64,000 nt of DNA from Gymnodinialimonas sp. 202GB13-11 (GTDB lineage: Bacteria > Pseudomonadota > Alphaproteobacteria > Rhodobacterales > Rhodobacteraceae), in NCBI RefSeq assembly GCF_040932485.1, contig NZ_JBFRBH010000001.1, positions 186,001 to 250,000 of the forward strand, in the 5' to 3' direction. Under the pieces are notes generated by a model. That model saw only the letters and a list, made by a program, of their open reading frames with translations, did no database searches and had not been told where the DNA came from. The position numbers were made by a program, and so were the translations under genes. How positions within the stretch are numbered: the stretch's first letter is position 1; each line of letters starts with the position of its first letter. Positions 1 to 64,000 of this stretch are shown here, piece after piece.

Positions 1-52
1 TATTTGAAATGATGCGTGATCCCCTTCAACGTGTAGTTGCTTGGGGGAGCGT

Positions 53-1174
53 ATGGCCGATCACCAACAGATTATTACAGGGTTCAAGCTGTGGCACCTC
101 GCCCTGCCCGTGAACGCGCGCCGCGACCACGGGATCGGATCGGTTGAGCATGCGGTCGACATCGTCGTTTTGCGCCTTACCGCAGAGGGTGGCGAAACGG
201 GCTATGGGGAGGCCTCGCCTTGGGTGGTGTTCACCGGCTCGGCTGAGGCGAGCTATGCCGCGCTGGATCGCTACCTGCGCCCGCTTGTCGTCGGGCGTCC
301 CGTGTCTGACCACGTTTCGATTATGGATCAGGCCCAATGTGCAGTGGCCCATTGTACGGAGGCCAAGGCAGCGCTGGACACCGCGCTCTTTGACCTGCGC
401 GCGCGCCTTGAGGGCCTTCCGGTCTGGGCGCTTCTGGGCGGGCGGTGCCGTGACCGCATCCCGCTGTCCTGCTCCATTGCTGACCCCGACTTCGCCAAGG
501 ACCTGATCCTGATGGAGCGCCTGCGCGAATACGGTGTCCGCATCATCAAGCTGAAGACCGGCTTCAAGGGCCATGCCTTCGACATGATGCGGCTCGAACG
601 GCTGCGCGCGGATTTCCCCGAATTCGACATCCGGGTGGACTATAATCAGGGCCTGCACCACGACGCCGCGCTGGCCCGCGTGAGAGATGTGGCACAATTC
701 GCTCCGACCTTCATCGAACAACCCGTTAAGGCCCACCTGCACGATCTGATGGCCCGCATCCGCGACAGTGTTGATGTACCGCTTCTGGCCGATGAAAGCA
801 TTTTTGGGCCGGAGGATATGGCGCGCCATGGCGACATCGCCGATGGCGTGTCGATCAAGATCATGAAGACCGGTGGCCTGACCCGCGCGCAGACCGTGGC
901 TCGGATGGCCGCCGCCAAGGGACTGTCTGCTTATGGGGGCGACATGTTTGAGGCAGGGCTCGCCCATCTTGCTGGCACCCACATGATCGCCGCCACGCCA
1001 GAGATCACGCTAGGATGTGAGTTCTACCAGGCCAGCTATTTCCTGAAAGAAGACATCCTCGCCACGCCGTTCCCGGTCGAAGACGGCCATGTCATCGTGC
1101 CTGACGGTCCGGGCTTGGGGGCAGAGATCAACGAAGAGATATTGGCCAAATACGCGGTGAGGGTCAGCGGATGA
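53..1174 (+). CDS. Mandelate racemase/muconate lactonizing enzyme family protein (enolase superfamily dehydratase or cycloisomerase)
   Basis: About 373 residues, the normal size for the enolase superfamily. An N-terminal capping domain is followed by a barrel with the expected landmarks: a KLKTG segment (KxK-type base) near residue 170, DYNQG and FIEQP (metal-ligand Asp and Glu), LLADES (third acidic ligand) and SIKIMKTGG (catalytic Lys on the other face). This places it in the MLE-type subgroup, which includes muconate cycloisomerases and cis-3-hydroxyproline dehydratases. The neighbouring FAD oxidoreductase and TRAP transporter favour an amino-acid or betaine-like substrate over aromatic catabolism, but this is inference. 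I chose ATG 53 because GGGGGAG lies just upstream; an in-frame TTG at 41 is the alternative. It ends next to a convergent MarR-type gene. Confidence 0.85.
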
Positions 1175-1179
1175 ACGCC

Positions 1180-1695
1180 CTAATACGTCGCCGCCGCCCG
1201 CGCCGCCTGATCATATTGCCCGGCCATCAGGCGCAAGATGCGGCTCAACCGGCTGACCTGATCCCGCTCGATCCCCAACTCATCCAGCGCTTCAAGCAGC
1301 AGGGAATTACGGATGTCGCGGTATTTCTCGCAAACCTCCGCACCGGTGTCCGTCGTTTGAACCGTCTTTTCCTTGCCCTGCCGACCCTCGGCCACCAGCC
1401 CTGCCTTGCGCAGCTTTTTGACCGAGTAATTCACGGTGTGCGTGTCCTCTATATTCAGCACCAGACAAATGTCCGCCAGTGTCTTGGGCCGTCCGCGATG
1501 GTGGGTGGAATGCAGCACCAGCACGTCCAGCCCCGACAGATCCGGATGCCCCGCCAGCGCAATGGCGCGCATCATCCAGCGGTGGAACCCATGGTTGGCC
1601 AGTGTCAGACCGAATTCGAACTCCGAGACTTCGGGAAACCCGCTATCGGCAAGATGCGCGGAGGAAACAACATGCTTGAGATCGGTATCGGACAT
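1180..1695 (-). CDS. MarR-type winged-helix transcriptional regulator
   Basis: About 171 residues with a central winged-helix region: a helix-turn-helix around LADICLVLNIEDTHTVNYSV, then KKLRKAGLV and a basic wing with QGKEKTVQTTDTG, typical of MarR/PadR-like proteins. It lies tail to tail with the enolase-superfamily gene and head to head with the FAD oxidoreductase gene, so it probably controls this catabolic module. ATG 1695 was chosen because AGGA precedes it; a TTG at 1713 would add six residues. A perfect inverted repeat lies upstream, between it and the divergent gene, and is the obvious binding-site candidate. The ligand is unknown. Confidence 0.8.
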   Translation of the reverse strand: MSDTDLKHVVSSAHLADSGFPEVSEFEFGLTLANHGFHRWMMRAIALAGHPDLSGLDVLVLHSTHHRGRPKTLADICLVLNIEDTHTVNYSVKKLRKAGLVAEGRQGKEKTVQTTDTGAEVCEKYRDIRNSLLLEALDELGIERDQVSRLSRILRLMAGQYDQAARAAATY

Positions 1696-1725
1696 GTTTT
1701 CGATCCTGAGCAACGCGAAGAAAAT

Positions 1726-1742
1726 GTCAACAAAATGTTGAC
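1726..1742. promoter_or_regulatory. Candidate operator: 7-bp perfect inverted repeat in the divergent MarR/oxidoreductase intergenic region
   Basis: GTCAACA-AAA-TGTTGAC is a perfect palindrome with a 3-nt spacer. It lies between the divergently transcribed MarR-type regulator and the FAD oxidoreductase. Its right arm overlaps the candidate -35 of the oxidoreductase promoter, which is the geometry of a repressor site. Binding is inferred, not shown. Confidence 0.55.
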
Positions 1743-1766
1743 GAAATGTGATTCACGCCCAAAGAT
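1738..1766 (+). promoter_or_regulatory. Candidate sigma-70 promoter for the FAD oxidoreductase
   Basis: TTGACG at 1738-1743 is followed after 17 nt by AAAGAT at 1761-1766. The -35 overlaps the palindrome at 1726-1742. The -10 is only a moderate match, so this is a weak prediction supported mainly by the operator overlap. Confidence 0.35.
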
Positions 1767-1829
1767 GCGAGTCGAAACAGGGGAGGGCGCAGATATGCGG
1801 CCAAGGATGGCAATGCCCGGAGTATGCGG

Positions 1830-3074
1830 ATGAGCGCGCATCCTACCGTCGTGATCGGGGCTGGCATCGTGGGGGTTTCCACCGCGATCTGGCTGCGCCG
1901 CGCGGGGGTTGAGGTGACGCTGGTCGACCGCGGCGCGCCGGGACAGGGCACCTCCTATGGCAATGCGGGCGTGATCGCCAACTGCTCCATGGTTCCGGTC
2001 ACGACACCCGGCCTGATCCGCAAAAGCCCAAAAATGGCGCTCGACCCGAACTTCCCGCTGTTCGTGCGCTGGTCCTATTTGCCGAAGATGCTGCCTTGGC
2101 TGATTAAGTACCTCGGCAATGCGAACGACGCCGACACGCGCCGCATCTCGCGGGGGCTGACGGAAATCGTGGGCGACGGGGCAGAGCAGCACCACGCCCT
2201 GTCCGACAACACGCAGGCATCTAAATGGGTGGTCGATAGCGACTATACCTTTGGCTACGCCGACCGCGCCGCGTTTGAGGCCGACGCCTATGTATGGGGC
2301 CTGCGCCGCGAAGCCGGGTTTGACCCCGAGATCATCGAAGGCCCCGCTGTTCGGGAGTATGAGCCCAACCTTGGCGACGACGTCCAATGCCTCGCCGTCA
2401 TGCGCGACCACGGTCATATCCGAAACCCCGGCGGCTACGTCGCCGCGCTGGCTGAGGAGTTTCAGGCTCTTGGTGGCACGTGGCAGCAGGCAGATGTCTG
2501 GGATTTCCGGTTCGAAGGTGACAAGGTCACTGCCGTGGAAACCACGACCGGCCCAATCCTGTGCTCGGATGTCGTGCTGGCCACGGGCGTCTGGTCCAAG
2601 CCGCTGATGAAGCGCCTCGGTCTGACCATCCCACTGGAAACGGAACGCGGCTATCACATCGTCTTCGAAGGGGCTGAGAATGGCCCGTCGATGCCGATCA
2701 TGCTGGCGTCCGGCAAGTTCGTTGCCACGCCGATGGAGGCCGGCCTGCGCTGCGCCGGTGTCGTGGAATTCGGCGGGCTGGAAGCCGGGCCATCGAAAGC
2801 CCCCTTCGCCCTTCTGCGTCGCCAAGTGGCGAAAGCGTTCCCACACCTGAAAGCCGCAAATGAAGTCGAATGGCAAGGCCACCGCCCCGCGCCGTCCGAC
2901 AGCCTGCCGCTGATTGGGCAGGTTGGTCAAACCGGCGTCTATGTCGGCTTTGGACACCACCATATCGGTCTGACAGGCGGCCCTAAAACTGGCCGCCTTC
3001 TGGCGCAGATGATGACGGGCCAAACCCCCAACATGGATATGAGCCCCTACGATCCAGCGCGATTTGCGGGCTGA
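1830..3074 (+). CDS. FAD-dependent oxidoreductase (DAO/DadA-like amino acid or amine dehydrogenase)
   Basis: About 414 residues. The N-terminus carries a Rossmann FAD site (VVIGAGIVGVSTAIWLRRAG followed by VDRG). The C-terminus has GFGHHHIGLTGGPKTGRLLAQMM, the DAO-superfamily FAD-closing motif. The overall length and order match DadA-like D-amino-acid dehydrogenases and related cytoplasmic flavoenzymes that deaminate imino or N-methyl amino acids. It is followed by a TRAP transporter and preceded by an enolase-superfamily enzyme, so it probably oxidises the imported substrate or its product. ATG 1830 has GGAG seven bases upstream; ATG 1824 is also in frame. The exact substrate cannot be read from the sequence. 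Confidence 0.85.
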   Translation: MSAHPTVVIGAGIVGVSTAIWLRRAGVEVTLVDRGAPGQGTSYGNAGVIANCSMVPVTTPGLIRKSPKMALDPNFPLFVRWSYLPKMLPWLIKYLGNANDADTRRISRGLTEIVGDGAEQHHALSDNTQASKWVVDSDYTFGYADRAAFEADAYVWGLRREAGFDPEIIEGPAVREYEPNLGDDVQCLAVMRDHGHIRNPGGYVAALAEEFQALGGTWQQADVWDFRFEGDKVTAVETTTGPILCSDVVLATGVWSKPLMKRLGLTIPLETERGYHIVFEGAENGPSMPIMLASGKFVATPMEAGLRCAGVVEFGGLEAGPSKAPFALLRRQVAKAFPHLKAANEVEWQGHRPAPSDSLPLIGQVGQTGVYVGFGHHHIGLTGGPKTGRLLAQMMTGQTPNMDMSPYDPARFAG

Positions 3075-3125
3075 GAGATAACAACAAGAGCAACCAACAT
3101 CAGACTTCAACAAGGAGAGAAGACA

Positions 3126-4115
3126 ATGAAAACCACCCACATCGCGGTCTGCATGGCCGCAGCCATGGTCGCCTTCCCGGCCGCTGCCGAGACCTGGGAT
3201 ATGCCGATGGCTTACTCGGGCTCCAACTTCCACTCCGTCACCGGCGCAGAATTCGCCCAGTGCGTGACCACCGGCACAGGCGGCGAGATCGAGATCGTGA
3301 CGCACCCCGGCGGCTCGCTGTTTGCGGGCGCGGACATCAAGCGCGCGATCCAGACCGGGCAGGTCCAGATCGGTGAGCGTCTGCTGTCCGGCCACCAGAA
3401 CGAAGATGCGCTTTTCGGTTTCGACTCAATCCCATTCCTCGTCGGCTCCTTCGATGAGCATGCGCTTCTTTGGGAAGCCGCCGAAGGCCCGATCCGCGAG
3501 CTTCTGGAGGGTCAGAACCTGCACCTCCTCTATTCCGTGCCATGGCCGCCGCAGGGCCTCTACTTCAATCAGGAAGTGAACTCGGTCGCCGATATGGAAG
3601 GCATCCGCTTCCGCTCGTACAACAACGCGACGAACCGTCTGGCCGAGCTGACAGGCATGCTGCCCGTCACAATCGAAGCCGCTGAAATTAGCCAGGCCTT
3701 CGCAACCGGCGTGGCCTCCTCGATGGTGTCGTCCGGTGCCACTGGCTACGACCGCCGCGTTTGGGAAAGCCTGAGCCACTTCTACGAGGTCGATGCCTGG
3801 CTGCCACGCAACTACATCATGGTGAACGGTGATGTGTGGGAAGGCACGTCTGAGGCCAACCAGAACGTCATCAACGCCTGTGCTGAATTGGCAGAGTACG
3901 CCGGCACCTGGCGTGCGCGCGAATACACCGGCTTCACGCTGGCCGGCCTCGCCGCTGGCGGCATGACTGTGCAGCCCGCCGGCGAAGAGCTGATGGAAGA
4001 GCTTCGTGCGATTGGTGAAACCATGACCCAGGAATGGCTGGAAGCCGCCGGTGAGGAAGGTCAGGCGATCATCGACGCTTACCGCGAAGCGGCTGCGGCG
4101 GCTGCGTCCGAATAA
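3126..4115 (+). CDS. dctP: TRAP transporter periplasmic solute-binding protein (DctP family)
   Basis: About 329 residues. The signal peptide (MKTTHIAVCMAAAMVAFPAAA) is followed by a mature protein with DctP hallmarks: the central MEGIRFRSYNN segment (ligand-carboxylate Arg region) and helices typical of TRAP binding proteins. A strong AAGGAGAG sits just before the ATG. It is the first gene of a complete DctP-DctQ-DctM set and delivers an organic acid, or perhaps an amino-acid-like compound, to the membrane pair. The 51-bp gap after the oxidoreductase suggests one transcript. Ligand specificity is unknown. Confidence 0.92.
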   Translation: MKTTHIAVCMAAAMVAFPAAAETWDMPMAYSGSNFHSVTGAEFAQCVTTGTGGEIEIVTHPGGSLFAGADIKRAIQTGQVQIGERLLSGHQNEDALFGFDSIPFLVGSFDEHALLWEAAEGPIRELLEGQNLHLLYSVPWPPQGLYFNQEVNSVADMEGIRFRSYNNATNRLAELTGMLPVTIEAAEISQAFATGVASSMVSSGATGYDRRVWESLSHFYEVDAWLPRNYIMVNGDVWEGTSEANQNVINACAELAEYAGTWRAREYTGFTLAGLAAGGMTVQPAGEELMEELRAIGETMTQEWLEAAGEEGQAIIDAYREAAAAAASE

Positions 4116-4193
4116 GCAAACGCTTTGAAACACAGGGCAGGCCGGGGCAACTGGCCTGCCCACCACAGCATTCCTCAGACAGGATTACCTGCC

Positions 4194-4718
4194 ATGGGCG
4201 CTCTCCGTTCCTCCCTCGACTGGCTTTACCGCATTTCCGGCGTGATGGCGGCTCTGTGCCTCATCGGCATCCTCGGCATGATCGTGGCCCAGATGATTGC
4301 CCGCTGGATTGGCGACATCTTTCCCGGCGCACCGCAATACGCGGGCTACCTGATGGCCGCAGCAAGCTTTCTGGCCTTTGCCAACGCCCTTAACGGTGGC
4401 GCACATATCCGCGTGTCGATCCTGCTGAACGCCGTTCCGGCCAAAATCAAATGGGTGTTGGAGGTTTGGTGTTTCGGCATCGCCACCGCCGTGACCGCCT
4501 ATTTCGTCTACTACGCCTATTGGTTCGTTTATTGGTCATGGCGCTTCAACGAAGTGAGCCAAGCGCAAGACGCGAGCCCCCTATGGATCCCGCAATCGGT
4601 GATGGTGGTGGGCGGGGTGATCCTGCTGATCGCCTTCGTCGACAACCTTATCTCGGTCCTTTTCAAGGGTGACCACCGCCTCGGCAGCAATGTCGTCGAT
4701 CAGAGCTTTGGGGAGTGA
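4194..4718 (+). CDS. dctQ: TRAP transporter small membrane subunit (DctQ family)
   Basis: About 174 residues with four hydrophobic helices (IGILGMIVAQMI, AAASFLAFANAL, a segment near TAYFVYYAYWFVYW, and VGGVILLIAFVDNL), the standard DctQ topology. The start at ATG 4194 is preceded by AGGA; upstream in-frame sequence is not conserved-looking. It sits between the binding protein and the large permease and ends four bases before the dctM start, consistent with translational coupling. Confidence 0.9.
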   Translation: MGALRSSLDWLYRISGVMAALCLIGILGMIVAQMIARWIGDIFPGAPQYAGYLMAAASFLAFANALNGGAHIRVSILLNAVPAKIKWVLEVWCFGIATAVTAYFVYYAYWFVYWSWRFNEVSQAQDASPLWIPQSVMVVGGVILLIAFVDNLISVLFKGDHRLGSNVVDQSFGE

Positions 4719-4722
4719 TCAG

Positions 4723-6033
4723 ATGACCGAACTCTACGCCATCATTCTTTTCCTCTTCGTCCTCTTCCTGCTTCTCGGCACCGGCGTCTGGGTCGGCATC
4801 GCGCTGATGGGCGTGGCCTGGGTCGGGATGGAGCTTTTCACCACCCGCCCCGTTGGCGACACGATGATCACGACGATCTGGGCGACGTCTTCCAGTTGGA
4901 CGATCACGGCACTGCCGCTCTTCATATGGATGGGCGAAATCCTCTACCGAACGCGATTGTCCGAAGACATGTTCAAGGGACTATCACCCTGGCTCGCGCG
5001 CCTACCGGGCGGTCTCGTCCACACCAATATTGTAGGTTGCACGGTGTTTGCTGCTGTCTCCGGCTCCTCCGCCGCAACGCTTACCACGGTCGGCAAAATG
5101 TCGATCCCAGAGCTTCGCACCCGCAATTACCCTGAGCATATCGTCATCGGCACGCTGGCGGGTGCCGCCACCCTTGGCCTTATGATCCCACCGTCACTCG
5201 CGCTGATCGTGTACGGCGTAGCGGTGAACCAGTCCATCACCGAGCTGTTCTTCGCAGGCGTCTTCCCGGGCCTCGTGCTGGCGCTGATGTTCATGGGATA
5301 TGTAGCGATCTATTCCGTCCTGTCACGCGGATGGGCGCCGACAATGGAAACGGCGATGAGCTTTGGCGAGAAGCTGAAGAACTCCCGGTTCCTGATCCCC
5401 GTCATGCTCCTGATCCTCGTGGTGATCGGTTCCATGTACACCGGCACGGCCACAGCAACGGAGGCCGCCGCCATCGGCGTTATCGGCTCTCTGGTCCTGG
5501 CGGCGTCTCAAGGCTCCCTAAATTGGGGCAGTTTCCGCGAAAGCCTAATGGGCGCCACGCGGACCTCGGCCATGATCATGCTGATCCTCGCGGGCGCGGC
5601 CTTCCTGAAACTCTCCATGGGCTTCACGGGCCTGCCGCGTGCGCTTGCCGACGGCATTGCCGCGATGGAACTGACGCGCTTCCAACTGCTTATGATGCTG
5701 CTGGTCTTCTACATCATCCTCGGCATGTTCCTCGACGGCATCTCTTCCGTGGTTCTCACCATGGCGGTGGTGGAGCCGATGGTGATCGAAGCGGGCATCG
5801 ACCTGATCTGGTTCGGCATCTTCGTCATCGTCGTTGTGGAAATGGCGCAGATCACGCCGCCCATCGGCTTCAACCTGTTCGTGCTGCAAGGCATGACAGG
5901 GCATGAGATGGGCTATATCGCCAAAGCCGCGCTGCCGATGTTCCTGATCATGGTGCTGATGTGCTTCATCCTGATCTGGGTGCCGGACCTCGCCATGTGG
6001 TTGCCTGAAACCATGCGCTCCGGTCCGTCATGA
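4723..6033 (+). CDS. dctM: TRAP transporter large permease (DctM family)
   Basis: About 436 residues, the typical DctM length, with about twelve hydrophobic helices. DctM-like landmarks are SGSSAATLTTVGKMSIPELR, GTLAGAATLGLMIPPSLALIVYG and the C-terminal ITPPIGFNLFVLQGM. It forms the sodium-coupled transport channel with DctQ. ATG 4723 is chosen because GGGGAG lies eight bases upstream and homologues begin near here. Its stop overlaps the next gene by four bases (ATGA). Confidence 0.93.
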   Translation: MTELYAIILFLFVLFLLLGTGVWVGIALMGVAWVGMELFTTRPVGDTMITTIWATSSSWTITALPLFIWMGEILYRTRLSEDMFKGLSPWLARLPGGLVHTNIVGCTVFAAVSGSSAATLTTVGKMSIPELRTRNYPEHIVIGTLAGAATLGLMIPPSLALIVYGVAVNQSITELFFAGVFPGLVLALMFMGYVAIYSVLSRGWAPTMETAMSFGEKLKNSRFLIPVMLLILVVIGSMYTGTATATEAAAIGVIGSLVLAASQGSLNWGSFRESLMGATRTSAMIMLILAGAAFLKLSMGFTGLPRALADGIAAMELTRFQLLMMLLVFYIILGMFLDGISSVVLTMAVVEPMVIEAGIDLIWFGIFVIVVVEMAQITPPIGFNLFVLQGMTGHEMGYIAKAALPMFLIMVLMCFILIWVPDLAMWLPETMRSGPS

Positions 6034-6965
6034 CGCCGCTCTACCGGGCGCTGGAATTCTGCGCCCGGCATGGCCGTTGGGGCTTGGTGGTAGGGCTGGT
6101 CTGCGGGCTGGCCCTTCCCGGTCTCGCCAGCGCGATGCGACCATGGCTGCCGCAGATGGTGGCGGGACTGTTGTTCATCACCGCCTTCCGCATCGGCTAC
6201 CGGGCGTCAGTTGGGCAGTTGACCGACCTTCCGCGCGTTCTGTCCGAAGTTCTGGTCCTCCAACTCTGTCTACCGCTTCTGGCCTTTGCCCTATTCTGGA
6301 TGTTCGGTCTGACCGGGGCGCTTGCAGCAATGGCCATCGTCCTTATGCTCGCCGCCCCCTCCATCAGCGGAAGCCCGAATTTCGCAATCCTCATGGGCCA
6401 AGACCCAGCCCCCGCCATGCAGGTCCTCGTTGTGGGCACCGCGCTATTTCCACTTACCAGCCTTCCGGTTCTGCTGTTGCTTGGCCCGGCCTTTGGCGGC
6501 ATCGGCGGAGTCGTCACGACGGGCCTGAACTTGATTGTTATCATCACATTGGCAACCGGTGCGGGGTTCGCCCTGCGCGCATTCCTCCTGCCTCAACCCA
6601 ACGCCGCGCAAATGCAGCGGCTCGATGGCCTCGGCGTGCTGGCGCTTGCCGTGATCGTTATCGGCCTCATGGCCGGGATCCGCCCCATCCTTGATCAATC
6701 ACCGCTGGACCTCGCCTTCTGGGTTGCACTGGTCTTTGCCGCGAACTTCGGTCTGCAAATTCTGGCCTCTCGCCTGACCCGCTCCCTTGTGCCAGCACAT
6801 CGCGCAGCCCCGCTCAGCATCATCGCTGGCAACCGGAATGTGGCCTTATTCCTTTTGGCCCTGCCAGTAGATGTGACCGATGCACTTCTGGTCTTCATCG
6901 GCTGCTACCAATTGCCGATGTACCTCACGCCCCTTCTCCTTCGGCGTCTCTCACCTTCTGCCTGA
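6030..6965 (+). CDS. BASS-like (bile acid:sodium symporter superfamily) membrane protein
   Basis: About 311 residues, roughly ten hydrophobic segments. The GNRNVALFLLALP motif and the MLAAPSISGSPNFAILMG segment resemble the crossing-helix motifs of the BASS/arsenite-permease-like superfamily. It overlaps dctM by four bases, so it is probably co-transcribed with the TRAP module. It may move a related metabolite or export a by-product. The family call is moderate and the substrate unknown. Confidence 0.6.
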   Translation: MTPLYRALEFCARHGRWGLVVGLVCGLALPGLASAMRPWLPQMVAGLLFITAFRIGYRASVGQLTDLPRVLSEVLVLQLCLPLLAFALFWMFGLTGALAAMAIVLMLAAPSISGSPNFAILMGQDPAPAMQVLVVGTALFPLTSLPVLLLLGPAFGGIGGVVTTGLNLIVIITLATGAGFALRAFLLPQPNAAQMQRLDGLGVLALAVIVIGLMAGIRPILDQSPLDLAFWVALVFAANFGLQILASRLTRSLVPAHRAAPLSIIAGNRNVALFLLALPVDVTDALLVFIGCYQLPMYLTPLLLRRLSPSA

Positions 6966-6969
6966 AGCA

Positions 6970-7030
6970 ATACCATTTGGTATATTTCTTGAAGGCGTAC
7001 CGAATAAATGGTCATATATTGGTATTCTTT
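6970..7030. promoter_or_regulatory. Candidate GntR operator region
   Basis: The 77-bp gap before the GntR gene holds a perfect palindrome ATACCA-TT-TGGTAT (6970-6983), plus TGGTC near 7009 and TGGTAT near 7020. GGTAT/GGTC half-sites resemble those of HutC-subfamily GntR regulators of amino-sugar genes (NagR/NagQ/DasR type). The repeats lie immediately upstream of the regulator, suggesting autoregulation of this operon. No clear -35/-10 was assigned. Confidence 0.5.
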
Positions 7031-7042
7031 GGGATTCGACCA

Positions 7043-7792
7043 ATGACCATCACCGATTACCTGCGCAACACTCCACCATTCGCGCCCGGCAGGGGGCCCC
7101 GCTATGTGCAGCTGCGCGACCGCCTCAGCACCGCGATGGCCCAAGGCATCCTTGCCCCGGGCAGCGTGCTGCCATCGGAGCGTGAAATCGGAAACCTCAC
7201 GGACCTCTCCCGTGTCACTGTCCGCAAGGCGATCCAAGACCTGGTCGCCCGTGGCGACGTGGTGCAAAAACAAGGCTCCGGCTCGTTCGTCACGGAAAAA
7301 GCCGAACGCTTCCAACAATCTCTGTCTCGCCTGACCTCCTTCTCGGAGGAGATGGGAAAACGTGGCCTGCAAACATCCGTGCGCATGTTGGAGCAGAGCA
7401 TTTGCCTGCCCTCCGCTGAAGAAATCGCGGCCCTCAACCTGCCAGACGATGCTTCTGTCTCGCGGCTTGCACGTTTGCGCCTCGCCGATGATCGCCCTCT
7501 CGCGGTTGAGCGTTCCTCGCTACCAACCGACATCCTCGCTAACCCGATGCAGGTCACAGCTTCCCTCTACGAGGTGCTGGACCGCAACGGCACGCGCCCC
7601 ATCCGGGCGACGCAACGGATATCAGCCGTCAACCTGAATGCGGCGGATGCCGGACTGCTTGGCGTTCCAGATGGTGCCGCAGGCCTTCACATCGAACGCC
7701 TTTCCTACCTGGCCTCGGGCCGGGTCGCCGAACTCACCAAATCCATTTTTCGCGGCGACGCCTATGATTTCGTCGTCGAGTTGAACCAATGA
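7043..7792 (+). CDS. GntR family regulator, HutC subfamily (UTRA domain), probable amino-sugar regulator
   Basis: About 249 residues. The N-terminal winged helix (YVQLRDRLSTAMAQGILAPG, then LPSEREIGNLTDLSRVTVRKAI and GSGSFV) is classic GntR. The C-terminal half is a UTRA ligand-binding domain (SVSRLARLRLADDRPLAVERS onward). It precedes a SIS-domain enzyme and NagA, which fits a regulator sensing a phosphorylated amino sugar. ATG 7043 was chosen because upstream in-frame sequence is the palindromic control region. Confidence 0.88.
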   Translation: MTITDYLRNTPPFAPGRGPRYVQLRDRLSTAMAQGILAPGSVLPSEREIGNLTDLSRVTVRKAIQDLVARGDVVQKQGSGSFVTEKAERFQQSLSRLTSFSEEMGKRGLQTSVRMLEQSICLPSAEEIAALNLPDDASVSRLARLRLADDRPLAVERSSLPTDILANPMQVTASLYEVLDRNGTRPIRATQRISAVNLNAADAGLLGVPDGAAGLHIERLSYLASGRVAELTKSIFRGDAYDFVVELNQ

Positions 7793-7809
7793 ATAAAGAC
7801 CGATGATCC

Positions 7810-8841
7810 ATGGCAGATGACATGACCCAGATGCGACGTGAGGTGTTGGAGATCCCCGATGCTGTTGACCGCCTGCTGACCCACGGGGCACCGGCCATTG
7901 CGGCCATTGCAAAGGCGGCCGCGGACGCGAACCCGCGCTTCATAGTGACGGTGGCGCGTGGCTCCTCCGACCATGCCTGCACCTTTCTGAAGTACGCCTT
8001 TGAATTGGCCCTTGGCTTACCCGTCGCCTCGATCGGCCCATCCGTGGCCTCAATCTACGGCGCAGACTTACGGCTTGGCGGCTCCATGACGCTGTCGGTT
8101 TCCCAATCCGGTAAAAGCCCCGACATTATCGCCATGAGCCAGGCGGCGACTGAAGCGGGCAGTTTCACCATCGCCATCACCAATGATCCCCGCTCTCCGT
8201 TAACGCAGGCCAGCACGCACACAATCGACATTCACGCCGGCCCGGAATTGAGCGTTGCGGCCACGAAAACCTTCGTCACCTCCGCCATCTCGGGCTTGAT
8301 CCTTTTGGCCGAATGGACTGGCGACGGCACACTGCGCACCGCCCTGCGCGCTTTGCCTGACCGGCTCGAAAAAGCTGCCCAACAGGATTGGCCGGACTTG
8401 CGCGCGGCCATCAGCTCGGCGTCCTCTCTATTCACCCTCGGGCGGGGGCCAGCTTGGGCAATCTCCAACGAGGCGGCTTTGAAGTTTAAAGAAACCTGCC
8501 AGATTCACGCCGAAAGCTATTCGTCTGCCGAGGTTTTGCACGGCCCCGTTTCGATTGTCGGCTCTGGCTTCCCAATTCTGTGTTTTGCCAGCGCGGATGC
8601 TGCGGAGCATTCGGTTGCCGAAGTGGCCGATCAACTGGCCGACAAAGGCGCGCGGGTTTTTGTGACGTCGGATAAGCCGAGCACAGCCACGGCCTTGCCC
8701 TGCATCCGCACGGGCCATCCGCTAACCGACCCCATTGCGTTGATCACCTCGTTCTACGCCATGATCGAACGGGTTGCAGGTGAACGCGGCGTGAACCCAG
8801 ACGCCCCCCGCCACCTCAACAAAGTGACGGAGACACGATGA
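7810..8841 (+). CDS. SIS-domain protein, probable glucosamine-6-phosphate deaminase (NagB-II/AgaS-like)
   Basis: About 343 residues with two SIS domains and no glutaminase domain, so it resembles the isomerase half of GlmS. Visible motifs are VARGSSDHA, LSVSQSGKSPDI (phosphosugar-binding Ser-rich loop) and the second-domain LGRGPAWAISNEAALKFKETCQIHAESYSSAEVLHGP. Its position between a GntR regulator and NagA supports a catabolic deaminase converting GlcN-6-P to fructose-6-P. It overlaps nagA by four bases. ATG 7822 is a possible alternative start. Confidence 0.85.
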   Translation: MADDMTQMRREVLEIPDAVDRLLTHGAPAIAAIAKAAADANPRFIVTVARGSSDHACTFLKYAFELALGLPVASIGPSVASIYGADLRLGGSMTLSVSQSGKSPDIIAMSQAATEAGSFTIAITNDPRSPLTQASTHTIDIHAGPELSVAATKTFVTSAISGLILLAEWTGDGTLRTALRALPDRLEKAAQQDWPDLRAAISSASSLFTLGRGPAWAISNEAALKFKETCQIHAESYSSAEVLHGPVSIVGSGFPILCFASADAAEHSVAEVADQLADKGARVFVTSDKPSTATALPCIRTGHPLTDPIALITSFYAMIERVAGERGVNPDAPRHLNKVTETR

Positions 8842-10004
8842 CCGCGCGCCCAACAGCCCTCGCCGGCGCCGAGATTTTCGACGGCACTTCGCGTTATACG
8901 GCCAGCACACTGATCGTCGCCTCCGGACGTGTCATCGGGATCGTACCCGAAGACATGGTGCCGCCTGAAGCCGTGATTGAACGGCTTGACGGCGGCATTC
9001 TCTGCCCCGGTTTCGTTGATCTGCAGGTCAACGGTGGCGGCGGGGTGATGTTCAATGACGACCAAAGCGTCCAGACCCTGCGCACCATGGCCGAGGCGCA
9101 TGCTCGTCTTGGCGCGACCTCCATCCTGCCGACACTCATCACCGACACACCAACCCACACATCGCGCGCGATTGAGGCCGTTGCCGCCGCCATGGCCAAA
9201 GGTGTTCCGGGCATAGTCGGATTGCATCTGGAAGGCCCGCATCTGTCGCAAGCTCGCAAAGGCGCACACGACCCCAGCCTGATCCGCCCAATGGAGGATG
9301 CTGATCTCACTCTGCTTCTGGAGGCCGCGCGCAAGCTCCCTGTCCTGAAAGTCACCCTCGCGCCCGAGACTGTCTCACCCGACCAGATCGCGCGCCTGTC
9401 CGATGCAGGCATCCTCGTCTCCCTTGGGCACAGCGATGCGTCCTTTGATACATGCCAATCCTTCGCCAATGCCGGAGCGCGCTGCGTTACACACCTGTTC
9501 AACGCCATGAGCCAGTTGGGCAGCCGCGAACCCGGACTTGTCGGCGCTGCTTTGACCAACGGCGCCTTGTCCGCGGGCCTGATCGCGGACGGCATCCACG
9601 TCCATCCCCAATCCGTGCGCGCCGCGATGGCCGCCAAACAAGGCCCGGGCGAGATCTTCCTCGTCAGCGATGCGATGGCGGTGGCCGGAACAGATTTGAC
9701 TGAATTCCACTTAAACGGCCGCGTGATCCGCCGCGATAACAATCGGCTGACACTGGAAGACGGCACCCTGGCCGGTGCCGATCTCGATTTGGCCACGGCC
9801 GTTCGCAACATCGTCAAATGGGGAGCGGCGAGCGTGGATCACGCTCTCGCTATGGCCACATCCATCCCGGCCAAGCTGCACCCCGGCCTCGGGCCAATCG
9901 GCACACTTACGAAAGGTGCGCCCGCTGACATGGTGCATCTCTCCGCCAAAGACTACGCCCTCAATGCAGTATGGCGCGCTGGCGTTCGCGTCGCGCGTGC
10001 CTGA
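8838..10004 (+). CDS. nagA: N-acetylglucosamine-6-phosphate deacetylase
   Basis: About 388 residues, amidohydrolase fold. Signatures include GFVDLQVNGGGG, HLEGPHL, LGHSDASFDTC, THLFNAMSQL, ADGIHVHP and SDAMAVAGT with the catalytic Asp. It removes acetate from GlcNAc-6-P, feeding the upstream SIS enzyme. GGAGAC lies before the ATG, which overlaps the upstream stop. No GlcNAc kinase or dedicated sugar transporter is visible nearby, so substrate phosphorylation must be encoded elsewhere. Confidence 0.95.
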   Translation: MTARPTALAGAEIFDGTSRYTASTLIVASGRVIGIVPEDMVPPEAVIERLDGGILCPGFVDLQVNGGGGVMFNDDQSVQTLRTMAEAHARLGATSILPTLITDTPTHTSRAIEAVAAAMAKGVPGIVGLHLEGPHLSQARKGAHDPSLIRPMEDADLTLLLEAARKLPVLKVTLAPETVSPDQIARLSDAGILVSLGHSDASFDTCQSFANAGARCVTHLFNAMSQLGSREPGLVGAALTNGALSAGLIADGIHVHPQSVRAAMAAKQGPGEIFLVSDAMAVAGTDLTEFHLNGRVIRRDNNRLTLEDGTLAGADLDLATAVRNIVKWGAASVDHALAMATSIPAKLHPGLGPIGTLTKGAPADMVHLSAKDYALNAVWRAGVRVARA

Positions 10005-10038
10005 GCCCTGAACGGGGCGAACATCATGTCGGTTGGAT

Positions 10039-10113
10039 TGGCTGGGGTGGTAGGATTCGAACCTACGGTACACGGTACCAAAAACCGCTGCCTTACCGCT
10101 TGGCTACACCCCA
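10039..10113 (-). tRNA. tRNA-Gln (anticodon TTG)
   Basis: On the minus strand the acceptor stem TGGGGTG pairs with CACCCCA, followed by discriminator G and an encoded CCA. The D arm AGCCAAGCGGTAAGGC, anticodon loop TTTTGGT (anticodon TTG) and T arm with GGTTCGAATCC are all present. The body is 10042-10113 without CCA. Confidence 0.96.
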
Positions 10114-10188
10114 ACCGTGCCGGAGCAGATACGACGGCAAAGCGGGGGGATCAAGCCCCCCGATGCGATTTCTGCATACGGATTTCCT

Positions 10189-11520
10189 CTACTCCTGCGG
10201 GGCCTCGCGGCGCAGCAGATCGTCGTCGGGCAGCGCCTCGCGTTCGGCCTCGATGATCTCCTCTAACGCCGTGACCTCATCGGTTCCGACATCCTGCGCC
10301 TCAACGGCCGCAGCCGCCGCAGCGGGGCGCTTCTGCGCGGCCCCTGCCACCGGCACATCAGCACCGGCCAGCCGGTAGGTCGGCTCGGGCAAGCTAATCC
10401 CGGCCGCTTCCAGCCGGGCCTTCACAACGCGGATCGCCTCACCCTTGGCCATCCCGATCCCGGTCTCATGCTGCTTGATCCAGCCCGCCGCCGTGATGTC
10501 GATGGTCGAGGCGCCAAGCCCCTCCACCCATACCGCAGGCCCCGGCGCCTCCAGCACGAAAGGCAGCTCGTTCAGCGCGGCCAGAATGATCCGCTGCGCC
10601 TCGGCAATATCGGCCTCAGGCTCCACGCCCAGAAGGAAGGTAAACCGCCGCTCATCATTGCGCGTGTAGTTGACGATCTTCGATTTGAAGACGGTCGAGT
10701 TCGGAATGCGGATATGGTTCCCGTCCAGGCTCAACAGGATCGTCGCCCGGCTGGTCAGGCGGATGACATGGCCTGTATTTCCTTCGATCTCCACCAGGTC
10801 CTTGGGGCGGAACGGCTGCCGGATCGACAACATGATGGACGAGATGAAGTTTTCCACCGTGTCGCGCACGGCAAAACCAATGGCGAGGCCGACGATACCA
10901 GCCGCACCCAAGATCGTACCCAACAGAGCTGTCGCGTTAAGTAGGTCCAGCGCTAGAACGATCCCAAGCACCACAAAGGCCAGCCGCACGACCTGCCGGT
11001 AAATGTCGGCAATAAAGGCGTTGGGCGCGATCCGATCCCACGGCCAGGATCTCCGAGCCAACCAGAACCCGAAAAGCCATGTCAAAAGCCCCGCAGTCAA
11101 TGCCACAAGGATCAGGGGCGAGAAGGCCACGAATTGCTCGAACCGGTCGCGCATCCGGTCGAGCGCCGGGTTCAACCGCTCCACTACATCGGTGCTTTCA
11201 GTGACGACATTCTCAATCGCCACCACACCCTCAACCCGCGCGACCAGGGCGTTCAACGCCTCAATCCGGTTGCCATCAACCACCGTGCCGCGCAGCGTCA
11301 CGATCCCGTTCGAAACCGTCGCGCGCACATCCTCATAGCCTTCAAGCTGGCCGAGAATATCCATGATCCGGTCGCGCACCGCGAAATCCTGTGCCCGATC
11401 GCTTTCGACGGAAATCTCGCCATCGGGCTGCGTCCCATCGGTCTGGGCCAGAACGGGATCATTCAGCCCAACTGCGAGGAGGGCTGCAAGCCCGAGGAGG
11501 AGTGCAAGAACGAGCCGCAT
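10189..11520 (-). CDS. MscS-family mechanosensitive channel with N-terminal BON domain
   Basis: About 443 residues. A signal peptide (MRLVLALLLGLAALLAVGLNDP) is followed by a BON domain (about 45-115; DIRATVSNGIVTLRGTVVDG-like region), then two or three helices. The MscS pore segment ALLGTILGAAGIVGLAIGFA and the beta domain (LVEIEGNTGHV, IRIPNS) follow. An Ala/Glu-rich tail closes the protein. The BON domain probably faces the periplasm, possibly contacting membrane lipid. It starts inside the stop of kdsA (ATGA overlap), so the two are co-translated, though no functional link is obvious. Confidence 0.88.
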   Translation of the reverse strand: MRLVLALLLGLAALLAVGLNDPVLAQTDGTQPDGEISVESDRAQDFAVRDRIMDILGQLEGYEDVRATVSNGIVTLRGTVVDGNRIEALNALVARVEGVVAIENVVTESTDVVERLNPALDRMRDRFEQFVAFSPLILVALTAGLLTWLFGFWLARRSWPWDRIAPNAFIADIYRQVVRLAFVVLGIVLALDLLNATALLGTILGAAGIVGLAIGFAVRDTVENFISSIMLSIRQPFRPKDLVEIEGNTGHVIRLTSRATILLSLDGNHIRIPNSTVFKSKIVNYTRNDERRFTFLLGVEPEADIAEAQRIILAALNELPFVLEAPGPAVWVEGLGASTIDITAAGWIKQHETGIGMAKGEAIRVVKARLEAAGISLPEPTYRLAGADVPVAGAAQKRPAAAAAAVEAQDVGTDEVTALEEIIEAEREALPDDDLLRREAPQE

Positions 11521-12353
11521 CAGATCACCACCGGTGCCGCCTTTGCGACTTTGTCCAATGCCATCAACACGTCCAGCACGCCTGCCATATCCTCCAGACG
11601 GATCATGTTCGGCCCGTCACTGGGTGCATTGTCCGGGTCCTCATGGGTCTCAAGAAACACACCCGCCACACCAACAGCCACCGCTGCGCGCGCCAGAACG
11701 GGCGCGAATTCCCGCTGTCCGCCACTGGACCCACCCAATCCGCCGGGCTGCGCCACGGCGTGGGTCGCGTCCATGATCACTGGATAGCCAGTCTTGGCCA
11801 TCTCTGGCAGCGACCGCATGTCCGCCACCAGCGCATTATACCCGAAAGAGACACCCCGTTCCGTCAGCAGCATCCGCTTGTTACCAGTGCTCGCGACCTT
11901 TTCGGCAACGTTCGCCATGTCCCATGGGGCGAGGAATTGCCCCTTCTTGATGTTGATAGCCGCGCCCGTTTCGCCGGCTGCCAACAACAAGTCGGTCTGG
12001 CGGCACAGGAACGCCGGGATTTGCAGAACATCGACAGCCTCGGCCACTGGCGTGCATTGCTCAGGCGCATGAACGTCCGTCAGCACCGGGCATCCGAACT
12101 CCTCTCGCATTTTGGACAGAATCCGAAGCCCTTCGTCCATGCCAAGTCCGCGCTTGCCCTTAAGCGAGGTCCGATTGGCCTTGTCGTAACTGCCCTTGAA
12201 GATGAATTGCGCGCCCACGGTGGCGCAGATCTCGGCCATTCGGCCCGCGATCCGACGCGCGTGGTCCAGGCTTTCCAGCTGGCAAGGCCCCGCGATAACG
12301 GTCAGCGGGGCCGTGTTCGACACATTCACTGTGCCGATATCTACATTTTTCAT
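11520..12353 (-). CDS. kdsA: 3-deoxy-8-phosphooctulonate synthase (KDO-8-P synthase)
   Basis: About 277 residues. Motifs: VIAGPCQLES, FKGSYDKANRTS, TDVHAPEQ, LQIPAFLCRQTDLLLAAG, DATHAVAQPGG and ETHEDPDNAPSDGPNM. It condenses arabinose-5-P with PEP to make KDO-8-P for LPS core or KDO-linked capsule. ATG 12353 has GGAGG six bases upstream and is preferred over an ATG 18 bases further up. It follows capsule-export genes, consistent with a capsule or LPS locus. Confidence 0.96.
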   Translation of the reverse strand: MKNVDIGTVNVSNTAPLTVIAGPCQLESLDHARRIAGRMAEICATVGAQFIFKGSYDKANRTSLKGKRGLGMDEGLRILSKMREEFGCPVLTDVHAPEQCTPVAEAVDVLQIPAFLCRQTDLLLAAGETGAAINIKKGQFLAPWDMANVAEKVASTGNKRMLLTERGVSFGYNALVADMRSLPEMAKTGYPVIMDATHAVAQPGGLGGSSGGQREFAPVLARAAVAVGVAGVFLETHEDPDNAPSDGPNMIRLEDMAGVLDVLMALDKVAKAAPVVI

Positions 12354-12395
12354 CGTCACCCTCCAGGGCACGTTGGCCCCGGCACGGCGCTGTGG

Positions 12396-14123
12396 TCAGG
12401 AACTGACCTGTTCGCGCAGGATCGAGGCTGTCATCGATACCAACAGGTAGATGCCAGAAAAGACGATGAAGGCAAGCAGCGTATTCTCGAACGCCTTTGG
12501 ATAGGCCGCCTCATCGGGGGCCACGGGCAAAACACCCATCGAGATATAGAGCGTTTGGCGGTTCGCCTCCATTCGCGCAGCTTCACGCGCCTGCATGGCC
12601 TCGGTCAGCATCAGACGGCGTGTTTCCAAATCGGCCTGGGCCACCACAAGCTCCGATTGCACCCGCGCGAGGGAGACTTCGCCGCCTGTCAGCGTGCTGC
12701 GCAGCTCCTGAACTTGGGCCTCCAACCGCTCAATCTGGGCTTCGGTCGCGGCAACACGGCCCGCATTGGGGCGTGTCGCTGCGTTCATTTCCGCAAGGCG
12801 CAGGCGTTCCTCGGTCAGCCGGGCTTCAAGCGTTGAGATCTGGTTGAATACAAGGTTCAACTCCGCCTCGGGGGATACGACTTCAAGCTGCTGTTGGAGG
12901 TCAAGAACCCGCTCCTGCGCTTGCGCGGCGCGTTCTTCCGCCTCGGTAAAGGCATCTTGGGCGCCCGCCATGCCATCGGCGCGCAGGCGCGATGACATCT
13001 GGTCCACACGCTCTTCCGCGTAGCCGATCAATGCTTCGGAGAATTGCTGGCTCACGACGGGGTCCGCGGCCAGCATCTCCATTCGGATAATGCCTTCGAC
13101 CGGGTCGTAGCTTGTGGTCAGGCTGCGCAGGTATGTGTCGTACATCTGTTCGTCTGAGCCACCATCATCCAGTCGTAGAAGCGGATCGATTTCATCGCTT
13201 GAGAAATGTTCCCGAAAGCCCAGTTCCTCGTCCAGCCGCAACATCGCTTCGCGGCTTTCCAGATAGCTTTGAACCGTGATCGATTCCTGCACTGTTGCGA
13301 ATGAGCTTCCGCCAAGCAGGCCACCAAGGCCACCTGCACCGCCGACGGAGGCTTCGGCCTTCTGGATCACGAACTCCGTGTTGGTCGCGAAAAGCGGTGT
13401 CGCCACGGCGTAGAAATAGTAGCTGACAAGGATCGTCGGCAGAAAAACAAAGCAGGCCAGGCGCGAGGCCAGCTGGATCAGCTTGCGCCGACGGCGGGCT
13501 GCGATGTCGCGCTGTACGCGCATAATTTCCGCTGCCCGCTCCTCGGCTGAGAAGGCACCACCGCCGCCCGGGGGCGGGGCAGGGGCGTCCACTTGCGTTG
13601 CGGGCACCTGCGCAGTTGCAGCGCGCACGGGCAGTGTGTTGCCTGCGGCCGCGGCGCCGGCTGCAGCCGCCGCGCCGCCACCGGTCCCGGCGTCATTGAC
13701 GACAAGTTCCAGCATGCTGGATTGGTTGAACGGATCGACGCCGCGCTTGCGGAGCTGTCGCACAGCGTCGAAGTCGGAGGCCGGTTGTAGCCCGTGTTTC
13801 TGTGCCAAACGCCGCGCCATGCGCAGCTGGCGGCCTGTCAGCCCCTCCGCGCGGATCGCGGCCAATTCTTCTTCCACGCTCCCGGCGCTGCCCTGCGCCG
13901 CGCCTGCTTGCGCACGCTCATAAGCTGCCGAACCCGGCATCGGCGCATCGCCGAACCCGTCTTCGGTGGTGTTGGGCAAGCTGTTGTCGACCTGGTCCTG
14001 CGAAGCATTTGCGCCAAGGGTGGGGGCGGCGTCAGCGGCCTGCGCCGCCCGCGTTTCACCGGCGGGCGCAACTGCATCGCTGCGGCGGATGCGGAATTTT
14101 CTAGCCTTGGGTTTGGTAGTCAT
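12396..14123 (-). CDS. Capsule polysaccharide export inner-membrane protein (KpsE/CtrB-like) with long N-terminal extension
   Basis: About 575 residues, clearly longer than the usual 370-400 for KpsE. Residues 1 to about 200 are low complexity (Ala/Pro/Gly-rich), with a central QLRMARRLAQKHGLQPASDFDAVRQLRKRG segment. A transmembrane helix (ACFVFLPTILVSYYFYAVATP) follows near residue 225, then a Wzz-type periplasmic region with long coiled coil (about 340-520). A C-terminal helix near YPKAFENTLLAFIVFSGIYLLVSMTAS closes it. It overlaps kpsT by 23 bases. It should form the periplasmic bridge of an ABC-type capsule exporter. Confidence 0.85.
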   Translation of the reverse strand: MTTKPKARKFRIRRSDAVAPAGETRAAQAADAAPTLGANASQDQVDNSLPNTTEDGFGDAPMPGSAAYERAQAGAAQGSAGSVEEELAAIRAEGLTGRQLRMARRLAQKHGLQPASDFDAVRQLRKRGVDPFNQSSMLELVVNDAGTGGGAAAAAGAAAAGNTLPVRAATAQVPATQVDAPAPPPGGGGAFSAEERAAEIMRVQRDIAARRRRKLIQLASRLACFVFLPTILVSYYFYAVATPLFATNTEFVIQKAEASVGGAGGLGGLLGGSSFATVQESITVQSYLESREAMLRLDEELGFREHFSSDEIDPLLRLDDGGSDEQMYDTYLRSLTTSYDPVEGIIRMEMLAADPVVSQQFSEALIGYAEERVDQMSSRLRADGMAGAQDAFTEAEERAAQAQERVLDLQQQLEVVSPEAELNLVFNQISTLEARLTEERLRLAEMNAATRPNAGRVAATEAQIERLEAQVQELRSTLTGGEVSLARVQSELVVAQADLETRRLMLTEAMQAREAARMEANRQTLYISMGVLPVAPDEAAYPKAFENTLLAFIVFSGIYLLVSMTASILREQVSS

Positions 14124-14760
14124 AAAGCTGCTTCGCCTCTTCCAGCGTATCGAAGGTGTGCAGCTTGCCGTCCATCAGGACCGCCGCACGCCGTGCGAAT
14201 TTTTCAAGCGTCTGGGCCTGGTGCGACACGATGATCACTGTCGCATTCTTCAGCCGTTCCGCCAGGATATTGCCCGCGCGCCGATTGAACTCGGCATCTG
14301 TCGAAGCAGGCATCCCCTCGTCAATCAGATAGATATCAAACTCCAGCGCCAAAAGGAGCGAGAAGTTGAACCGCGCCTTCATGCCGCTGGAATAGGTCCC
14401 AAGCGGCATATCGAAATATTCCTCGATCCCGCAGACCCACCGGCAAAACGCCTCCACATAATCGGGATCCAGCCCATAAAGCTGTGCGATGTAGCGGCTG
14501 TTTTCCATGGCGGACAGTTTGCTGATCAGCCCACCCATGAACCCCAGCGGGAATGAGATCCGGGCATCGCGCGTGATGATGCCTTCATCGGGTTTTTCCA
14601 GCCCGCACATCATCTTGATCAGGGTGGTCTTACCGGTTCCGTTCGGGGCCAGAATGCCCATCGAATAGCCAATGTCTACACGGAACGACGCGCGGTCGAG
14701 GATCACCTTTCGGCGCTCACCGGTCCAGAAGGATTTAGAAACCCCTGAAAACTCCAACAT
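14101..14760 (-). CDS. kpsT: Polysaccharide ABC transporter ATP-binding protein (KpsT-like)
   Basis: About 219 residues. Walker A is APNGTGKTT, the signature is TYSSGMKARFNFSLLLALEFD, Walker B is FDIYLIDEG and the switch His is in VIIVSHQ. The YSSGMKAR signature is characteristic of KpsT/Wzm-type polysaccharide exporters. ATG 14760 begins MLEFSGVSKSF; an upstream in-frame start at 14799 is less convincing. No KpsM-type permease lies next to it; the upstream gene is nhaA. Confidence 0.9.
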   Translation of the reverse strand: MLEFSGVSKSFWTGERRKVILDRASFRVDIGYSMGILAPNGTGKTTLIKMMCGLEKPDEGIITRDARISFPLGFMGGLISKLSAMENSRYIAQLYGLDPDYVEAFCRWVCGIEEYFDMPLGTYSSGMKARFNFSLLLALEFDIYLIDEGMPASTDAEFNRRAGNILAERLKNATVIIVSHQAQTLEKFARRAAVLMDGKLHTFDTLEEAKQLYDYQTQG

Positions 14761-14925
14761 GCGTCTGCCGCCCAAAAATTGCCTACAGGTGCGCGCCATC
14801 TTAGGTGCGGCGTGTCACCATTTTGGAAACATAGTCCCCCATTAGGGCAGCATTATGTCGCAAATGCCGCCTTTTTCACAGGGAATTTTCCATCAATTGG
14901 AGCAGGTTTCAGGGTGTGTCGCCCG

Positions 14926-16224
14926 TCACAGCTCCTGCTTTTCCACGTGGAGCAGCCAGCCCATGACAATGGCAACCAATGCCGCCCCGAATGAGAACAA
15001 CGCCCCCATCTTCGCTGCATCCTGCACCAGACCCGGTTCAAACGCCACTGAGGCCACAAACAGCGACACGGTGAAGCCGATGGCGGCCACTAAGCCGATT
15101 ACGACCAGATCAACCATCCGCATACCCTGCGGGAGACCCAGCCTCAGGATCACCACCGCAACCCAACCAAACAGAAAGATGCCAACCGGTTTGCCCACCA
15201 GAAGACCCGCCAAAACCAGCCAGGTCGCATCCCCGATCGCACTGAAGGCCACACCCGCATTCATTAAGCCGAACAGGCCCAAAATGATCTCGACCGGATA
15301 TTTCAGCGCATGCTCCATCTGGTTCAACAAATCGTGCAAATACTGCTCTGCGGCCGAAAAGATGCCGAATGCGCGGTCTGCGTGGGGGATTGTCGGCACA
15401 ATTGGCAACAGGCCCAAGGCGGGATGCAAACCCGACATCATGAAGCCATACCAGCTGGCACACGCTGCGATCAGGTAGGGCCAATACGACAACCTCGTGC
15501 GCACCCAAGTCGATCTGCGGCGCACTTGGTCGCCTCGGTCCAGGCGGCGCGGCAACCAGTTGAACAGCACGAAAACCGCTACAGCTGCGCCAAGCGACAG
15601 CAGCAACCAGATTGGGGCGAGGTCGCCTGACGGATAGAAAATCGCGAGGATCACAAGGCCCGCTGCGTCATCCGCGATGGCCAGCAAAAGCAAAAAGCGC
15701 ACCGCAGGGTGGCCCGCACCAAATACCAACCGTCCCACAAGATAGGAAAACGCGATGTCCGTCGCAGTTGGAATGGCCCACCCGTTGGCCACGGCGTCGT
15801 AAGTGTCGGACCCAAGATAATAGGCGAGGCCAAGGTAAATGGCGACCGGTCCCAACATGCCACCCGCCGTCGCAAACAATGGTGTGGCCGCCTTCTTGCC
15901 GCGCAACGCCCCGTTTTCCAGGATCACGGCCTCCCACACTTCCTTTGCGGCGATGGCAAAAAACAATGCCATCAGGACGTCGTTAACGAGGTAGTGCAGC
16001 GTCAGATCGCGCACCACATGGCCTTGCCCATCGTCGTGCAGATGCCCAATCGGAGCGTCGTGCCAGATCACGAATTCAACGAAGTTATGGTACAAATCGG
16101 CCCAGTAGTGGCTATTTCCAGCGACAGGCGCAATTAGGTCCAAATTGGCCCAGATCAGAGCGATAGCCGCGCCGCAAATCAGCAGGAGCGAGTAGCCGGT
16201 GATGAAATTCCAAACGCGGTACAT
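14926..16224 (-). CDS. nhaA: Na+/H+ antiporter NhaA
   Basis: About 432 residues with about twelve helices. Diagnostic sequences are NDVLMALFFAIAAKEVWEA, GWAIPTATDIAFSYLVG and LLLAIADDAAGL, which carries the paired Asp residues that exchange Na+ and H+. ATG 16224 is preferred because GGGAGGG lies six bases upstream. It is separated from kpsT by about 165 bases with no gene recognised. Confidence 0.95.
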   Translation of the reverse strand: MYRVWNFITGYSLLLICGAAIALIWANLDLIAPVAGNSHYWADLYHNFVEFVIWHDAPIGHLHDDGQGHVVRDLTLHYLVNDVLMALFFAIAAKEVWEAVILENGALRGKKAATPLFATAGGMLGPVAIYLGLAYYLGSDTYDAVANGWAIPTATDIAFSYLVGRLVFGAGHPAVRFLLLLAIADDAAGLVILAIFYPSGDLAPIWLLLSLGAAVAVFVLFNWLPRRLDRGDQVRRRSTWVRTRLSYWPYLIAACASWYGFMMSGLHPALGLLPIVPTIPHADRAFGIFSAAEQYLHDLLNQMEHALKYPVEIILGLFGLMNAGVAFSAIGDATWLVLAGLLVGKPVGIFLFGWVAVVILRLGLPQGMRMVDLVVIGLVAAIGFTVSLFVASVAFEPGLVQDAAKMGALFSFGAALVAIVMGWLLHVEKQEL

Positions 16225-16397
16225 GCCGTCCCTCCCGCTTTTCGTTATGGGCTGATTACCCAAACACAGAAGGGGCGTCCATGTACTAGGCGAGCACAGC
16301 GCCAGCTATTCGCGGAATAGGTGCATTTGGTGGGAAAGTCTCTTGTTCTCGAACGCCATCGAGCAGAGGTTTATTGGCCCGAAAAGGGCGTCATAGC

Positions 16398-17432
16398 TCA
16401 CGCAAGGGCGCCCCATGCCAAGCCGGCAAGAACAGCCCCAATCAATGCAAAACCAAGGTAAGCGGCAAAGACCCGCGGCTTGACCAACGCCCAGACAGCC
16501 ACAGCCGCCGGAATGCTGCTGACCCCGCCCGCGATCACGAACGACATGGCCGCGCCCGGGTTCATCCCTTGCTCCACCAGGCCGCCCATCAGACCCACGG
16601 CCATATAGCCGTTCAGGTAGGCGGGCATGCCAACCAGCGCCGCAAGGATGATGGTGAAAACACTCTCCCCGCCAAGGAACTGTGCGACGTACTGCGTCGT
16701 CTCATATTCGATCATCAGCGCCTCGAAGAGGTAGGCGATCATCAGCCACTTAGCGAGGAACAGGGCATTATCGACAAAGCTTTCGCGGAACGCCACGCGC
16801 CGTTCGCCTTCCCGCCAGAAGGCCCAGACTGGCGTGCCTTGGAACGGTGCCTTTACACCGCAACATCCACCAACCTTGGGCTTTTCGCGCAACGGGTCGG
16901 CAAAGACAGGCGATTTTGCGAAGGCCAAAGTCGCGAACCCTCCCAACATGCCAAGCCCTACGGCAGCCACCGTTTTGCCAATGGCAAAGGCGAGGCCCAA
17001 TTCGCCGGAGGTCACAAAGAACATCGCCGGATCCATCAGGGGCGAGGCGAGCCAGAACGCCATAACGGCGGCCAAGGGCGCGCCCACGGCCAGCAAAGCC
17101 GCGATGAATGGGATTACTTCGCACGAACAAAAGGGCGATAGCCCGCCCAGAAGGGCCGCCATCATGATCATTCGCACAGGATTTCCGGTAAACGCTTTTG
17201 CGATCAGGGTCTCTGCCCCGCTCGCTTTCACGTAGGCGACTGCCGTAATCGCAAACAGGATGATGGGGACCGTGCCGCCGAACGCTTTCGCGGCTGTTGT
17301 GACCACCGGCTGAAACATCGGCGCGTCAAAGGTCAGGACGACCAATGGGATCAGAATGACAACCGCCCACGCCTTATCGAGCCGCTTCCACAAGGCGGGC
17401 AAGGTCCAAGGGTTAAGTGACTGGTCAGCCAT
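16398..17432 (-). CDS. Permease of the DUF318/COG0701 family (ArsP-like)
   Basis: About 344 residues with roughly eight helices. The motif GLSPFCSCEVIPFIAALL, with its Cys pair, is the family signature, and a second Cys pair (GGCCGVKAPFQG) lies in the central loop. Members export organoarsenicals or metals. It overlaps the upstream ArsR-family gene by eight bases, so the regulator and permease are one unit, supporting a metal or metalloid efflux role. The cargo is not defined by sequence. Confidence 0.85.
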   Translation of the reverse strand: MADQSLNPWTLPALWKRLDKAWAVVILIPLVVLTFDAPMFQPVVTTAAKAFGGTVPIILFAITAVAYVKASGAETLIAKAFTGNPVRMIMMAALLGGLSPFCSCEVIPFIAALLAVGAPLAAVMAFWLASPLMDPAMFFVTSGELGLAFAIGKTVAAVGLGMLGGFATLAFAKSPVFADPLREKPKVGGCCGVKAPFQGTPVWAFWREGERRVAFRESFVDNALFLAKWLMIAYLFEALMIEYETTQYVAQFLGGESVFTIILAALVGMPAYLNGYMAVGLMGGLVEQGMNPGAAMSFVIAGGVSSIPAAVAVWALVKPRVFAAYLGFALIGAVLAGLAWGALA

Positions 17433-17784
17433 GGAGGCGCTCCACCGATTGATCAAGACAGCATTCGGCCAGCATGAAATCCGATAGGTCGGCGATCAGC
17501 TTGGTATCTGCATGAAGGATGATTTGGCGGCCACGGCGCTCTTCAAAGACAAGGCCCGCAACCTTCAAATGCTTCAAGTGATGGGTCAGGACCGATCCGC
17601 TTAAGCCCACCGCGTCGCCCAATTTGCCCGTGGCCATGCCGTTTGGCTCTGCGCGGACCAGACGCATCACAATCGCCAGCCGCACTTCGGATCCGAGGGC
17701 AGCGAAGGCCGTTGAGACAACCGCCAGCTCCTCTTCCGGGCTGACGTCTAGTTCGTCTATTGGGGCGTTAACTACGTTTATCAT
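17425..17784 (-). CDS. ArsR/SmtB family transcriptional repressor
   Basis: About 119 residues with the ArsR winged helix: AALGSEVRLAIVMRLV, then ATGKLGDAVGLSGSVLTHHLKHLKVAGLV and the wing GRQIILHA. A C-terminal MLAECC provides adjacent Cys residues that could bind metal; the classical alpha-3 CxC is absent. It leads the permease gene. A near-perfect 26-bp palindrome abuts its start codon and should be its own operator. Confidence 0.9.
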   Translation of the reverse strand: MINVVNAPIDELDVSPEEELAVVSTAFAALGSEVRLAIVMRLVRAEPNGMATGKLGDAVGLSGSVLTHHLKHLKVAGLVFEERRGRQIILHADTKLIADLSDFMLAECCLDQSVERLHG

Positions 17785-17785
17785 G

Positions 17786-17811
17786 TTTCTATTATTCTAG
17801 AAAAATAGAAA
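17786..17811. promoter_or_regulatory. Candidate ArsR operator: 26-bp inverted repeat
   Basis: TTTCTAT at 17786-17792 mirrors ATAGAAA at 17805-17811, centred on an inner palindrome TTCTAGAA (17795-17802). Only one pair (17794/17803) breaks the symmetry. It ends one base before the ATG of the ArsR gene, leaving no room for a Shine-Dalgarno outside the repeat. Confidence 0.75.
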
Positions 17812-17859
17812 TAAAGCAAGTACCTTGTTTTGTGGGCGATTAACCGTATTTCGTGCCCC

Positions 17860-18456
17860 ATGAACGACCTGATCACGCGTGCAACCGACCTCAGATCCTG
17901 CCGACTCTGCGCTGACAGATTCGCCGCAACCGCCACCGCGCACGAACCCCGCCCCGTCGCGTGGTTCGGCCCCGGTGCACGCATTCTGGTCGCCGGTCAG
18001 GCCCCTGGCATGAAGGTCCATCACTCCGGCAAACCCTTTACCGATCCCTCCGGCGACAGGCTGCGCAATTGGATGGGCGTCGACGAAGCTACTTTCTACG
18101 ACCGCTCCCGCGTCGCCATCCTCCCCATGGCCTTTTGCTTCCCCGGCTACGACGAAAAGGGCAGCGATCTATCGCCCCCGAAAATCTGCGCTGAAACCTG
18201 GCGTGCGGATATATTGGCCGAGTTCACCAACATCCGCATCACCCTGCTCATCGGCGGCTACGCGCAGAAATGGCATCTCGGCACTAAAACCGGCGTCACC
18301 GAAACCGTCGCAGCCTGGCGCGACCATGCGCCAGACGTCTTCCCCTTGCCTCACCCCTCCTGGCGCAATACCGCGTGGCTGAAGAAAAACCCGTGGTTTG
18401 AGGCTGAGCTTCTACCTGTCCTACGTACCAGAATTTCCGAGGTTCTCAGCGAATGA
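17860..18456 (+). CDS. Uracil-DNA glycosylase family protein
   Basis: About 198 residues. Motif A-like VAGQAPGMKVHHSGKPFTDPSG and the C-terminal HPSWRN are UDG-superfamily features. An N-terminal CRLC pair is present, but the four-Cys cluster of family 4/5 enzymes is not obvious, so an Fe-S cluster is doubtful. Catalytic activity on uracil is plausible but unproved. It overlaps the next gene by four bases. Confidence 0.75.
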   Translation: MNDLITRATDLRSCRLCADRFAATATAHEPRPVAWFGPGARILVAGQAPGMKVHHSGKPFTDPSGDRLRNWMGVDEATFYDRSRVAILPMAFCFPGYDEKGSDLSPPKICAETWRADILAEFTNIRITLLIGGYAQKWHLGTKTGVTETVAAWRDHAPDVFPLPHPSWRNTAWLKKNPWFEAELLPVLRTRISEVLSE

Positions 18457-19226
18457 CCCCCCTCGATACCGCCTTCGCCGCCATGGCCGCGAACCCTGAC
18501 GATACTGCCGCGCGTCTGGCATGGTTCGACCGCCTCGCCGCGTCGGAACTTGTTCTGCTTTTGGAGGAAGAGGCGCAAGGCGACCGCGTGAAACCGCGCA
18601 TCTTCACCGTCGAAGGCGCTGACCTTGTTCTGGCATTCGACCGCGACGAACGGCTGGCTGAATTCGCGGGCTCAGGGGCCCCCTACGCTGCGATGTCAGG
18701 CCGCGCACTGGCCGGGATGCTGACTGATGCGGGCCTTGGACTGGGCGTCAATTTGGGTGCGCCTTCTGAAACGGTGCTGGAAAACGAAGCAATGGCTTGG
18801 CTTTCTGGCGTGCTTTCCGAACAGCCCGCCGAAGTCGAAGACCAACCCGAAGAGGTCCGTCCCCCCGCCAACTTGCCCGAGGCGTTATTGACAGCCCTCG
18901 ACCTGCGCCTCGCCTCCGCCATTGGTCGCGCAAACATGGCCTACCTCGTGGCGACCACGTTTGCGGGCGGCCGCCAGAGCCACCTGCTTGCGTTCATCGA
19001 CCCCGCCCCGGGCGCGGAAACGGCACTGGCGCAGCTGGTGGCGGAAGCGCTGACCTTCTCGGGATTGGAGGCCGCCAGCCTCGATGTGGGCTTCTTCCGC
19101 GCCTCCGATCCGTTCTGCGCACAACTCGCCAAAGTGGGCCTTCGGTTTGATTTGCCCCAGCCCGAGGAACCGCCGAAGCGCACGGCGCCCGGCACCGATC
19201 CGGAACAGCCACCGAAACTGCGTTAA
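18453..19226 (+). CDS. SseB-like protein
   Basis: About 257 residues. The N-terminal half (RVKPRIFTVEGADLVLAFDRDERLAEFAG) resembles the SseB N-terminal domain, and the C-terminal half (HLLAFIDPAPGAETALAQL) resembles the SseB C-terminal domain. The biological role of SseB-like proteins is poorly defined. It is translationally coupled to the UDG-like gene and converges with the ghrA-like gene, overlapping it by four bases. Confidence 0.75.
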   Translation: MTPLDTAFAAMAANPDDTAARLAWFDRLAASELVLLLEEEAQGDRVKPRIFTVEGADLVLAFDRDERLAEFAGSGAPYAAMSGRALAGMLTDAGLGLGVNLGAPSETVLENEAMAWLSGVLSEQPAEVEDQPEEVRPPANLPEALLTALDLRLASAIGRANMAYLVATTFAGGRQSHLLAFIDPAPGAETALAQLVAEALTFSGLEAASLDVGFFRASDPFCAQLAKVGLRFDLPQPEEPPKRTAPGTDPEQPPKLR

Positions 19227-20164
19227 TAGCCCGCCTCCCGGTCCACGAGGTGCAGGAATGGCTCACCCGCTTCCCCGCGCCGGATGTTCTCGGCAATTAC
19301 CTCTGATGCGGTATCAGCCCGCGTCTCGGATGCGATGTGGGGTGTCACCGTCACATTTGGATGCGCCCAGAACGGATCATCCGCAGGCAAAGGCTCCACC
19401 CGGAACACATCCAGCGTCGCATGGCCGATTTTCCCGGTATGTAGCGCGGCCAACAAAGCTGTATCGTCAATCAAAGGCCCGCGACCCGGGTTAACAATCA
19501 CAGCGCCGTGCGGCATCTGCGCCAGCGTTTCCGCGTGAAACAGGTCAGTCGTCGCGGGCGTGTCGGGCAGCAACAAAACTGCGATCTCAGCCCGCTCGAG
19601 CGCTGCGGCCAAGCCATCGTCGCCGGCGAAGCAGCTTACACCGTCGATCCGTTTCTCAGACCGCGCCCAACCGCTCACGTTGAAACCCAGCCCGACCAAA
19701 GCCTCCGCAACAGCGCGGCCCAATGCCCCCAAGCCAAACACCACGACATTGCGGTCCCGCGCCAATGGAGGAACTTCGCCGTTCCGCCATATGCCGTCCT
19801 GCCCATGGATATGCACATCCATACCCAGATGGTGGCGCAGCACATGGCCCACGCACCATTCGACCATGCCGTCGGTCAGGCCGCTGTCGACCATACGGGC
19901 GAGGGGAACGCGCAAGGTCTCGTTGCCCACGACCTGCTCCACCCCGGCCCACAGGTTCAACACGGCTTTCAGCCGCGTGTAGGGGGTGAAGTCCTGAACT
20001 TCCGAATTCGGAGCATAGACAATGTAGTCCACTGTCTCGGGCGCGGCTTGTAACACCAAACCACTGTCCGACACACCGGCTTTTGCCAATGCAGTCCGCA
20101 AGGGGGCCTCGTAGGTGGCCCACCGCTCAGGCCGGGCGGCGAACAGAATTACAGGATCTGACAT
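19223..20164 (-). CDS. D-2-hydroxyacid dehydrogenase, glyoxylate/hydroxypyruvate reductase A-like
   Basis: About 313 residues. The NAD(P) site reads VVFGLGALGRAVAEAL. Active-site segments are VNPGRGPLIDD (Arg region), DVFRVEPLPADDPFW (Glu) and VTPHIAS (His). The DPFWAHPNVTVTPHIAS layout resembles GhrA. It reduces glyoxylate or hydroxypyruvate with NADPH in this family. ATG 20164 has AGGA five bases upstream. It follows rodA closely but has no evident cell-wall role. Confidence 0.88.
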   Translation of the reverse strand: MSDPVILFAARPERWATYEAPLRTALAKAGVSDSGLVLQAAPETVDYIVYAPNSEVQDFTPYTRLKAVLNLWAGVEQVVGNETLRVPLARMVDSGLTDGMVEWCVGHVLRHHLGMDVHIHGQDGIWRNGEVPPLARDRNVVVFGLGALGRAVAEALVGLGFNVSGWARSEKRIDGVSCFAGDDGLAAALERAEIAVLLLPDTPATTDLFHAETLAQMPHGAVIVNPGRGPLIDDTALLAALHTGKIGHATLDVFRVEPLPADDPFWAHPNVTVTPHIASETRADTASEVIAENIRRGEAGEPFLHLVDREAGY

Positions 20165-20171
20165 GGCTTTC

Positions 20172-21311
20172 CTATCGGGCGCGGTGGACGTGTGCCGATT
20201 GCACCAAACCAAAGGCCACCATCAAGACCAACATGGCCGATCCGCCATAACTGACCAGTGGAAGCGGCACACCCACAACCGGGGCAAGGCCCATGACCAT
20301 TGCCATGTTCAGCGCGAAGTAGAGGAAGAAGGTCACGGCCACACCCATCACCACAAGTGAGGCGTAGCGTTCGCGCGCCATCAACGCGGTGGCAATGCAG
20401 AAGACAAGGATCAGCACGTAAAGCAGCAGCAAGGAAGCCGCGCCGACGAACCCAAACTCTTCCGCCAATGTGGGGAAGATAAAGTCAGTATGGCTTTCTG
20501 GCAGGAAGTCGCCCCGGATCTGCGTGCCCTGCATGAAGCCACGCCCCGTCCACCCGCCAGACCCAAGCGCGATCTGGCTTTGCGTGATGTGATAGCCCTC
20601 CCCCAATGGATCGCGGGTTGGGTCCAGAAACGTGTCGATACGCGAATACTGATAGTCCGCCAACAAGGCCCAATCCGTGCCGCGACTTGCAAACACGGCT
20701 GTCACCGCGCCGATCCCGAGCCCGATGACAGAAGCGAAGTAGAGCCAATGCACGCCGGCCAGAAAGATCACCGCACCGCCGCCCAACAGGATCAGAAGCG
20801 AGGTGCCGAGGTCGGGTTGGATGAATGTAAGGCCAACGGGCAAACCGATGATCAGAAGCGGGATGATGACGTAAAGCGGGTTGGAGACCTTCTCCAGATC
20901 CAGCCAATCATAGTAGGCGGCCAGCATCATTACGACCGTGATCTTGGCCACCTCGGACGGTTGCAACCGCATGAACCCAAGGTCGATCCAGCGTTGCGCG
21001 CCGCCGAAGGTGGAGCCGAAGAATTCCACATACAGCAGAAGCAAGATGGATATGATATAGGCCAGCACAGACATGTTGCGCCAGAACCAGATCGGCACCA
21101 ACGCCACGATGATCATAGCGCAGAAGCCAAGGGCAAAGCGCTGCATCTGCGTCTCGGCCCAGGGGCTGAAGGAACCGCCCGCGACGGAGTAGAGCATCAG
21201 GAAACCGACACACGCCACCGAGATCAGCAATAGCGCCAGCGCCCAGTTCAGGTGCAGGATCTTCTGCCAGCCGGTCGGGGCTGATTTGACGTTGTATTCG
21301 AGAAAGCTCAT
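20172..21311 (-). CDS. rodA: Rod-shape SEDS glycosyltransferase RodA
   Basis: About 379 residues and about ten helices. SEDS motifs include GGAQRWIDLGFMRLQPSEVAKI, FIQPDLGTSLLIL, and near the C-terminus PVVGVPLPLVSYGGSAML. It polymerises peptidoglycan glycan strands with PBP2. It overlaps mrdA by four bases and is the last gene of the elongasome cluster. Confidence 0.96.
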   Translation of the reverse strand: MSFLEYNVKSAPTGWQKILHLNWALALLLISVACVGFLMLYSVAGGSFSPWAETQMQRFALGFCAMIIVALVPIWFWRNMSVLAYIISILLLLYVEFFGSTFGGAQRWIDLGFMRLQPSEVAKITVVMMLAAYYDWLDLEKVSNPLYVIIPLLIIGLPVGLTFIQPDLGTSLLILLGGGAVIFLAGVHWLYFASVIGLGIGAVTAVFASRGTDWALLADYQYSRIDTFLDPTRDPLGEGYHITQSQIALGSGGWTGRGFMQGTQIRGDFLPESHTDFIFPTLAEEFGFVGAASLLLLYVLILVFCIATALMARERYASLVVMGVAVTFFLYFALNMAMVMGLAPVVGVPLPLVSYGGSAMLVLMVAFGLVQSAHVHRAR

Positions 21312-23269
21312 GCGCCTTGCTCCTCCCGGCCCGGCGTGCGGCCTGATGGTTGCGGCGGGGCCTCAAAAATCGGCAGGGTGCGGTGCATCTCTTCAATGCC
21401 GCGTCGCTGGCTGACGGGGTAAAGCTCGGACGGTGGCACATCGCCCACCTGAGCGCGTAGTAGGATGTCACGCCCAATGGGGGCTGCCGCGACTGATCCG
21501 CCGCCGCCATGTTCCACGATAACGGCGGCCGCATAGCGCGGATTGTCGTAAGGCGCGAAGCCTACGTAAAGCGCATGGTCGCGCCGTTCCCACGGCAGGT
21601 CCTCATTGCGGATCACACCCGCCGCACGTTCAGCTGCGGTGATGTTGCGGACCTGGCTGGTGCCGGTCTTGCCCGCGATCGTGTATTCCTCACCCATCGT
21701 TCGGCTGCGGTAGGCCGTGCCCCGGCTGTGGTTGTTCACCCGCCACATGCCTTGGTGGATCAGCGCCAGATGTTCTGGATCAACGCCCAGATCCTCCGGG
21801 TCAGGCCGCGCCTCCGGCACGCCATCTACCGAACGGATGAGGTTCGGGATCAGGGTCTTGCCGCTCGCCAGTCGCGCGGTCATCACCGCCAGATGTAGCG
21901 GCGACGACAGGACAAAACCTTGCCCGATGGACGCATTCAGCGTGTCACCCACCACCCAATCCTGTTCGAACCGGCGGCGCTTCCATTCCATTGTGGGTGC
22001 CAGCCCCTCGGCAATGCCGCTCATGGGCAGGTCATGGCGGATGCCGCAACCAAGTCGCCGCGCCATGGCCGAGATATTCTCGATCCCCACGCGCTGCGCG
22101 AGTTCGTAGTAGTAGACGTCGCAGGATTGGCTGAGGCTCTCGATCAGATTCATCCGGCCATGCCCGCCGCGCCGCCAGCAGTGGAAGCGACGATTGCCGA
22201 TTTCCATATGGCCAGGGCAGGCAACCGTCTCATCTGGCGTGATGAAGCCACCTTCCAGTGCGGCAAGGGCGACCACCATCTTGTAGGTCGAACCAGGCGG
22301 ATAAAGACCCTGCGTCGCCTTGTTGGCCAGCGGCCGGTAGGGGTCTTCGTTCAGCCCCGTCCATTGCGTGGTGGAGATGCCGCGCACGAACAGGTTTGGA
22401 TCGAAGGTAGGGGCGGAGGCCACGGCGAGCACATCGCCATTGGTGCAATCCATGATGACCGCACCGGCGCTTTCGCCATGCATCCGTGCTTCAACATAGT
22501 TCTGTAGACCCGCATCGACGGTTAGCTGAACATCGCTTCCGGGGGTTGCGGGATCACGATCCAACTCGCGCATCACCCGGCCAGAGGCGTTGACCTCCAC
22601 CCTGCTGGTGCCTGCACTGCCCCGTAGCATGCCCTCGGCCTTGTCCTCGACGTTGTAGCGGCCAACCTGAAAGTCGGGGATCTGAAGGACCGGGTCGGTA
22701 TCGCCGGTTTGTTCCAGATACCAATCGCTAACGGGCCCAACATAGCCCACGACATGGGCGAAGTCCGCGCCGAGCGGGTAGACACGGGAAAGGCCCACTT
22801 CGGGGTTCACGCCGGGTAGGGCAGGGGCGTTGACGGCCACAGCCGAAAGCTCCTCCCAACTCAAGCGGTCGGCAATGGTCACGGGTACGAAGGAAGGGCG
22901 GCGGCGGATTTCCTCGCGCGCGCGCTCCAGCGACACGAGGTCGAGGTTCACCAGACGCGCAACCTCATCCAGCACGGCATCCACATCGCCCGCGTCTTCG
23001 CGCACAATCGTAATGCGGTAATTCTGCTCATTGCCCGCGAGCAGCACCCCGCGCCTGTCAAAAATCAGGCCACGGGCGGGCGGCAAAAGGCGCAAGTTGA
23101 TGCGGTTCTCTTCGGCCAGAAGGCGGAAGTCATCGGCGCGTTCCACCTGCAAATATCGCATCCGGCCCGCCAGCACGCCACCGGTGCCAATGAACAAGCC
23201 ACCCACAATCAGGCTTCGCCGCGTGATTGTGCGGACGCTTTCCTCGATTTCACGTTGGGTGCGTTTCAT
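21308..23269 (-). CDS. mrdA: Penicillin-binding protein 2 (peptidoglycan transpeptidase)
   Basis: About 653 residues. A single N-terminal helix (SLIVGGLFIGTGGVLAG) anchors a pedestal domain and a transpeptidase domain with PPGSTYKMV (SxxK), SQSCDVYYY (SxN-type) and AGKTGTSQV (KTG). It cross-links lateral-wall peptidoglycan with RodA. The order mreB-mreC-mreD-mrdA-rodA is the standard alphaproteobacterial elongation cluster. Confidence 0.97.
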   Translation of the reverse strand: MKRTQREIEESVRTITRRSLIVGGLFIGTGGVLAGRMRYLQVERADDFRLLAEENRINLRLLPPARGLIFDRRGVLLAGNEQNYRITIVREDAGDVDAVLDEVARLVNLDLVSLERAREEIRRRPSFVPVTIADRLSWEELSAVAVNAPALPGVNPEVGLSRVYPLGADFAHVVGYVGPVSDWYLEQTGDTDPVLQIPDFQVGRYNVEDKAEGMLRGSAGTSRVEVNASGRVMRELDRDPATPGSDVQLTVDAGLQNYVEARMHGESAGAVIMDCTNGDVLAVASAPTFDPNLFVRGISTTQWTGLNEDPYRPLANKATQGLYPPGSTYKMVVALAALEGGFITPDETVACPGHMEIGNRRFHCWRRGGHGRMNLIESLSQSCDVYYYELAQRVGIENISAMARRLGCGIRHDLPMSGIAEGLAPTMEWKRRRFEQDWVVGDTLNASIGQGFVLSSPLHLAVMTARLASGKTLIPNLIRSVDGVPEARPDPEDLGVDPEHLALIHQGMWRVNNHSRGTAYRSRTMGEEYTIAGKTGTSQVRNITAAERAAGVIRNEDLPWERRDHALYVGFAPYDNPRYAAAVIVEHGGGGSVAAAPIGRDILLRAQVGDVPPSELYPVSQRRGIEEMHRTLPIFEAPPQPSGRTPGREEQGA

Positions 23270-23283
23270 GGGCGGCAGACAGG

Positions 23284-23880
23284 TTACAAGGCTTCAAGCT
23301 CGGTCGGGCCGAGCTTACGCAAGCCGAAGACAAATTTCGAGACGGCGACGACGATTGGATAGATCACAATCGTGACGATCCCCTGAAGCAACGTAAGCCC
23401 GAGCGGATCGAGATCCACCAGCAGGATCCATAAAACCAGCCGATTGAGCAAAACCATGCCCATGATCGCACCGGCCACGACCCCCCATTCTACAAGAAAC
23501 GGAAATTCAGCCATCGTCAGCCGCCGCGTCCGGATGCTCTCGGATGCCAGAATTATCAGCAACGTCCATAGCCCAGGTGGCCGCTGGAAGAGAAAATCAG
23601 CCAAAAGAAACACGACGAGCAGCATTCCCAATGGAACGACCGCCGGTTGTCGGATCATCCAGGCGAAGGTCAATGCCAAGAGCAGGTCCGGCGGCGGGAG
23701 CGATCCGAAGAATCGACTGATCGAGATGCGAATGATGTCGCCGAATGAGGGGATAGCCGGTGCTTCCGGCGGGACATAACTTTGGTCGATCGGAATCAAT
23801 CGCAGGGTTATGATGGTCAGTGCCAGCACCAGAAACATCAACCGATAGCGCCAAATATGGCGGGCGGACAGCGCGCTCAT
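23284..23880 (-). CDS. mreD: Rod-shape-determining protein MreD-like
   Basis: About 198 residues with five or six hydrophobic helices. Sequence is weakly conserved, as is usual for MreD, so the call rests on size, topology and position exactly between mreC and mrdA. It starts one base after the mreC stop, so coupling is likely. Confidence 0.85.
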   Translation of the reverse strand: MSALSARHIWRYRLMFLVLALTIITLRLIPIDQSYVPPEAPAIPSFGDIIRISISRFFGSLPPPDLLLALTFAWMIRQPAVVPLGMLLVVFLLADFLFQRPPGLWTLLIILASESIRTRRLTMAEFPFLVEWGVVAGAIMGMVLLNRLVLWILLVDLDPLGLTLLQGIVTIVIYPIVVAVSKFVFGLRKLGPTELEAL

Positions 23881-23881
23881 A

Positions 23882-24829
23882 TCAGTTGTCCTCAGACGGC
23901 ACAGCCTCGGCCCTGGCGGACGGGTCAGGAACCAGAATGCCCTCGTCGTCGAGCATCATGCCTGCGGGTGGCCATGGCGGACCAATCAGGTCAGCCGGAT
24001 CATCCAGTGTTGTTCCGGGATGGCTGCGCATGACACGCAAGAAATTCAGCCGCTGCAAATCCGCCGAAAGGCGCGCGCGTAGCAATCTGTCTGACGTAAA
24101 TACAACCTGCCCAACCAACAGGCCCGGCGGGAAAAGCCCGCCATCGCCGCTTGTCACGATCCGGTCGCCGGCCGCGATATCTTCTGGGTCTTCCACGAAA
24201 TCCAGCACCGGATTAGCCGAATTGTCCCCCATCAACAGCGCTTGTTGCCCACTTGGCAGGATCGTCACAGGGATGCGGCTTGCGGCATCGGTCAGCAGCA
24301 TCACGCGCGCGGTCGAGTCGCCCACGCCTGAGATGCGCCCAACCACGCCTAAGCCGTCCATCGTGGCCCATCCGTCCAAAATCCCGTCCCGCGCGCCCAC
24401 ATTCAGCAAGACTGAACGCCGGAAGGGCGACCCACTGTCAGCCAGCACGATGCCCGTCACAAATGTCAGCTCGGGGTCCAGTTGCACGCGGTTCAAATCC
24501 AGAAGGCGCGCGTTTTCCTGCTCCAACTGCAACGCCGCCTCGCGCCAGGCGCGCATCTGCTGCAATTCGCGTCGAAGCTCTTGATTTTGCTCGAACAACC
24601 GGGCGTAACTTTGGAAGTCTTCCGCCATCCGCGCGATGCCGGTGATTGGGGCCATGGCCCATTCCATGTTGGGAACATAGCGGTCCACGATGGCCGAGCG
24701 GATACGCTCCATCCGTGGGTTGTCGATCCGCCAGATCAGAACAAGCGAGACGAGCAACAGAACCAGCACCGCCAACAGCAAGCGCCGGACGGGTCGTGTA
24801 ACGGAATCGTCGTAACTTTCCCGGGCCAA
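23882..24829 (-). CDS. mreC: Rod-shape-determining protein MreC
   Basis: About 315 residues: one N-terminal helix (LLLAVLVLLLVSLVLIWRI), a coiled coil (about 70-110, ENQELRRELQQMRAW) and two beta-barrel domains with GARDGILDGWATM and SGDGGLFPPGLLVG, which are typical MreC loops. It scaffolds the elongasome in the periplasm. It lies 27 bases after mreB. Confidence 0.94.
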   Translation of the reverse strand: MARESYDDSVTRPVRRLLLAVLVLLLVSLVLIWRIDNPRMERIRSAIVDRYVPNMEWAMAPITGIARMAEDFQSYARLFEQNQELRRELQQMRAWREAALQLEQENARLLDLNRVQLDPELTFVTGIVLADSGSPFRRSVLLNVGARDGILDGWATMDGLGVVGRISGVGDSTARVMLLTDAASRIPVTILPSGQQALLMGDNSANPVLDFVEDPEDIAAGDRIVTSGDGGLFPPGLLVGQVVFTSDRLLRARLSADLQRLNFLRVMRSHPGTTLDDPADLIGPPWPPAGMMLDDEGILVPDPSARAEAVPSEDN

Positions 24830-24856
24830 TAGGTGCCTCTCGGGTCTGGACGCGGT

Positions 24857-25975
<1,119 letters not shown>

Positions 25976-26019
25976 TTAGGGGGGCTATGCGGCAAGGGGT
26001 GGGGGGTAAGGTGATCGGC

Positions 26020-26049
26020 GGAGGGGTGCCGGCAGTTCGGCACGCCTCC
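26020..26049 (-). terminator. Stem-loop between leuA and mreB
   Basis: Twelve-base arms (26020-26031 and 26038-26049) pair with one mismatch around a 6-nt loop, just downstream of the leuA stop. There is no T run, so it may be a factor-dependent terminator or an mRNA 3'-end stabiliser. Confidence 0.5.
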
Positions 26050-26062
26050 TCACTGTTTGAAT

Positions 26063-27619
26063 TTAGCCGACGTCCTTGTAGCTCACTTCCTTCACATCCC
26101 CGCCGGTCTTTTCCCGCCGCACGATCAACCGGTTGAGCGCGTTCACATAGGCCTTTACGCTCGCCACCACCGTGTCGGTATCTGCCGACTGGCCCGTAGC
26201 GATGCGCCCGTCTTCCTCGACTCGCACGGTCACGGTGGCCTGTGCATCCATGCCCTCGGTCACGGCGCTCACCTGATAAAGCTGCAAGGACGCCTCGTTC
26301 GGGAACAGCGCTTTGACCGCGTTGAACGCCGCGTCGACCGGTCCGTCGCCCTGCGCGGTCGCCTGCATATCCTCATCGCCGACCCTCAACGTCAGATCCG
26401 CCGATTGCGGCGCTTCCGTCCCGCAGATCACGCGCAGGAACTTGACCTCCAGATGGCCCTCACCGTCCGAGCCCGCATCCGTCACCAGCGCGATCAGATC
26501 GTCGTCAAAAACCTCTTTCTTCCGATCCGCCAGCGCCTTGAACCGCACGAACAGATCATTCAGCTGATTGTCGGCCATGTCATAGCCCAGATCCTTCAGC
26601 TTGGACCGCAACGCCGCCCGCCCCGAATGCTTGCCCATGACGATATTCGTCTCGGTAAGGCCCACATCCTCGGGTCGCATGATCTCGAATGTATCGGCGC
26701 TTTTCAGCATGCCGTCCTGGTGGATGCCGCTCTCATGCGCGAAGGCGTTTTTGCCGACGATGGCCTTGTTGGGCTGCACGTTAAAGCCCGAGACGGTGGC
26801 GACCCGGCGGCTCAGATGCATGATCTTGGTCGAGTCGATGCCCGTCGTATACGGCATGATGTCGTGGCGGACCTTCATGGCCATCACGACCTCTTCCAAC
26901 GCCGTATTGCCCGCCCGTTCGCCCAACCCGTTGATCGTGCATTCAATCTGTCGCGCACCACCGGCCACGGCGGCCAAAGAGTTTGCCGTCGCCATGCCCA
27001 GATCGTTGTGGCAATGGGTGGCGAAGATGATCTCATCGGCGCCGGGGACCTCTACGATCAAGCGCCGGATCAGGTCGGCGCTTTCCACAGGCGCCGTATA
27101 GCCGCAGGTGTCGGGGATGTTGATTGTGGTCGCACCGGCCTTGATCGCGATTTCCACGACCCGGGCCAGATAATCCCACTCGGTCCGCGTCGCATCCATC
27201 GGCGACCACTGGACGTTGTCACACAGGTTCCGCGCATGCGTGACCGTCTCGTGAATACGATCCGCCATCTCGTCCATCGTCAGGTTCGGGATCGCCCGGT
27301 GCTGGGGCGAGGTGCCGATGAACGTATGGATGCGGGGGGATTTCGCGTGTTTCACAGCTTCCCAAGCGCGGTCGATATCCTTGAAGTTCGCACGCGCCAG
27401 GCCGCAGATCGTGGAGTTCACGGCATTCTTGGCGATCTCGGAAACGGCGGCAAAGTCACCCTCCGAGGCAATCGGGAACCCCGCCTCGATAATATCCACG
27501 CCCATCTCGTCGAGCAGGCCGGCAATCTCCAGCTTCTCGTCATGGCTCATGGTGGCGCCGGGCGACTGCTCGCCGTCCCGCAAGGTGGTGTCAAAAATCA
27601 ATACGCGATTGTCGGTCAT
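26063..27619 (-). CDS. leuA: 2-isopropylmalate synthase
   Basis: About 518 residues. Catalytic-barrel motifs: FDTTLRDGEQSPGATM, EAGFPIASEGDF, NIPDTCGYT, FATHCHNDLGMATANSLAA, NGLGERAGNTALEEVVMA and GKHSGRAAL. A C-terminal regulatory domain (about 390-510) for leucine feedback follows. It catalyses the first committed step of leucine synthesis. The ATG is preceded by AAGGA at nine bases, and that sequence is complementary to part of the upstream leader ORF, suggesting leucine-responsive control on top of allostery. Confidence 0.97.
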   Translation of the reverse strand: MTDNRVLIFDTTLRDGEQSPGATMSHDEKLEIAGLLDEMGVDIIEAGFPIASEGDFAAVSEIAKNAVNSTICGLARANFKDIDRAWEAVKHAKSPRIHTFIGTSPQHRAIPNLTMDEMADRIHETVTHARNLCDNVQWSPMDATRTEWDYLARVVEIAIKAGATTINIPDTCGYTAPVESADLIRRLIVEVPGADEIIFATHCHNDLGMATANSLAAVAGGARQIECTINGLGERAGNTALEEVVMAMKVRHDIMPYTTGIDSTKIMHLSRRVATVSGFNVQPNKAIVGKNAFAHESGIHQDGMLKSADTFEIMRPEDVGLTETNIVMGKHSGRAALRSKLKDLGYDMADNQLNDLFVRFKALADRKKEVFDDDLIALVTDAGSDGEGHLEVKFLRVICGTEAPQSADLTLRVGDEDMQATAQGDGPVDAAFNAVKALFPNEASLQLYQVSAVTEGMDAQATVTVRVEEDGRIATGQSADTDTVVASVKAYVNALNRLIVRREKTGGDVKEVSYKDVG

Positions 27620-27628
27620 CTCTTCATA

Positions 27629-27710
27629 TCCTTAGGCTTGAGTGTGTCTCTCCGGCGCTGTCCTCCCCTGAGCGGTCGCGCCGAATGGCACGCTCAGAGG
27701 CGGCTAAGGA
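27629..27710 (-). promoter_or_regulatory. Candidate leucine attenuator: complementary segments between leader ORF and leuA ribosome-binding site
   Basis: On the minus strand, TCCTTAG within the Leu-codon run (27704-27710) is perfectly complementary to CTAAGGA (27629-27635), which contains the leuA Shine-Dalgarno. Between them lie TGAGCG/CGCTCA and an overlapping alternative GGCGC/GCGCC pairing. A ribosome held at the Leu codons would cover the first segment and could free the Shine-Dalgarno. No T-rich terminator is present, so translational control is more likely than transcriptional attenuation. This mechanism is inference from complementarity. Confidence 0.55.
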
Positions 27711-27780
27711 GAAGAAGGCCAAGCAGGGCGGCACGCGGACGATCCGCGGACAAAAGGATATGAGGCTGCTTGGTCAACAT
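27694..27780 (-). CDS. leuL: Leucine-rich leader peptide of leuA
   Basis: A 28-codon ORF upstream of leuA on the same strand. It begins MLTKQPHILLSAD and ends ALLGLLLLSRL, with ten Leu among 28 residues and four consecutive Leu codons (CTT CTT CTC CTT) near the end. Leu-rich leader peptides upstream of leucine genes are a known ribosome-mediated sensing device in Proteobacteria. The Shine-Dalgarno is weak, and the 57-bp gap to the upstream phosphatase stop probably holds the promoter. The symbol is used by analogy. Confidence 0.72.
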   Translation of the reverse strand: MLTKQPHILLSADRPRAALLGLLLLSRL

Positions 27781-27837
27781 GCGCCGCACGATACACCGGA
27801 AATCGCAAATGAAAAGGGCAAAGCGTGCCCGGCAGGG

Positions 27838-28485
27838 TCACACCCACGTCCGCGCCTCTTCCCGCTCCGGCCCTTCCAGGTGCGGTACCGCATTGAAGCT
27901 GGTCAGGAACGTCCCACCCTCGACCACACGGAACCGATGCACGGAGGAGTTGAAGATCGGCAGCAGCACCTGCGCCAGCCGGTCCATGTCCAGCCCCAGC
28001 GCAATTCTCAGCGACATCGCGATCACCCCGCCAGAGGTCACGCACAACACCCGCCGCCCCGGCGTGGCAGCCTCCGCCAGAACCGTCGCGATCCGCGCCT
28101 CGAACTCCGCAAAGGGTTCAGACCCATTGATCTCCTGCGCGTGCCACGCCTTCAGCGTCTGCGGGATGTGATCCGCGAAATCCTGCTGCGTGGCTGGAAT
28201 CGGCATCCCATGGGTGATCTCCATATCGCGGGCCAGTGCGAAGTAATCCAACTCGTTCAACCGCGCATCGGCCTGCGCTGCTGCGACGCCGATCCCCTCC
28301 GCCGTCTCACGATGCCGCCGCATCGTGCCGCGATAGACCTTATCGAACTGGGCTTCCTGTTTGGAAAACCATTCGCCCAACCAACGCGCCTGGTGATGCC
28401 CAAGCGGCGAGAGCCGATCATATTCTTCTTCCGTGGTCGCCCCGGAATTCGCTTGTCCATGACGGACAAGGATCAATTCACCCAT
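27838..28485 (-). CDS. Histidine phosphatase family protein (phosphoglycerate mutase-like)
   Basis: About 215 residues. The LILVRHGQAN motif carries the catalytic His; YRGTMRRHRETAEGI and the later VLCVTSGGVIAMSLR supply the remaining phosphate-pocket residues. These are broad-specificity phosphomonoesterases, so the substrate is open. It lies upstream of the leuA leader on the same strand and is divergent from the SDR gene. Confidence 0.9.
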   Translation of the reverse strand: MGELILVRHGQANSGATTEEEYDRLSPLGHHQARWLGEWFSKQEAQFDKVYRGTMRRHRETAEGIGVAAAQADARLNELDYFALARDMEITHGMPIPATQQDFADHIPQTLKAWHAQEINGSEPFAEFEARIATVLAEAATPGRRVLCVTSGGVIAMSLRIALGLDMDRLAQVLLPIFNSSVHRFRVVEGGTFLTSFNAVPHLEGPEREEARTWV

Positions 28486-28561
28486 TTCGCGTCTCCTTCA
28501 GTGCCCCGTCTAACGCGACAGGCGCTTGACGCAAGACGGGTCTGCCTTACCTGCACCCGCC

Positions 28562-29227
28562 ATGATCAATGCACTTGTTATCGGAGCGTCCGGCGGGATC
28601 GGACAGGCCATGGTGGCCGAGATGCGCGCCCGCGGCGGGAACGTCACTGGGCTCTCCCGCTCCGTCGATGGGCTCGACATCACCAAAGCGGAAACGGTCG
28701 ATGCAATCCTTGGCGCGCTCAACGGCCCGTTCCAGACTGTCTTCGTGGCAACGGGCATCCTCGCCGCAGCAGGGCATGCCCCCGAAAAACAACTCTCCGC
28801 CATCGATCCTCTGGCCATGGCCGAGGTCTTTGCCGTCAACACCATCGGCACCGCCAACATCCTGCGCCATCTGCCCCGCTTGCTGCCCAAGCAAGGCCGC
28901 TCGGTCAGCGCGGTTCTCACCGCCCGGGTGGGCTCCATCGGTGACAATCGCATCGGCGGTTGGCACAGCTACCGCGCGTCCAAAGCCGCGGCGAATATGC
29001 TCGTCCACGGCGCGGCCGTCGAACTGGGCCGGACCCACAAAGATGCCATCGCGGTCGCCTTGCATCCCGGCACCGTTGCCACGCCCTTCACCGCCGACTA
29101 CGCCGGAACCCACAAAACCGTGCCGGCGGATGAGACCGCAAAGCTGCTCTGCGACGTGATGGAGCGCCTTCAGCCGTTCCAAACCGGCGGCTTCTACGAC
29201 TATTCCGGTGCGGAGGTGCCCTGGTGA
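28562..29227 (+). CDS. Short-chain dehydrogenase/reductase family protein
   Basis: About 221 residues. The cofactor site is ALVIGASGGIGQAMV (GxxxGxG). A YRASKAA segment (Tyr-x3-Lys) and a preceding Ser region supply the catalytic residues, and HPGTVATPFT follows. It resembles the short C-factor-like SDRs. It overlaps the photolyase gene by four bases (GTGA); SDR-photolyase pairing suggests a linked light or oxidative stress function, but no substrate can be inferred. Confidence 0.85.
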   Translation: MINALVIGASGGIGQAMVAEMRARGGNVTGLSRSVDGLDITKAETVDAILGALNGPFQTVFVATGILAAAGHAPEKQLSAIDPLAMAEVFAVNTIGTANILRHLPRLLPKQGRSVSAVLTARVGSIGDNRIGGWHSYRASKAAANMLVHGAAVELGRTHKDAIAVALHPGTVATPFTADYAGTHKTVPADETAKLLCDVMERLQPFQTGGFYDYSGAEVPW

Positions 29228-30750
29228 AACCCCGTATCGTCCTGATCCTCGGCGACCAACTGTCGCCCGATATTGCCGCGCTGCGCGAAGCGGACAAAGA
29301 CCGTGACATCATCCTGATGGCGGAGGTGGCGGATGAGGCGGCTTACGTCCCCCACCACCCCAAGAAAATCGCGTTCATCTTCGCCGCCATGCGCAAATTC
29401 GCAGCCTCGCTTGAGGCCGACGGCTGGCAGGTCCGCTACACCAAGCTGGACGACCGTGAGAACGCCAACTCGATCCCCGGCGAAATCCTCCGCGCCTGCG
29501 AGGAGGCTTCAGCCGAGGAGTGCCTGACAACCGAACCCGGCGAATTCCGTCTGATCGAAGCGCTCGAAGAGATGCCGATCCCCGTCCACATTTTCCCCGA
29601 CGACCGCTTCCTCTGTTCCCATGCCGAATTCGAAGCATGGGCCGAGGGCCGGAAAGAACTGCGGATGGAATGGTTCTACCGTGAAATGCGCCGCAAGACG
29701 GGCCTCTTGATGGATGGCGACAAACCCGAAGGTGGCAAATGGAACTACGACCACGACAACCGCAAACCGCCCCCCGGTGGTGTGGACGCGGCCCCGATGC
29801 AATTCACGCCCGATGAGACGGTGGAAGAGGTTTTGGCGCTGGTCAAATCCCGCTTCGACAACAACTTTGGCACGCTCAAACCCTTCTGGTTCGCCACCGA
29901 CACCACCCAGGCCCGCCGCGCGCTGAGCCATTTCATCAAGACGGCCCTGCCGCAATTCGGCGACTTTCAGGACGCGATGATGGTGGGGGAACGGTTCCTC
30001 TACCACTCGATCCTGTCCATGTACCTCAACGCCGGCCTCCTTACTTGGCAGGAGATATGCGACGCCGCTGAGGACGCCTACACATTCGGCCACGCCCCTC
30101 TCAACGCCGTCGAAGGCTTCATCCGCCAGATCATCGGCTGGCGCGAATACATGCGCGGCATCTACTTCCGTGAAGGCCCCGACTACACGCGCCGCAACAC
30201 GCTCAATCACCAGCGCAAACTGCCCGCCTTCTACTGGGACACGGACACGAAGATGACCTGCCTCAGCGAGGCCATTACCCAAACCCGCGACGAAGCCTAC
30301 GCACACCACATCCAACGCCTCATGGTCACCGGCAATTTCGCCCTTCTGGCAGGGATCGACCCCCACGAGGTCCACGAATGGTATCTCGCCGTCTACGCCG
30401 ACGCCTACGAATGGGTCGAAGCGCCCAATGTCATCGGGATGAGCCAGTTTGCCGATGGCGGTATCGTCGGCTCAAAACCTTACGTCTCGGGCGGCAATTA
30501 CATCAACAAGATGTCCGATTACTGCAAAACTTGCCAATACGACGTGAAGGTCAAAACGGGGGAGGGGGCCTGCCCCTTCAACTACCTCTACTGGGCCTTC
30601 CTCGACCGCCACAAGGACCGCTTCGGCAAGAACCCCCGCATGGCGCAGATGTACCGGACCTGGATGCGCATGTCGGAGGAAAAACGCGCCGACACCCTGC
30701 AATCGGCCGAGGATTTTCTGGCAAGGCTTTCCGCAGGTGACCGGGTCTGA
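29224..30750 (+). CDS. Iron-sulfur bacterial cryptochrome/(6-4) photolyase (FeS-BCP, CryB/PhrB type)
   Basis: About 508 residues, starting with GTG. The N-terminal domain (RIVLILGDQLSPDIAAL) and the helical FAD-binding domain match the deoxyribodipyrimidine photolyase-related class. Four Cys at 346, 434, 437 and 450 have the same spacing as the [4Fe-4S] ligands known for PhrB (350, 438, 441, 454). Members repair (6-4) photoproducts or act as blue-light receptors such as Rhodobacter CryB. I favour repair, with a photoreceptor role possible. Translation is coupled to the SDR gene. Confidence 0.93.
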   Translation: MKPRIVLILGDQLSPDIAALREADKDRDIILMAEVADEAAYVPHHPKKIAFIFAAMRKFAASLEADGWQVRYTKLDDRENANSIPGEILRACEEASAEECLTTEPGEFRLIEALEEMPIPVHIFPDDRFLCSHAEFEAWAEGRKELRMEWFYREMRRKTGLLMDGDKPEGGKWNYDHDNRKPPPGGVDAAPMQFTPDETVEEVLALVKSRFDNNFGTLKPFWFATDTTQARRALSHFIKTALPQFGDFQDAMMVGERFLYHSILSMYLNAGLLTWQEICDAAEDAYTFGHAPLNAVEGFIRQIIGWREYMRGIYFREGPDYTRRNTLNHQRKLPAFYWDTDTKMTCLSEAITQTRDEAYAHHIQRLMVTGNFALLAGIDPHEVHEWYLAVYADAYEWVEAPNVIGMSQFADGGIVGSKPYVSGGNYINKMSDYCKTCQYDVKVKTGEGACPFNYLYWAFLDRHKDRFGKNPRMAQMYRTWMRMSEEKRADTLQSAEDFLARLSAGDRV

Positions 30751-30770
30751 GTGGCAGGTTAGGCAGGGGC

Positions 30771-31220
30771 ATGACCCGCTCCCTTCCATTGCGCCGTGCA
30801 GTCTTTCTTGGTCTTTTTGGCTTCGCGGCGGCGCCCGCTTACGCTCAGAACATCCGCCCTCTCGGTGATGATCTGATCTTGAATGTCCCCCCCGGCTTCG
30901 AAGCATTCGAACAGCCCGGTCGCATCGAGTTGGAGCAAACCAGAGCACTGCGTACACCGCTTTCGATCTGGATATCCGCAAGCGAGCCCGTCGCCCTGCA
31001 TTCCCGGCTGATCCATGGGCGCTATGGCGACATACGCTACACGGTTGAGGCGCAGGAAATGGACGGCTCCGGCGGAGATTTCTACGAACTCCGCGCACGG
31101 CGCATCCTGCCCGACGGTCGCGAGGTCGGGCTGCTGGCCTATCGCCAAAGCGAAAGACGCCCTGATTTTTCCGTGGCGCTGGATGTGCTAGCCTCGGTCC
31201 AACTCCGCGATCCTTCATGA
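30771..31220 (+). CDS. Exported protein of unknown function
   Basis: About 149 residues. A signal peptide (RRAVFLGLFGFAAAPAYAQ) precedes a beta-rich mature region with NVPPGFEAFEQPGRIELEQ and YTVEAQEMDGSGGDFYELRA. The layout is reminiscent of small periplasmic proteins with a Tsi3/DcrB-like fold, but I do not recognise a family with confidence. It lies 10 bases before the DUF1801 gene, so the two may be one unit. Confidence 0.7.
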   Translation: MTRSLPLRRAVFLGLFGFAAAPAYAQNIRPLGDDLILNVPPGFEAFEQPGRIELEQTRALRTPLSIWISASEPVALHSRLIHGRYGDIRYTVEAQEMDGSGGDFYELRARRILPDGREVGLLAYRQSERRPDFSVALDVLASVQLRDPS

Positions 31221-31229
31221 GGGTGCACC

Positions 31230-31664
31230 ATGGCCAAAGCCGACAACAAAACGACCGCCACCGAGGCCGATGTCACCGCCTTCCTTGAGGCGGTCGAGCA
31301 CCGCACACGCCGCGCCGATGCGCTGGCCCTCGACGCGCTTTTCCGGGAAGTTACCGGCTTCACGCCCCGCATGTGGGGGCCGACCATCGTGGGATACGGA
31401 CGCTACGACTACGTCTATGACAGCGGGCGGGAGGGGTCATTCCTCGCCACAGGGTTCAGCCCACGCAAAGCAAATCTGTCAATCTACATCATGCCTGGCT
31501 ATCAGGACTATTCCGAGATCCTCTCCCGCCTTGGCAAGCACAAGATGGGAAAATCCTGTTTGTACATTAACAAACTGGCCGACGTAGACACCGGCGTTCT
31601 GGAGGAATTGGTGCGCACCGGGTTAATCGACCTAGACGCCAAATGGGCGGTTAACCCTGCCTGA
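31230..31664 (+). CDS. DUF1801 domain protein
   Basis: About 144 residues. The segments MWGPTIVGYGRYDYVYDSGREG, ATGFSPRKANLSIYIMPGY and LGKHKMGKSCLYINKLADVD are characteristic of DUF1801 (YdhG-like). The function of the family is not known; the fold is similar to SCP2-like or frataxin-like proteins. A Shine-Dalgarno (GAGGG) lies upstream of the ATG. Confidence 0.85.
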   Translation: MAKADNKTTATEADVTAFLEAVEHRTRRADALALDALFREVTGFTPRMWGPTIVGYGRYDYVYDSGREGSFLATGFSPRKANLSIYIMPGYQDYSEILSRLGKHKMGKSCLYINKLADVDTGVLEELVRTGLIDLDAKWAVNPA

Positions 31665-31708
31665 GCAGCACGGCCCTACCCTGGTGCACTCTCACGTCTC
31701 ACAAGGGC

Positions 31709-32866
31709 TCAACTCGCCTCGGCCCATATCCCGGCATCGTCTTGACCCAAAGGCGATTGCGGGTTGCCCGATAAAACACGCCCGGGCACTTCCATGCGAA
31801 ACCGTGCCCCCGGTAGGCCCTCTTGTTCCAATGCAGGGCGCACCTCCAAAGTGCCCCCACGGCTTTTCAGCAATTGGTACACGGACCGCAGGCCAAAGCC
31901 ATGGTTTCCGTCACGGCGTTCCCCTTCGGCGCTAAGATCCCGCAGCTGCGTTCCTTTCGGAAGGCCAGGTCCGTCGTCGGCCACTTCAAGGATCAACAGG
32001 CCGCGCACGACATCCTCACTCAACCGTACGCAAATCCGTTCACCCGCGAACCGCGCTGCATTCGCCATCAGATTGCGAAGGCCCATCTGCACCACAACGG
32101 CGTCGCACTCGATGCTCGCGTCCGGCACGTCAATCTCCAGCGTCATTTCCGGGTCGACCATCGCCGCAATGTCATTGGCAAGGCGTCCCAACTCCACCTC
32201 GGTCGGGCGGGAGACATCGCCGCTGAACTCCCGGCTACGCGCAAGCGTGCTGCCGATCTGCTCAAGTGCCTCGTCCACGGTTTTGGAGATCAGATGGAGT
32301 AATTCCACCTTCCCGTCCCCCATGTCGTCGAACCCGTCCAGAACCAGATCAACAAGGCTCGACACCGTCGCCAGCGGACTGCGGGCATCATGGGCCGCCA
32401 TGGTCGAGAACAATTGCAATTCGTCGAACCGCGCCGCCATCTCCGACACTGCTTCCGCGGCGGCGAATTCGCGTTCTTTCGCCTCCGTTGTCGGAACGGC
32501 AATCCCCAGCACAACACGGCCACCAAAGCCTGTGGGTTTTGACAAGGTCGTTTGCCACCAGGTCTCGCGACCCTCAATCATCAGGCATTCTTCGTACGAT
32601 ACTGGTTTGTCCCCATCCAGACAGGCGCGATAATTCCCGGTCAGCTGTGCCGCCATGCGTGCGGGAAAAATCTCTTCCGCTGAGCGCCCCGCAAAGATGG
32701 AGGATGGAACCCCAGCAACGCGCCCCAGCGTTTCATTCGCGCGCACGAATTCAAGCCGAGCATCATCATGCTCCACAAGGATAAACATCGGCAGATCAAC
32801 GCCATCAATCCACTGAACAAGGCGCCTGAGGGCCGCTTCATCAGGAGTTGCGTCTTTAGGGGGCAT
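31709..32866 (-). CDS. PAS-domain sensor histidine kinase
   Basis: About 385 residues, no transmembrane segment, so probably cytoplasmic. A PAS domain (about 20-135; VRANETLGRVAGVPSSIFAGRSAEEIF) is followed by a phosphoacceptor helix with STMAAHDARSPLATVSSLVDL. The HATPase region contains GLRNLMANAARFA (N box), VADDGPGLP (G1) and GFGLRSVYQLLKSRGG (G2). No response regulator gene is adjacent, so it is an orphan kinase. The lack of membrane segments suggests a cytoplasmic cue, perhaps redox or light if a flavin is bound, but the Cys of LOV domains is not seen. Confidence 0.85.
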   Translation of the reverse strand: MPPKDATPDEAALRRLVQWIDGVDLPMFILVEHDDARLEFVRANETLGRVAGVPSSIFAGRSAEEIFPARMAAQLTGNYRACLDGDKPVSYEECLMIEGRETWWQTTLSKPTGFGGRVVLGIAVPTTEAKEREFAAAEAVSEMAARFDELQLFSTMAAHDARSPLATVSSLVDLVLDGFDDMGDGKVELLHLISKTVDEALEQIGSTLARSREFSGDVSRPTEVELGRLANDIAAMVDPEMTLEIDVPDASIECDAVVVQMGLRNLMANAARFAGERICVRLSEDVVRGLLILEVADDGPGLPKGTQLRDLSAEGERRDGNHGFGLRSVYQLLKSRGGTLEVRPALEQEGLPGARFRMEVPGRVLSGNPQSPLGQDDAGIWAEAS

Positions 32867-32957
32867 GCCGTTTTCCTCAAGCGTAGACGACCAATCTACA
32901 TGGCCGCTCTCGCCCTCGTGCTAGACAATCAAAATTAATAAGTGGTTTCTTTCTGGC

Positions 32958-33362
32958 CTATTCCCACCAGGGATCAACGCGGGCGATGTCATCGTCGGAC
33001 CAGCCGAAATGATGTGCGAATTCGTGGATCAGAACGTGCGTCACCAACTCATTCAGCGTGACGTTCCCCCGGTCCACCCATTCATCCAAGATAGCGCGTC
33101 GGAACAGCCAGATCGTGTCCGGCCCCTCGGGTTGATCCATCACCGATTTCTGGGTTAGCGGGATGCCGTCATACAGGCCCGTCAGCTCTAACGGGTCTTC
33201 CATCTCCAACTCGGACAGCATAGCCGGATCGGCAACATCCTCGACCCGGATCACAACGCTTGCGGCAGGCCCCTTCCATGGCTCTGCCAACGCATCGCGC
33301 GCGGCATAAGCCATCTCTTCCATCTGGGCGAAGCTTGGGGCGGTCTGATCGGCATAGTCCAT
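32958..33362 (-). CDS. Zincin-like metallopeptidase family protein
   Basis: About 134 residues. The motif HVLIHEFAHHFGWSDDDI contains HExxH and the third-ligand Asp typical of the minimal zincin (metallopeptidase COG3824/DUF1025) family. ATG 33362 begins MDYADQTAPSF; an in-frame upstream extension to 33419 would run toward the divergent gltX start. Substrates of this family are unknown. Confidence 0.8.
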   Translation of the reverse strand: MDYADQTAPSFAQMEEMAYAARDALAEPWKGPAASVVIRVEDVADPAMLSELEMEDPLELTGLYDGIPLTQKSVMDQPEGPDTIWLFRRAILDEWVDRGNVTLNELVTHVLIHEFAHHFGWSDDDIARVDPWWE

Positions 33363-33431
33363 CCCCCCGATATGGACAAAACGCCCGCCCCGTGAAAGAG
33401 GAAGGGCCGCAATCCGCATCTGAGGCCGCCC

Positions 33432-34757
33432 ATGTCCGTCACCACCCGTTTCGCCCCGTCGCCCACCGGATATCTCCATGTCGGCAACCTGCGCACGGCT
33501 CTGTTCAACTTCCTGATCGCGAAGAAGGCGGGCGGAACATTCATCCTGCGTCTCGACGACACGGACCCGGAGCGTTCGACCCAAGAATTCGCTGACGCTA
33601 TCCAGCGCGATCTGGAATGGCTCGGGATCGAATGGGATCAGCTTGAAAAGCAGTCAGACAGGTTTGACCGCTACGCCGCGGCTGCCGATGAACTGCGCGA
33701 AAAGGGCCGGTTCTATGAGGCTTGGGAAACGCCAACGGAGCTCGACCTCAAGCGCAAGAAGCAGCTGAACATGGGTCAGCCGCCCGTCTATGACCGCGCG
33801 GCGCTGAACCTGTCGGACGACGAGAAGGCCGCCCTGCGCGCGGACCGTGGCGACGGTGTCTGGCGCTTCAAGCTGGACCATGAGCGTATCGAATGGACCG
33901 ACGGCATCCTTGGGGATCTGAGCATCGATGCGGCCTCTGTCTCCGACCCCGTCCTGATCCGCGCCGATGGCCAGGTGCTTTATACGATTGCCTCTGTGGT
34001 CGACGACACCGACATGGGCGTGACCCATGTTGTCCGTGGCTCCGACCACGTCACCAACACGGCCACGCAGATCCAGATCATGGACGCTCTCGGCAAAACC
34101 GCGCCTTCATTTGCCCACCATTCCCTTCTGACCGGCCCGCAGGGCGAGGCGCTCTCCAAACGTCTCGGCACGCTTGCGCTGCGCGATCTGCGCGAACAGG
34201 GGATGGAGCCTATGGCGCTCCTCTCGCACATGGCGCGCATCGGCTCGTCGCAGCCAGTTGAACTGGTCGAGAGCATCGATGAACTGGCCGAAGGTTTCGA
34301 CCTCAACCATTTCGGCTCCGCGCCGACCAAGTTCGACGTCGACGATCTCTGGCCGCTGACTGCCCGCATCCTGCACGAAACGCCATATGACGCCGTCGCC
34401 GATGACATCGCCGCCCTCGGCGTGCCATCCGACCTCGCACCGACCTTTTGGGATGTCGCCCGTGCCAACATCACCCGTAAGTCCGAGATGGCCGAGTGGT
34501 GGAGCCTTTTCCGCGATGGTGCCACGCCCCTCGTCGATGACGAAGACCGCGACTTCATCGCGCAAGCCTTCGCCATGCTACCGGACGCACCCTACGACGC
34601 CGACACTTGGTCGAACTGGACCGGCGCAGTGAAGGAAGCGACCGGCCGCAAAGGCAAGGGCCTCTTCATGCCGCTGCGTAAGGCCGTCACAGGGCGCGAG
34701 CGCGGGCCGGAGATGGCCGATGTAATGCGCCTGCTGCAGACCAAGCCAAGCCTCTGA
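33432..34757 (+). CDS. gltX: Glutamyl-tRNA synthetase
   Basis: About 441 residues, class I. The HIGH-like motif is in FAPSPTGYLHVGNLRTALFN, and the KMSKS-equivalent is ALSKRLGTLALRDL. The length matches the shorter of the two GltX types found in many Alphaproteobacteria. One copy of this type is discriminating or specialised in some species; here a second copy is not in the window, so charging specificity (tRNA-Glu versus tRNA-Gln) cannot be settled. Confidence 0.96.
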   Translation: MSVTTRFAPSPTGYLHVGNLRTALFNFLIAKKAGGTFILRLDDTDPERSTQEFADAIQRDLEWLGIEWDQLEKQSDRFDRYAAAADELREKGRFYEAWETPTELDLKRKKQLNMGQPPVYDRAALNLSDDEKAALRADRGDGVWRFKLDHERIEWTDGILGDLSIDAASVSDPVLIRADGQVLYTIASVVDDTDMGVTHVVRGSDHVTNTATQIQIMDALGKTAPSFAHHSLLTGPQGEALSKRLGTLALRDLREQGMEPMALLSHMARIGSSQPVELVESIDELAEGFDLNHFGSAPTKFDVDDLWPLTARILHETPYDAVADDIAALGVPSDLAPTFWDVARANITRKSEMAEWWSLFRDGATPLVDDEDRDFIAQAFAMLPDAPYDADTWSNWTGAVKEATGRKGKGLFMPLRKAVTGRERGPEMADVMRLLQTKPSL

Positions 34758-34865
34758 GGGCGCAGCCCTGACAAAATCGTGAAATGCAGGAGAACCGGAA
34801 GGCGACAAATCCGGATGGCTGCCGTAGGGTCATGCGCGGAACGAACCCCTTCGGAGCCCCTTCAA

Positions 34866-35231
34866 ATGAAACACCTTTTCCCTCTTCTTACCATTGCATG
34901 CCTCGCCGTCCCGTCCCTTGCCTCCGCCCAACAGGCGATTGAGGCCGGCCCGATCTGGAACCAGCAGCACGCTAATCAGGTCTGCCCGGCCATCGCAGCG
35001 TCCCAGGGCGGCACATGGACCGGCCATTGGTGGACGACCGTGCCGAACGAAATGTCAGTCTGCCAGATCAGCATCCCGCAACCTGCCCGCGCGGTCGAGG
35101 CGGGTCCGATCTGGAACCAGCAGCACGCCAATCAGGTCTGCCCGGCCATTGCGGCCTCCCAAGGCGGCGAGTGGACCGGCCATTGGTGGACAACCATCCC
35201 CAGCGAGATGTCGGTCTGCCAGATCCGCTAA
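34866..35231 (+). CDS. Secreted two-repeat mannan-binding-lectin-like (MVL) protein
   Basis: About 121 residues. A signal peptide (1-21, ending LASAQQ) is followed by two 44-residue repeats (about 25-68 and 77-120) that differ at few positions. Each begins EAGPIWNQQHANQVCPAIAA and ends MSVCQI, with GGxWTGHWWTT between. This pattern resembles the Microcystis viridis lectin (mannan-binding) domain, an oligomannose lectin. Each repeat has two Cys (40, 66; 92, 118), probably disulfide-bonded. The near-identical DNA of the repeats indicates recent duplication. ATG 34866 has GGAG about nine bases upstream. Confidence 0.78.
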   Translation: MKHLFPLLTIACLAVPSLASAQQAIEAGPIWNQQHANQVCPAIAASQGGTWTGHWWTTVPNEMSVCQISIPQPARAVEAGPIWNQQHANQVCPAIAASQGGEWTGHWWTTIPSEMSVCQIR

Positions 35232-35282
35232 GCCCCTAGAAAACCTCTGGCGATTGGAGCGCACCCGTGCCACCAATCGCCC

Positions 35283-36674
35283 ATGGCCCAGTCGCAAGCC
35301 GTCTTCCTCGAAGGATCCCTCTTTCGCCACATCACGGTGATGTCGCTGACATCGTCGCTGGGGCTGATGGCCGTCTTCCTCGTCGATTTCGTCGACATGA
35401 TCTTCATCTCTATGCTCGGGAAGGAAGAACTTGCCGCTGCCGTGGGTTACGCTGGCGCAATCCTGTTCTTCACCTCCTCCTTCGGCATCGGTATGGCGAT
35501 CGCGGGCGGGGCCCTTGTGGCCCGAGCCCTTGGGGCAGGGGATGAGGCGCTGGCCAAACGCCGCGCGGGCACGACGCTCACCTACGGCGTGATCTTCGGG
35601 GCCATCTTTGCGGCAATCGTCTGGGTCTACGTCCCCACCTTCGTGGCGCTTCTTGGCGCATCCGAGACGACGCAGCCCCTCGCTACCTCCTATCTGCGCA
35701 TCATCGTCCCCTCCCTACCGCTCCTGCTGGTGGGCATGGTCGGCGGCGCGATCCTGCGCGCCCATGGCGATGCGCGCCGCGCCATGATGGTCACGATCTG
35801 GGGCGGCGTGGTGAACGCGGTCCTCGATCCCATTTTGATCTTCGGCCTCGATCTCGAACTTACGGGGGCCGCTATCGCGTCGGTCTGCGCGCGCATCGCG
35901 ATTTGTGTCATGGCCATTATCCCGATCATCCGCCACCACGGCGGCTTTGACCGCCCGGCATTGCCCGACCTCCGCCTGGACCTCACCCCGATCCTCGCGC
36001 TGGCTGGCCCCGCCGTCGCCACCCAACTCGCCACACCAGTGGGCCAGGCCTATGTCACCCGTGCCATGGCCGAATTTGGCGAGGAAGCCGTCGCGGGCAT
36101 GGCCATCGTGGGTCGCCTGACACCGGTAGCCTTCGGCATCCTCTTCGCGCTCTCCGGTGCCGTCGGCCCCATCGTCGGCCAGAATTTCGGCGCGGGTCAG
36201 CACGACCGCGTCAAGCGCACCTATACCGAGGCGCTACTTTTCTGCGGCATCGTCGTTGTTCTGATCTCGGCCATCCTCTTCGGCCTGCGCGGCCCGATTG
36301 CGGCGCTTTTCGAGGCGACAGGCACCGCGCGCGAACTCGTTTTTCTGTTCTGCGGCCCGCTGGCGCTTCTATTCTTCTTCAACGGCATGATCTTCGTGTC
36401 CAACGCCAGCTTCAACAATCTTGGCCATCCCTACCAATCGACCGCTGTGAATTGGGGACGTCACACGCTTGGCACGATCCCATTCGTGATACTCTTCTCC
36501 ATGTGGTTCGGCGCTGCGGGCGTGCTGATCGGACAGGCCGTGGGCGGGGTTCTCTTCGGCCTTCTATCCTTCATCCTCGTCCGCCGGATCATGGCGCAGG
36601 AAGCGGCTCCGCAACCGCGCGAGCCCTTTGCCCGCGAGGGTCGTCTCCACGCGCTCTTCCACATGCGCCGCTAA
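35283..36674 (+). CDS. MATE family efflux transporter
   Basis: About 463 residues with twelve helices in two halves. Typical MATE segments are MLGKEELAAAVGYAGAILFF, FGIGMAIAGGALVARALGAGD and GAVGPIVGQNFGAGQHDRV. It exports drugs or metabolites in exchange for Na+ or H+. The neighbouring secreted lectin-like gene is on the same strand 51 bases upstream. Substrate unknown. Confidence 0.93.
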   Translation: MAQSQAVFLEGSLFRHITVMSLTSSLGLMAVFLVDFVDMIFISMLGKEELAAAVGYAGAILFFTSSFGIGMAIAGGALVARALGAGDEALAKRRAGTTLTYGVIFGAIFAAIVWVYVPTFVALLGASETTQPLATSYLRIIVPSLPLLLVGMVGGAILRAHGDARRAMMVTIWGGVVNAVLDPILIFGLDLELTGAAIASVCARIAICVMAIIPIIRHHGGFDRPALPDLRLDLTPILALAGPAVATQLATPVGQAYVTRAMAEFGEEAVAGMAIVGRLTPVAFGILFALSGAVGPIVGQNFGAGQHDRVKRTYTEALLFCGIVVVLISAILFGLRGPIAALFEATGTARELVFLFCGPLALLFFFNGMIFVSNASFNNLGHPYQSTAVNWGRHTLGTIPFVILFSMWFGAAGVLIGQAVGGVLFGLLSFILVRRIMAQEAAPQPREPFAREGRLHALFHMRR

Positions 36675-36742
36675 AAAACTTCGGAACCATTTCCACCCCC
36701 GGTTGTTCTCTCCCCAAGACACACAAACCGGAGGGAAGACCA

Positions 36743-36931
36743 ATGGAATATGGCATTATCGGCTTGATCGTTCTGATCGCCAACATCTACGCACTGTTCA
36801 AAACCTGGACATCCGCTGCATCGACGGGCGCAAAACTCATCTGGACGCTCGTCATCCTGATCCTGCCGGTCCTGGGCTTCATCGCCTGGCTGATCGCAGG
36901 CCCCAAAGGCGGCAGCAGCGTCAACGTGTGA
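36743..36931 (+). CDS. Small two-helix membrane protein (PLDc_N-like)
   Basis: About 62 residues with two helices (IIGLIVLIANIYALF and AKLIWTLVILILPVLGFIAWLIAG). The WTLVILILPVLGFIAWLIAGPK segment matches the phospholipase D-nuclease N-terminal domain, which also occurs as free-standing small membrane proteins. GGAGG precedes ATG 36743. A strong terminator follows it. Role unknown. Confidence 0.82.
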   Translation: MEYGIIGLIVLIANIYALFKTWTSAASTGAKLIWTLVILILPVLGFIAWLIAGPKGGSSVNV

Positions 36932-36943
36932 CGCCAGCGAAGT

Positions 36944-37483
36944 CTAACTCACAGGGCCACCCCATGCGGGTGGCCTTTTTGTGTCACGGGGGGGGGCTAC
37001 CCATACGCTCATCGGCAAAATCAGACCCCATTGCGTGTCCATCACCGGCCCATGCGCCTGAAACCCTGCCTTCTCATAGGCCCGGATCGCGCGGGTATTG
37101 CCTGGGTGCGGGTCGGTGGCTACGACCGGCACGCCATCCGAAAACATCCGCGCGACGCTCGACATGATGAACCCGCTGCCATGGCCTTTCCCAAGCCAGT
37201 CCGTTGGGCCGATGAACTGGTCGATCCCCCGCGCACCTTCGGGGAAGTGGCCGAAATGATGTTCGAACTCCCACCCTTTGACGGAATAGGTCTGCTGAAA
37301 CGCGAACGGCGTGCCGTCGCATGACACCACGTTCAACGACAGGCGCGGGTCGTCCAAATCATCCGCATCGAAAACCGGCTCATCATCCCACCATTCCGCC
37401 ACATGGGGGAGGGCTTGCCACGCGGTCAACATGGGCAGGTCGTCTAATGTGGCAGGGCGGAAACTGTAGTGCGCGGCGCTCAC
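36944..37483 (-). CDS. GNAT family acetyltransferase (AAC(6')/IucB-like)
   Basis: About 179 residues. Segments WWDDEP, QFIGPTDWLGKGHGSGFI (acetyl-CoA motif A region) and ATDPHPGNTRAIRAYEKAGFQ (motif B) identify the GNAT fold. It resembles aminoglycoside 6'-acetyltransferase or siderophore-related acetyltransferases; the substrate cannot be read. Its 3' end contains the reverse of a convergent terminator. It overlaps dacB by four bases. Confidence 0.85.
   Translation of the reverse strand: MSAAHYSFRPATLDDLPMLTAWQALPHVAEWWDDEPVFDADDLDDPRLSLNVVSCDGTPFAFQQTYSVKGWEFEHHFGHFPEGARGIDQFIGPTDWLGKGHGSGFIMSSVARMFSDGVPVVATDPHPGNTRAIRAYEKAGFQAHGPVMDTQWGLILPMSVWVAPPRDTKRPPAWGGPVS
36955..36980 (+). terminator. 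Rho-independent terminator
   Basis: GGCCACCC (36955-36962) pairs perfectly with GGGTGGCC (36968-36975) around a 5-nt loop, followed by TTTTT (36976-36980). It terminates the PLDc_N-like gene and lies inside the 3' end of the convergent GNAT gene. Confidence 0.9.
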
Positions 37484-38961
37484 GCGTAGACCGTGCTCCA
37501 GCGTTCCACCAAAGCCTGCTGCAGGCGTTTGGCCGCACGGTTGTATGTGCGCGTCCCTTGCGGGCGCTCGCGTTGATCCTCGGGGATTGCGTCACGCCGG
37601 TCGAGATCGGCGCAGAAGATCGTGAAGGCCAAATCACGGCCCGACGGCGCGCGGGCATATCCCGCAAGTGTCGAGACGAAGTTGAGTGTGCCCGTCTTGG
37701 CGACAACCTCAACCGGATGATCCTCGATCACGTTCCCGTCGCCGTCGCGCATCGGGATATCTTTCATCAGATCTCGCAAGCGGCTGGTCGGCCCGGCGGC
37801 GATCAGCGCGCGGGTCATGTCCTGTGGCCGGATGCGGCTTCCGACACCGAGGCCGGAATGATCCACGAAATGGACATTCCGCGCGCCCATCCGGTCCGCC
37901 ATCCACTGCGCCATGGCCGTACCCGATTCGGTCAGGCCAGCTGGTTGCGTGCCCCCAGCTTGCGTGGCCATCAGCCCCATCACTTCCGCCGTCAGGTTGG
38001 TCGACCAACGCATCATCCCGCGCAGAATATCCTCCAGGGGATCGGAGGAATGCTCGACCAGAACCAGCGCCGTATCGGGCGCGCTCCGTGCGTATTCGGG
38101 GGAGGGCAGGCGGACACCCTGTTCCGCCATCAGTGTCTGGAAAACTTCGGCCATGTAAGCGGCGGGTCGGCGCACCGGAAGCCAGCGCGCACCGGCATCA
38201 CCCAAGGCACCGCGCGCGACGGTCCAGGCGTCGTGACTGTCGGCATCCGAATAGGTGTAAACGGGCGTCGTCCGCTCCGCGATCTGCATCCGCGCGACCT
38301 GCACAGCCGGGCGCAAACTGGCCGAACGCGCGTCCATCGAAATTGTGTAATCCTCACCCACCCGTTCCCACTCGAAATGGACGCGGTTGAAGTTCAGGTT
38401 CAGGGCCGAGATCGCCGGGTTATACCCCACATGCGGTAGCTGTGCAGGATCGATCTGCCAAATCTCGGGCAGGGCGCCGGTGGCCACCCGGAACCGCCCC
38501 GTCACCTCACGCACGCCCATTTCGGTCAGTTGGGCACACATTCCGGCCAGCGCATCGGTGTCGAAAATCGGGTCGCCCGAGCCCACAAGCCACAAGTCCC
38601 CATCCAGCCGTCCGTCCGCCAAAACCCCGTCCGAGACGATGCGCGTGCGGAACCGGTGCGCAGGCCCCACGCGGTCTAGCGCATAGGCGCACGTCACAGC
38701 CTTTGCGACCGAGGCAGGCGGCAGGGGATAGAGCGGATTGACCACCTCCAGCATCTCGCCCGTTGCGGCATCGGCCACGGCAAATCCCACGCGCCCGCCA
38801 AGGTTCGCATCGCGGATCAGATCGGCGGCTTCGGGGATCGTGCGGATCAGGAATCCGGTCGGGCGCAGCTGCGGTCTCAAGGACCTTTCAGGTGCGGCAC
38901 CCCACGCGGCGGTCGCGGTGCTTGCAAGAAGCCCGCTGGCAAAGATCCGTCTGTTAATCAT
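37480..38961 (-). CDS. dacB: D-alanyl-D-alanine carboxypeptidase/endopeptidase (PBP4 type)
   Basis: About 493 residues. The N-terminal leader (FASGLLASTATAAWGA) resembles a signal sequence. PPASVAKAVTCAYAL holds the SxxK motif, DHSGLGVGSRI the SxN-like region and VAKTGTLNFVSTLAGYA the KTG motif. It trims or cleaves peptidoglycan cross-links in the periplasm. It is followed by the coupled GNAT gene. Confidence 0.92.
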   Translation of the reverse strand: MINRRIFASGLLASTATAAWGAAPERSLRPQLRPTGFLIRTIPEAADLIRDANLGGRVGFAVADAATGEMLEVVNPLYPLPPASVAKAVTCAYALDRVGPAHRFRTRIVSDGVLADGRLDGDLWLVGSGDPIFDTDALAGMCAQLTEMGVREVTGRFRVATGALPEIWQIDPAQLPHVGYNPAISALNLNFNRVHFEWERVGEDYTISMDARSASLRPAVQVARMQIAERTTPVYTYSDADSHDAWTVARGALGDAGARWLPVRRPAAYMAEVFQTLMAEQGVRLPSPEYARSAPDTALVLVEHSSDPLEDILRGMMRWSTNLTAEVMGLMATQAGGTQPAGLTESGTAMAQWMADRMGARNVHFVDHSGLGVGSRIRPQDMTRALIAAGPTSRLRDLMKDIPMRDGDGNVIEDHPVEVVAKTGTLNFVSTLAGYARAPSGRDLAFTIFCADLDRRDAIPEDQRERPQGTRTYNRAAKRLQQALVERWSTVYA

Positions 38962-39095
38962 GGTTTCGTGTCGTTTGGCAGTTACTCACAGGATACCGCG
39001 CGGACGCAGCGGCGCTCAAGCCCCTGAAAGGACAGGTTATCGTGAATTCTCCGTTAGGGTTCCCTGCCTTGACCTTTGCGGATACCTCCCCATGC

Positions 39096-39938
39096 ATGGA
39101 CAAAAACACCCTCCGCGCATTGCCCCTCATGTTGCTCGCCATGGCGCTGATCCCGGCGGGTGATGCAGCCGGCAAGGTACTCACACAAGCGGGGGCTGCC
39201 CCGGTCTTTGTGGCGTGGAGTCGCTTTGCCCTTGGCGCGCTGATGATCGCGCCCTTCGCGCTCAACGCCCTCGCACCTCGACTCTTTCTCGACTGGCGCG
39301 TCTGGCTGCGCGCACTCTTCATCGTGGGCGGCATCACCTCGATCCTGACGGCACTCAGGACCGAGCCCATCGCCAACGTCTTCGGCGCATTCTTCGTAGG
39401 GCCCATCATCTCATGGCTCCTGTCTGTCTGGCTTTTGCGCGAACCGTTCTCGGCCCTCCGCCTTGGCCTGGTCTGCCTCGGGTTTGTTGGCGTCATCCTC
39501 GTCGTGAAACCGGGCTTCGGCATGACGCCCGGCCTCGGATTTGCGGTGCTCGCGGGGCTTTTCTATGGCGCCTACCTGGTGATGAGCCGCTGGATCGGCG
39601 GCATTGCACGTCCCCGCGCGTTACTCCTGTCGCAACTGGCCATTGGCGCGCTTGTCCTCGCGCCCCTCGGCCTCACCGCCATTCCGCCCCTAACACCAGA
39701 AATCGCGGGGCTGACCTTCGCCTCTGCCTTCTGCTCCATGGCCGGAAATTTCTTGCTCATCCTCGCCTATCGCCGGGCCGAGGCCAGCCGCATGGCGCCC
39801 TTTGTCTACACCCAACTGATCTGGGCGACGGTCTTCGGCGCGTTTTTCTTCGGCGACTTTCCAGACTCTATCGCCCTCGGAGGTCTCGCCATCCTGCTGA
39901 TCTCCGGACTTGCGGGCCTGGTCGGCAAGCGGACCTAA
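39096..39938 (+). CDS. DMT/EamA family transporter
   Basis: About 280 residues with ten helices in two EamA repeats. [19 protein letters not shown] and [24 protein letters not shown] in repeat one, and [21 protein letters not shown] and [24 protein letters not shown] in repeat two. These are drug/metabolite exporters. ATG 39096 ([10 protein letters not shown]) is preferred; the Shine-Dalgarno is weak. It converges with nadD and overlaps it by four bases. Confidence 0.9.
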
Positions 39939-40534
39939 CCCCATTCCCCGCGCGCGCGGATCGCCGATGAGGAGACATCTCGCATCGGCACATTGAGGAA
40001 ACACCAGGCTGGCGCCTCCGCCCGCCCCAACAGGCGCGCGGCACTCGCCGGTAGTTTCGCATCCCGATAACGTTGTGCGGCCACGCTGGTCCGTGCCGAA
40101 ATCCGCTGCCCAGGCCGCGCCAGCACGCCAATCGGCACATGCTCCATGATCCAGTCCCAGTGCTGCCAGCGATGGAATTGCGCCAGATTATCCGCGCCCA
40201 TCAGCCAGACAAATCGAACACCGGGGTAAAGCGCCTGCAAGGCGCCAAGCGTCTCCGCCGTATACCGTGTCCCGATCAGCGCCTCGATATCAGTCGCCAT
40301 AACGCGGGGATGCCGGATCACCCCGCGTGCCGCCGCCATCCGCCGCTCCAACGGGGCAGGGCCATGCGCTTTCAACGGATTCCCAGGCGAAACCAACCAC
40401 CAAACCCGATCCAGCCCGAACCGCTTCAACGCCTCTCGGCTGACATGCACATGCCCCTCGTGCGGCGGATCAAAAGACCCGCCGAACAGGCCAATCACCT
40501 GGCCGGGCATCGCAAAGGGCATCTCATGGCGCAT
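39935..40534 (-). CDS. nadD: Nicotinate-nucleotide adenylyltransferase
   Basis: About 199 residues. The nucleotidyltransferase motif [22 protein letters not shown] and the ISARTS-like C-terminal S-S-x-R segment ([11 protein letters not shown]) are diagnostic. It adenylates nicotinate mononucleotide in NAD synthesis. The ATG at 40534 (MRHEMPF) is a compromise; homologues may begin a few residues further on. The ribosome-silencing rsfS gene often linked to nadD is not in its usual adjacent place here. Confidence 0.92.
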
Positions 40535-40619
40535 CACGCGCGCTCTCCCACGAAAAACGCGCGCCTTGATGGGGCGGCAGGGCGGGCCTGTCAATCAACC
40601 ACGCCCCACCGCCCCAAAG

Positions 40620-40829
40620 CTATAACAGCCTGAAGGGATCCCGCGTGGGCGGGTCACCGGTCCGCTGCTGCACCTTTCGATGATGCGGCGGCAGGCCGAC
40701 ATCACGCCGCAGATAATCGGGGATATCCGTATCCTTGGGCTTGATCTGCGTTTCGTCAAAGGGCCGGATCAGCCAACCTTGGAACCGGCGCAACAGGGTC
40801 AGGGGGTTGAAACGTGCTTTCGTCTGCAT
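40620..40829 (-). CDS. Small basic protein of unknown function
   Basis: About 69 residues, rich in Arg, Lys and Pro (MQTKARFNPLTLLRRFQGWL, then IPDYLRRDVGLPPHHRKVQQR). AAGGAAAG precedes ATG 40829. The YLRRDVGLP segment recalls the DUF1127 core, but the match is short. It lies 74 bases downstream of a terminator-bearing leader on the same strand and upstream of nadD. Confidence 0.65.
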   Translation of the reverse strand: MQTKARFNPLTLLRRFQGWLIRPFDETQIKPKDTDIPDYLRRDVGLPPHHRKVQQRTGDPPTRDPFRLL

Positions 40830-40902
40830 GGGTCTTTCCTTTTGTAGGGAAAGCCGCCGCACGAAGGGACAGACAGATTGCGATTTGGGTAGAGATACCG
40901 AA

Positions 40903-40932
40903 GCAAAAAGAAAGGCCGCGTCGCGGGCGGCC
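40903..40932 (-). terminator. Rho-independent terminator of the short leader transcript
   Basis: Minus-strand GGCCGC (40932-40927) pairs with GCGGCC (40919-40914) around a 7-nt loop, followed by TTTCTTTTT. It stands between the 18-codon ORF and the small basic-protein gene. Confidence 0.85.
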
Positions 40933-40974
40933 TGTGGGATGGATTGTCAGAACAACCCGTCTCTTGGCCGCGCC

Positions 40975-41031
40975 CTAGGGGGCGAGTGCTACGCCCACCG
41001 GGCGCATTCCAAAGAGACAAGAGATAGCCAT
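40975..41031 (-). CDS. 18-residue leader ORF with strong Shine-Dalgarno
   Basis: The peptide reads MAISCLFGMRPVGVALAP. AAGGAG lies six bases before the ATG, a better ribosome-binding site than most genes here. It is followed by a terminator. Its coding sequence pairs with sequence at and after its stop: GUCUCUU with AAGAGAC, GG with CC and GCGCCC with GGGCGC. That geometry is typical of leader peptides that control terminator formation. No single amino acid is enriched, so if it senses something it may be an arrest peptide and not an amino-acid counter. Confidence 0.6.
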   Translation of the reverse strand: MAISCLFGMRPVGVALAP

Positions 41032-41260
41032 GACAGGCTCCTTCCGGGTTTCGGTAACGCTCGCATAACAAGGCCCGGCAGAGTCGGTCCACAAAAAAAT
41101 CGTGTCGGCTTGTGATCGGCGGATGCTCACCATCTCACGCGCGAATAGGGCTTAAGTAAAGTTCTAAGAAGAAATTCGGATGCTGCATCAACCTGTTAAC
41201 CGTTGCTTGGCGCGACTGCGCTTACGGTGCCGAACAAGGTGTTAGAGCAGGTCGGAATCC

Positions 41261-43213
41261 GTGCAAGCGATTGAGAATTTTTTTGGCGGTTTCAACTTTG
41301 CGGAGTCCGTGGCCACCCAATGGCTCAGTGTGTTTGTCGCAGTGGAAAGCGCCCTGGTTGTTCTTTTATTGATTACCTTTGCACTCCTGCGCACCAAGAT
41401 CACGGCCGCCCGAAGAGCGCAGATTGCGTTGGAGGAAATCGAAAAAGCACTTGATGATGTTGCAGCAGACGAAGCGATCTTTCGGGCCGTTGCACAGCAC
41501 GCCAATGACGGCCTGCTTTATCAGGATATGGAAGCCCGCATTATCTGGGCCAACAGTTCGTATTGCCGAACCATGGGCTATGACCTTGAAGAGATTGTGG
41601 GCCGCAAGCCCCAGGAATTCTGTTTTCCCCCGCAACAAAAACCCTCACGAAAACAGATCGAAGCCTTTCGCTTTGACCCAAATGACGACACGTTCAAAAC
41701 CTTTCATCGCCATCCCAATATTCGGAAGAACGGAGAGCGCTTCTGGCACGAATTCAGTCAGGCTGTTGTTGAGCCTAGGCCGGGCGAGCAACGTGTTGTT
41801 CTTGTGTCCCGAGATGTCACCCAGCAAGTCCAACGCGAGTCCGAGTTGGAAGATGCCAAGACCTTCCTGACCCATGCCGCCGACCACGATGCGCTGACAG
41901 GCTTGCTGAACCGCGCAGCGTTTTTGCGCCGTGCGGATGAGGTGTTGGGTCGCCCAAGCGCGCGGGATCGCCAAATGGGTCTCATTTGCATCGACCTCGA
42001 TCACTTCAAGGCGATCAACGACAGCAATGGCCACGCCGTTGGTGACCAAATCCTCATCCACGTCGCTGAAGCCATGAAGGCTGCCGGGAGTGGCGACGCG
42101 ATCAACTGTCGTATGGGTGGCGATGAATTTGTCATGGCCATTCCCGGCATCGCCGATTTTGACACACTTCAGGTGCTGGCGGACAATTTGCTGGAACGTA
42201 TCCGCACCCCAATCGACGTTTATGAAACGACTCTGACATGCAACGCCTCCATCGGCCTCGCCTTGGGGGAGGGCGCCCCGATCACCGCCGAAGACCTGAT
42301 ACGCTCCGCCGATTTCGCCCTCTACGAGGCCAAAGTACCCGGCGCACCGTCCATTGCGCGTTATGACGCCGACCTGCACGAGCGTCAGGTGCACGAGAAT
42401 GCGATGATGGAAGAGTTCGTCGATGCGCTCGACAATGATGGGATCACCTTCCAGCATCAGCCCATCCTCGACGGCCGCACTGGCAAGATCCGTTCCTTTG
42501 AGACCCTGGCCCGATGGACCCGCACCAATGGTGAAAGAGTGCCCCCGGACCGTTTCCTTCCCTTCGCCGCCCGCATCAATCGGATGACTGATGTCGATTT
42601 CGCCGCAGTCCGCGCCACCGCCTCGCTCGTGGCTGATCTCAGGGCCCGCGGCCACAAGATACTGGGCGCCTTCAACACCTCGTCCGAGGCTTTGGCCCAC
42701 CCCGACTTCCTTACTCGGCTGGAGGAGGAGGCGCGGATCGCCAACCTCTCCCCCGACCACATGATCGCCGAGGTTCTGGAGACGACCTTCTTCGGCGCCG
42801 ACACCACGGACAGCGTCGCCGCCGCCCGCATCAACCAACTGCGTGAGAAGGGCTACACCGTCTATCTCGACGATTTCGGCGTCGGCTATGCCGGCCTCGC
42901 CCATCTTGGCCAACTCAATGTCAGCGGCGTCAAACTCGACCGCAGCCTGATCGCCAACGTCACGTCCGAACGCTCCGCCCGCATCATCACCACATCCATT
43001 CTGCGCCTGTGCCACACCCTCGGCGTCGGCACGCTTGCCGAAGGCATAGAAACCCGCGAACAAGCCGAATTTCTCCTCAAACACGGCTGCTACCGCCTGC
43101 AAGGCTTCGGTATTGCCCGACCCATGTCACGCGCGGCGCTAATCGACTTCGTGGAACAAGGGGCCGAAATCACGATCCTGTCCGAGCATGACCGCTTCGC
43201 CCAAAGCGCCTGA
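41261..43213 (+). CDS. PAS-GGDEF-EAL cyclic-di-GMP signalling protein
   Basis: About 650 residues, GTG start. One N-terminal helix (about 20-45) is followed by a PAS domain (about 75-195; IWANSSYCRTMGYDLEEIVGRKP). A GGDEF domain follows, with the intact motif in CRMGGDEFVMAIPG, then an EAL domain. The EAL signature is altered to ETL (SFETLARW), while downstream catalytic segments such as MIAEVLET, YLDDFGVGYAGL and VKLDRSLI are retained. It may both make and degrade c-di-GMP or act mainly in one direction. Confidence 0.92.
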   Translation: MQAIENFFGGFNFAESVATQWLSVFVAVESALVVLLLITFALLRTKITAARRAQIALEEIEKALDDVAADEAIFRAVAQHANDGLLYQDMEARIIWANSSYCRTMGYDLEEIVGRKPQEFCFPPQQKPSRKQIEAFRFDPNDDTFKTFHRHPNIRKNGERFWHEFSQAVVEPRPGEQRVVLVSRDVTQQVQRESELEDAKTFLTHAADHDALTGLLNRAAFLRRADEVLGRPSARDRQMGLICIDLDHFKAINDSNGHAVGDQILIHVAEAMKAAGSGDAINCRMGGDEFVMAIPGIADFDTLQVLADNLLERIRTPIDVYETTLTCNASIGLALGEGAPITAEDLIRSADFALYEAKVPGAPSIARYDADLHERQVHENAMMEEFVDALDNDGITFQHQPILDGRTGKIRSFETLARWTRTNGERVPPDRFLPFAARINRMTDVDFAAVRATASLVADLRARGHKILGAFNTSSEALAHPDFLTRLEEEARIANLSPDHMIAEVLETTFFGADTTDSVAAARINQLREKGYTVYLDDFGVGYAGLAHLGQLNVSGVKLDRSLIANVTSERSARIITTSILRLCHTLGVGTLAEGIETREQAEFLLKHGCYRLQGFGIARPMSRAALIDFVEQGAEITILSEHDRFAQSA

Positions 43214-43294
43214 CGCCTCGCACCCCACCGCATTGCCCATCCCCGCGCGCCCTACTATGCAGGGCCAAACGAATTCCACACGCGGAGCGGACCC

Positions 43295-44946
<1,652 letters not shown>

Positions 44947-44950
<4 letters not shown>

Positions 44951-44973
44951 CAGTCGCCAACGGCGACTGTCAC
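44947..44973. repeat. Palindromic stem-loop at the ettA stop
   Basis: GTGACAGTCGCC and GGCGACTGTCAC form a perfect 12-bp stem with a 3-nt loop, overlapping the ettA stop codon. No T run follows. Confidence 0.8.
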
Positions 44974-44984
44974 AGTGCGCTAAA

Positions 44985-45007
44985 GCGGGTTTGATCCTCA
45001 AACCCGC
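44985..45007. repeat. Palindromic stem-loop downstream of ettA
   Basis: GCGGGTTTGA-TCC-TCAAACCCGC is a perfect 10-bp stem with a 3-nt loop. It follows the first palindrome after 11 bases. The pair resembles dispersed extragenic palindromes more than a terminator. Confidence 0.8.
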
Positions 45008-45115
45008 GGGCGGCACCCGGTTGATTTGAAGAGAATTTGCAATCGCAGCCGCCAATGTGGAATGCGACAGCCAAAGCGTGTTCGACTGAAAGAAAGTCAA
45101 CTGGGAACAGCTGCT

Positions 45116-45868
45116 ATGCAAAGCCTATTTGCCGATACACTGAATTGGATGGATGATCGCCTCTATTGGCTCGAAAAGCTCATTCCACAACCAACCAAGA
45201 TACGGATTGAGGGGGCGGTCGCCTATCGGTACCCAGAAAAGACTCCGCAAATCGCATTGGTTCTGCGGCTTGCTCGCATCGTCAGCGGCCTTCGGGCATC
45301 TACTTACCTTTGGTCAGCCGGGTTGCTGCAAGAGCAGGCGGCGATATGCCGAATGGTCAACGAATTTCAGGACGACGTCACTTTCCTAACGTTGGCGCAA
45401 CTCGAAGAGGAGCAACCACCGCTCTTGCATCGTTTCTTGGAAGCGTTTTTCGCAGAAGAAAATTCCGCTAAAAATTTCCGATCAGGGGTCCGAGTGAAGG
45501 GACACGATACGCCCAACCGGAAGAATATCTTAAACTATATCTCGCAACACCCGGCCAGTGGGGGCGACCCGTTTACAGGAAGCAATGCGAGTCTTGCTCT
45601 TAGTTTTGCGATTTCCGGTTATGTACATGGCAGTGCTGAGCACATTGTTGAAATGTTTGACCCCGCAAAAAGACGCCTCGTTACAAACGTGTGGCCTGAA
45701 AATCCTTTTTGCCCAGCTCATGAAAGGGATCTACGGAATTACTTTTATCGCGGGGTACTTGCGTTTGGATTTGCCGGAGTGGCCTTAAACGATGATAGCA
45801 CAAAATCGAGTGTGCTAGACTTCAGAAAACTCTATGAGGATTCTGAAGGCAATCCCGTGGGTTTGTAG
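45116..45868 (+). CDS. Protein of unknown function, visibly lower GC than neighbours
   Basis: About 250 residues, mostly helical in appearance, with no signal peptide or membrane segment. I recognise no catalytic motif. Recognisable stretches are LRLARIVSGLRASTYLWSAG, RVKGHDTPNRKNILNYISQH and SNASLALSFAISGYVHGSAE. The codon use is plainly more A/T-rich than in ettA upstream. Palindromes at 44947-45007 and an 18-bp inverted repeat at 45886-46024 bracket it. This suggests horizontal acquisition. ATG 45116 was chosen; upstream in-frame sequence to 45026 looks non-coding. Confidence 0.65.
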   Translation: MQSLFADTLNWMDDRLYWLEKLIPQPTKIRIEGAVAYRYPEKTPQIALVLRLARIVSGLRASTYLWSAGLLQEQAAICRMVNEFQDDVTFLTLAQLEEEQPPLLHRFLEAFFAEENSAKNFRSGVRVKGHDTPNRKNILNYISQHPASGGDPFTGSNASLALSFAISGYVHGSAEHIVEMFDPAKRRLVTNVWPENPFCPAHERDLRNYFYRGVLAFGFAGVALNDDSTKSSVLDFRKLYEDSEGNPVGL

Positions 45869-45885
45869 TCGCTTAGCTAGGGGTT

Positions 45886-46024
45886 CCCGCCATCGACGGG
45901 CCTGGGCGCGGCGATCCGAACCTCAGTTCATGGCACTTTATCCCAGCCACCCCACCACTCCCCATCAACGAAGCACCAAGCCCAACCAAATCGCCGGGCC
46001 CGGGGTAGGCCCGTCGATGGCGGG
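45886..46024. repeat. 18-bp perfect inverted repeat pair
   Basis: CCCGCCATCGACGGGCCT (45886-45903) is the exact reverse complement of 46007-46024. The arms are 103 bases apart, with no ORF between. Further short GC-rich inverted repeats follow to about 46060. It could be a MITE-like remnant or a folded RNA. Confidence 0.75.
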
Positions 46025-46109
46025 GCCGCTGCGCGGCTGTTAACCGGCCTTGGCGCGGCCAAATGAACGTTGCGATTGCACACCGAACTACATCAACTAC
46101 GCTGACCGG

Positions 46110-46562
46110 ATGCGCATCCTCACCCCATTCCTCCTCGCCCTGACCCTCACCCACCCGGCCCACGCCGAAACCCCCACCCTCGCCGACGACATCAACGCCC
46201 TCAACGAGGCGCTCCAGATCCTCTTCACCGACCCCGACGCCAGCATCACGGAACAGACCGGCGAGAACCCCGACCTCAGCATCTCCCTCCGCGCCCAGTC
46301 CGGCGCATGGAGCACCGACGATGCGCCCCTCACCGACGGCCGCCTCTCCCTCCCCGTCGATACCCTCATCGCCCTGCAAATCATGGCGATGGACCTGATC
46401 TACGACATGTCCTTCCCGCAACTGGCGCTGGAATTCGAGGCCATCCCCGGCCGGATGGAGGTCGTCTACATCCGCTTCACCCAGACCGGCCAATATGCCG
46501 GGAACTGTGCCCATACCTGCGGCTCCGCGGGCGCGCCTTTGGTGTTCGATGTGCACGATTGA
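46110..46562 (+). CDS. Exported protein of unknown function
   Basis: About 150 residues. A signal peptide (MRILTPFLLALTLTHPAHA) is followed by a mature part with LADDINALNEALQILFTDPD and a C-terminal YAGNCAHTCGSAGAPLVFDVHD containing two Cys. I do not recognise a family. ATG 46110 is chosen because it begins the signal peptide. Confidence 0.65.
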   Translation: MRILTPFLLALTLTHPAHAETPTLADDINALNEALQILFTDPDASITEQTGENPDLSISLRAQSGAWSTDDAPLTDGRLSLPVDTLIALQIMAMDLIYDMSFPQLALEFEAIPGRMEVVYIRFTQTGQYAGNCAHTCGSAGAPLVFDVHD

Positions 46563-46863
46563 GGCGCAACCCACCCGAAAAACGGCTGGCAAATCCTTAC
46601 CAAACTCTTAGCAAAATCCCGTAATTATAATAAAAACAGCTACTTAACCCCAGGTTGCAACCTTGAAACCCCCTCGGCTCCATTCCGCCGATCGGTCTCA
46701 TTTCCCTTGCTTTCCCGCCCGATCCGCCCCATATCAGCCTCGCGACCGTTACCGCATCTCGTCCGCTGTCTCCTCTACCAAGGCCTCAGTCTCGATCTGC
46801 TACCCAACTGACGCCATACCGCCGCATGCACGCGGGCGGGTTTAAACTTGAGGAGATACACAG
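46563..46863 (+). promoter_or_regulatory. cspA upstream region with candidate -10 and long 5' leader
   Basis: No gene is evident. TATAAT at 46626-46631 is an excellent -10, but the -35 is poor. A start just beyond it would give a leader of about 225 nt, as is common for cold-shock mRNAs. A GAGGAG Shine-Dalgarno lies eight bases before the ATG. Confidence 0.45.
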
Positions 46864-47070
46864 ATGGCCAACGGCACTGTGAAATGGTTCAACACCACCA
46901 AAGGCTTCGGCTTCATCGCACCGGAAGAAGGCGGCAAGGACGTGTTTGTGCACATCTCTGCTGTTGAGCGTTCCGGCCTGACCGGCCTCGCCGACAACCA
47001 GAAGGTCACCTACGACCTGGAAGCCGGCCGTGATGGCCGCGAGAGCGCGGTTAACCTGACGCTCGTCTAA
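46864..47070 (+). CDS. cspA: Cold-shock protein (CspA family)
   Basis: About 68 residues. RNP1 (KGFGFIAP) and RNP2 (VFVHISAV) are intact, and the start MANGTVKWFN is typical. It binds single-stranded RNA as a chaperone. A strong terminator lies 25 bases downstream. The long leader suggests post-transcriptional control. Confidence 0.97.
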   Translation: MANGTVKWFNTTKGFGFIAPEEGGKDVFVHISAVERSGLTGLADNQKVTYDLEAGRDGRESAVNLTLV

Positions 47071-47095
47071 GCCACAGGCTTTGAACCAAAAGCAT

Positions 47096-47127
47096 GGCGC
47101 GCCCGATCCCGGACGCGCCTTTTTTTG
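47096..47127 (+). terminator. Rho-independent terminator of cspA
   Basis: GGCGCG (47096-47101) pairs with CGCGCC (47114-47119), with further pairing inside the loop, followed by a run of eight T's (47120-47127). Confidence 0.9.
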
Positions 47128-47137
47128 TGCCTGAGCT

Positions 47138-47341
47138 TCAGTCTTCCAGCACAAACGTGACTTTCAGAGTCACCCGGTATTCGTCGATCTTGCCGTCCTT
47201 CACCGTCACCTTCTGGTCCTGAACCCACGCCCCCTGCACGCCTTTCAGCGTTTTGCAGGCACGGTCGATTCCTTTTTCGGTGGCATCCTCAAAGCTCTTC
47301 TTCGACGACGCGATGATTTCGGTCACTCGGGCTACGCTCAT
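47138..47341 (-). CDS. Dodecin
   Basis: About 67 residues. The motif SVARVTEIIASSKKSFEDAT, followed by KGVQGAWVQDQKVTV and YRVTLKVTFVLED, is dodecin (flavin-binding dodecamer). It stores or buffers flavin. GGGAGAG precedes the ATG. Convergent with cspA. Confidence 0.93.
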   Translation of the reverse strand: MSVARVTEIIASSKKSFEDATEKGIDRACKTLKGVQGAWVQDQKVTVKDGKIDEYRVTLKVTFVLED

Positions 47342-47572
47342 GTCTCTCTCCCTTGGTCATTTCCCGGGGGATTCGAGCCCCCAAGTGCGACTTTAGCATG
47401 CGTGCGCCAAATCCCGCGCAATCGTGCACGCATAGGCCATTCTTCGCCAAGCACCTGAAAATAGGGGAGGAAGCCGCACCGGATATCCAATATCAGCGCG
47501 CCGATATTGTGTGGCGGAAGCGGACGGGTCGATCCTGTGGGCATTCGAAACACAACCCATTGGATCAAAGAT

Positions 47573-47668
47573 ATGAAACGCCCCGCACAGCCCCGCCGCC
47601 CCGCCAATCCAATCCCTGGACGCCCCGCACCCATCCCGTTCAAATTCACGGACTGGGCCGCCATCTGA
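47573..47668 (+). CDS. Pro/Arg-rich microprotein ending FTDWAAI
   Basis: 31 residues: MKRPAQPRRPANPIPG, then a segment ending PIPFKFTDWAAI. It shares its C-terminus with the next microprotein, and the shared seven codons differ only at synonymous positions, which argues for translation. The Shine-Dalgarno is weak. No known family was recognised. Confidence 0.6.
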   Translation: MKRPAQPRRPANPIPGRPAPIPFKFTDWAAI

Positions 47669-47768
47669 AGCCGCGTTCACGGACCTACACATGGCTGTCA
47701 AGTCAGTGGAACACCCACAGACTCTTTAACCTTTCGGACTTATATTGAAGGATGAAAGGAGCCGTGCC

Positions 47769-47852
47769 ATGACACCGCGTCACACAACACCGAAGCAACA
47801 GCGCAAGCCGCGTCCAACCCCGTATCGCTTCACGGATTGGGCTGCGATCTAA
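47769..47852 (+). CDS. Pro/Arg-rich microprotein ending FTDWAAI (paralogue)
   Basis: 27 residues: MTPRHTTPKQQRKPRP, then TPYRFTDWAAI. AAAGGAG lies seven bases before the ATG, an excellent ribosome-binding site. A TATATT -10-like box lies at about 47742-47747. The C-terminal FTDWAAI and the preceding aromatic-basic-aromatic pattern match the neighbouring ORF. Function unknown. Confidence 0.68.
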   Translation: MTPRHTTPKQQRKPRPTPYRFTDWAAI

Positions 47853-47853
47853 A

Positions 47854-47906
47854 GCGGCTGAACGTCTTGCGGGTTCAAACGCTGGACTTTCCCAGCGAAT
47901 AGCCGC
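47854..47906 (+). other. Nested stem-loops after the second microprotein
   Basis: GCGGCT (47854-47859) pairs with AGCCGC (47901-47906) and encloses CGCTGG (47880-47885) with CCAGCG (47892-47897). There is no T run. It may be a 3'-end structure of the microprotein mRNA. Confidence 0.4.
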
Positions 47907-47947
47907 GTGGTGGGCCGCATATTCAGGTTAGCGTTCCAAAGGCACGC

Positions 47948-48133
47948 TCAGAACCTGACGGAGATCACCAAGGCCACTGCTGAGATCATCGCCGCCCAGA
48001 GCGTGAAAATCATCGCCATGCGTCCGAAAAGGAGCCATTCGCGCACATCCTCGTCGTCGCTGATACGCTCAATCGATGTGCCCTGGATCATCTTATCCAT
48101 GCGAGACTTCATCTTTTCTTCCATGCTGGCCAT
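47948..48133 (-). CDS. Small single-helix membrane protein
   Basis: About 61 residues. A charged N-terminus (MASMEEKMKSRMDKMIQGTSIERISDD) is followed by one helix (AMIFTLWAAMISAVALVISV). GGAG precedes ATG 48133. Not assigned to a family. Confidence 0.65.
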   Translation of the reverse strand: MASMEEKMKSRMDKMIQGTSIERISDDEDVREWLLFGRMAMIFTLWAAMISAVALVISVRF

Positions 48134-48277
48134 GCCACGTCTCCAAAATTCACTACTGAGGCAACCGTAGGGCATGTTCCCCCGGTTTCCAGCCCAAAGC
48201 CGCGATCTTTCGCGTTGCTTGCCCCCAGTTCTCCGCTAACCTTCTTTCAAATTACCCGCATAGGAGCCCCCTGAACC

Positions 48278-48817
48278 ATGCGTAAGCTCTTTACCGCTCT
48301 GGCCGCGTTCGCCACTGTCGTGACCCTTGGCCCCGCCGCTCAGGCACAGGATGCCCGCGAAACGGAATTCGTGATGGGTTTGATGGAGCAGATGAACAGG
48401 CTTTCCGTTACCTTCAACCGGGAAGTCTGCGGGTTCATTCTGCAAGACAATGAAGGCAATTATTCCTCGACCAAGGCGTCGTGGGGCGGGGAGGCTAGCT
48501 GCGCGTCGATGCCGCTTGAACCTGGGATGCGCGCGGTTTCTTCCTGGCACACCCATGCGGCCTGGGGCCGTGGATATGATGGGGAAGTTCCGTCGATCCA
48601 GGACGTTGAAGGCGATATGCGATTTGGCGTGAACGGTTGGGTCGGCACGCCCGGCGGGCGCCTTTGGTACGTCAACGGCACGACCGGGACGATGACGCAG
48701 GTCTGTGGCCGTAGTTGTCTGCCTGAGGATCCAAATTTCTTCCCGGAAGAGCATGGGCCGGTGGCTGAGACCTACACGCTCGATGGCCTCTATACGCGGT
48801 TCGGGCGGTCGCGTTGA
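48278..48817 (+). CDS. Exported DUF4329-like (JAB/MPN-fold) protein
   Basis: About 179 residues. A signal peptide (1-23) precedes NREVCGFIL, SSWHTHAAWG and PSIQDVEGDMRFGVNGWVGTPGGRLWYV. The E...HxH...SxxD order resembles the JAB/MPN metalloprotease pattern, but the spacing between the His pair and Ser is longer than in the classical motif. DUF4329 is the best fit. Cys near the ends may form a disulfide. Substrate unknown. Confidence 0.7.
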   Translation: MRKLFTALAAFATVVTLGPAAQAQDARETEFVMGLMEQMNRLSVTFNREVCGFILQDNEGNYSSTKASWGGEASCASMPLEPGMRAVSSWHTHAAWGRGYDGEVPSIQDVEGDMRFGVNGWVGTPGGRLWYVNGTTGTMTQVCGRSCLPEDPNFFPEEHGPVAETYTLDGLYTRFGRSR

Positions 48818-48881
48818 ACGCGGATACGATGTCTGTGCAAGGTTGCACACGAGGGTTAAATATCTGATCGAAAACGAAGAA

Positions 48882-48917
48882 GCCGATCTTGTTTACTTTT
48901 CAATAACCAAGATCGGC
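48882..48917 (-). terminator. Terminator-like hairpin of the glycine cleavage operon
   Basis: GCCGATCTTG (48882-48891) is the exact reverse complement of CAAGATCGGC (48908-48917). On the minus strand the stem is followed by TTCTTCGTTTT. It separates gcvP from the convergent DUF4329-like gene. Confidence 0.7.
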
Positions 48918-48927
48918 CTCTCGGTGC

Positions 48928-51765
48928 CTACTCCGCCGCGTCGAGATATTCCTCCACCGGTGGGCAGGTGCAAACGAGGTTTCGGTCGCCGGCCACATTG
49001 TCCACGCGGTTGACCGGCGGCCAGTATTTGTCGACCCGGAATGCACCGGGCGGGAAACAGCCCTGTTCGCGGCTATAGGCGCGGTCCCAATCGCGGATCA
49101 GGTCCTCCATCGTGTGCGGTGCGTGGTGCAGAGGGCTGGCCTCTGCCGCCATATTCCCGCCCTCGATATCCGCAATCTCGGCGCGGATGGCCTGCATCGC
49201 CGTGATGAAGCGGTCCAACTCGGCCTTCGTTTCCGACTCCGTCGGTTCCACCATCAGCGTTCCGGCAACGGGCCAGCTCATCGTCGGAGCGTGGAAGCCA
49301 TGGTCCATCAGGCGCTTGGCGATATCATCGACGGTCACGCCAGCCTCGGCAAAGGGGCGGGTGTCGAGGATGCACTCATGCGCCACGCGGCCCGTCCGGC
49401 CTTTGAACAGAACGTCATAGTCCCGCTCCAGCCGCTTCGCGATGTAGTTGCCATTCAGGATCGCAACCTTTGTGGCCTGCGTGATGCCTTCGCCGCCCAT
49501 CAGATGGATGTAGGCGTAGGAAATCGGCAGGATCGAAGCCGAACCGTAAGGCGCGGCGCTCACTGGCCCTTCGGAGCCGCCGCTTTCCGGGTGGCCTGGA
49601 AGATGCGGGGCCAAATGCGCCTTCACACCGATGGGGCCCATGCCCGGCCCGCCGCCCCCGTGGGGGATGCAGAAGGTCTTGTGCAGGTTGAGGTGGCTGA
49701 CGTCCGATCCCAGATCGCCCGGCTTCGACAGGCCGACCATAGCGTTCAAGTTGGCCCCGTCGAGGTAGACCTGCCCGCCGAATTCATGGGTGATGTCGCA
49801 GACTTCGCGCACTGTCTCTTCGAACACGCCATGGGTGGAGGGGTAGGTGATCATGCATGCGGCAAGGTTATCGCCCGCCGCCTCCGCCTTGGCACGGAAA
49901 TCCTCTAGGTCGATATCGCCGTTCTCAGCGGCCTTCACCACGACAACCTGCATCCCCGCCATCTGCGCCGAAGCAGGGTTGGTGCCGTGGGCGCTAAGCG
50001 GGATCAGGCAGATATTGCGGTGCCCATCGTCATTGGCGCGGTGGTAGGCGGCAATGGTCAGAAGACCGGCATATTCGCCCTGTGCGCCCGAGTTCGGCTG
50101 CATCGACATGGCGTCATAGCCGGTGATGTCACACAGCTTTGCCGATAGATCCTCCAGCATCTCCGCATAGCCTTCGGCCTGATCGGCAGGGGCGAAGGGG
50201 TGCAGGCCGCCGAATTCAGGCCATGTGATCGGCATCATCTCGACTGCTGCATTGAGCTTCATGGTGCAGGAGCCGAGCGGGATCATCGCGCGGTCCAGCG
50301 CCAGATCGCGGTCCGACAGGCGGCGCATGTAGCGCATCATCTCGGACTCGGCGCGGTTCATGTGAAAGATCGGATGGGTGAGGTAGTCGGACGTGCGCAA
50401 AAGCGCATCCGGGATCGCAGGTGTGCGGGTGTCGGGCGCGACGAGCACGCCGAAGGCTCGACAGACGGCCTCGATATGGGCGTCCGTGGTGGTTTCATCC
50501 ACGCTGATCCCGATCCGGTCGCTGCCCACGTCACGCAGGTTGATGCCCCGGGCCACGGCGGCGGCCATGATGCGCGATTGCTTGTGGCCGACATGCACGG
50601 TGAGCGTGTCGAAGAAGTTGTCATTCTCGGGCGCATAGCCACCCGCCTTCAGCGAGGCTGCCAGCCGCGTTGTGCGCAAGTGCACCTGTTCCGCAATCGC
50701 GCGCAGTCCCTTCGGCCCGTGGAAGACGGCATAGAAGCTGGCCATGACGGCCAGCAGGGCCTGCGCCGTACAGACGTTGGACGTCGCCTTTTCGCGGCGA
50801 ATGTGCTGCTCGCGGGTTTGGAGCGACAGGCGGAAGGCTTTTTGGCCGTGGCTGTCGACGCTGACGCCGACGATCCGGCCCGGCATGTTGCGCTTATAGG
50901 CGTCGCGGCAGGCCATGAAAGCGGCATGGGGTCCGCCATAGCCAAGCGGCACGCCAAAACGTTGCGCGGACCCAACGGCGATATCTGCATCCATGGCGCC
51001 AGGTTCTTGTATAAGAGTGAGCGCCAGTAGATCGGTGGCGAGGATGGCCAGTGCCTTCGCGTCGTGCAGGGCCGCAATGGTCGCGCTCGGGTCGGTCAGT
51101 TGGCCATAGGTGCCGGGATATTGCAGGACCGCGCCGAAGACGGAGGTGGGGTCGAGCGTATCGACCTGCCCCACATCGACACGAATTCCCAAAGGTGCCG
51201 CGCGCGTTTCGATCACGGCGATGGTCTGCGGATGACAATTTTCATCCACGAAGAAGCCGTCCGCTTTCGATTTCGCAACCCGCTTGGCCATCACCATCGC
51301 CTCAGCCGCCGCTGTGGCCTCGTCCAGTAGGGAAGCGTTGGCAACGGGCAGGCCGGTCAGATCGGCTACCAAGGTCTGGAAGTTCAACAGCGCCTCAAGC
51401 CGCCCCTGCGCAATCTCGGGCTGGTAGGGGGTGTAGGCGGTGTACCAAGCGGGGTTTTCAAGCACGTTGCGCTGGATCGCAGGCGGGGTGTGGGTGTTGT
51501 AGTAGCCCTGCCCGATCATCGAGGTCATCGGTTTGTTCTTCGTCGCCAGTCCGCGCATGTGCTCAAGCAGCGCGGCCTCGGACAAGGCGGGCCAATCGAG
51601 CGGGGCCTCCTGACGGATCGCGGCTGGGACCGTCTCGTCGATTAGCGCATCAAGGCTTTCCGCCCCAACGGCTTGCAACATATCCTCCATCTCGGCAGGT
51701 GAAGGCCCGATATGGCGGCGGTTTGCGAAATCGGTCGGGTTGTAGTCGATTGTCGTCCAGGGCAT
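48928..51765 (-). CDS. gcvP: Glycine dehydrogenase (decarboxylating), P-protein
   Basis: About 945 residues, fused P1-P2 type. The PLP lysine lies in [29 protein letters not shown]-terminal HIGPS and [47 protein letters not shown] are diagnostic. It decarboxylates glycine and passes aminomethyl to GcvH. ATG 51765 has GGAG seven bases upstream. It is the last gene of a riboswitch-controlled gcvT-gcvH-gcvP operon. Confidence 0.97.
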
Positions 51766-51777
51766 AGGGTGCTCCAA

Positions 51778-51800
51778 AAATCTTGTATAAGATTTTGATC
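51778..51800. other. Small palindrome between gcvH and gcvP
   Basis: AAAATCTT-GTAT-AAGATTTT forms an 8-bp A/T-rich stem directly upstream of the gcvP Shine-Dalgarno (minus strand). It may shape gcvP translation or processing. Confidence 0.45.
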
Positions 51801-51804
51801 GGCG

Positions 51805-52167
51805 TCATTCGCCGATGTGATCCTTGTACTCATCCTCGGTCATGAACGCGTCGAGCGCGGAAGGATCCTCGACCTTGATCTTGAAGAACCAGGCCTCGCC
51901 GGTCGGGTCCTCGTTCACGAGAGCAGGGTTATCGACGAGGGCGTCGTTGACCTCCACAATCTCACCATCCAGCGGCGCGGTGATGTCGGAGGCTGCCTTG
52001 ACGGATTCGATCACCACGATCTCGTCGCCTTTGGCGACCTGCGTCTCAAGCTCAGGCAGTTCCACAAAGACGACATCGCCGAGTTGTTCGGAGGCGTGGG
52101 GGGTGATTCCCACGGTGATTGTGTCGCCATCGGCCAGCAGCCATTCATGGTCTTCGGTGAATTTCAT
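51805..52167 (-). CDS. gcvH: Glycine cleavage system H protein
   Basis: About 120 residues. The lipoylated lysine is in [25 protein letters not shown] begins at ATG 52167. It carries aminomethyl between P and T proteins. Its start overlaps the gcvT stop by four bases. Confidence 0.97.
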
Positions 52168-53282
52168 TTGGAACTCCGTTTGTAGCCATTCGGGGTAAAG
52201 GGCAGGGTGGTTTGAGTGACAGGCAGACGCTTGCCGCGCACCTCGCCCCACAGGGGGGCGTCGGGGGGCGTTGCGGCGTCGATCAGCGCAAGGGCAATCG
52301 GCGCGCCGAGCGTCGGGCCGAAACCGCCGGATGTGACGATGCCGATGGGGGTTGTGGCGTCCGGGCTGTCGAAAATCTCGACGCCGGTGCGCATGGGCGC
52401 GCGGCCTTCGGGTAATAGGCCGGCGCGGCGGCGAACCGGGCCGTTTGCAATCTGGTTCAGGATCGTATCGGCCCCGGGAAAACCGCCCGCACGGTCGCCA
52501 CCAGCGCGGCGCACCTTGGTGATGGCCCAAGCCTGCCCCGCTTCGATTGGGCTTATCTCTTCGGACATCTCCTGCCCATAGAGGGGCAGCCCTGCCTCAA
52601 GCCGCAGACTGTCTCGGGCGCCAAGGCCGATGGGCTGCACGCGTTCATCGGCCAGAAGGGTGCGGGCAAAGTCTTCTGCCACTATATCAGGCACCGAAAT
52701 CTCGAACCCATCCTCGCCGGTGTAACCTGACCGGCTGATCCAAAGCTCAACCCCGTTCCAATCATGGCGCTGACTGTCCATGAACCGCATATCTGCCACA
52801 GCCGGGATCAGCACCGACAATGCGCCTTCCGCCTTGGGGCCTTGCAGGGCCAAGAGCGCGCGGCCTTCAATTTCCTCCACACCGTCGATATGCGCCCGCA
52901 GATGGGCAATATCCGCATCGCGGCAGGCCGCATTGACCACCAGAAACAGCCCGTCGGGCACCCGGGCGATCATCAGATCGTCCAGAACGCCGCCTGAGGC
53001 ATTGGTGAAGTACCCGTACCGCTGGCGGCCCTCGGCCAAACCAATCACATCGACGGGCACCAGCGCCTCCAACGCGGCGTCCGCTGTTGCAGGCAGCATG
53101 ACCTGCCCCATGTGCGAGACGTCGAACAGGCCCGCATTTTCGCGAGTCCAGTTATGCTCGCCCATGACGCCCAGGCCATATTGCACCGGCATCGACCAGC
53201 CCGCGAAGGGCACGAACTTTGCGCCAAGCTCCTCATGCAGAGCGGCCAGCGGCAAAGCCTTCGGATTGCAAACCCCGTCCAT
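52164..53282 (-). CDS. gcvT: Aminomethyltransferase (glycine cleavage T protein)
   Basis: About 372 residues. [46 protein letters not shown] and [16 protein letters not shown] are T-protein motifs. It transfers methylene to tetrahydrofolate. ATG 53282 has AAGGGA upstream; the extension to 53324 lies in the riboswitch expression platform. Its expression should respond to glycine. Confidence 0.95.
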
Positions 53283-53343
53283 TTTGTCCCTTCTCCGGGA
53301 CGATATGCCCGGCATCACCTGCACACCGCGAACGGTGCGAAAC

Positions 53344-53515
53344 GATGCCCCCTCTGTCCTTTGGCCTGAGATCGTTATCCCTTCGGCGGAGGGTGTGAGC
53401 CCTCACTCTCCAGAGTATGTGCGTGCCACCACAGGTCCTTTTGCCTGAGAGATTACCGGGGCGGTTGCTCCTTCGGCCCGAGGGTGCGCCAACGGCACGC
53501 CCAAGAGTCTCCCTA
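53344..53515 (-). promoter_or_regulatory. Tandem glycine riboswitch
   Basis: Two adjacent aptamers precede gcvT on the minus strand. The first (about 53427-53515) starts GGGAGACTC and contains GCCGAAGGAGCAACC and CTCTCAGGCAAAAGGAC. The second (about 53344-53420) contains CTGGAGAGTG, GCCGAAGGGATAAC and ATCTCAGGCCAAAGGAC. Both show the conserved glycine-aptamer core. Tandem arrangement upstream of gcvT is typical and turns the operon on with glycine. Confidence 0.96.
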
Positions 53516-53598
53516 TGGTTGCATGCGAAAGCATACATCCGGTTTGGCAAGGATCAAGAGGGATTGATAGAAGCCCTCAATTGCCCCATTGGAAGGGC

Positions 53599-54138
53599 AT
53601 GAGCGATCCTTATTTCTTTGGCTATGGCAGCCTCGTAAACCGTCAAACCCATGCCTATCCGGACGCGGCGCAAGCGCGAGTGAAGGGCTGGCGCCGGGCC
53701 TGGCAGGGGACGCGATTGCGCGAGGTCGCGTTCCTCACGGCGGTGCCCGATTCGGAGAGTGAGATATCAGGGCTGATCGCCGCCGTACCGGGCGCGGATT
53801 GGGCGGCTTTAGATGAACGTGAGCGCGCCTATGCACGCCATCCGGTTGTACCGTTTGGCCACGGAAAACCGGTGGAGCCTTTGGTGCAAATCTACGCAGT
53901 CGAACCCACCCATGCCGATGTGGGTGAGCACCCGATCCTGTTGAGTTACCTCGACACTGTCATTCAGGGATATTTGAGCGAATTTGGCGAGGCCGGAGCG
54001 CTTAATTTCTTCGACACGACAACGGGTTGGCACCTGCCGATCGTTGATGATCGGGATGATCCAATCTATCCGCGCGCCACCGTTTTGACGATGGATGAGC
54101 GCGCCTTTGTGGACGAGAACCTGCGCCGTATTCGCTAG
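53599..54138 (+). CDS. Gamma-glutamylcyclotransferase-like protein
   Basis: About 179 residues. The start MSDPYFFGYGSLVNR matches the GGCT/AIG2 fold, whose YGSL loop binds the substrate; LDERERAYAR contains a Glu at the expected catalytic position. It may cleave gamma-glutamyl amines or peptides. It converges with the beta-lactamase gene, overlapping by four bases. Confidence 0.8.
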   Translation: MSDPYFFGYGSLVNRQTHAYPDAAQARVKGWRRAWQGTRLREVAFLTAVPDSESEISGLIAAVPGADWAALDERERAYARHPVVPFGHGKPVEPLVQIYAVEPTHADVGEHPILLSYLDTVIQGYLSEFGEAGALNFFDTTTGWHLPIVDDRDDPIYPRATVLTMDERAFVDENLRRIR

Positions 54139-54971
54139 GAGTCCGGCCAGAAACCGGCCTCCTGCAATAGGCGCTCTGACAGGACGCGCCTTGCGTCCCG
54201 AATGGAAACCCACGTCGCGCCATTGAGGTAGAGCGCAAAGGCCAGGGGAGCCGCGTCCGTTCTTGTCAGAAAACCCACATACCACCCTTCGGCGCCGCCG
54301 CCCTCGTACCCAAATCCACCGCCGGTTTTGCCATGTAAGGTGACGTCGCCGCGTTGCTCGGTCCGTGCGGCCTCGACCAAGGCGATGCGTGCCGCGTCTG
54401 ACAGGCCCAGATCGCCCCGAAGCAATGCGCTGAGGAAACCAACCTGTTCGGCAACAGAAATCTGGAGCGCGCCCGTCAGCCAGAAATCATCGCTTCCGTC
54501 CGGGACGTTTGCGTTCCCATAGGACCAATCGGAAAGCAGGTTACGATAGGTGGCATCCCCCACCTCCAACGCGATGTCGCGGAAGTACCAGACGACCGAG
54601 TCGCGGAAGGCGGTTCGCAAACTGTGGTCACGTTGCCATGTGTCTGGCCACCATCGCAGCGCCGGTCGCCGGGATTGGTCCCAAGCCCGTGTTGAGTCCA
54701 ATGAGGCCTCAACCCCTGTTTCCAATGCAATCAGAAGGTTAGGGATCTTGAAGGTGGAATAGGGCGCGCGGCGGGTGTCGATGTCGCTGTCTTCCAACAC
54801 CCAGTTTTGACCCGTCGCAAGATCAGTCGCCATAAAGGCCGTGCTAGCAGGAATGTCAGCCGCACGGGGCAGAACCATGGGTGATTGAGCGCGTATCGGA
54901 AGCGCCACGGATGCCCCCAAAGCGGAGGCTCCGATCAAGGTTGCGCGTCGCGTCAGGCGCGCAGTGGTCAA
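54135..54971 (-). CDS. Class D (OXA-type) beta-lactamase
   Basis: About 278 residues, TTG start overlapping the TerB-like stop. A signal sequence with a twin-Arg-like TRRATLIGASALGASVALPIRA is followed by all class D motifs: STFK (72-75), SVV (125-127), YGN (151-153) and KTG (215-217), with GWYVGF afterwards. Spacing is that of OXA enzymes. It hydrolyses or binds beta-lactams in the periplasm. There is no independent Shine-Dalgarno, so it depends on translation of the upstream gene. It could also be a beta-lactam sensor, but no BlaR membrane domain is present. Confidence 0.9.
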   Translation of the reverse strand: MTTARLTRRATLIGASALGASVALPIRAQSPMVLPRAADIPASTAFMATDLATGQNWVLEDSDIDTRRAPYSTFKIPNLLIALETGVEASLDSTRAWDQSRRPALRWWPDTWQRDHSLRTAFRDSVVWYFRDIALEVGDATYRNLLSDWSYGNANVPDGSDDFWLTGALQISVAEQVGFLSALLRGDLGLSDAARIALVEAARTEQRGDVTLHGKTGGGFGYEGGGAEGWYVGFLTRTDAAPLAFALYLNGATWVSIRDARRVLSERLLQEAGFWPDS

Positions 54972-55384
54972 AGCGTCATGTGCCGCGCGCGCGCGCCCCG
55001 TTCGATGGCGGCGGCATGAAGGCGGTCGATGTCGAGGGCATGGCGCAGCTCTTCCAGAAACCGCAGTTCCGCTTGCGCAATTGCACCATCGGCGGCAGCC
55101 ACGTCGCATGCCAGGGCATATGCCGTCTCGTATAGCGGTTCAGGCAGGTCCTCTTTCACAAGCCCGAACAGCGCGTCGAGGCCATCTTCCTCTTCGAACA
55201 GGTCGAAGACGATGTTCGCAATCCGTCGCATCCGGTCGGCGTCATAGCTGCCGAAGACGGGCAGGAAGTTCACGATCTGCTCGATCGACAAAAGCTCGGA
55301 CGTGCGGATCGTCGCGTCAGACACCGAGATGCCGACCATCACGGCCACAAGGGAATCTTCGGGGGTGAAGGAATGATCAGTCAT
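54968..55384 (-). CDS. TerB-like protein
   Basis: About 138 residues, mostly helical. The segments DLFEEEDGLDALFGLVKEDLP and CDVAAADGAIAQAELRFLEELRHAL match the TerB-like helical fold. Such domains occur in tellurite-resistance and stress clusters with poorly known function. It is the translational leader of the beta-lactamase gene. Confidence 0.8.
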   Translation of the reverse strand: MTDHSFTPEDSLVAVMVGISVSDATIRTSELLSIEQIVNFLPVFGSYDADRMRRIANIVFDLFEEEDGLDALFGLVKEDLPEPLYETAYALACDVAAADGAIAQAELRFLEELRHALDIDRLHAAAIERGARARHMTL

Positions 55385-55481
55385 TTAGCGCGCTCCGTGT
55401 CCTGCCTTTGGCAACATTTATTGACGCCACCGGCGGTAAACAATAGGTGCCTGCCATCCCGCCGATTTCAGGACAGATGAT

Positions 55482-57128
55482 ATGAGCGATTTGCGTGACG
55501 TTGCGATGAATTCTAAGGCCTGGGCCTTTGAAGAGGCACGCCGCGTGCTGGAACGCTACAAGGATGGCCCGCCCGAGAAGGGTTATGTGCTGTTCGAGAC
55601 GGGCTATGGGCCGTCGGGCTTGCCCCATATCGGGACGTTCGGCGAAGTGTTGCGGACTACAATGGTGCGCCGTGCGTTTGAGGTTCTGAGTGATATTCCC
55701 ACGAAACTAATTTCCTTCTCGGACGATATGGACGGGATGCGGAAGGTGCCGGGTAATGTGCCGAACCAGGAGGCTTTGGCCGAGCATTTGCAAAAGCCGC
55801 TGACGTCTGTGCCCGACCCGTTTGGGACGCACGACAGCTTTGGTGAGCACAACAACGCTATGCTCCGGCGGTTCCTGGATACGTTCGGGTTCGAGTACGA
55901 ATTCATAAGCGCGACCGAGTTCTACAAAACCGGCAAGTTCGACGACACGCTGAAGCGCGCGGTTGAGCGGTATGATGACATCATGAAGGTGATGCTGAAG
56001 TCCCTGCGCGAAGAACGTCAGCAGACCTATTCGATTTTCTTGCCGATCCACCCGGAAACGGGTCGGGTGATGTATGTGCCGATGAAGGAGGTCAATGCCA
56101 CCGACTACACCGTCACTTTCGATGACGAAGACGGCCGCGAATGGACGCTGCCGGTGACGGGCGGCAATGTGAAGTTGCAGTGGAAGCCAGATTTCGGCGC
56201 GCGTTGGGCGGCGCTTGGCGTCGATTTCGAGATGTATGGTAAGGATCATTCGACCAACACGCCGATCTACAGTCGCATCTGCGAAATCCTGGGTCAGCCA
56301 GCACCGGTGACGTATAACTACGAGCTGTTCCTCGATGAGAACGGCCAGAAGATTTCGAAGTCATCGGGCAACGGGATCAGTATTGATGAATGGCTGTCTT
56401 ATGCCTCGACCGAGAGCCTTAGCTATTTCATGTTCGGCAAGCCGAAGACGGCGAAGCGGCTGTATTTCGATGTGATCCCGAAGGCTGTGGACGAGTACCA
56501 TCAGCAGCTACGGGCCTATGCGGGGCAAGATGATGCGCAACGCCTGGCCAATCCGGTGTTCCATATCCATGGGCACAATGTGCCGGCCTCCACCATGGTG
56601 GTGCCGTTTGCGATGCTTCTGAACCTGGTCAGTGTGTCGGCAGCTGAGGAGAAGGAGAAGCTATGGGGTTTCATCAACCGTTATGCGCCGGATGCGAGCC
56701 CTGAGAAGAACCCGGATCTGGATCAGGCCGCGGGCTTTGCCATTCGCTACTACAATGATTTCGTTAAACCGACGCGCACCTTCCGCGCACCGACGGATCA
56801 GGAACGCGGCGCGATGGAAGAGCTGATCGCCTGCCTTGGCGATGCGGACAAGGCGCTGGATGTGATCGCGCGTAAGAATGCGCAGGAGGGCAAGGATGCG
56901 CCCCTGCCGGAGGTCAACTGGCAGGACGATGAATTCCTGCAAAGCATCGTATTCGCGATCGGAAAGACCCACGGATTTGACCCGCTGCGCGCGTGGTTCT
57001 CTGGCCTTTATGAAGTGCTGATGGGCGCATCGCAGGGCCCGCGCTTCGGCGGGTTCATCGCGCTCTATGGCATTGATGAGACCAAGGCGCTGATCCGGGA
57101 TGGATTGGTCGGCAAACTTTTGGGCTGA
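55482..57128 (+). CDS. lysK: Lysyl-tRNA synthetase, class I
   Basis: About 548 residues. The class I motifs are [11 protein letters not shown] (HIGH-like) and [11 protein letters not shown] (KMSKS-like). [14 protein letters not shown] is typical of class I LysRS. Most bacteria use the unrelated class II enzyme, so this is the archaeal-type form common in Alphaproteobacteria. AGGACAG precedes the ATG. Confidence 0.96.
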
Positions 57129-57172
57129 AACTTTTCCGGCGCGGGCTACGTGTCTTTGGGCAATGGAACCAG

Positions 57173-57190
57173 CTGCCCCTTTTGGGGCAG
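57173..57190. other. Perfect hairpin between lysK and the DUF4864 gene
   Basis: CTGCCCC-TTTT-GGGGCAG, a 7-bp stem with 4-nt loop, without a T run. It may mark the lysK 3' end. Confidence 0.45.
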
Positions 57191-57219
57191 TGGAATGACA
57201 TACCCAAAGGAGAAGCCCT

Positions 57220-57663
57220 ATGCTCCGTGCCATCGCCCTTTCTGTTTTTCTCGCGCTCAGCCTTGCCGTTGTGGCCAATGCCCTCGCCCTGCGCCCGGCT
57301 CAGGCGCAAGAGGTTTTGTCGCCAAACCCGGATATTGAGGCTGTTATCGGCGGCCAGTTCGACGCTTTCCGGGCGGAGGATGTGCTAGAAGCATGGGAAT
57401 TTGCGAGCCCCAATATTCAGGGCCTTTTCGGTAGCCCGGAGCGGTTTGGGACCATGGTGCGGCAAGGCTATCCGATGGTTTGGAACCCCGGCGAGGTCAA
57501 TTTCATTGACCTGCAACAGCTTGGCGGATTGATCGTTCAGCGGGTCGAGGTCATCGACCAGAACGGCACTTTGCACTACCTTGGCTACGCCATGGTCGAG
57601 ACGGAAAACGGCTGGCGGATCAATGGTGTGCAGGTGTTGGATGCACCGACCTTCGGGGCGTGA
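57220..57663 (+). CDS. Exported DUF4864 protein
   Basis: About 147 residues. A signal peptide (MLRAIALSVFLALSLAVVANALALRPAQA) precedes the DUF4864 segments IGGQFDAFRAEDVLEAWEFASPNIQGLFG and WRINGVQVL. The fold is NTF2-like; function unknown. AAAGGAG lies eight bases before the ATG. Confidence 0.85.
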   Translation: MLRAIALSVFLALSLAVVANALALRPAQAQEVLSPNPDIEAVIGGQFDAFRAEDVLEAWEFASPNIQGLFGSPERFGTMVRQGYPMVWNPGEVNFIDLQQLGGLIVQRVEVIDQNGTLHYLGYAMVETENGWRINGVQVLDAPTFGA

Positions 57664-57965
57664 GGGCCTGACAAGAGAAGTTCGGCTGATGCCGTCGCCC
57701 CTCCCGCCGTCCCGCATTGCGCCCTGTGTGAACGCTCAATTTTTTGGGCCCTGTTAACACCCGCTTAACCCTTCGGGCGTAAAGATGGCGGGGCAATCCA
57801 AGGCATGTGGCTGTCCCAGTCAGCCGGTCTTGGGCCGTTTTACAGACATTGCAAACAACCGAGGTGACCGTAACAGGCGCCTCGGTTGCCCCTGTCCGGT
57901 CGATGGATGACACGCAAGGTGGGCCATGGCATGTGCCAGCCCCCGCGCGAATGAAGGGGTACGAC
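57664..57965 (+). other. Approximately 300-bp leader region of the beta-helix gene
   Basis: No gene is evident. A 9-bp stem, CAACCGAGG (57856-57864) with CCTCGGTTG (57880-57888), lies about 80 bases before the start codon. An AT-rich stretch (AATTTTTTGGG) lies near 57740. I see no clear promoter. Confidence 0.4.
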
Positions 57966-60257
57966 ATGAACCAGGTGATCACGGACGGCCTTATCCTGAT
58001 GCCACCGCCATTTTCCGATGGCCTTGGCGTCTGGTCGCGCCAAGATGGCACGCCGGGCAGCGACACATGGGCCACTGCCCCCAACGCCGCCCTTGTCGCA
58101 GCAGACGCGGACTTCGGCGATTGCCTGGAGATCCTGAAGGCGGAGGCGACGACGCGCATCCGCTACATGTCACAAACCCCCATCATTCCCGGTACTTACT
58201 TGCGCGTTTCGGCGCGGGTGAAGGTGCTTTCGGGCAATCTGCCGGATGTGCGCATTGGCGCGTGGCCCGGCAATGCCTCAAACACTTACGTCTCGGGGCT
58301 GGAAGAGTTTGGGCCTTCCGTCGATATCTCTGCCTATGGCTCCATCGTAACTGTGACGGCCATTCTCGGCACTGGCGACCGGGGCGGGGTGGACATGGCT
58401 TGGGGCACTGGCCCGACCTACGCACATGTCGGGCTGGACCTGACCGGGCCCAACGGCGGACAGGTGCGCATTGAGTCCATTACCGTCGAGGATGTGACCT
58501 CTGCCTTCCACCGCAAGCTGATGGATTGGGTCGACATCCGCGACTACGGTGCCGTGGGTGACGGAACCACCGACGACCGCGCCGCCATTGCTGCCGCCGA
58601 TGCGGCTGCGAATGGGCGCGAAGTGCTGGTGCCCGCGGGTGACTACTACATCGGCTCGAACGTCACGTTCACCAACCCTGCCCGGTTCGAGGGGCGCATT
58701 GTGGCGCCGGATACGGTCCGCGTCGCGCTGGATCAGAACTTCGATCTTGATGGCTACGCGGAGTGTTTCGGGGATGAGGTGCTGGGCCTGAAAAAGGGCC
58801 TGCAACAGCTCTTCAATCAATCCGAATTCGAGGCGTTTGATCTGTGCGGGCGCCGTATCACGCTGGATGAGCCGCTCGATATTCAAGCCATTGTCGGCAA
58901 CCGAAACACCTATGCCAACCGGCGCGTCATTCGGAACGGGCAATTCGTGGCTGCATCGTCCAGCAACTGGCAGGATGAGGTGAACACGCGCTCGGGTGCC
59001 TGGTCCTCTTCCAACCCCTTTGAGATCACGGGCGTATCGAACGCCGACTCGATCCCTGTCGGCTCTCTCGTGACCGCCCCACAGGGTGTCGGGCGTGAGG
59101 TCTACGTATCGGCAACCAATGCGGCGCAAAACAAAATCACGATCTCGTCGCCGCTTTGCGCCGCACCTTCGAACCAGACCTATACGTTCACCCGGTTCAA
59201 ATACATGCTGGACTTCATCGGCTGGCTGAACCTGCAACGCTTCATCATCTCGGATGTGGAGTTTCTTGGAGGTGGCCAATGCTCGGCCATCATGCTGCCG
59301 CTTGATGGATTGGTCTTCCAGATTCAGGATTGTTTCTTCACCGGCCCAAAGGATCGCGCGATCACGTCCGCCGACGAAGGCTGTCAGGGGATGCAGATCG
59401 ACCGGTGCCAGTTCCTGTCGAACGAGCAGACGCTGAACGTTCCGGACCGAAAGTCGATTTGCTTCAACATCAACTCGTCCGACTGCAAGATCCGCGACAA
59501 TCGCGCCAACAAGTTCCTGCATTTCGGGGTCATTTCGGGCTCGGGCAACATCATCACCGGCAACCACTTTTTCCAAGGTGATGGGATCGTCGAAGGCGTC
59601 CGCTCGCCCGGACTGGTGATTGCGGATGCGAATGCCAAGCTGACCTTCCACGGCAATTACGTCGACAATTGCTATGTGGAATGGACGAACGAAAAGGACC
59701 CGACGCCGGATTTCACGGGCGGCCTGTCGTTCCACGGCCTGTCGATTCAGGGCAACATCTTCTTCGCCACAAACACGGCGCCATGGATGCGGTTCATCGC
59801 GATCAAGCCTTTTGGCGATGATCATTTCATTAACGGCCTGTCGATCACCGGCAACCTGTTCAAGAAAACGAACGGCGCGCAGCTGGAGCAGGTCGAGGGT
59901 GTGGATGACAGTATTGCCCCGTTGGACTTGAACCGGACGGCGGATCTGCAATTCGACAGCAACACGTTCCACGGCATCGTCAAGCGGACCGAAAACCCAT
60001 GCTACATTCGCGCGACGGAGAATACGGCGACCCAGACATGGGTGGTGGATATGTCGGGCTACACGCCTTTCGGTGCGCCGGTGAAATACGGTCTGTCTGT
60101 CATGCCCGATGGCCCGGTGCGCAATGGCTCTAACGTGGCCCAGTTTGAGGCGCCGTGGACCCAAGGCTTCCAAGGCACAGGCGGCACCAGCCTGCGGATC
60201 GGATGGTCGCAGCCCTTACGCGGATCGGTCTTTGTGACGGCGCGCTGCGATAACTGA
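57966..60257 (+). CDS. Large right-handed beta-helix (pectate-lyase-superfamily) protein
   Basis: About 763 residues, no signal peptide. An N-terminal beta-sandwich-like part (20-180) is followed by DWVDIRDYGAVGDGTTDDRAAIAAADAA, the start signature of pectate-lyase-3/tailspike-like helices. Repetitive segments follow, such as MQIDRCQFLSNEQ, DCKIRDNRANKF and SGNIITGNHFFQGDGIV. It may be a polysaccharide-degrading or tailspike-like protein; it lacks neighbouring phage genes. AAGGGG precedes ATG 57966. A strong terminator follows. Confidence 0.75.
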   Translation: MNQVITDGLILMPPPFSDGLGVWSRQDGTPGSDTWATAPNAALVAADADFGDCLEILKAEATTRIRYMSQTPIIPGTYLRVSARVKVLSGNLPDVRIGAWPGNASNTYVSGLEEFGPSVDISAYGSIVTVTAILGTGDRGGVDMAWGTGPTYAHVGLDLTGPNGGQVRIESITVEDVTSAFHRKLMDWVDIRDYGAVGDGTTDDRAAIAAADAAANGREVLVPAGDYYIGSNVTFTNPARFEGRIVAPDTVRVALDQNFDLDGYAECFGDEVLGLKKGLQQLFNQSEFEAFDLCGRRITLDEPLDIQAIVGNRNTYANRRVIRNGQFVAASSSNWQDEVNTRSGAWSSSNPFEITGVSNADSIPVGSLVTAPQGVGREVYVSATNAAQNKITISSPLCAAPSNQTYTFTRFKYMLDFIGWLNLQRFIISDVEFLGGGQCSAIMLPLDGLVFQIQDCFFTGPKDRAITSADEGCQGMQIDRCQFLSNEQTLNVPDRKSICFNINSSDCKIRDNRANKFLHFGVISGSGNIITGNHFFQGDGIVEGVRSPGLVIADANAKLTFHGNYVDNCYVEWTNEKDPTPDFTGGLSFHGLSIQGNIFFATNTAPWMRFIAIKPFGDDHFINGLSITGNLFKKTNGAQLEQVEGVDDSIAPLDLNRTADLQFDSNTFHGIVKRTENPCYIRATENTATQTWVVDMSGYTPFGAPVKYGLSVMPDGPVRNGSNVAQFEAPWTQGFQGTGGTSLRIGWSQPLRGSVFVTARCDN

Positions 60258-60290
60258 CGCGGCCAACTGACTGACAACATAGGGGCGGGC

Positions 60291-60328
60291 AAGCCCCCGG
60301 GCCACACGCTTCGGGTCCGGGGGCTTTT
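60291..60328 (+). terminator. Rho-independent terminator
   Basis: AAGCCCCCGG (60291-60300) is the exact reverse complement of CCGGGGGCTT (60317-60326), followed by TT. It closes the beta-helix gene. Confidence 0.85.
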
Positions 60329-60371
60329 CCTTGTGGGCCCGTCGCGCTAGGTGGCGGCGAAAGGGAACACC

Positions 60372-60842
60372 ATGCTGCCTGTCGAAGATGTCCAATCCTA
60401 TCCGCGCCCTCCGGCGTTGGAACCTGCAGGGCAGAGGTTGCGCGCGATTTTCGCGGGACTGCCCGTTGCCGATACCGAGGCCGGCTTTCGCGTGTTGGAA
60501 ACGCACCACGCGCCCACCTACTACATTCCGCCGTCAGATGTGGTGATGTCGGCGCTGGTTCCGTCCAACCGTGAGACGTTTTGCGAATGGAAGGGTAGGG
60601 CGGTCTATTTCGATCTGGTGGTCAACGGGCGGCGATCCAACAACGCAGCCTGGGCCTACCCCGCACCCACTGCTCGGTTTGATCCAATCCGCGACCATCT
60701 TGCCTTCTACGCCACCTCCCTTGACGAGGCTTTTGTTGGACAAATCAAGGTGCAACCGCAGCCCGGGGATTTCTACGGCGGATGGGTGACGCCCAACCTG
60801 ACCGGCCGCATCAAGGGCGCGGTTGGAACGCTGCACTGGTGA
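60372..60842 (+). CDS. DUF427 domain protein
   Basis: About 156 residues. The segments RVLETHHAPTYYIPPSDV, CEWKGRAVYFDLVV, AWAYPAP and LAFYA are typical of DUF427. The function of the family is not known. AAGGGA precedes the ATG by six bases. It is convergent with the next gene. Confidence 0.88.
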   Translation: MLPVEDVQSYPRPPALEPAGQRLRAIFAGLPVADTEAGFRVLETHHAPTYYIPPSDVVMSALVPSNRETFCEWKGRAVYFDLVVNGRRSNNAAWAYPAPTARFDPIRDHLAFYATSLDEAFVGQIKVQPQPGDFYGGWVTPNLTGRIKGAVGTLHW

Positions 60843-60848
60843 TCGGCC

Positions 60849-61370
60849 TTAGCTGGCGATGGTTTCCAGATAGAGGTCTGAGTTGATGTAGCGGGTCAGT
60901 TCCGTCCAGGTCTCAGGGTCCAGCAGGCTCAGCACATCGCCGCTGACGGAATAGCCGTAGCGCGCCGTTTCCCCACCGAAGAAATCGAACTCAAGATGTG
61001 CGCCGTCCGTCGTCACCACCGCGCGCTTTTCGCAATGCCACAGGCGACGTCCCTGATCACGCAGGGCCCAGATGCCCGAGATCAGCATTTCGTCGCCCGT
61101 CAGGATCGTAACGGCCTGATCATCGGTGAAATCCCATGCGTCCCCGGTGTCCTTCTCGATCCATGTTCCTATCAGACCGACGCCATGGTCCGAGGCGCGC
61201 TCAAACCGGCGCTCGCCCCACTTCATGGTGCGGCCGCCGTCTTCGAAGCACAGGGGCTCGTCCGGCTCACCAATCAGGTAGTCGCCGGTCTCCGAAATCT
61301 CGTAGGTTTGCGGCTGTCCGGGAAGAAGCCAGATGCCGACAAGACTGGGGTCGATGAAATCCTCACTCAT
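60849..61370 (-). CDS. Protein of unknown function
   Basis: About 173 residues, no signal peptide. It is beta-rich (LVGIWLLPGQPQTYEISETGDYLIGE, then GTWIEKDTGDAWDFTDDQAV). The repeated G-W/TW pattern suggests a lipocalin-like or two-repeat beta domain, but I do not recognise a family. The start at 61370 (MSEDF) lacks a clear Shine-Dalgarno. Confidence 0.6.
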   Translation of the reverse strand: MSEDFIDPSLVGIWLLPGQPQTYEISETGDYLIGEPDEPLCFEDGGRTMKWGERRFERASDHGVGLIGTWIEKDTGDAWDFTDDQAVTILTGDEMLISGIWALRDQGRRLWHCEKRAVVTTDGAHLEFDFFGGETARYGYSVSGDVLSLLDPETWTELTRYINSDLYLETIAS

Positions 61371-61441
61371 GAAGCGAATCATGGCACGGATTTTTCGACC
61401 TGCCTACGCCGTGATGTGCGTTCAAAGTTGACGTGAGTCCC

Positions 61442-61921
61442 TCAGGCCACAATGTCGCCCGGCGTCAGCTTGAACGCCTTGCCGAACCCGCCATTCAAAA
61501 GCCCGCCCATGGGGGTAAATCGGGTCAGCTGGAAGTCACCGAAATCGTAGTAAAGCTGTGCCTTGGGGTAGAGCGAAAGGTAGTGTTCCTTCAGCGAGGC
61601 TTTGTCCGCGCGTTCGGAGATTGCCTGTAGTGTCAGCCGCGGATGGGTCAGCGGATCGCCCTTTGGGCCCGGCTCTCCGATCAGCAAAGAACACGCAGCG
61701 GAGGCCGCCAGCGCGTGCGTATGCGACGACAGCGTCGAGATCAGGCTAAGTGGAATGCCGTCTGACCCCGGCACCAGTGCGATCCGCGTGACCATGGGCG
61801 TGCCCGTCTCCGGGTCGGTCACGGCCAATGCGGCATAGCGGGCCTCGGCAATCAGGCTTCGGGCCAGTGCGCGGGCCTCGTCGTCTGTGGGGCGAATGGG
61901 GTCGATTTTTTTGTCAGGCAT
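61442..61921 (-). CDS. Pyridoxamine 5'-phosphate oxidase-fold protein (HugZ-like)
   Basis: About 159 residues. The FMN split-barrel region includes AALAVTDPETGTPMVTRIALV and SLISTLSSHTHAL, with SLLIGEPGPKGDPLTHPRLTLQ after. It resembles the N-terminal half of HugZ-type heme oxygenases but lacks the C-terminal heme domain, so its reaction is uncertain. It may bind flavin. Confidence 0.82.
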   Translation of the reverse strand: MPDKKIDPIRPTDDEARALARSLIAEARYAALAVTDPETGTPMVTRIALVPGSDGIPLSLISTLSSHTHALAASAACSLLIGEPGPKGDPLTHPRLTLQAISERADKASLKEHYLSLYPKAQLYYDFGDFQLTRFTPMGGLLNGGFGKAFKLTPGDIVA

Positions 61922-61961
61922 GGGGCCAGACTAGCAGCCCAACAGCCTGCATGCGAGGCCG

Positions 61962-62687
61962 TCAGAACGTGTGCCAAAGCGATAGGAACAGGCCCACGTT
62001 CGTGCTGCCCTCCAACGCGCCCCGCGCGCCAAGGCGCACGGTGGTGTCCGGTAGGATGTCAAACGCGAAGGACGGCGAGACGGTGACGATCATGTCCGCC
62101 CCCGGCCATTCCTCAGCCTTCAGCGAGACGATGGCGGTGGCGCGATCACTCAGCGAGAAGCCAAGCGTGCCTTCAGCCTGCCAGATCACATCTTCCAGCT
62201 CGACGTCGTAGATCAGTGCCGTATCCAGCGCGACCCAGCCGCCTTCATGGCGGATCGGGATGGGCCAGGCCCCGTCGCTTTCGCCAAAACCCCGGCCAAC
62301 AGACGCGCCAAACCGGACCAATCCGTGCACCGGACCATCATCAATCCGCCGCGCGCCAAGGCCCGCATCCACTGCCCATTGCCAAGTCGCATCAGGCGGC
62401 GTCAGCGTGTAGCGCAGGAAGGCCACGCCCATCTGGCTGACCTCACCGCCGCCAAGATCGGCCCCGATGGTGAAGCTGCGCCCAAAGCCGTATTCGGCAT
62501 AGAGGCTGGTGTAGGTCTCTGGCTCCCATAACCCTTCCATCAGGTGCGCGGGTTCCTCCTCTACCGAGATTTGGAGGGAGATGAACAGATCCCCCGCCTC
62601 GCGCGCCCACGGCCCGGCCATCGCGGGCGCACCCCAGAGGGTGGCCGCGGCGCAAAGACCCCAAACCGTGACGCTTGAGCAACGCAT
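61962..62687 (-). CDS. Exported beta-barrel-like protein of unknown function
   Basis: About 241 residues. The signal peptide (MRCSSVTVWGLCAAATLWGAPAMA) is followed by alternating strands and a C-terminal SLWHTF, which ends in Phe as outer-membrane barrels often do. Segments YAEYGFGRSFTIGADLGGG and VDAGLGARRIDD recur as strand-turn units. No known family. Start at ATG 62687. Confidence 0.62.
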   Translation of the reverse strand: MRCSSVTVWGLCAAATLWGAPAMAGPWAREAGDLFISLQISVEEEPAHLMEGLWEPETYTSLYAEYGFGRSFTIGADLGGGEVSQMGVAFLRYTLTPPDATWQWAVDAGLGARRIDDGPVHGLVRFGASVGRGFGESDGAWPIPIRHEGGWVALDTALIYDVELEDVIWQAEGTLGFSLSDRATAIVSLKAEEWPGADMIVTVSPSFAFDILPDTTVRLGARGALEGSTNVGLFLSLWHTF

Positions 62688-62897
62688 GGGGAGTTTTGGC
62701 CCGCACAGAGTTAACAAAACCCTAACGCGGCTTGCCCGGTCCGCGAGCCAGCCGTCATGTTGTTGTCACGCCACAAGAGATTCTGGGGGGAATCGCCGAA
62801 ATGGCTTTGCTGCATTTCTGCATTTCAGATCAATCGCCGCCTTCGGGTGGATCCCCCTTATGCTGTTTTGTTTTTGGACTCTGATTTTGGGTGATGA

Positions 62898-63734
62898 GTG
62901 ACTGAGTTAACCGGGTGGATCCGCGCTGCGATGGCAGATGCGGGCACAATCCAGATGAAACCGAGAGATTACGGGCTGCCCATGCGGCCTCTGACCGGTC
63001 CCTTGTCCGGGCACATCCTCACGGCCTATCGCGGTGGTCGCGATCTGGATGTGCAGGAAGCTTTGGCCCGCCGCCATGACGCCTATGTCGATTGCCTCCG
63101 CCTTGCCGGCATCCGGGTGCCAGACACGAAATTGCGCCTGATTGAAGAGGCTGGCGTTCAACGCCCCGTTATCGTGCAAACTGCCCTTCCCGAAGATGCC
63201 ATGTTGCCCCGCCTCGTTCGCCAGGCCGGAACGCAAGCCGCGATTGGCCTTCTGGATCGTGTCGCTACAGACGTGGCGGAATTCTGGCGGCGCGTGGCCC
63301 AACGCCCTGAACGCATCGGGTTCCACACCCCGTTGGACCGGTTTGCCATGGACGAAGACGGGCCGATCTTTCTGGAAACCTTCCCACCGCTGATCTCCTA
63401 CAACCGCGATGAGGTTGGCCAATTGATCCAACGTTTTGCGGACTCCGGGCTGATCCGGGGCCTTGGGAAAGTGCTGCCGGGTCGCATACGCGATATTCAG
63501 AACCGATGGTATACCCCAGCCGGGTCCATCACCACGCTTATTGATGGAGCCTTCAAGCTCCGCCCACAGGATGCGGACGCCATCTCAGAATGGGCCGAAC
63601 GCTTTGCGAGCACGCGGCTGGAAGCACCTTGGCGTGACGATGTTAATGCTCATCTGATGCGCGCGGCTCAGCGCGAAGGTCAGGTCGCCCGCCGCTGGCC
63701 GGGCCTCGGAGGGCGCGACCGCCCCCATGCCTGA
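62898..63734 (+). CDS. Protein of unknown function
   Basis: About 278 residues, GTG start (an ATG at 62931 is possible). Central segments HTPLDRFAMDEDGPIFLETFPPLI and RIRDIQNRWYTPAGSITTLID are conspicuous, with acidic residues that could be catalytic or metal-binding. I do not recognise a family. Its stop lies 22 bases before the trmL start. Confidence 0.6.
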   Translation: MTELTGWIRAAMADAGTIQMKPRDYGLPMRPLTGPLSGHILTAYRGGRDLDVQEALARRHDAYVDCLRLAGIRVPDTKLRLIEEAGVQRPVIVQTALPEDAMLPRLVRQAGTQAAIGLLDRVATDVAEFWRRVAQRPERIGFHTPLDRFAMDEDGPIFLETFPPLISYNRDEVGQLIQRFADSGLIRGLGKVLPGRIRDIQNRWYTPAGSITTLIDGAFKLRPQDADAISEWAERFASTRLEAPWRDDVNAHLMRAAQREGQVARRWPGLGGRDRPHA

Positions 63735-63756
63735 GAGTGCCACAGGTGGGGCCGAC

Positions 63757-64000
63757 ATGAAGGTCGTGCTCGTCCACCCTGAAATCCCCGGAAATACAGG
63801 CACGATCGGGCGCACTTGCGTTGCGTTGGATCTGGAATTGATCCTAATCCACCCGCTCGGTTTCGACCTGTCCGAAAAGTCGGTGCGCCGTGCAGGTCTG
63901 GATTATTGGAAACATGTGCGGCTGACCGAATATGACAGTTGGGCCGATTTCGTGACGGATCGTGCGCCGACGGAAGACCGGCTTTTCCTGTTTGAGGATG
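63757..64000 (+). CDS. trmL: tRNA (cytidine(34)-2'-O)-methyltransferase TrmL (partial, runs off window end)
   Basis: The N-terminus MKVVLVHPEIPGNTGTIGRT and the following IHPLGFDLSEKSVRRAGLDYWKHV are typical of TrmL, a SPOUT methyltransferase for wobble tRNA-Leu. Only about 81 residues are in the window. ATG 63757 has AGGTGG upstream; ATG 63727 is in frame and overlaps the previous gene. The 3' part, with the knot and SAM motifs, is missing. Confidence 0.9.
   Translation, partial: MKVVLVHPEIPGNTGTIGRTCVALDLELILIHPLGFDLSEKSVRRAGLDYWKHVRLTEYDSWADFVTDRAPTEDRLFLFED

Follow-up and report, generated by a model that had tools for sequence, protein, structure and literature searches.

A short open reading frame (ORF) with its own ribosome-binding site, followed by a terminator-like hairpin and a small basic gene, raises the question whether it regulates that gene and, if so, which signal it reads. 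Such an arrangement occurs in the window, as we call the analysed 64,000-nt stretch of Gymnodinialimonas sp. 202GB13-11. Sequence comparison and folding models point to a ribosome-mediated transcription attenuator that probably senses general translation and controls a DUF1127-like small gene.

Layout of the leader element

The element lies on the minus strand, where the preliminary description had reported an 18-residue ORF with AAGGAG in front of it, a stem between this ORF and the sequence behind its stop codon, and a rho-independent terminator. All of these were recovered. The upstream ORF (uORF; 18 codons plus TAG, MAISCLFGMRPVGVALAP) runs from 41031 to 40975, in an order and frame common to the 17 cassettes described below, and its Shine-Dalgarno (SD) sequence AAGGAG occupies 41043–41038. 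Folding and permutation identify strand 1, the uORF codons CTTGTCTCTTTGGAATGCGCCC (41000–41021), as a partner of the post-stop strand 2, GGCGCGGCCAAGAGACGGG (40956–40974), which could pair with strand 1 or strand 3; GGCGCGGCC stands immediately 3' of the uORF stop. Strand 3, AGGCCGCCCGCGA (40921–40933), comprises the 5' arm and the loop of the terminator and has strands 2, 4 and 5 as possible partners, and strand 4 comprises the 3' arm CGCGGCCT and the T-rich tail (40903–40920). A terminator scan returned this intrinsic terminator as AGGCCGCCCGCGACGCGGCCT with the tail TTCTTTTTGC (40933–40903) and a stem of 7 pairs at 40933–40913; terminator-like matches are not rare in the window, where 6 were found vs 3.8 expected. 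The 162-nt leader fold includes both the ORF:post-stop stem and the terminator, reaches −71.2 kcal/mol (z = −3.45) and was matched in stability by none of 200 shuffled sequences.

Further downstream on the same strand, strand 5, TCGTGCGGCGGCTTTCC (40848–40864), can pair with strand 3 (13 pairs in the window) or, via CTTTCC, with strand 6, the SD sequence GGAAAG of the next gene (40834–40839). This gene (40620–40829), presumed to be the regulated one, encodes a 69-aa basic DUF1127-like protein (..DIPDYLRRDVGLPPHHRK..) and is followed by a CTP_transf_like gene (39938–40537), in agreement with the small basic gene and nadD named earlier. The other flank is formed by a divergent PAS-GGDEF-EAL gene (41261–43213, plus strand). 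A possible promoter upstream of the uORF, TTGTGG-18-TGTTAT (41065–41094, minus strand), was picked by eye alone and is absent from the output of the consensus promoter scan. Rfam covariance models gave no match at 40600–41200 up to E = 1, and none at gathering score. Elsewhere, the window holds a glycine riboswitch aptamer (RF00504, 55.2 bits; 53423–53524, minus strand).

Conservation of the cassette

The cassette consists of a short ORF of variable sequence, its stop codon, a CGCGG motif, a terminator and a gene for a DUF1127-like protein of 65–74 aa. Counting the window's own genome, 8 of the 13 genomes of its genus have this layout, as do nine other Rhodobacterales sequences, which gives 17 cassettes; an 18th (G203) was found later by covariance model R1. 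Blast searches with the leader matched 5 of 61 genomes, own included and all from one genus, and a DNA search at E ≤ 1 picked up short stretches of similarity in each of the 13 genus genomes; inspection of seven lower-scoring loci from the latter added one cassette, G008. The nadD locus carries uORF, terminator and gene in G000, G002, G003, G004, G006, G008, G009 and G010 and lacks the cassette in G001, G005, G007, G011 and G012, a comparison that covers the nadD locus. In G007 (L046), the sequence upstream of nadD encodes VPDYPRDDVGL, which by eye looks like a relic of the small gene and comes without uORF and terminator.

A profile of the small protein, scanned against public genome contigs, fetched 12 loci, of which 11 have the layout (L148–L158; five of the window's genus, HKCCD6576, a Rhodophyticola MAG, HKCCE2091, HKCCE3408, Rhodophyticola porphyridii and Boseongicola sp. 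H5) and the twelfth, from Devosia (L159), does not. Further cassettes outside the genus came from G265, G336 and G099, the last via the DNA pattern GCGGCTTTCC-SD-ATG, which matched 11 of 394 family genomes; seven new loci from this pattern were inspected and a cassette was seen in G099 only. GCGGCTTTCC itself is found in strand 5 of 16 of the 17 cassettes. Since the set was gathered by a similar gene, the strand-5 pattern or the layout and terminator, the finding of a terminator in all 17 partly reflects how they were chosen. At E ≤ 0.1, model R1 had matches in 219 of the 394 family genomes. Its six matches of at least 63 bits are all source sequences of the model or the same loci again, and among eight lower loci inspected the layout was seen in G203 (41.6 bits) and was missing in the other seven. 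The G203 locus (L177) has a uORF (MTTFCRSLPIGARGALC), a terminator-like element and an SD hairpin, and its DUF1127-like gene looks broken by reading frames.

These counts bear on an ordinary reading of the locus, by which the terminator would end a short transcript or insulate, the uORF would be there by chance and the DUF1127-like gene would have its own promoter. The many R1 matches, most inspected ones without the layout, and the commonness of terminator-like matches in a GC-rich window would suit such a reading, but the start–stop–CGCGG–terminator–strand 5 order in 17 cassettes and the covariation that ties the terminator loop to the leader of the gene (see below) argue against it, and we give it very little credence. 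The preliminary description had proposed a search of homologous loci; layout and terminator occur in 17 cassettes across genera, so that the element is conserved beyond the strain. Sequence comparison thereby confirmed a feature beyond chance, with its layout also at related loci and in other genera.

As a side observation, an ettA-like ABC-F gene shares the cassette locus in 8 of 9 cases outside the genus (L153–L158, L087 and L089; not L160). In the window, the corresponding gene (43295–44950, plus strand), which we take to be ettA-like from its sequence, is one gene away, with the GGDEF-EAL gene in between.

The uORF and its peptide

All 17 uORFs agree in start, frame, length (14–18 codons) and the position of the stop directly ahead of the post-stop motif, and the peptides are unrelated between genera. 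An SD sequence of at least 4 bases was seen by eye in 14 of 17 and is weak in G008, G010 and G099. The motif CGCGG lies within the first nine post-stop bases in 14 of 17, the exceptions being G004 (CGTGG), G003 (CGCTG) and G336 (CGGC). Within the genus, the peptides end in G[VA]xx[AT]P-stop (GVALAP, GAVQAP, GVSLAP, GVKLAP, GAVLAP, GAASAP and, in G003, GALRTP), and outside it in QTP, VHR, THA, DNA, LDP, STP, APF or SPS.

Similar ends within the genus could suggest an arrest peptide of the TnaC or SecM kind, which the preliminary description had considered plausible: a ligand or stress would cause the nascent peptide, with a C-terminal RPxGxxxAP-stop in part of the genus, to stall the ribosome, and a proline before the stop codon can slow termination. 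However, the ends differ outside the genus, so that a similar tail, as opposed to a conserved motif, was found in the window's genus alone; the codons of this tail coincide with an RNA hairpin in the leader fold of the window, for which the tail may be kept; and the antiterminator forms in none of the 17 cassettes when the P site of the ribosome is placed at the last two codons. Compared with G004, the nearest relative, the window uORF differs in four codons, and all four changes alter the amino acid. The idea of an arrest peptide was therefore not borne out, and we regard it as most unlikely. As the peptide is not conserved between genera, a sensor of general translation fits better, and the translation-stress sensor that had been suggested alongside is the best reading, albeit a predicted one.

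Sensing of one amino acid, as in attenuators of the trp or cysS type, would involve for instance charged tRNA-Cys or tRNA-Arg. A Cys codon is present in 9 of the 17 uORFs, and a tandem-Cys attenuator before cysS has been predicted in Rhodobacterales (PMC8632094). Against this stand the eight uORFs without Cys and the result that no tandem or shared codon was found across the 17; moreover, no match makes the regulated gene a biosynthetic one or an aminoacyl-tRNA synthetase. The lack of a tandem or shared regulatory codon thus leaves a general mechanism, and there is only a slim chance that an amino-acid-specific attenuator is at work. The codons of the window uORF are uncommon (index 0.47 vs 0.69), which is suggestive only, 6.5% of gene windows being equally low. 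Uncommon ones are GCT, TCT, TGT, GGA, GTA and GCA, several of them within the strand-1 part.

Ribosome position and the attenuator switch

To the sequence behind the stop codon the preliminary description had ascribed a choice, with its GCGGCC pairing either back to the uORF or forward to GGCCGC of the terminator (1:2 and 3:4 vs 2:3). We folded the 17 cassettes in different ribosome states, using as controls 60 sets in which the region from start codon to terminator was dinucleotide-shuffled. With the 3' arm of the terminator not yet made, the antiterminator 2:3 reached a mean probability of 0.79 with a ribosome at the start codon and 0.76 with a ribosome mid-uORF (n = 17), vs 0.13 and 0.16 in the shuffled sets, none of which was as high; values of at least 0.5 were obtained in 13 of 17 cassettes in either state. 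The mean for stem 1:2 was 0.52 vs 0.28 in shuffled sets, again with 0 of 60 as high. The proposed GCGGCC:GGCCGC pairing, averaged over the 17 cassettes, hence exceeds all 60 shuffled sets, and conservation together with folding by ribosome position supports the proposed switch in silico.

At equilibrium, the window RNA is predicted to form the terminator both when free (1.00) and with a ribosome at the uORF stop (0.99), and to switch completely with a ribosome mid-uORF (terminator 0.00, antiterminator 1.00). Taken alone in this last state, the window sequence is matched by few shuffles (n = 60), an antiterminator of 0.5 being reached by 8% before and 2% after the 3' arm is made; its stem 1:2 (0.87) is less special, as 40% of shuffles reach 0.5. 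Moving the P site along the window uORF, we obtained terminator values of at most 0.04 at codons 5–12, of 0.24–0.47 at codons 3, 4, 13 and 14, and of 0.99–1.00 at codons 1, 2 and 15–18. Placed on the start codon, a ribosome does not lower the terminator value (1.00), and a start-codon block of the tetracycline type therefore need not induce. Across the cassettes, the antiterminator forms in 15 of 17 with the P site 7–9 codons before the stop.

After synthesis of the 3' arm, the terminator remains at 0.5 or above in 13 of 17 cassettes despite a ribosome mid-uORF, so that most cassettes would need kinetic, co-transcriptional folding; a ribosome-dependent antiterminator at equilibrium was computed for 4 of 17. 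With this arm present and the ribosome on the start codon, the antiterminator (0.020) did not stand out from the shuffled sets (0.017; 21 of 60 as high).

Permutation tests used 15 of the 17 sequences, the near-duplicates BoseongH5 and G010 being dropped and the later-found G203 not being included. They support pairing 1:2 overall, which was equalled by 137 of 50,000 permutations, and by 1657 of 50,000 among genus sequences only, without significance in the eight sequences from outside the genus alone (5322 of 50,000). Helix 2:3 did not differ between native and swapped combinations (−12.92 vs −12.86), and covariation cannot test it because it is nearly invariant.

A fifth strand and a possible lock on translation

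The DUF1127-like nature of the downstream gene, its hidden SD sequence and a covarying fifth strand are additions to what had been described before. Strand 3, with the terminator loop, is complementary to strand 5 over about 13–15 pairs in most sequences. In the 15 tested sequences, the native 3:5 helix has a mean of −24.9 kcal/mol vs −20.9 kcal/mol for species-swapped helices, a level reached by none of 50,000 permutations. As good a value was reached by 1 of 50,000 in the eight sequences outside the genus, by 989 of 50,000 in the seven of the genus and, with only the part outside the GC core considered, by 0 of 50,000. On a MAFFT alignment, 90% of the 3:5 cells are paired vs 32–52% when the strands are slid by 1–3 columns, and cells with double changes number 14 vs 4.7 in shuffled alignments (0 of 500 as many). 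The covariation score was reached by 3 of 500 shuffles, and two of the five alignment measures did not rise above them (97 and 355 of 500 reached the observed value). G203, from outside the test set, gives mixed support: its strand 3 prefers its own strand 5 (−19.1 vs −15.8 for the next best among 17), and its strand 5 pairs better with 16 of 17 foreign strands 3 than with its own. The hairpin of strand 5 with the SD sequence (CTTTCC/GGAAAG) was equalled by 60 of 50,000 permutations.

Strand 3 pairs with strand 4 or with strand 5 and therefore cannot form the terminator and free the SD sequence at once. As helix 3:5 is incompatible with the terminator and also with the SD-hiding hairpin, one strand may lock transcription and translation. 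The simplest reading of these models is that antiterminated RNA could open its SD sequence and leaky read-through RNA could not. In the full-length window RNA, helix 3:5 was computed at 0.31 in the free state; it rose to 0.50 when a ribosome occupied the stop and fell to 0.00 when one stood mid-uORF. Full-length equilibrium folding is thus near balance with 3:5 often not dominant, and folding does not prove a second lock. We put a translational lock acting in cis at slightly below an even chance.

The same covariation would arise equally from pairing in trans, in which the terminated leader would be the product as a small RNA and its strand 3 would bind strand 5 on the mRNA of the same locus or else other mRNAs. 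An induced small RNA that contains the uORF is described for the Sinorhizobium meliloti duf1127-1 locus by Kothe et al. 2025 (PMC12218461). Yet both strands lie in cis within the read-through RNA, and we consider a trans-acting small RNA unlikely, though less so than the other alternatives.

The DUF1127-like protein group

The small protein has the conserved core P.YLR.D.GL and received no family name from Pfam and NCBIfam. A Pfam search with five small proteins found no family at E up to 10, with the cut-off for DUF1127 (PF06568; 23.3 bits) not reached, and relatives gave one weak DUF1127 match of 11.6 bits. In profile comparisons with hhalign, the small protein scored 83.8% against a group of 7 proteins that includes three above the Pfam DUF1127 cut-off, and 97.5% against a wider DUF1127-like set (A3), which in turn scored 96.3% against the group of 7. 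By sequence, it thus appears linked to the wider DUF1127-like set and more weakly to the set that holds true DUF1127 members.

The wider set comprises 83 places in 72 of the 394 family genomes. Among the 70 places examined as loci, the motif recognised the gene in 37 and missed it in 33, so that the uORF counts rest on 37 loci. A strong-SD uORF lies within 300 bases upstream in 28 of these, or in 26 of 35 without L087 and L089, which belong to the main cassette; control windows had such a uORF in 0 of 1162 cases on the same strand and in 0.4% on the opposite strand. In the 17 wider-set loci that were inspected, the linkers are long and mostly lack a clear terminator, similar to the S. meliloti locus. 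Loci L078–L147 (e.g., L078, L079, L081, L083, L096 and L099) form a second, larger class of uORFs before DUF1127-like genes, mostly of 21–33 codons and with AGGAGG-like SD sequences. Their peptides are unrelated, and a long linker, for the most part lacking an evident terminator, separates them from the gene. By analogy, this class may use a mechanism of the S. meliloti type.

Proposed mechanism and its significance

The layout, its conservation, the alternative pairings and the 3:5 covariation were brought out by sequence comparison and computed folding. From these we infer transcription of the element, its start point and a response of termination to ribosome position, a core attenuator that we hold to be probable. 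A ribosome moving at normal speed would reach the uORF stop and cover strand 2; strand 3 would then pair with strand 4, because the ribosome at the stop keeps strand 2 covered, and RNA polymerase would stop near 40903. Without a loaded ribosome, strand 1 would pair with strand 2, again giving the terminator. A ribosome that is slow or stalled within the uORF (codons 5–12 in the window) would cover strand 1, leaving strand 2 to pair with strand 3, and the gene would be transcribed. In the read-through RNA, strand 3 might shift to strand 5 and open the hairpin that hides the SD sequence of the gene, whereas strand 3 held in the terminator would leave strand 5 to keep the SD sequence closed. More tentatively still than the cis lock itself, we suggest a six-strand, double-lock attenuator in which the 5' arm and loop of the terminator would decide both polymerase read-through and SD opening; leaky read-through RNA would remain untranslated, and ribosome speed would be read at almost any inner uORF codon, the peptide being irrelevant.

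In classical attenuators with a leader peptide, the signal is a single amino acid or a single drug. The attenuator in the window appears to read translation itself and to control a DUF1127-related protein. The most likely reading is a conserved attenuator that has an intrinsic terminator and senses general translation, and a translational lock may be coupled to it. Coupling of a terminator to a Shine-Dalgarno sequence, as suggested by the covariation of helix 3:5, would be a simple RNA route to a low-leak switch. Finally, strong-SD uORFs at 26 of 35 other recognised DUF1127-like loci hint that uORF control is common for this protein group in the family.

Comparison with known systems

In leader attenuators of the trp type, pairings 1:2, 2:3 and 3:4 compete, and termination occurs when the leader is untranslated. 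The window shares this logic, including the predicted termination without translation, and differs from it by having no regulatory codon and a fifth strand that links the terminator to the SD sequence of the gene. Within Rhodobacterales, the uORFC-8-2 motif upstream of cysS is a predicted attenuator with a Cys-codon uORF (PMC8632094) and has in common with the window a uORF, two stems, an intrinsic terminator and a proposed ribosome-mediated attenuation; it has tandem Cys codons, cysS as its target and, in the description consulted, no strand for SD release, and the window differs in each of these. Like the window element as predicted, the toiL uORF of Escherichia coli topAI senses several translation stresses and reshapes the RNA around the downstream ribosome-binding site (PMC12121999). 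There, translation is the primary target and Rho acts inside the gene, whereas in the window an intrinsic terminator precedes the gene. For the Bacillus subtilis vmlR leader, a different gene in a different organism, the title of the report refers to attenuation of both transcription and translation at a single leader (PMC9226507). The cassette itself was not found described among the matches listed in the literature searched, a search that leaves subscription journals mostly outside.

The system closest in arrangement is duf1127-1 of S. meliloti, where attenuation by a 29-aa uORF (sORF26) was demonstrated experimentally by Kothe et al. 2025 (PMC12218461). There, tetracycline and chloramphenicol relieve the attenuation, the RNA and not the peptide matters, and the sole terminator candidate is inactive, with Rho proposed instead; the discussion of that paper also mentions an RNA-binding member of the DUF1127 family and links of the family to stress and metabolism. 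Both loci have a short uORF directly upstream of a small DUF1127 or DUF1127-like gene, although the two proteins share only distant similarity, and relief by disturbed translation at duf1127-1 is predicted alike for the window. No intrinsic terminator acts at duf1127-1, whereas the window has one, together with six competing strands, and a terminator is present in the other 16 cassettes, too. The response to the start codon also differs. Destroying the uORF start leads to expression in S. meliloti, and a block at the start codon was proposed for tetracycline (PMC12218461); in the window, by contrast, termination is predicted when the uORF is left untranslated, and a ribosome on the start codon would leave the terminator on.
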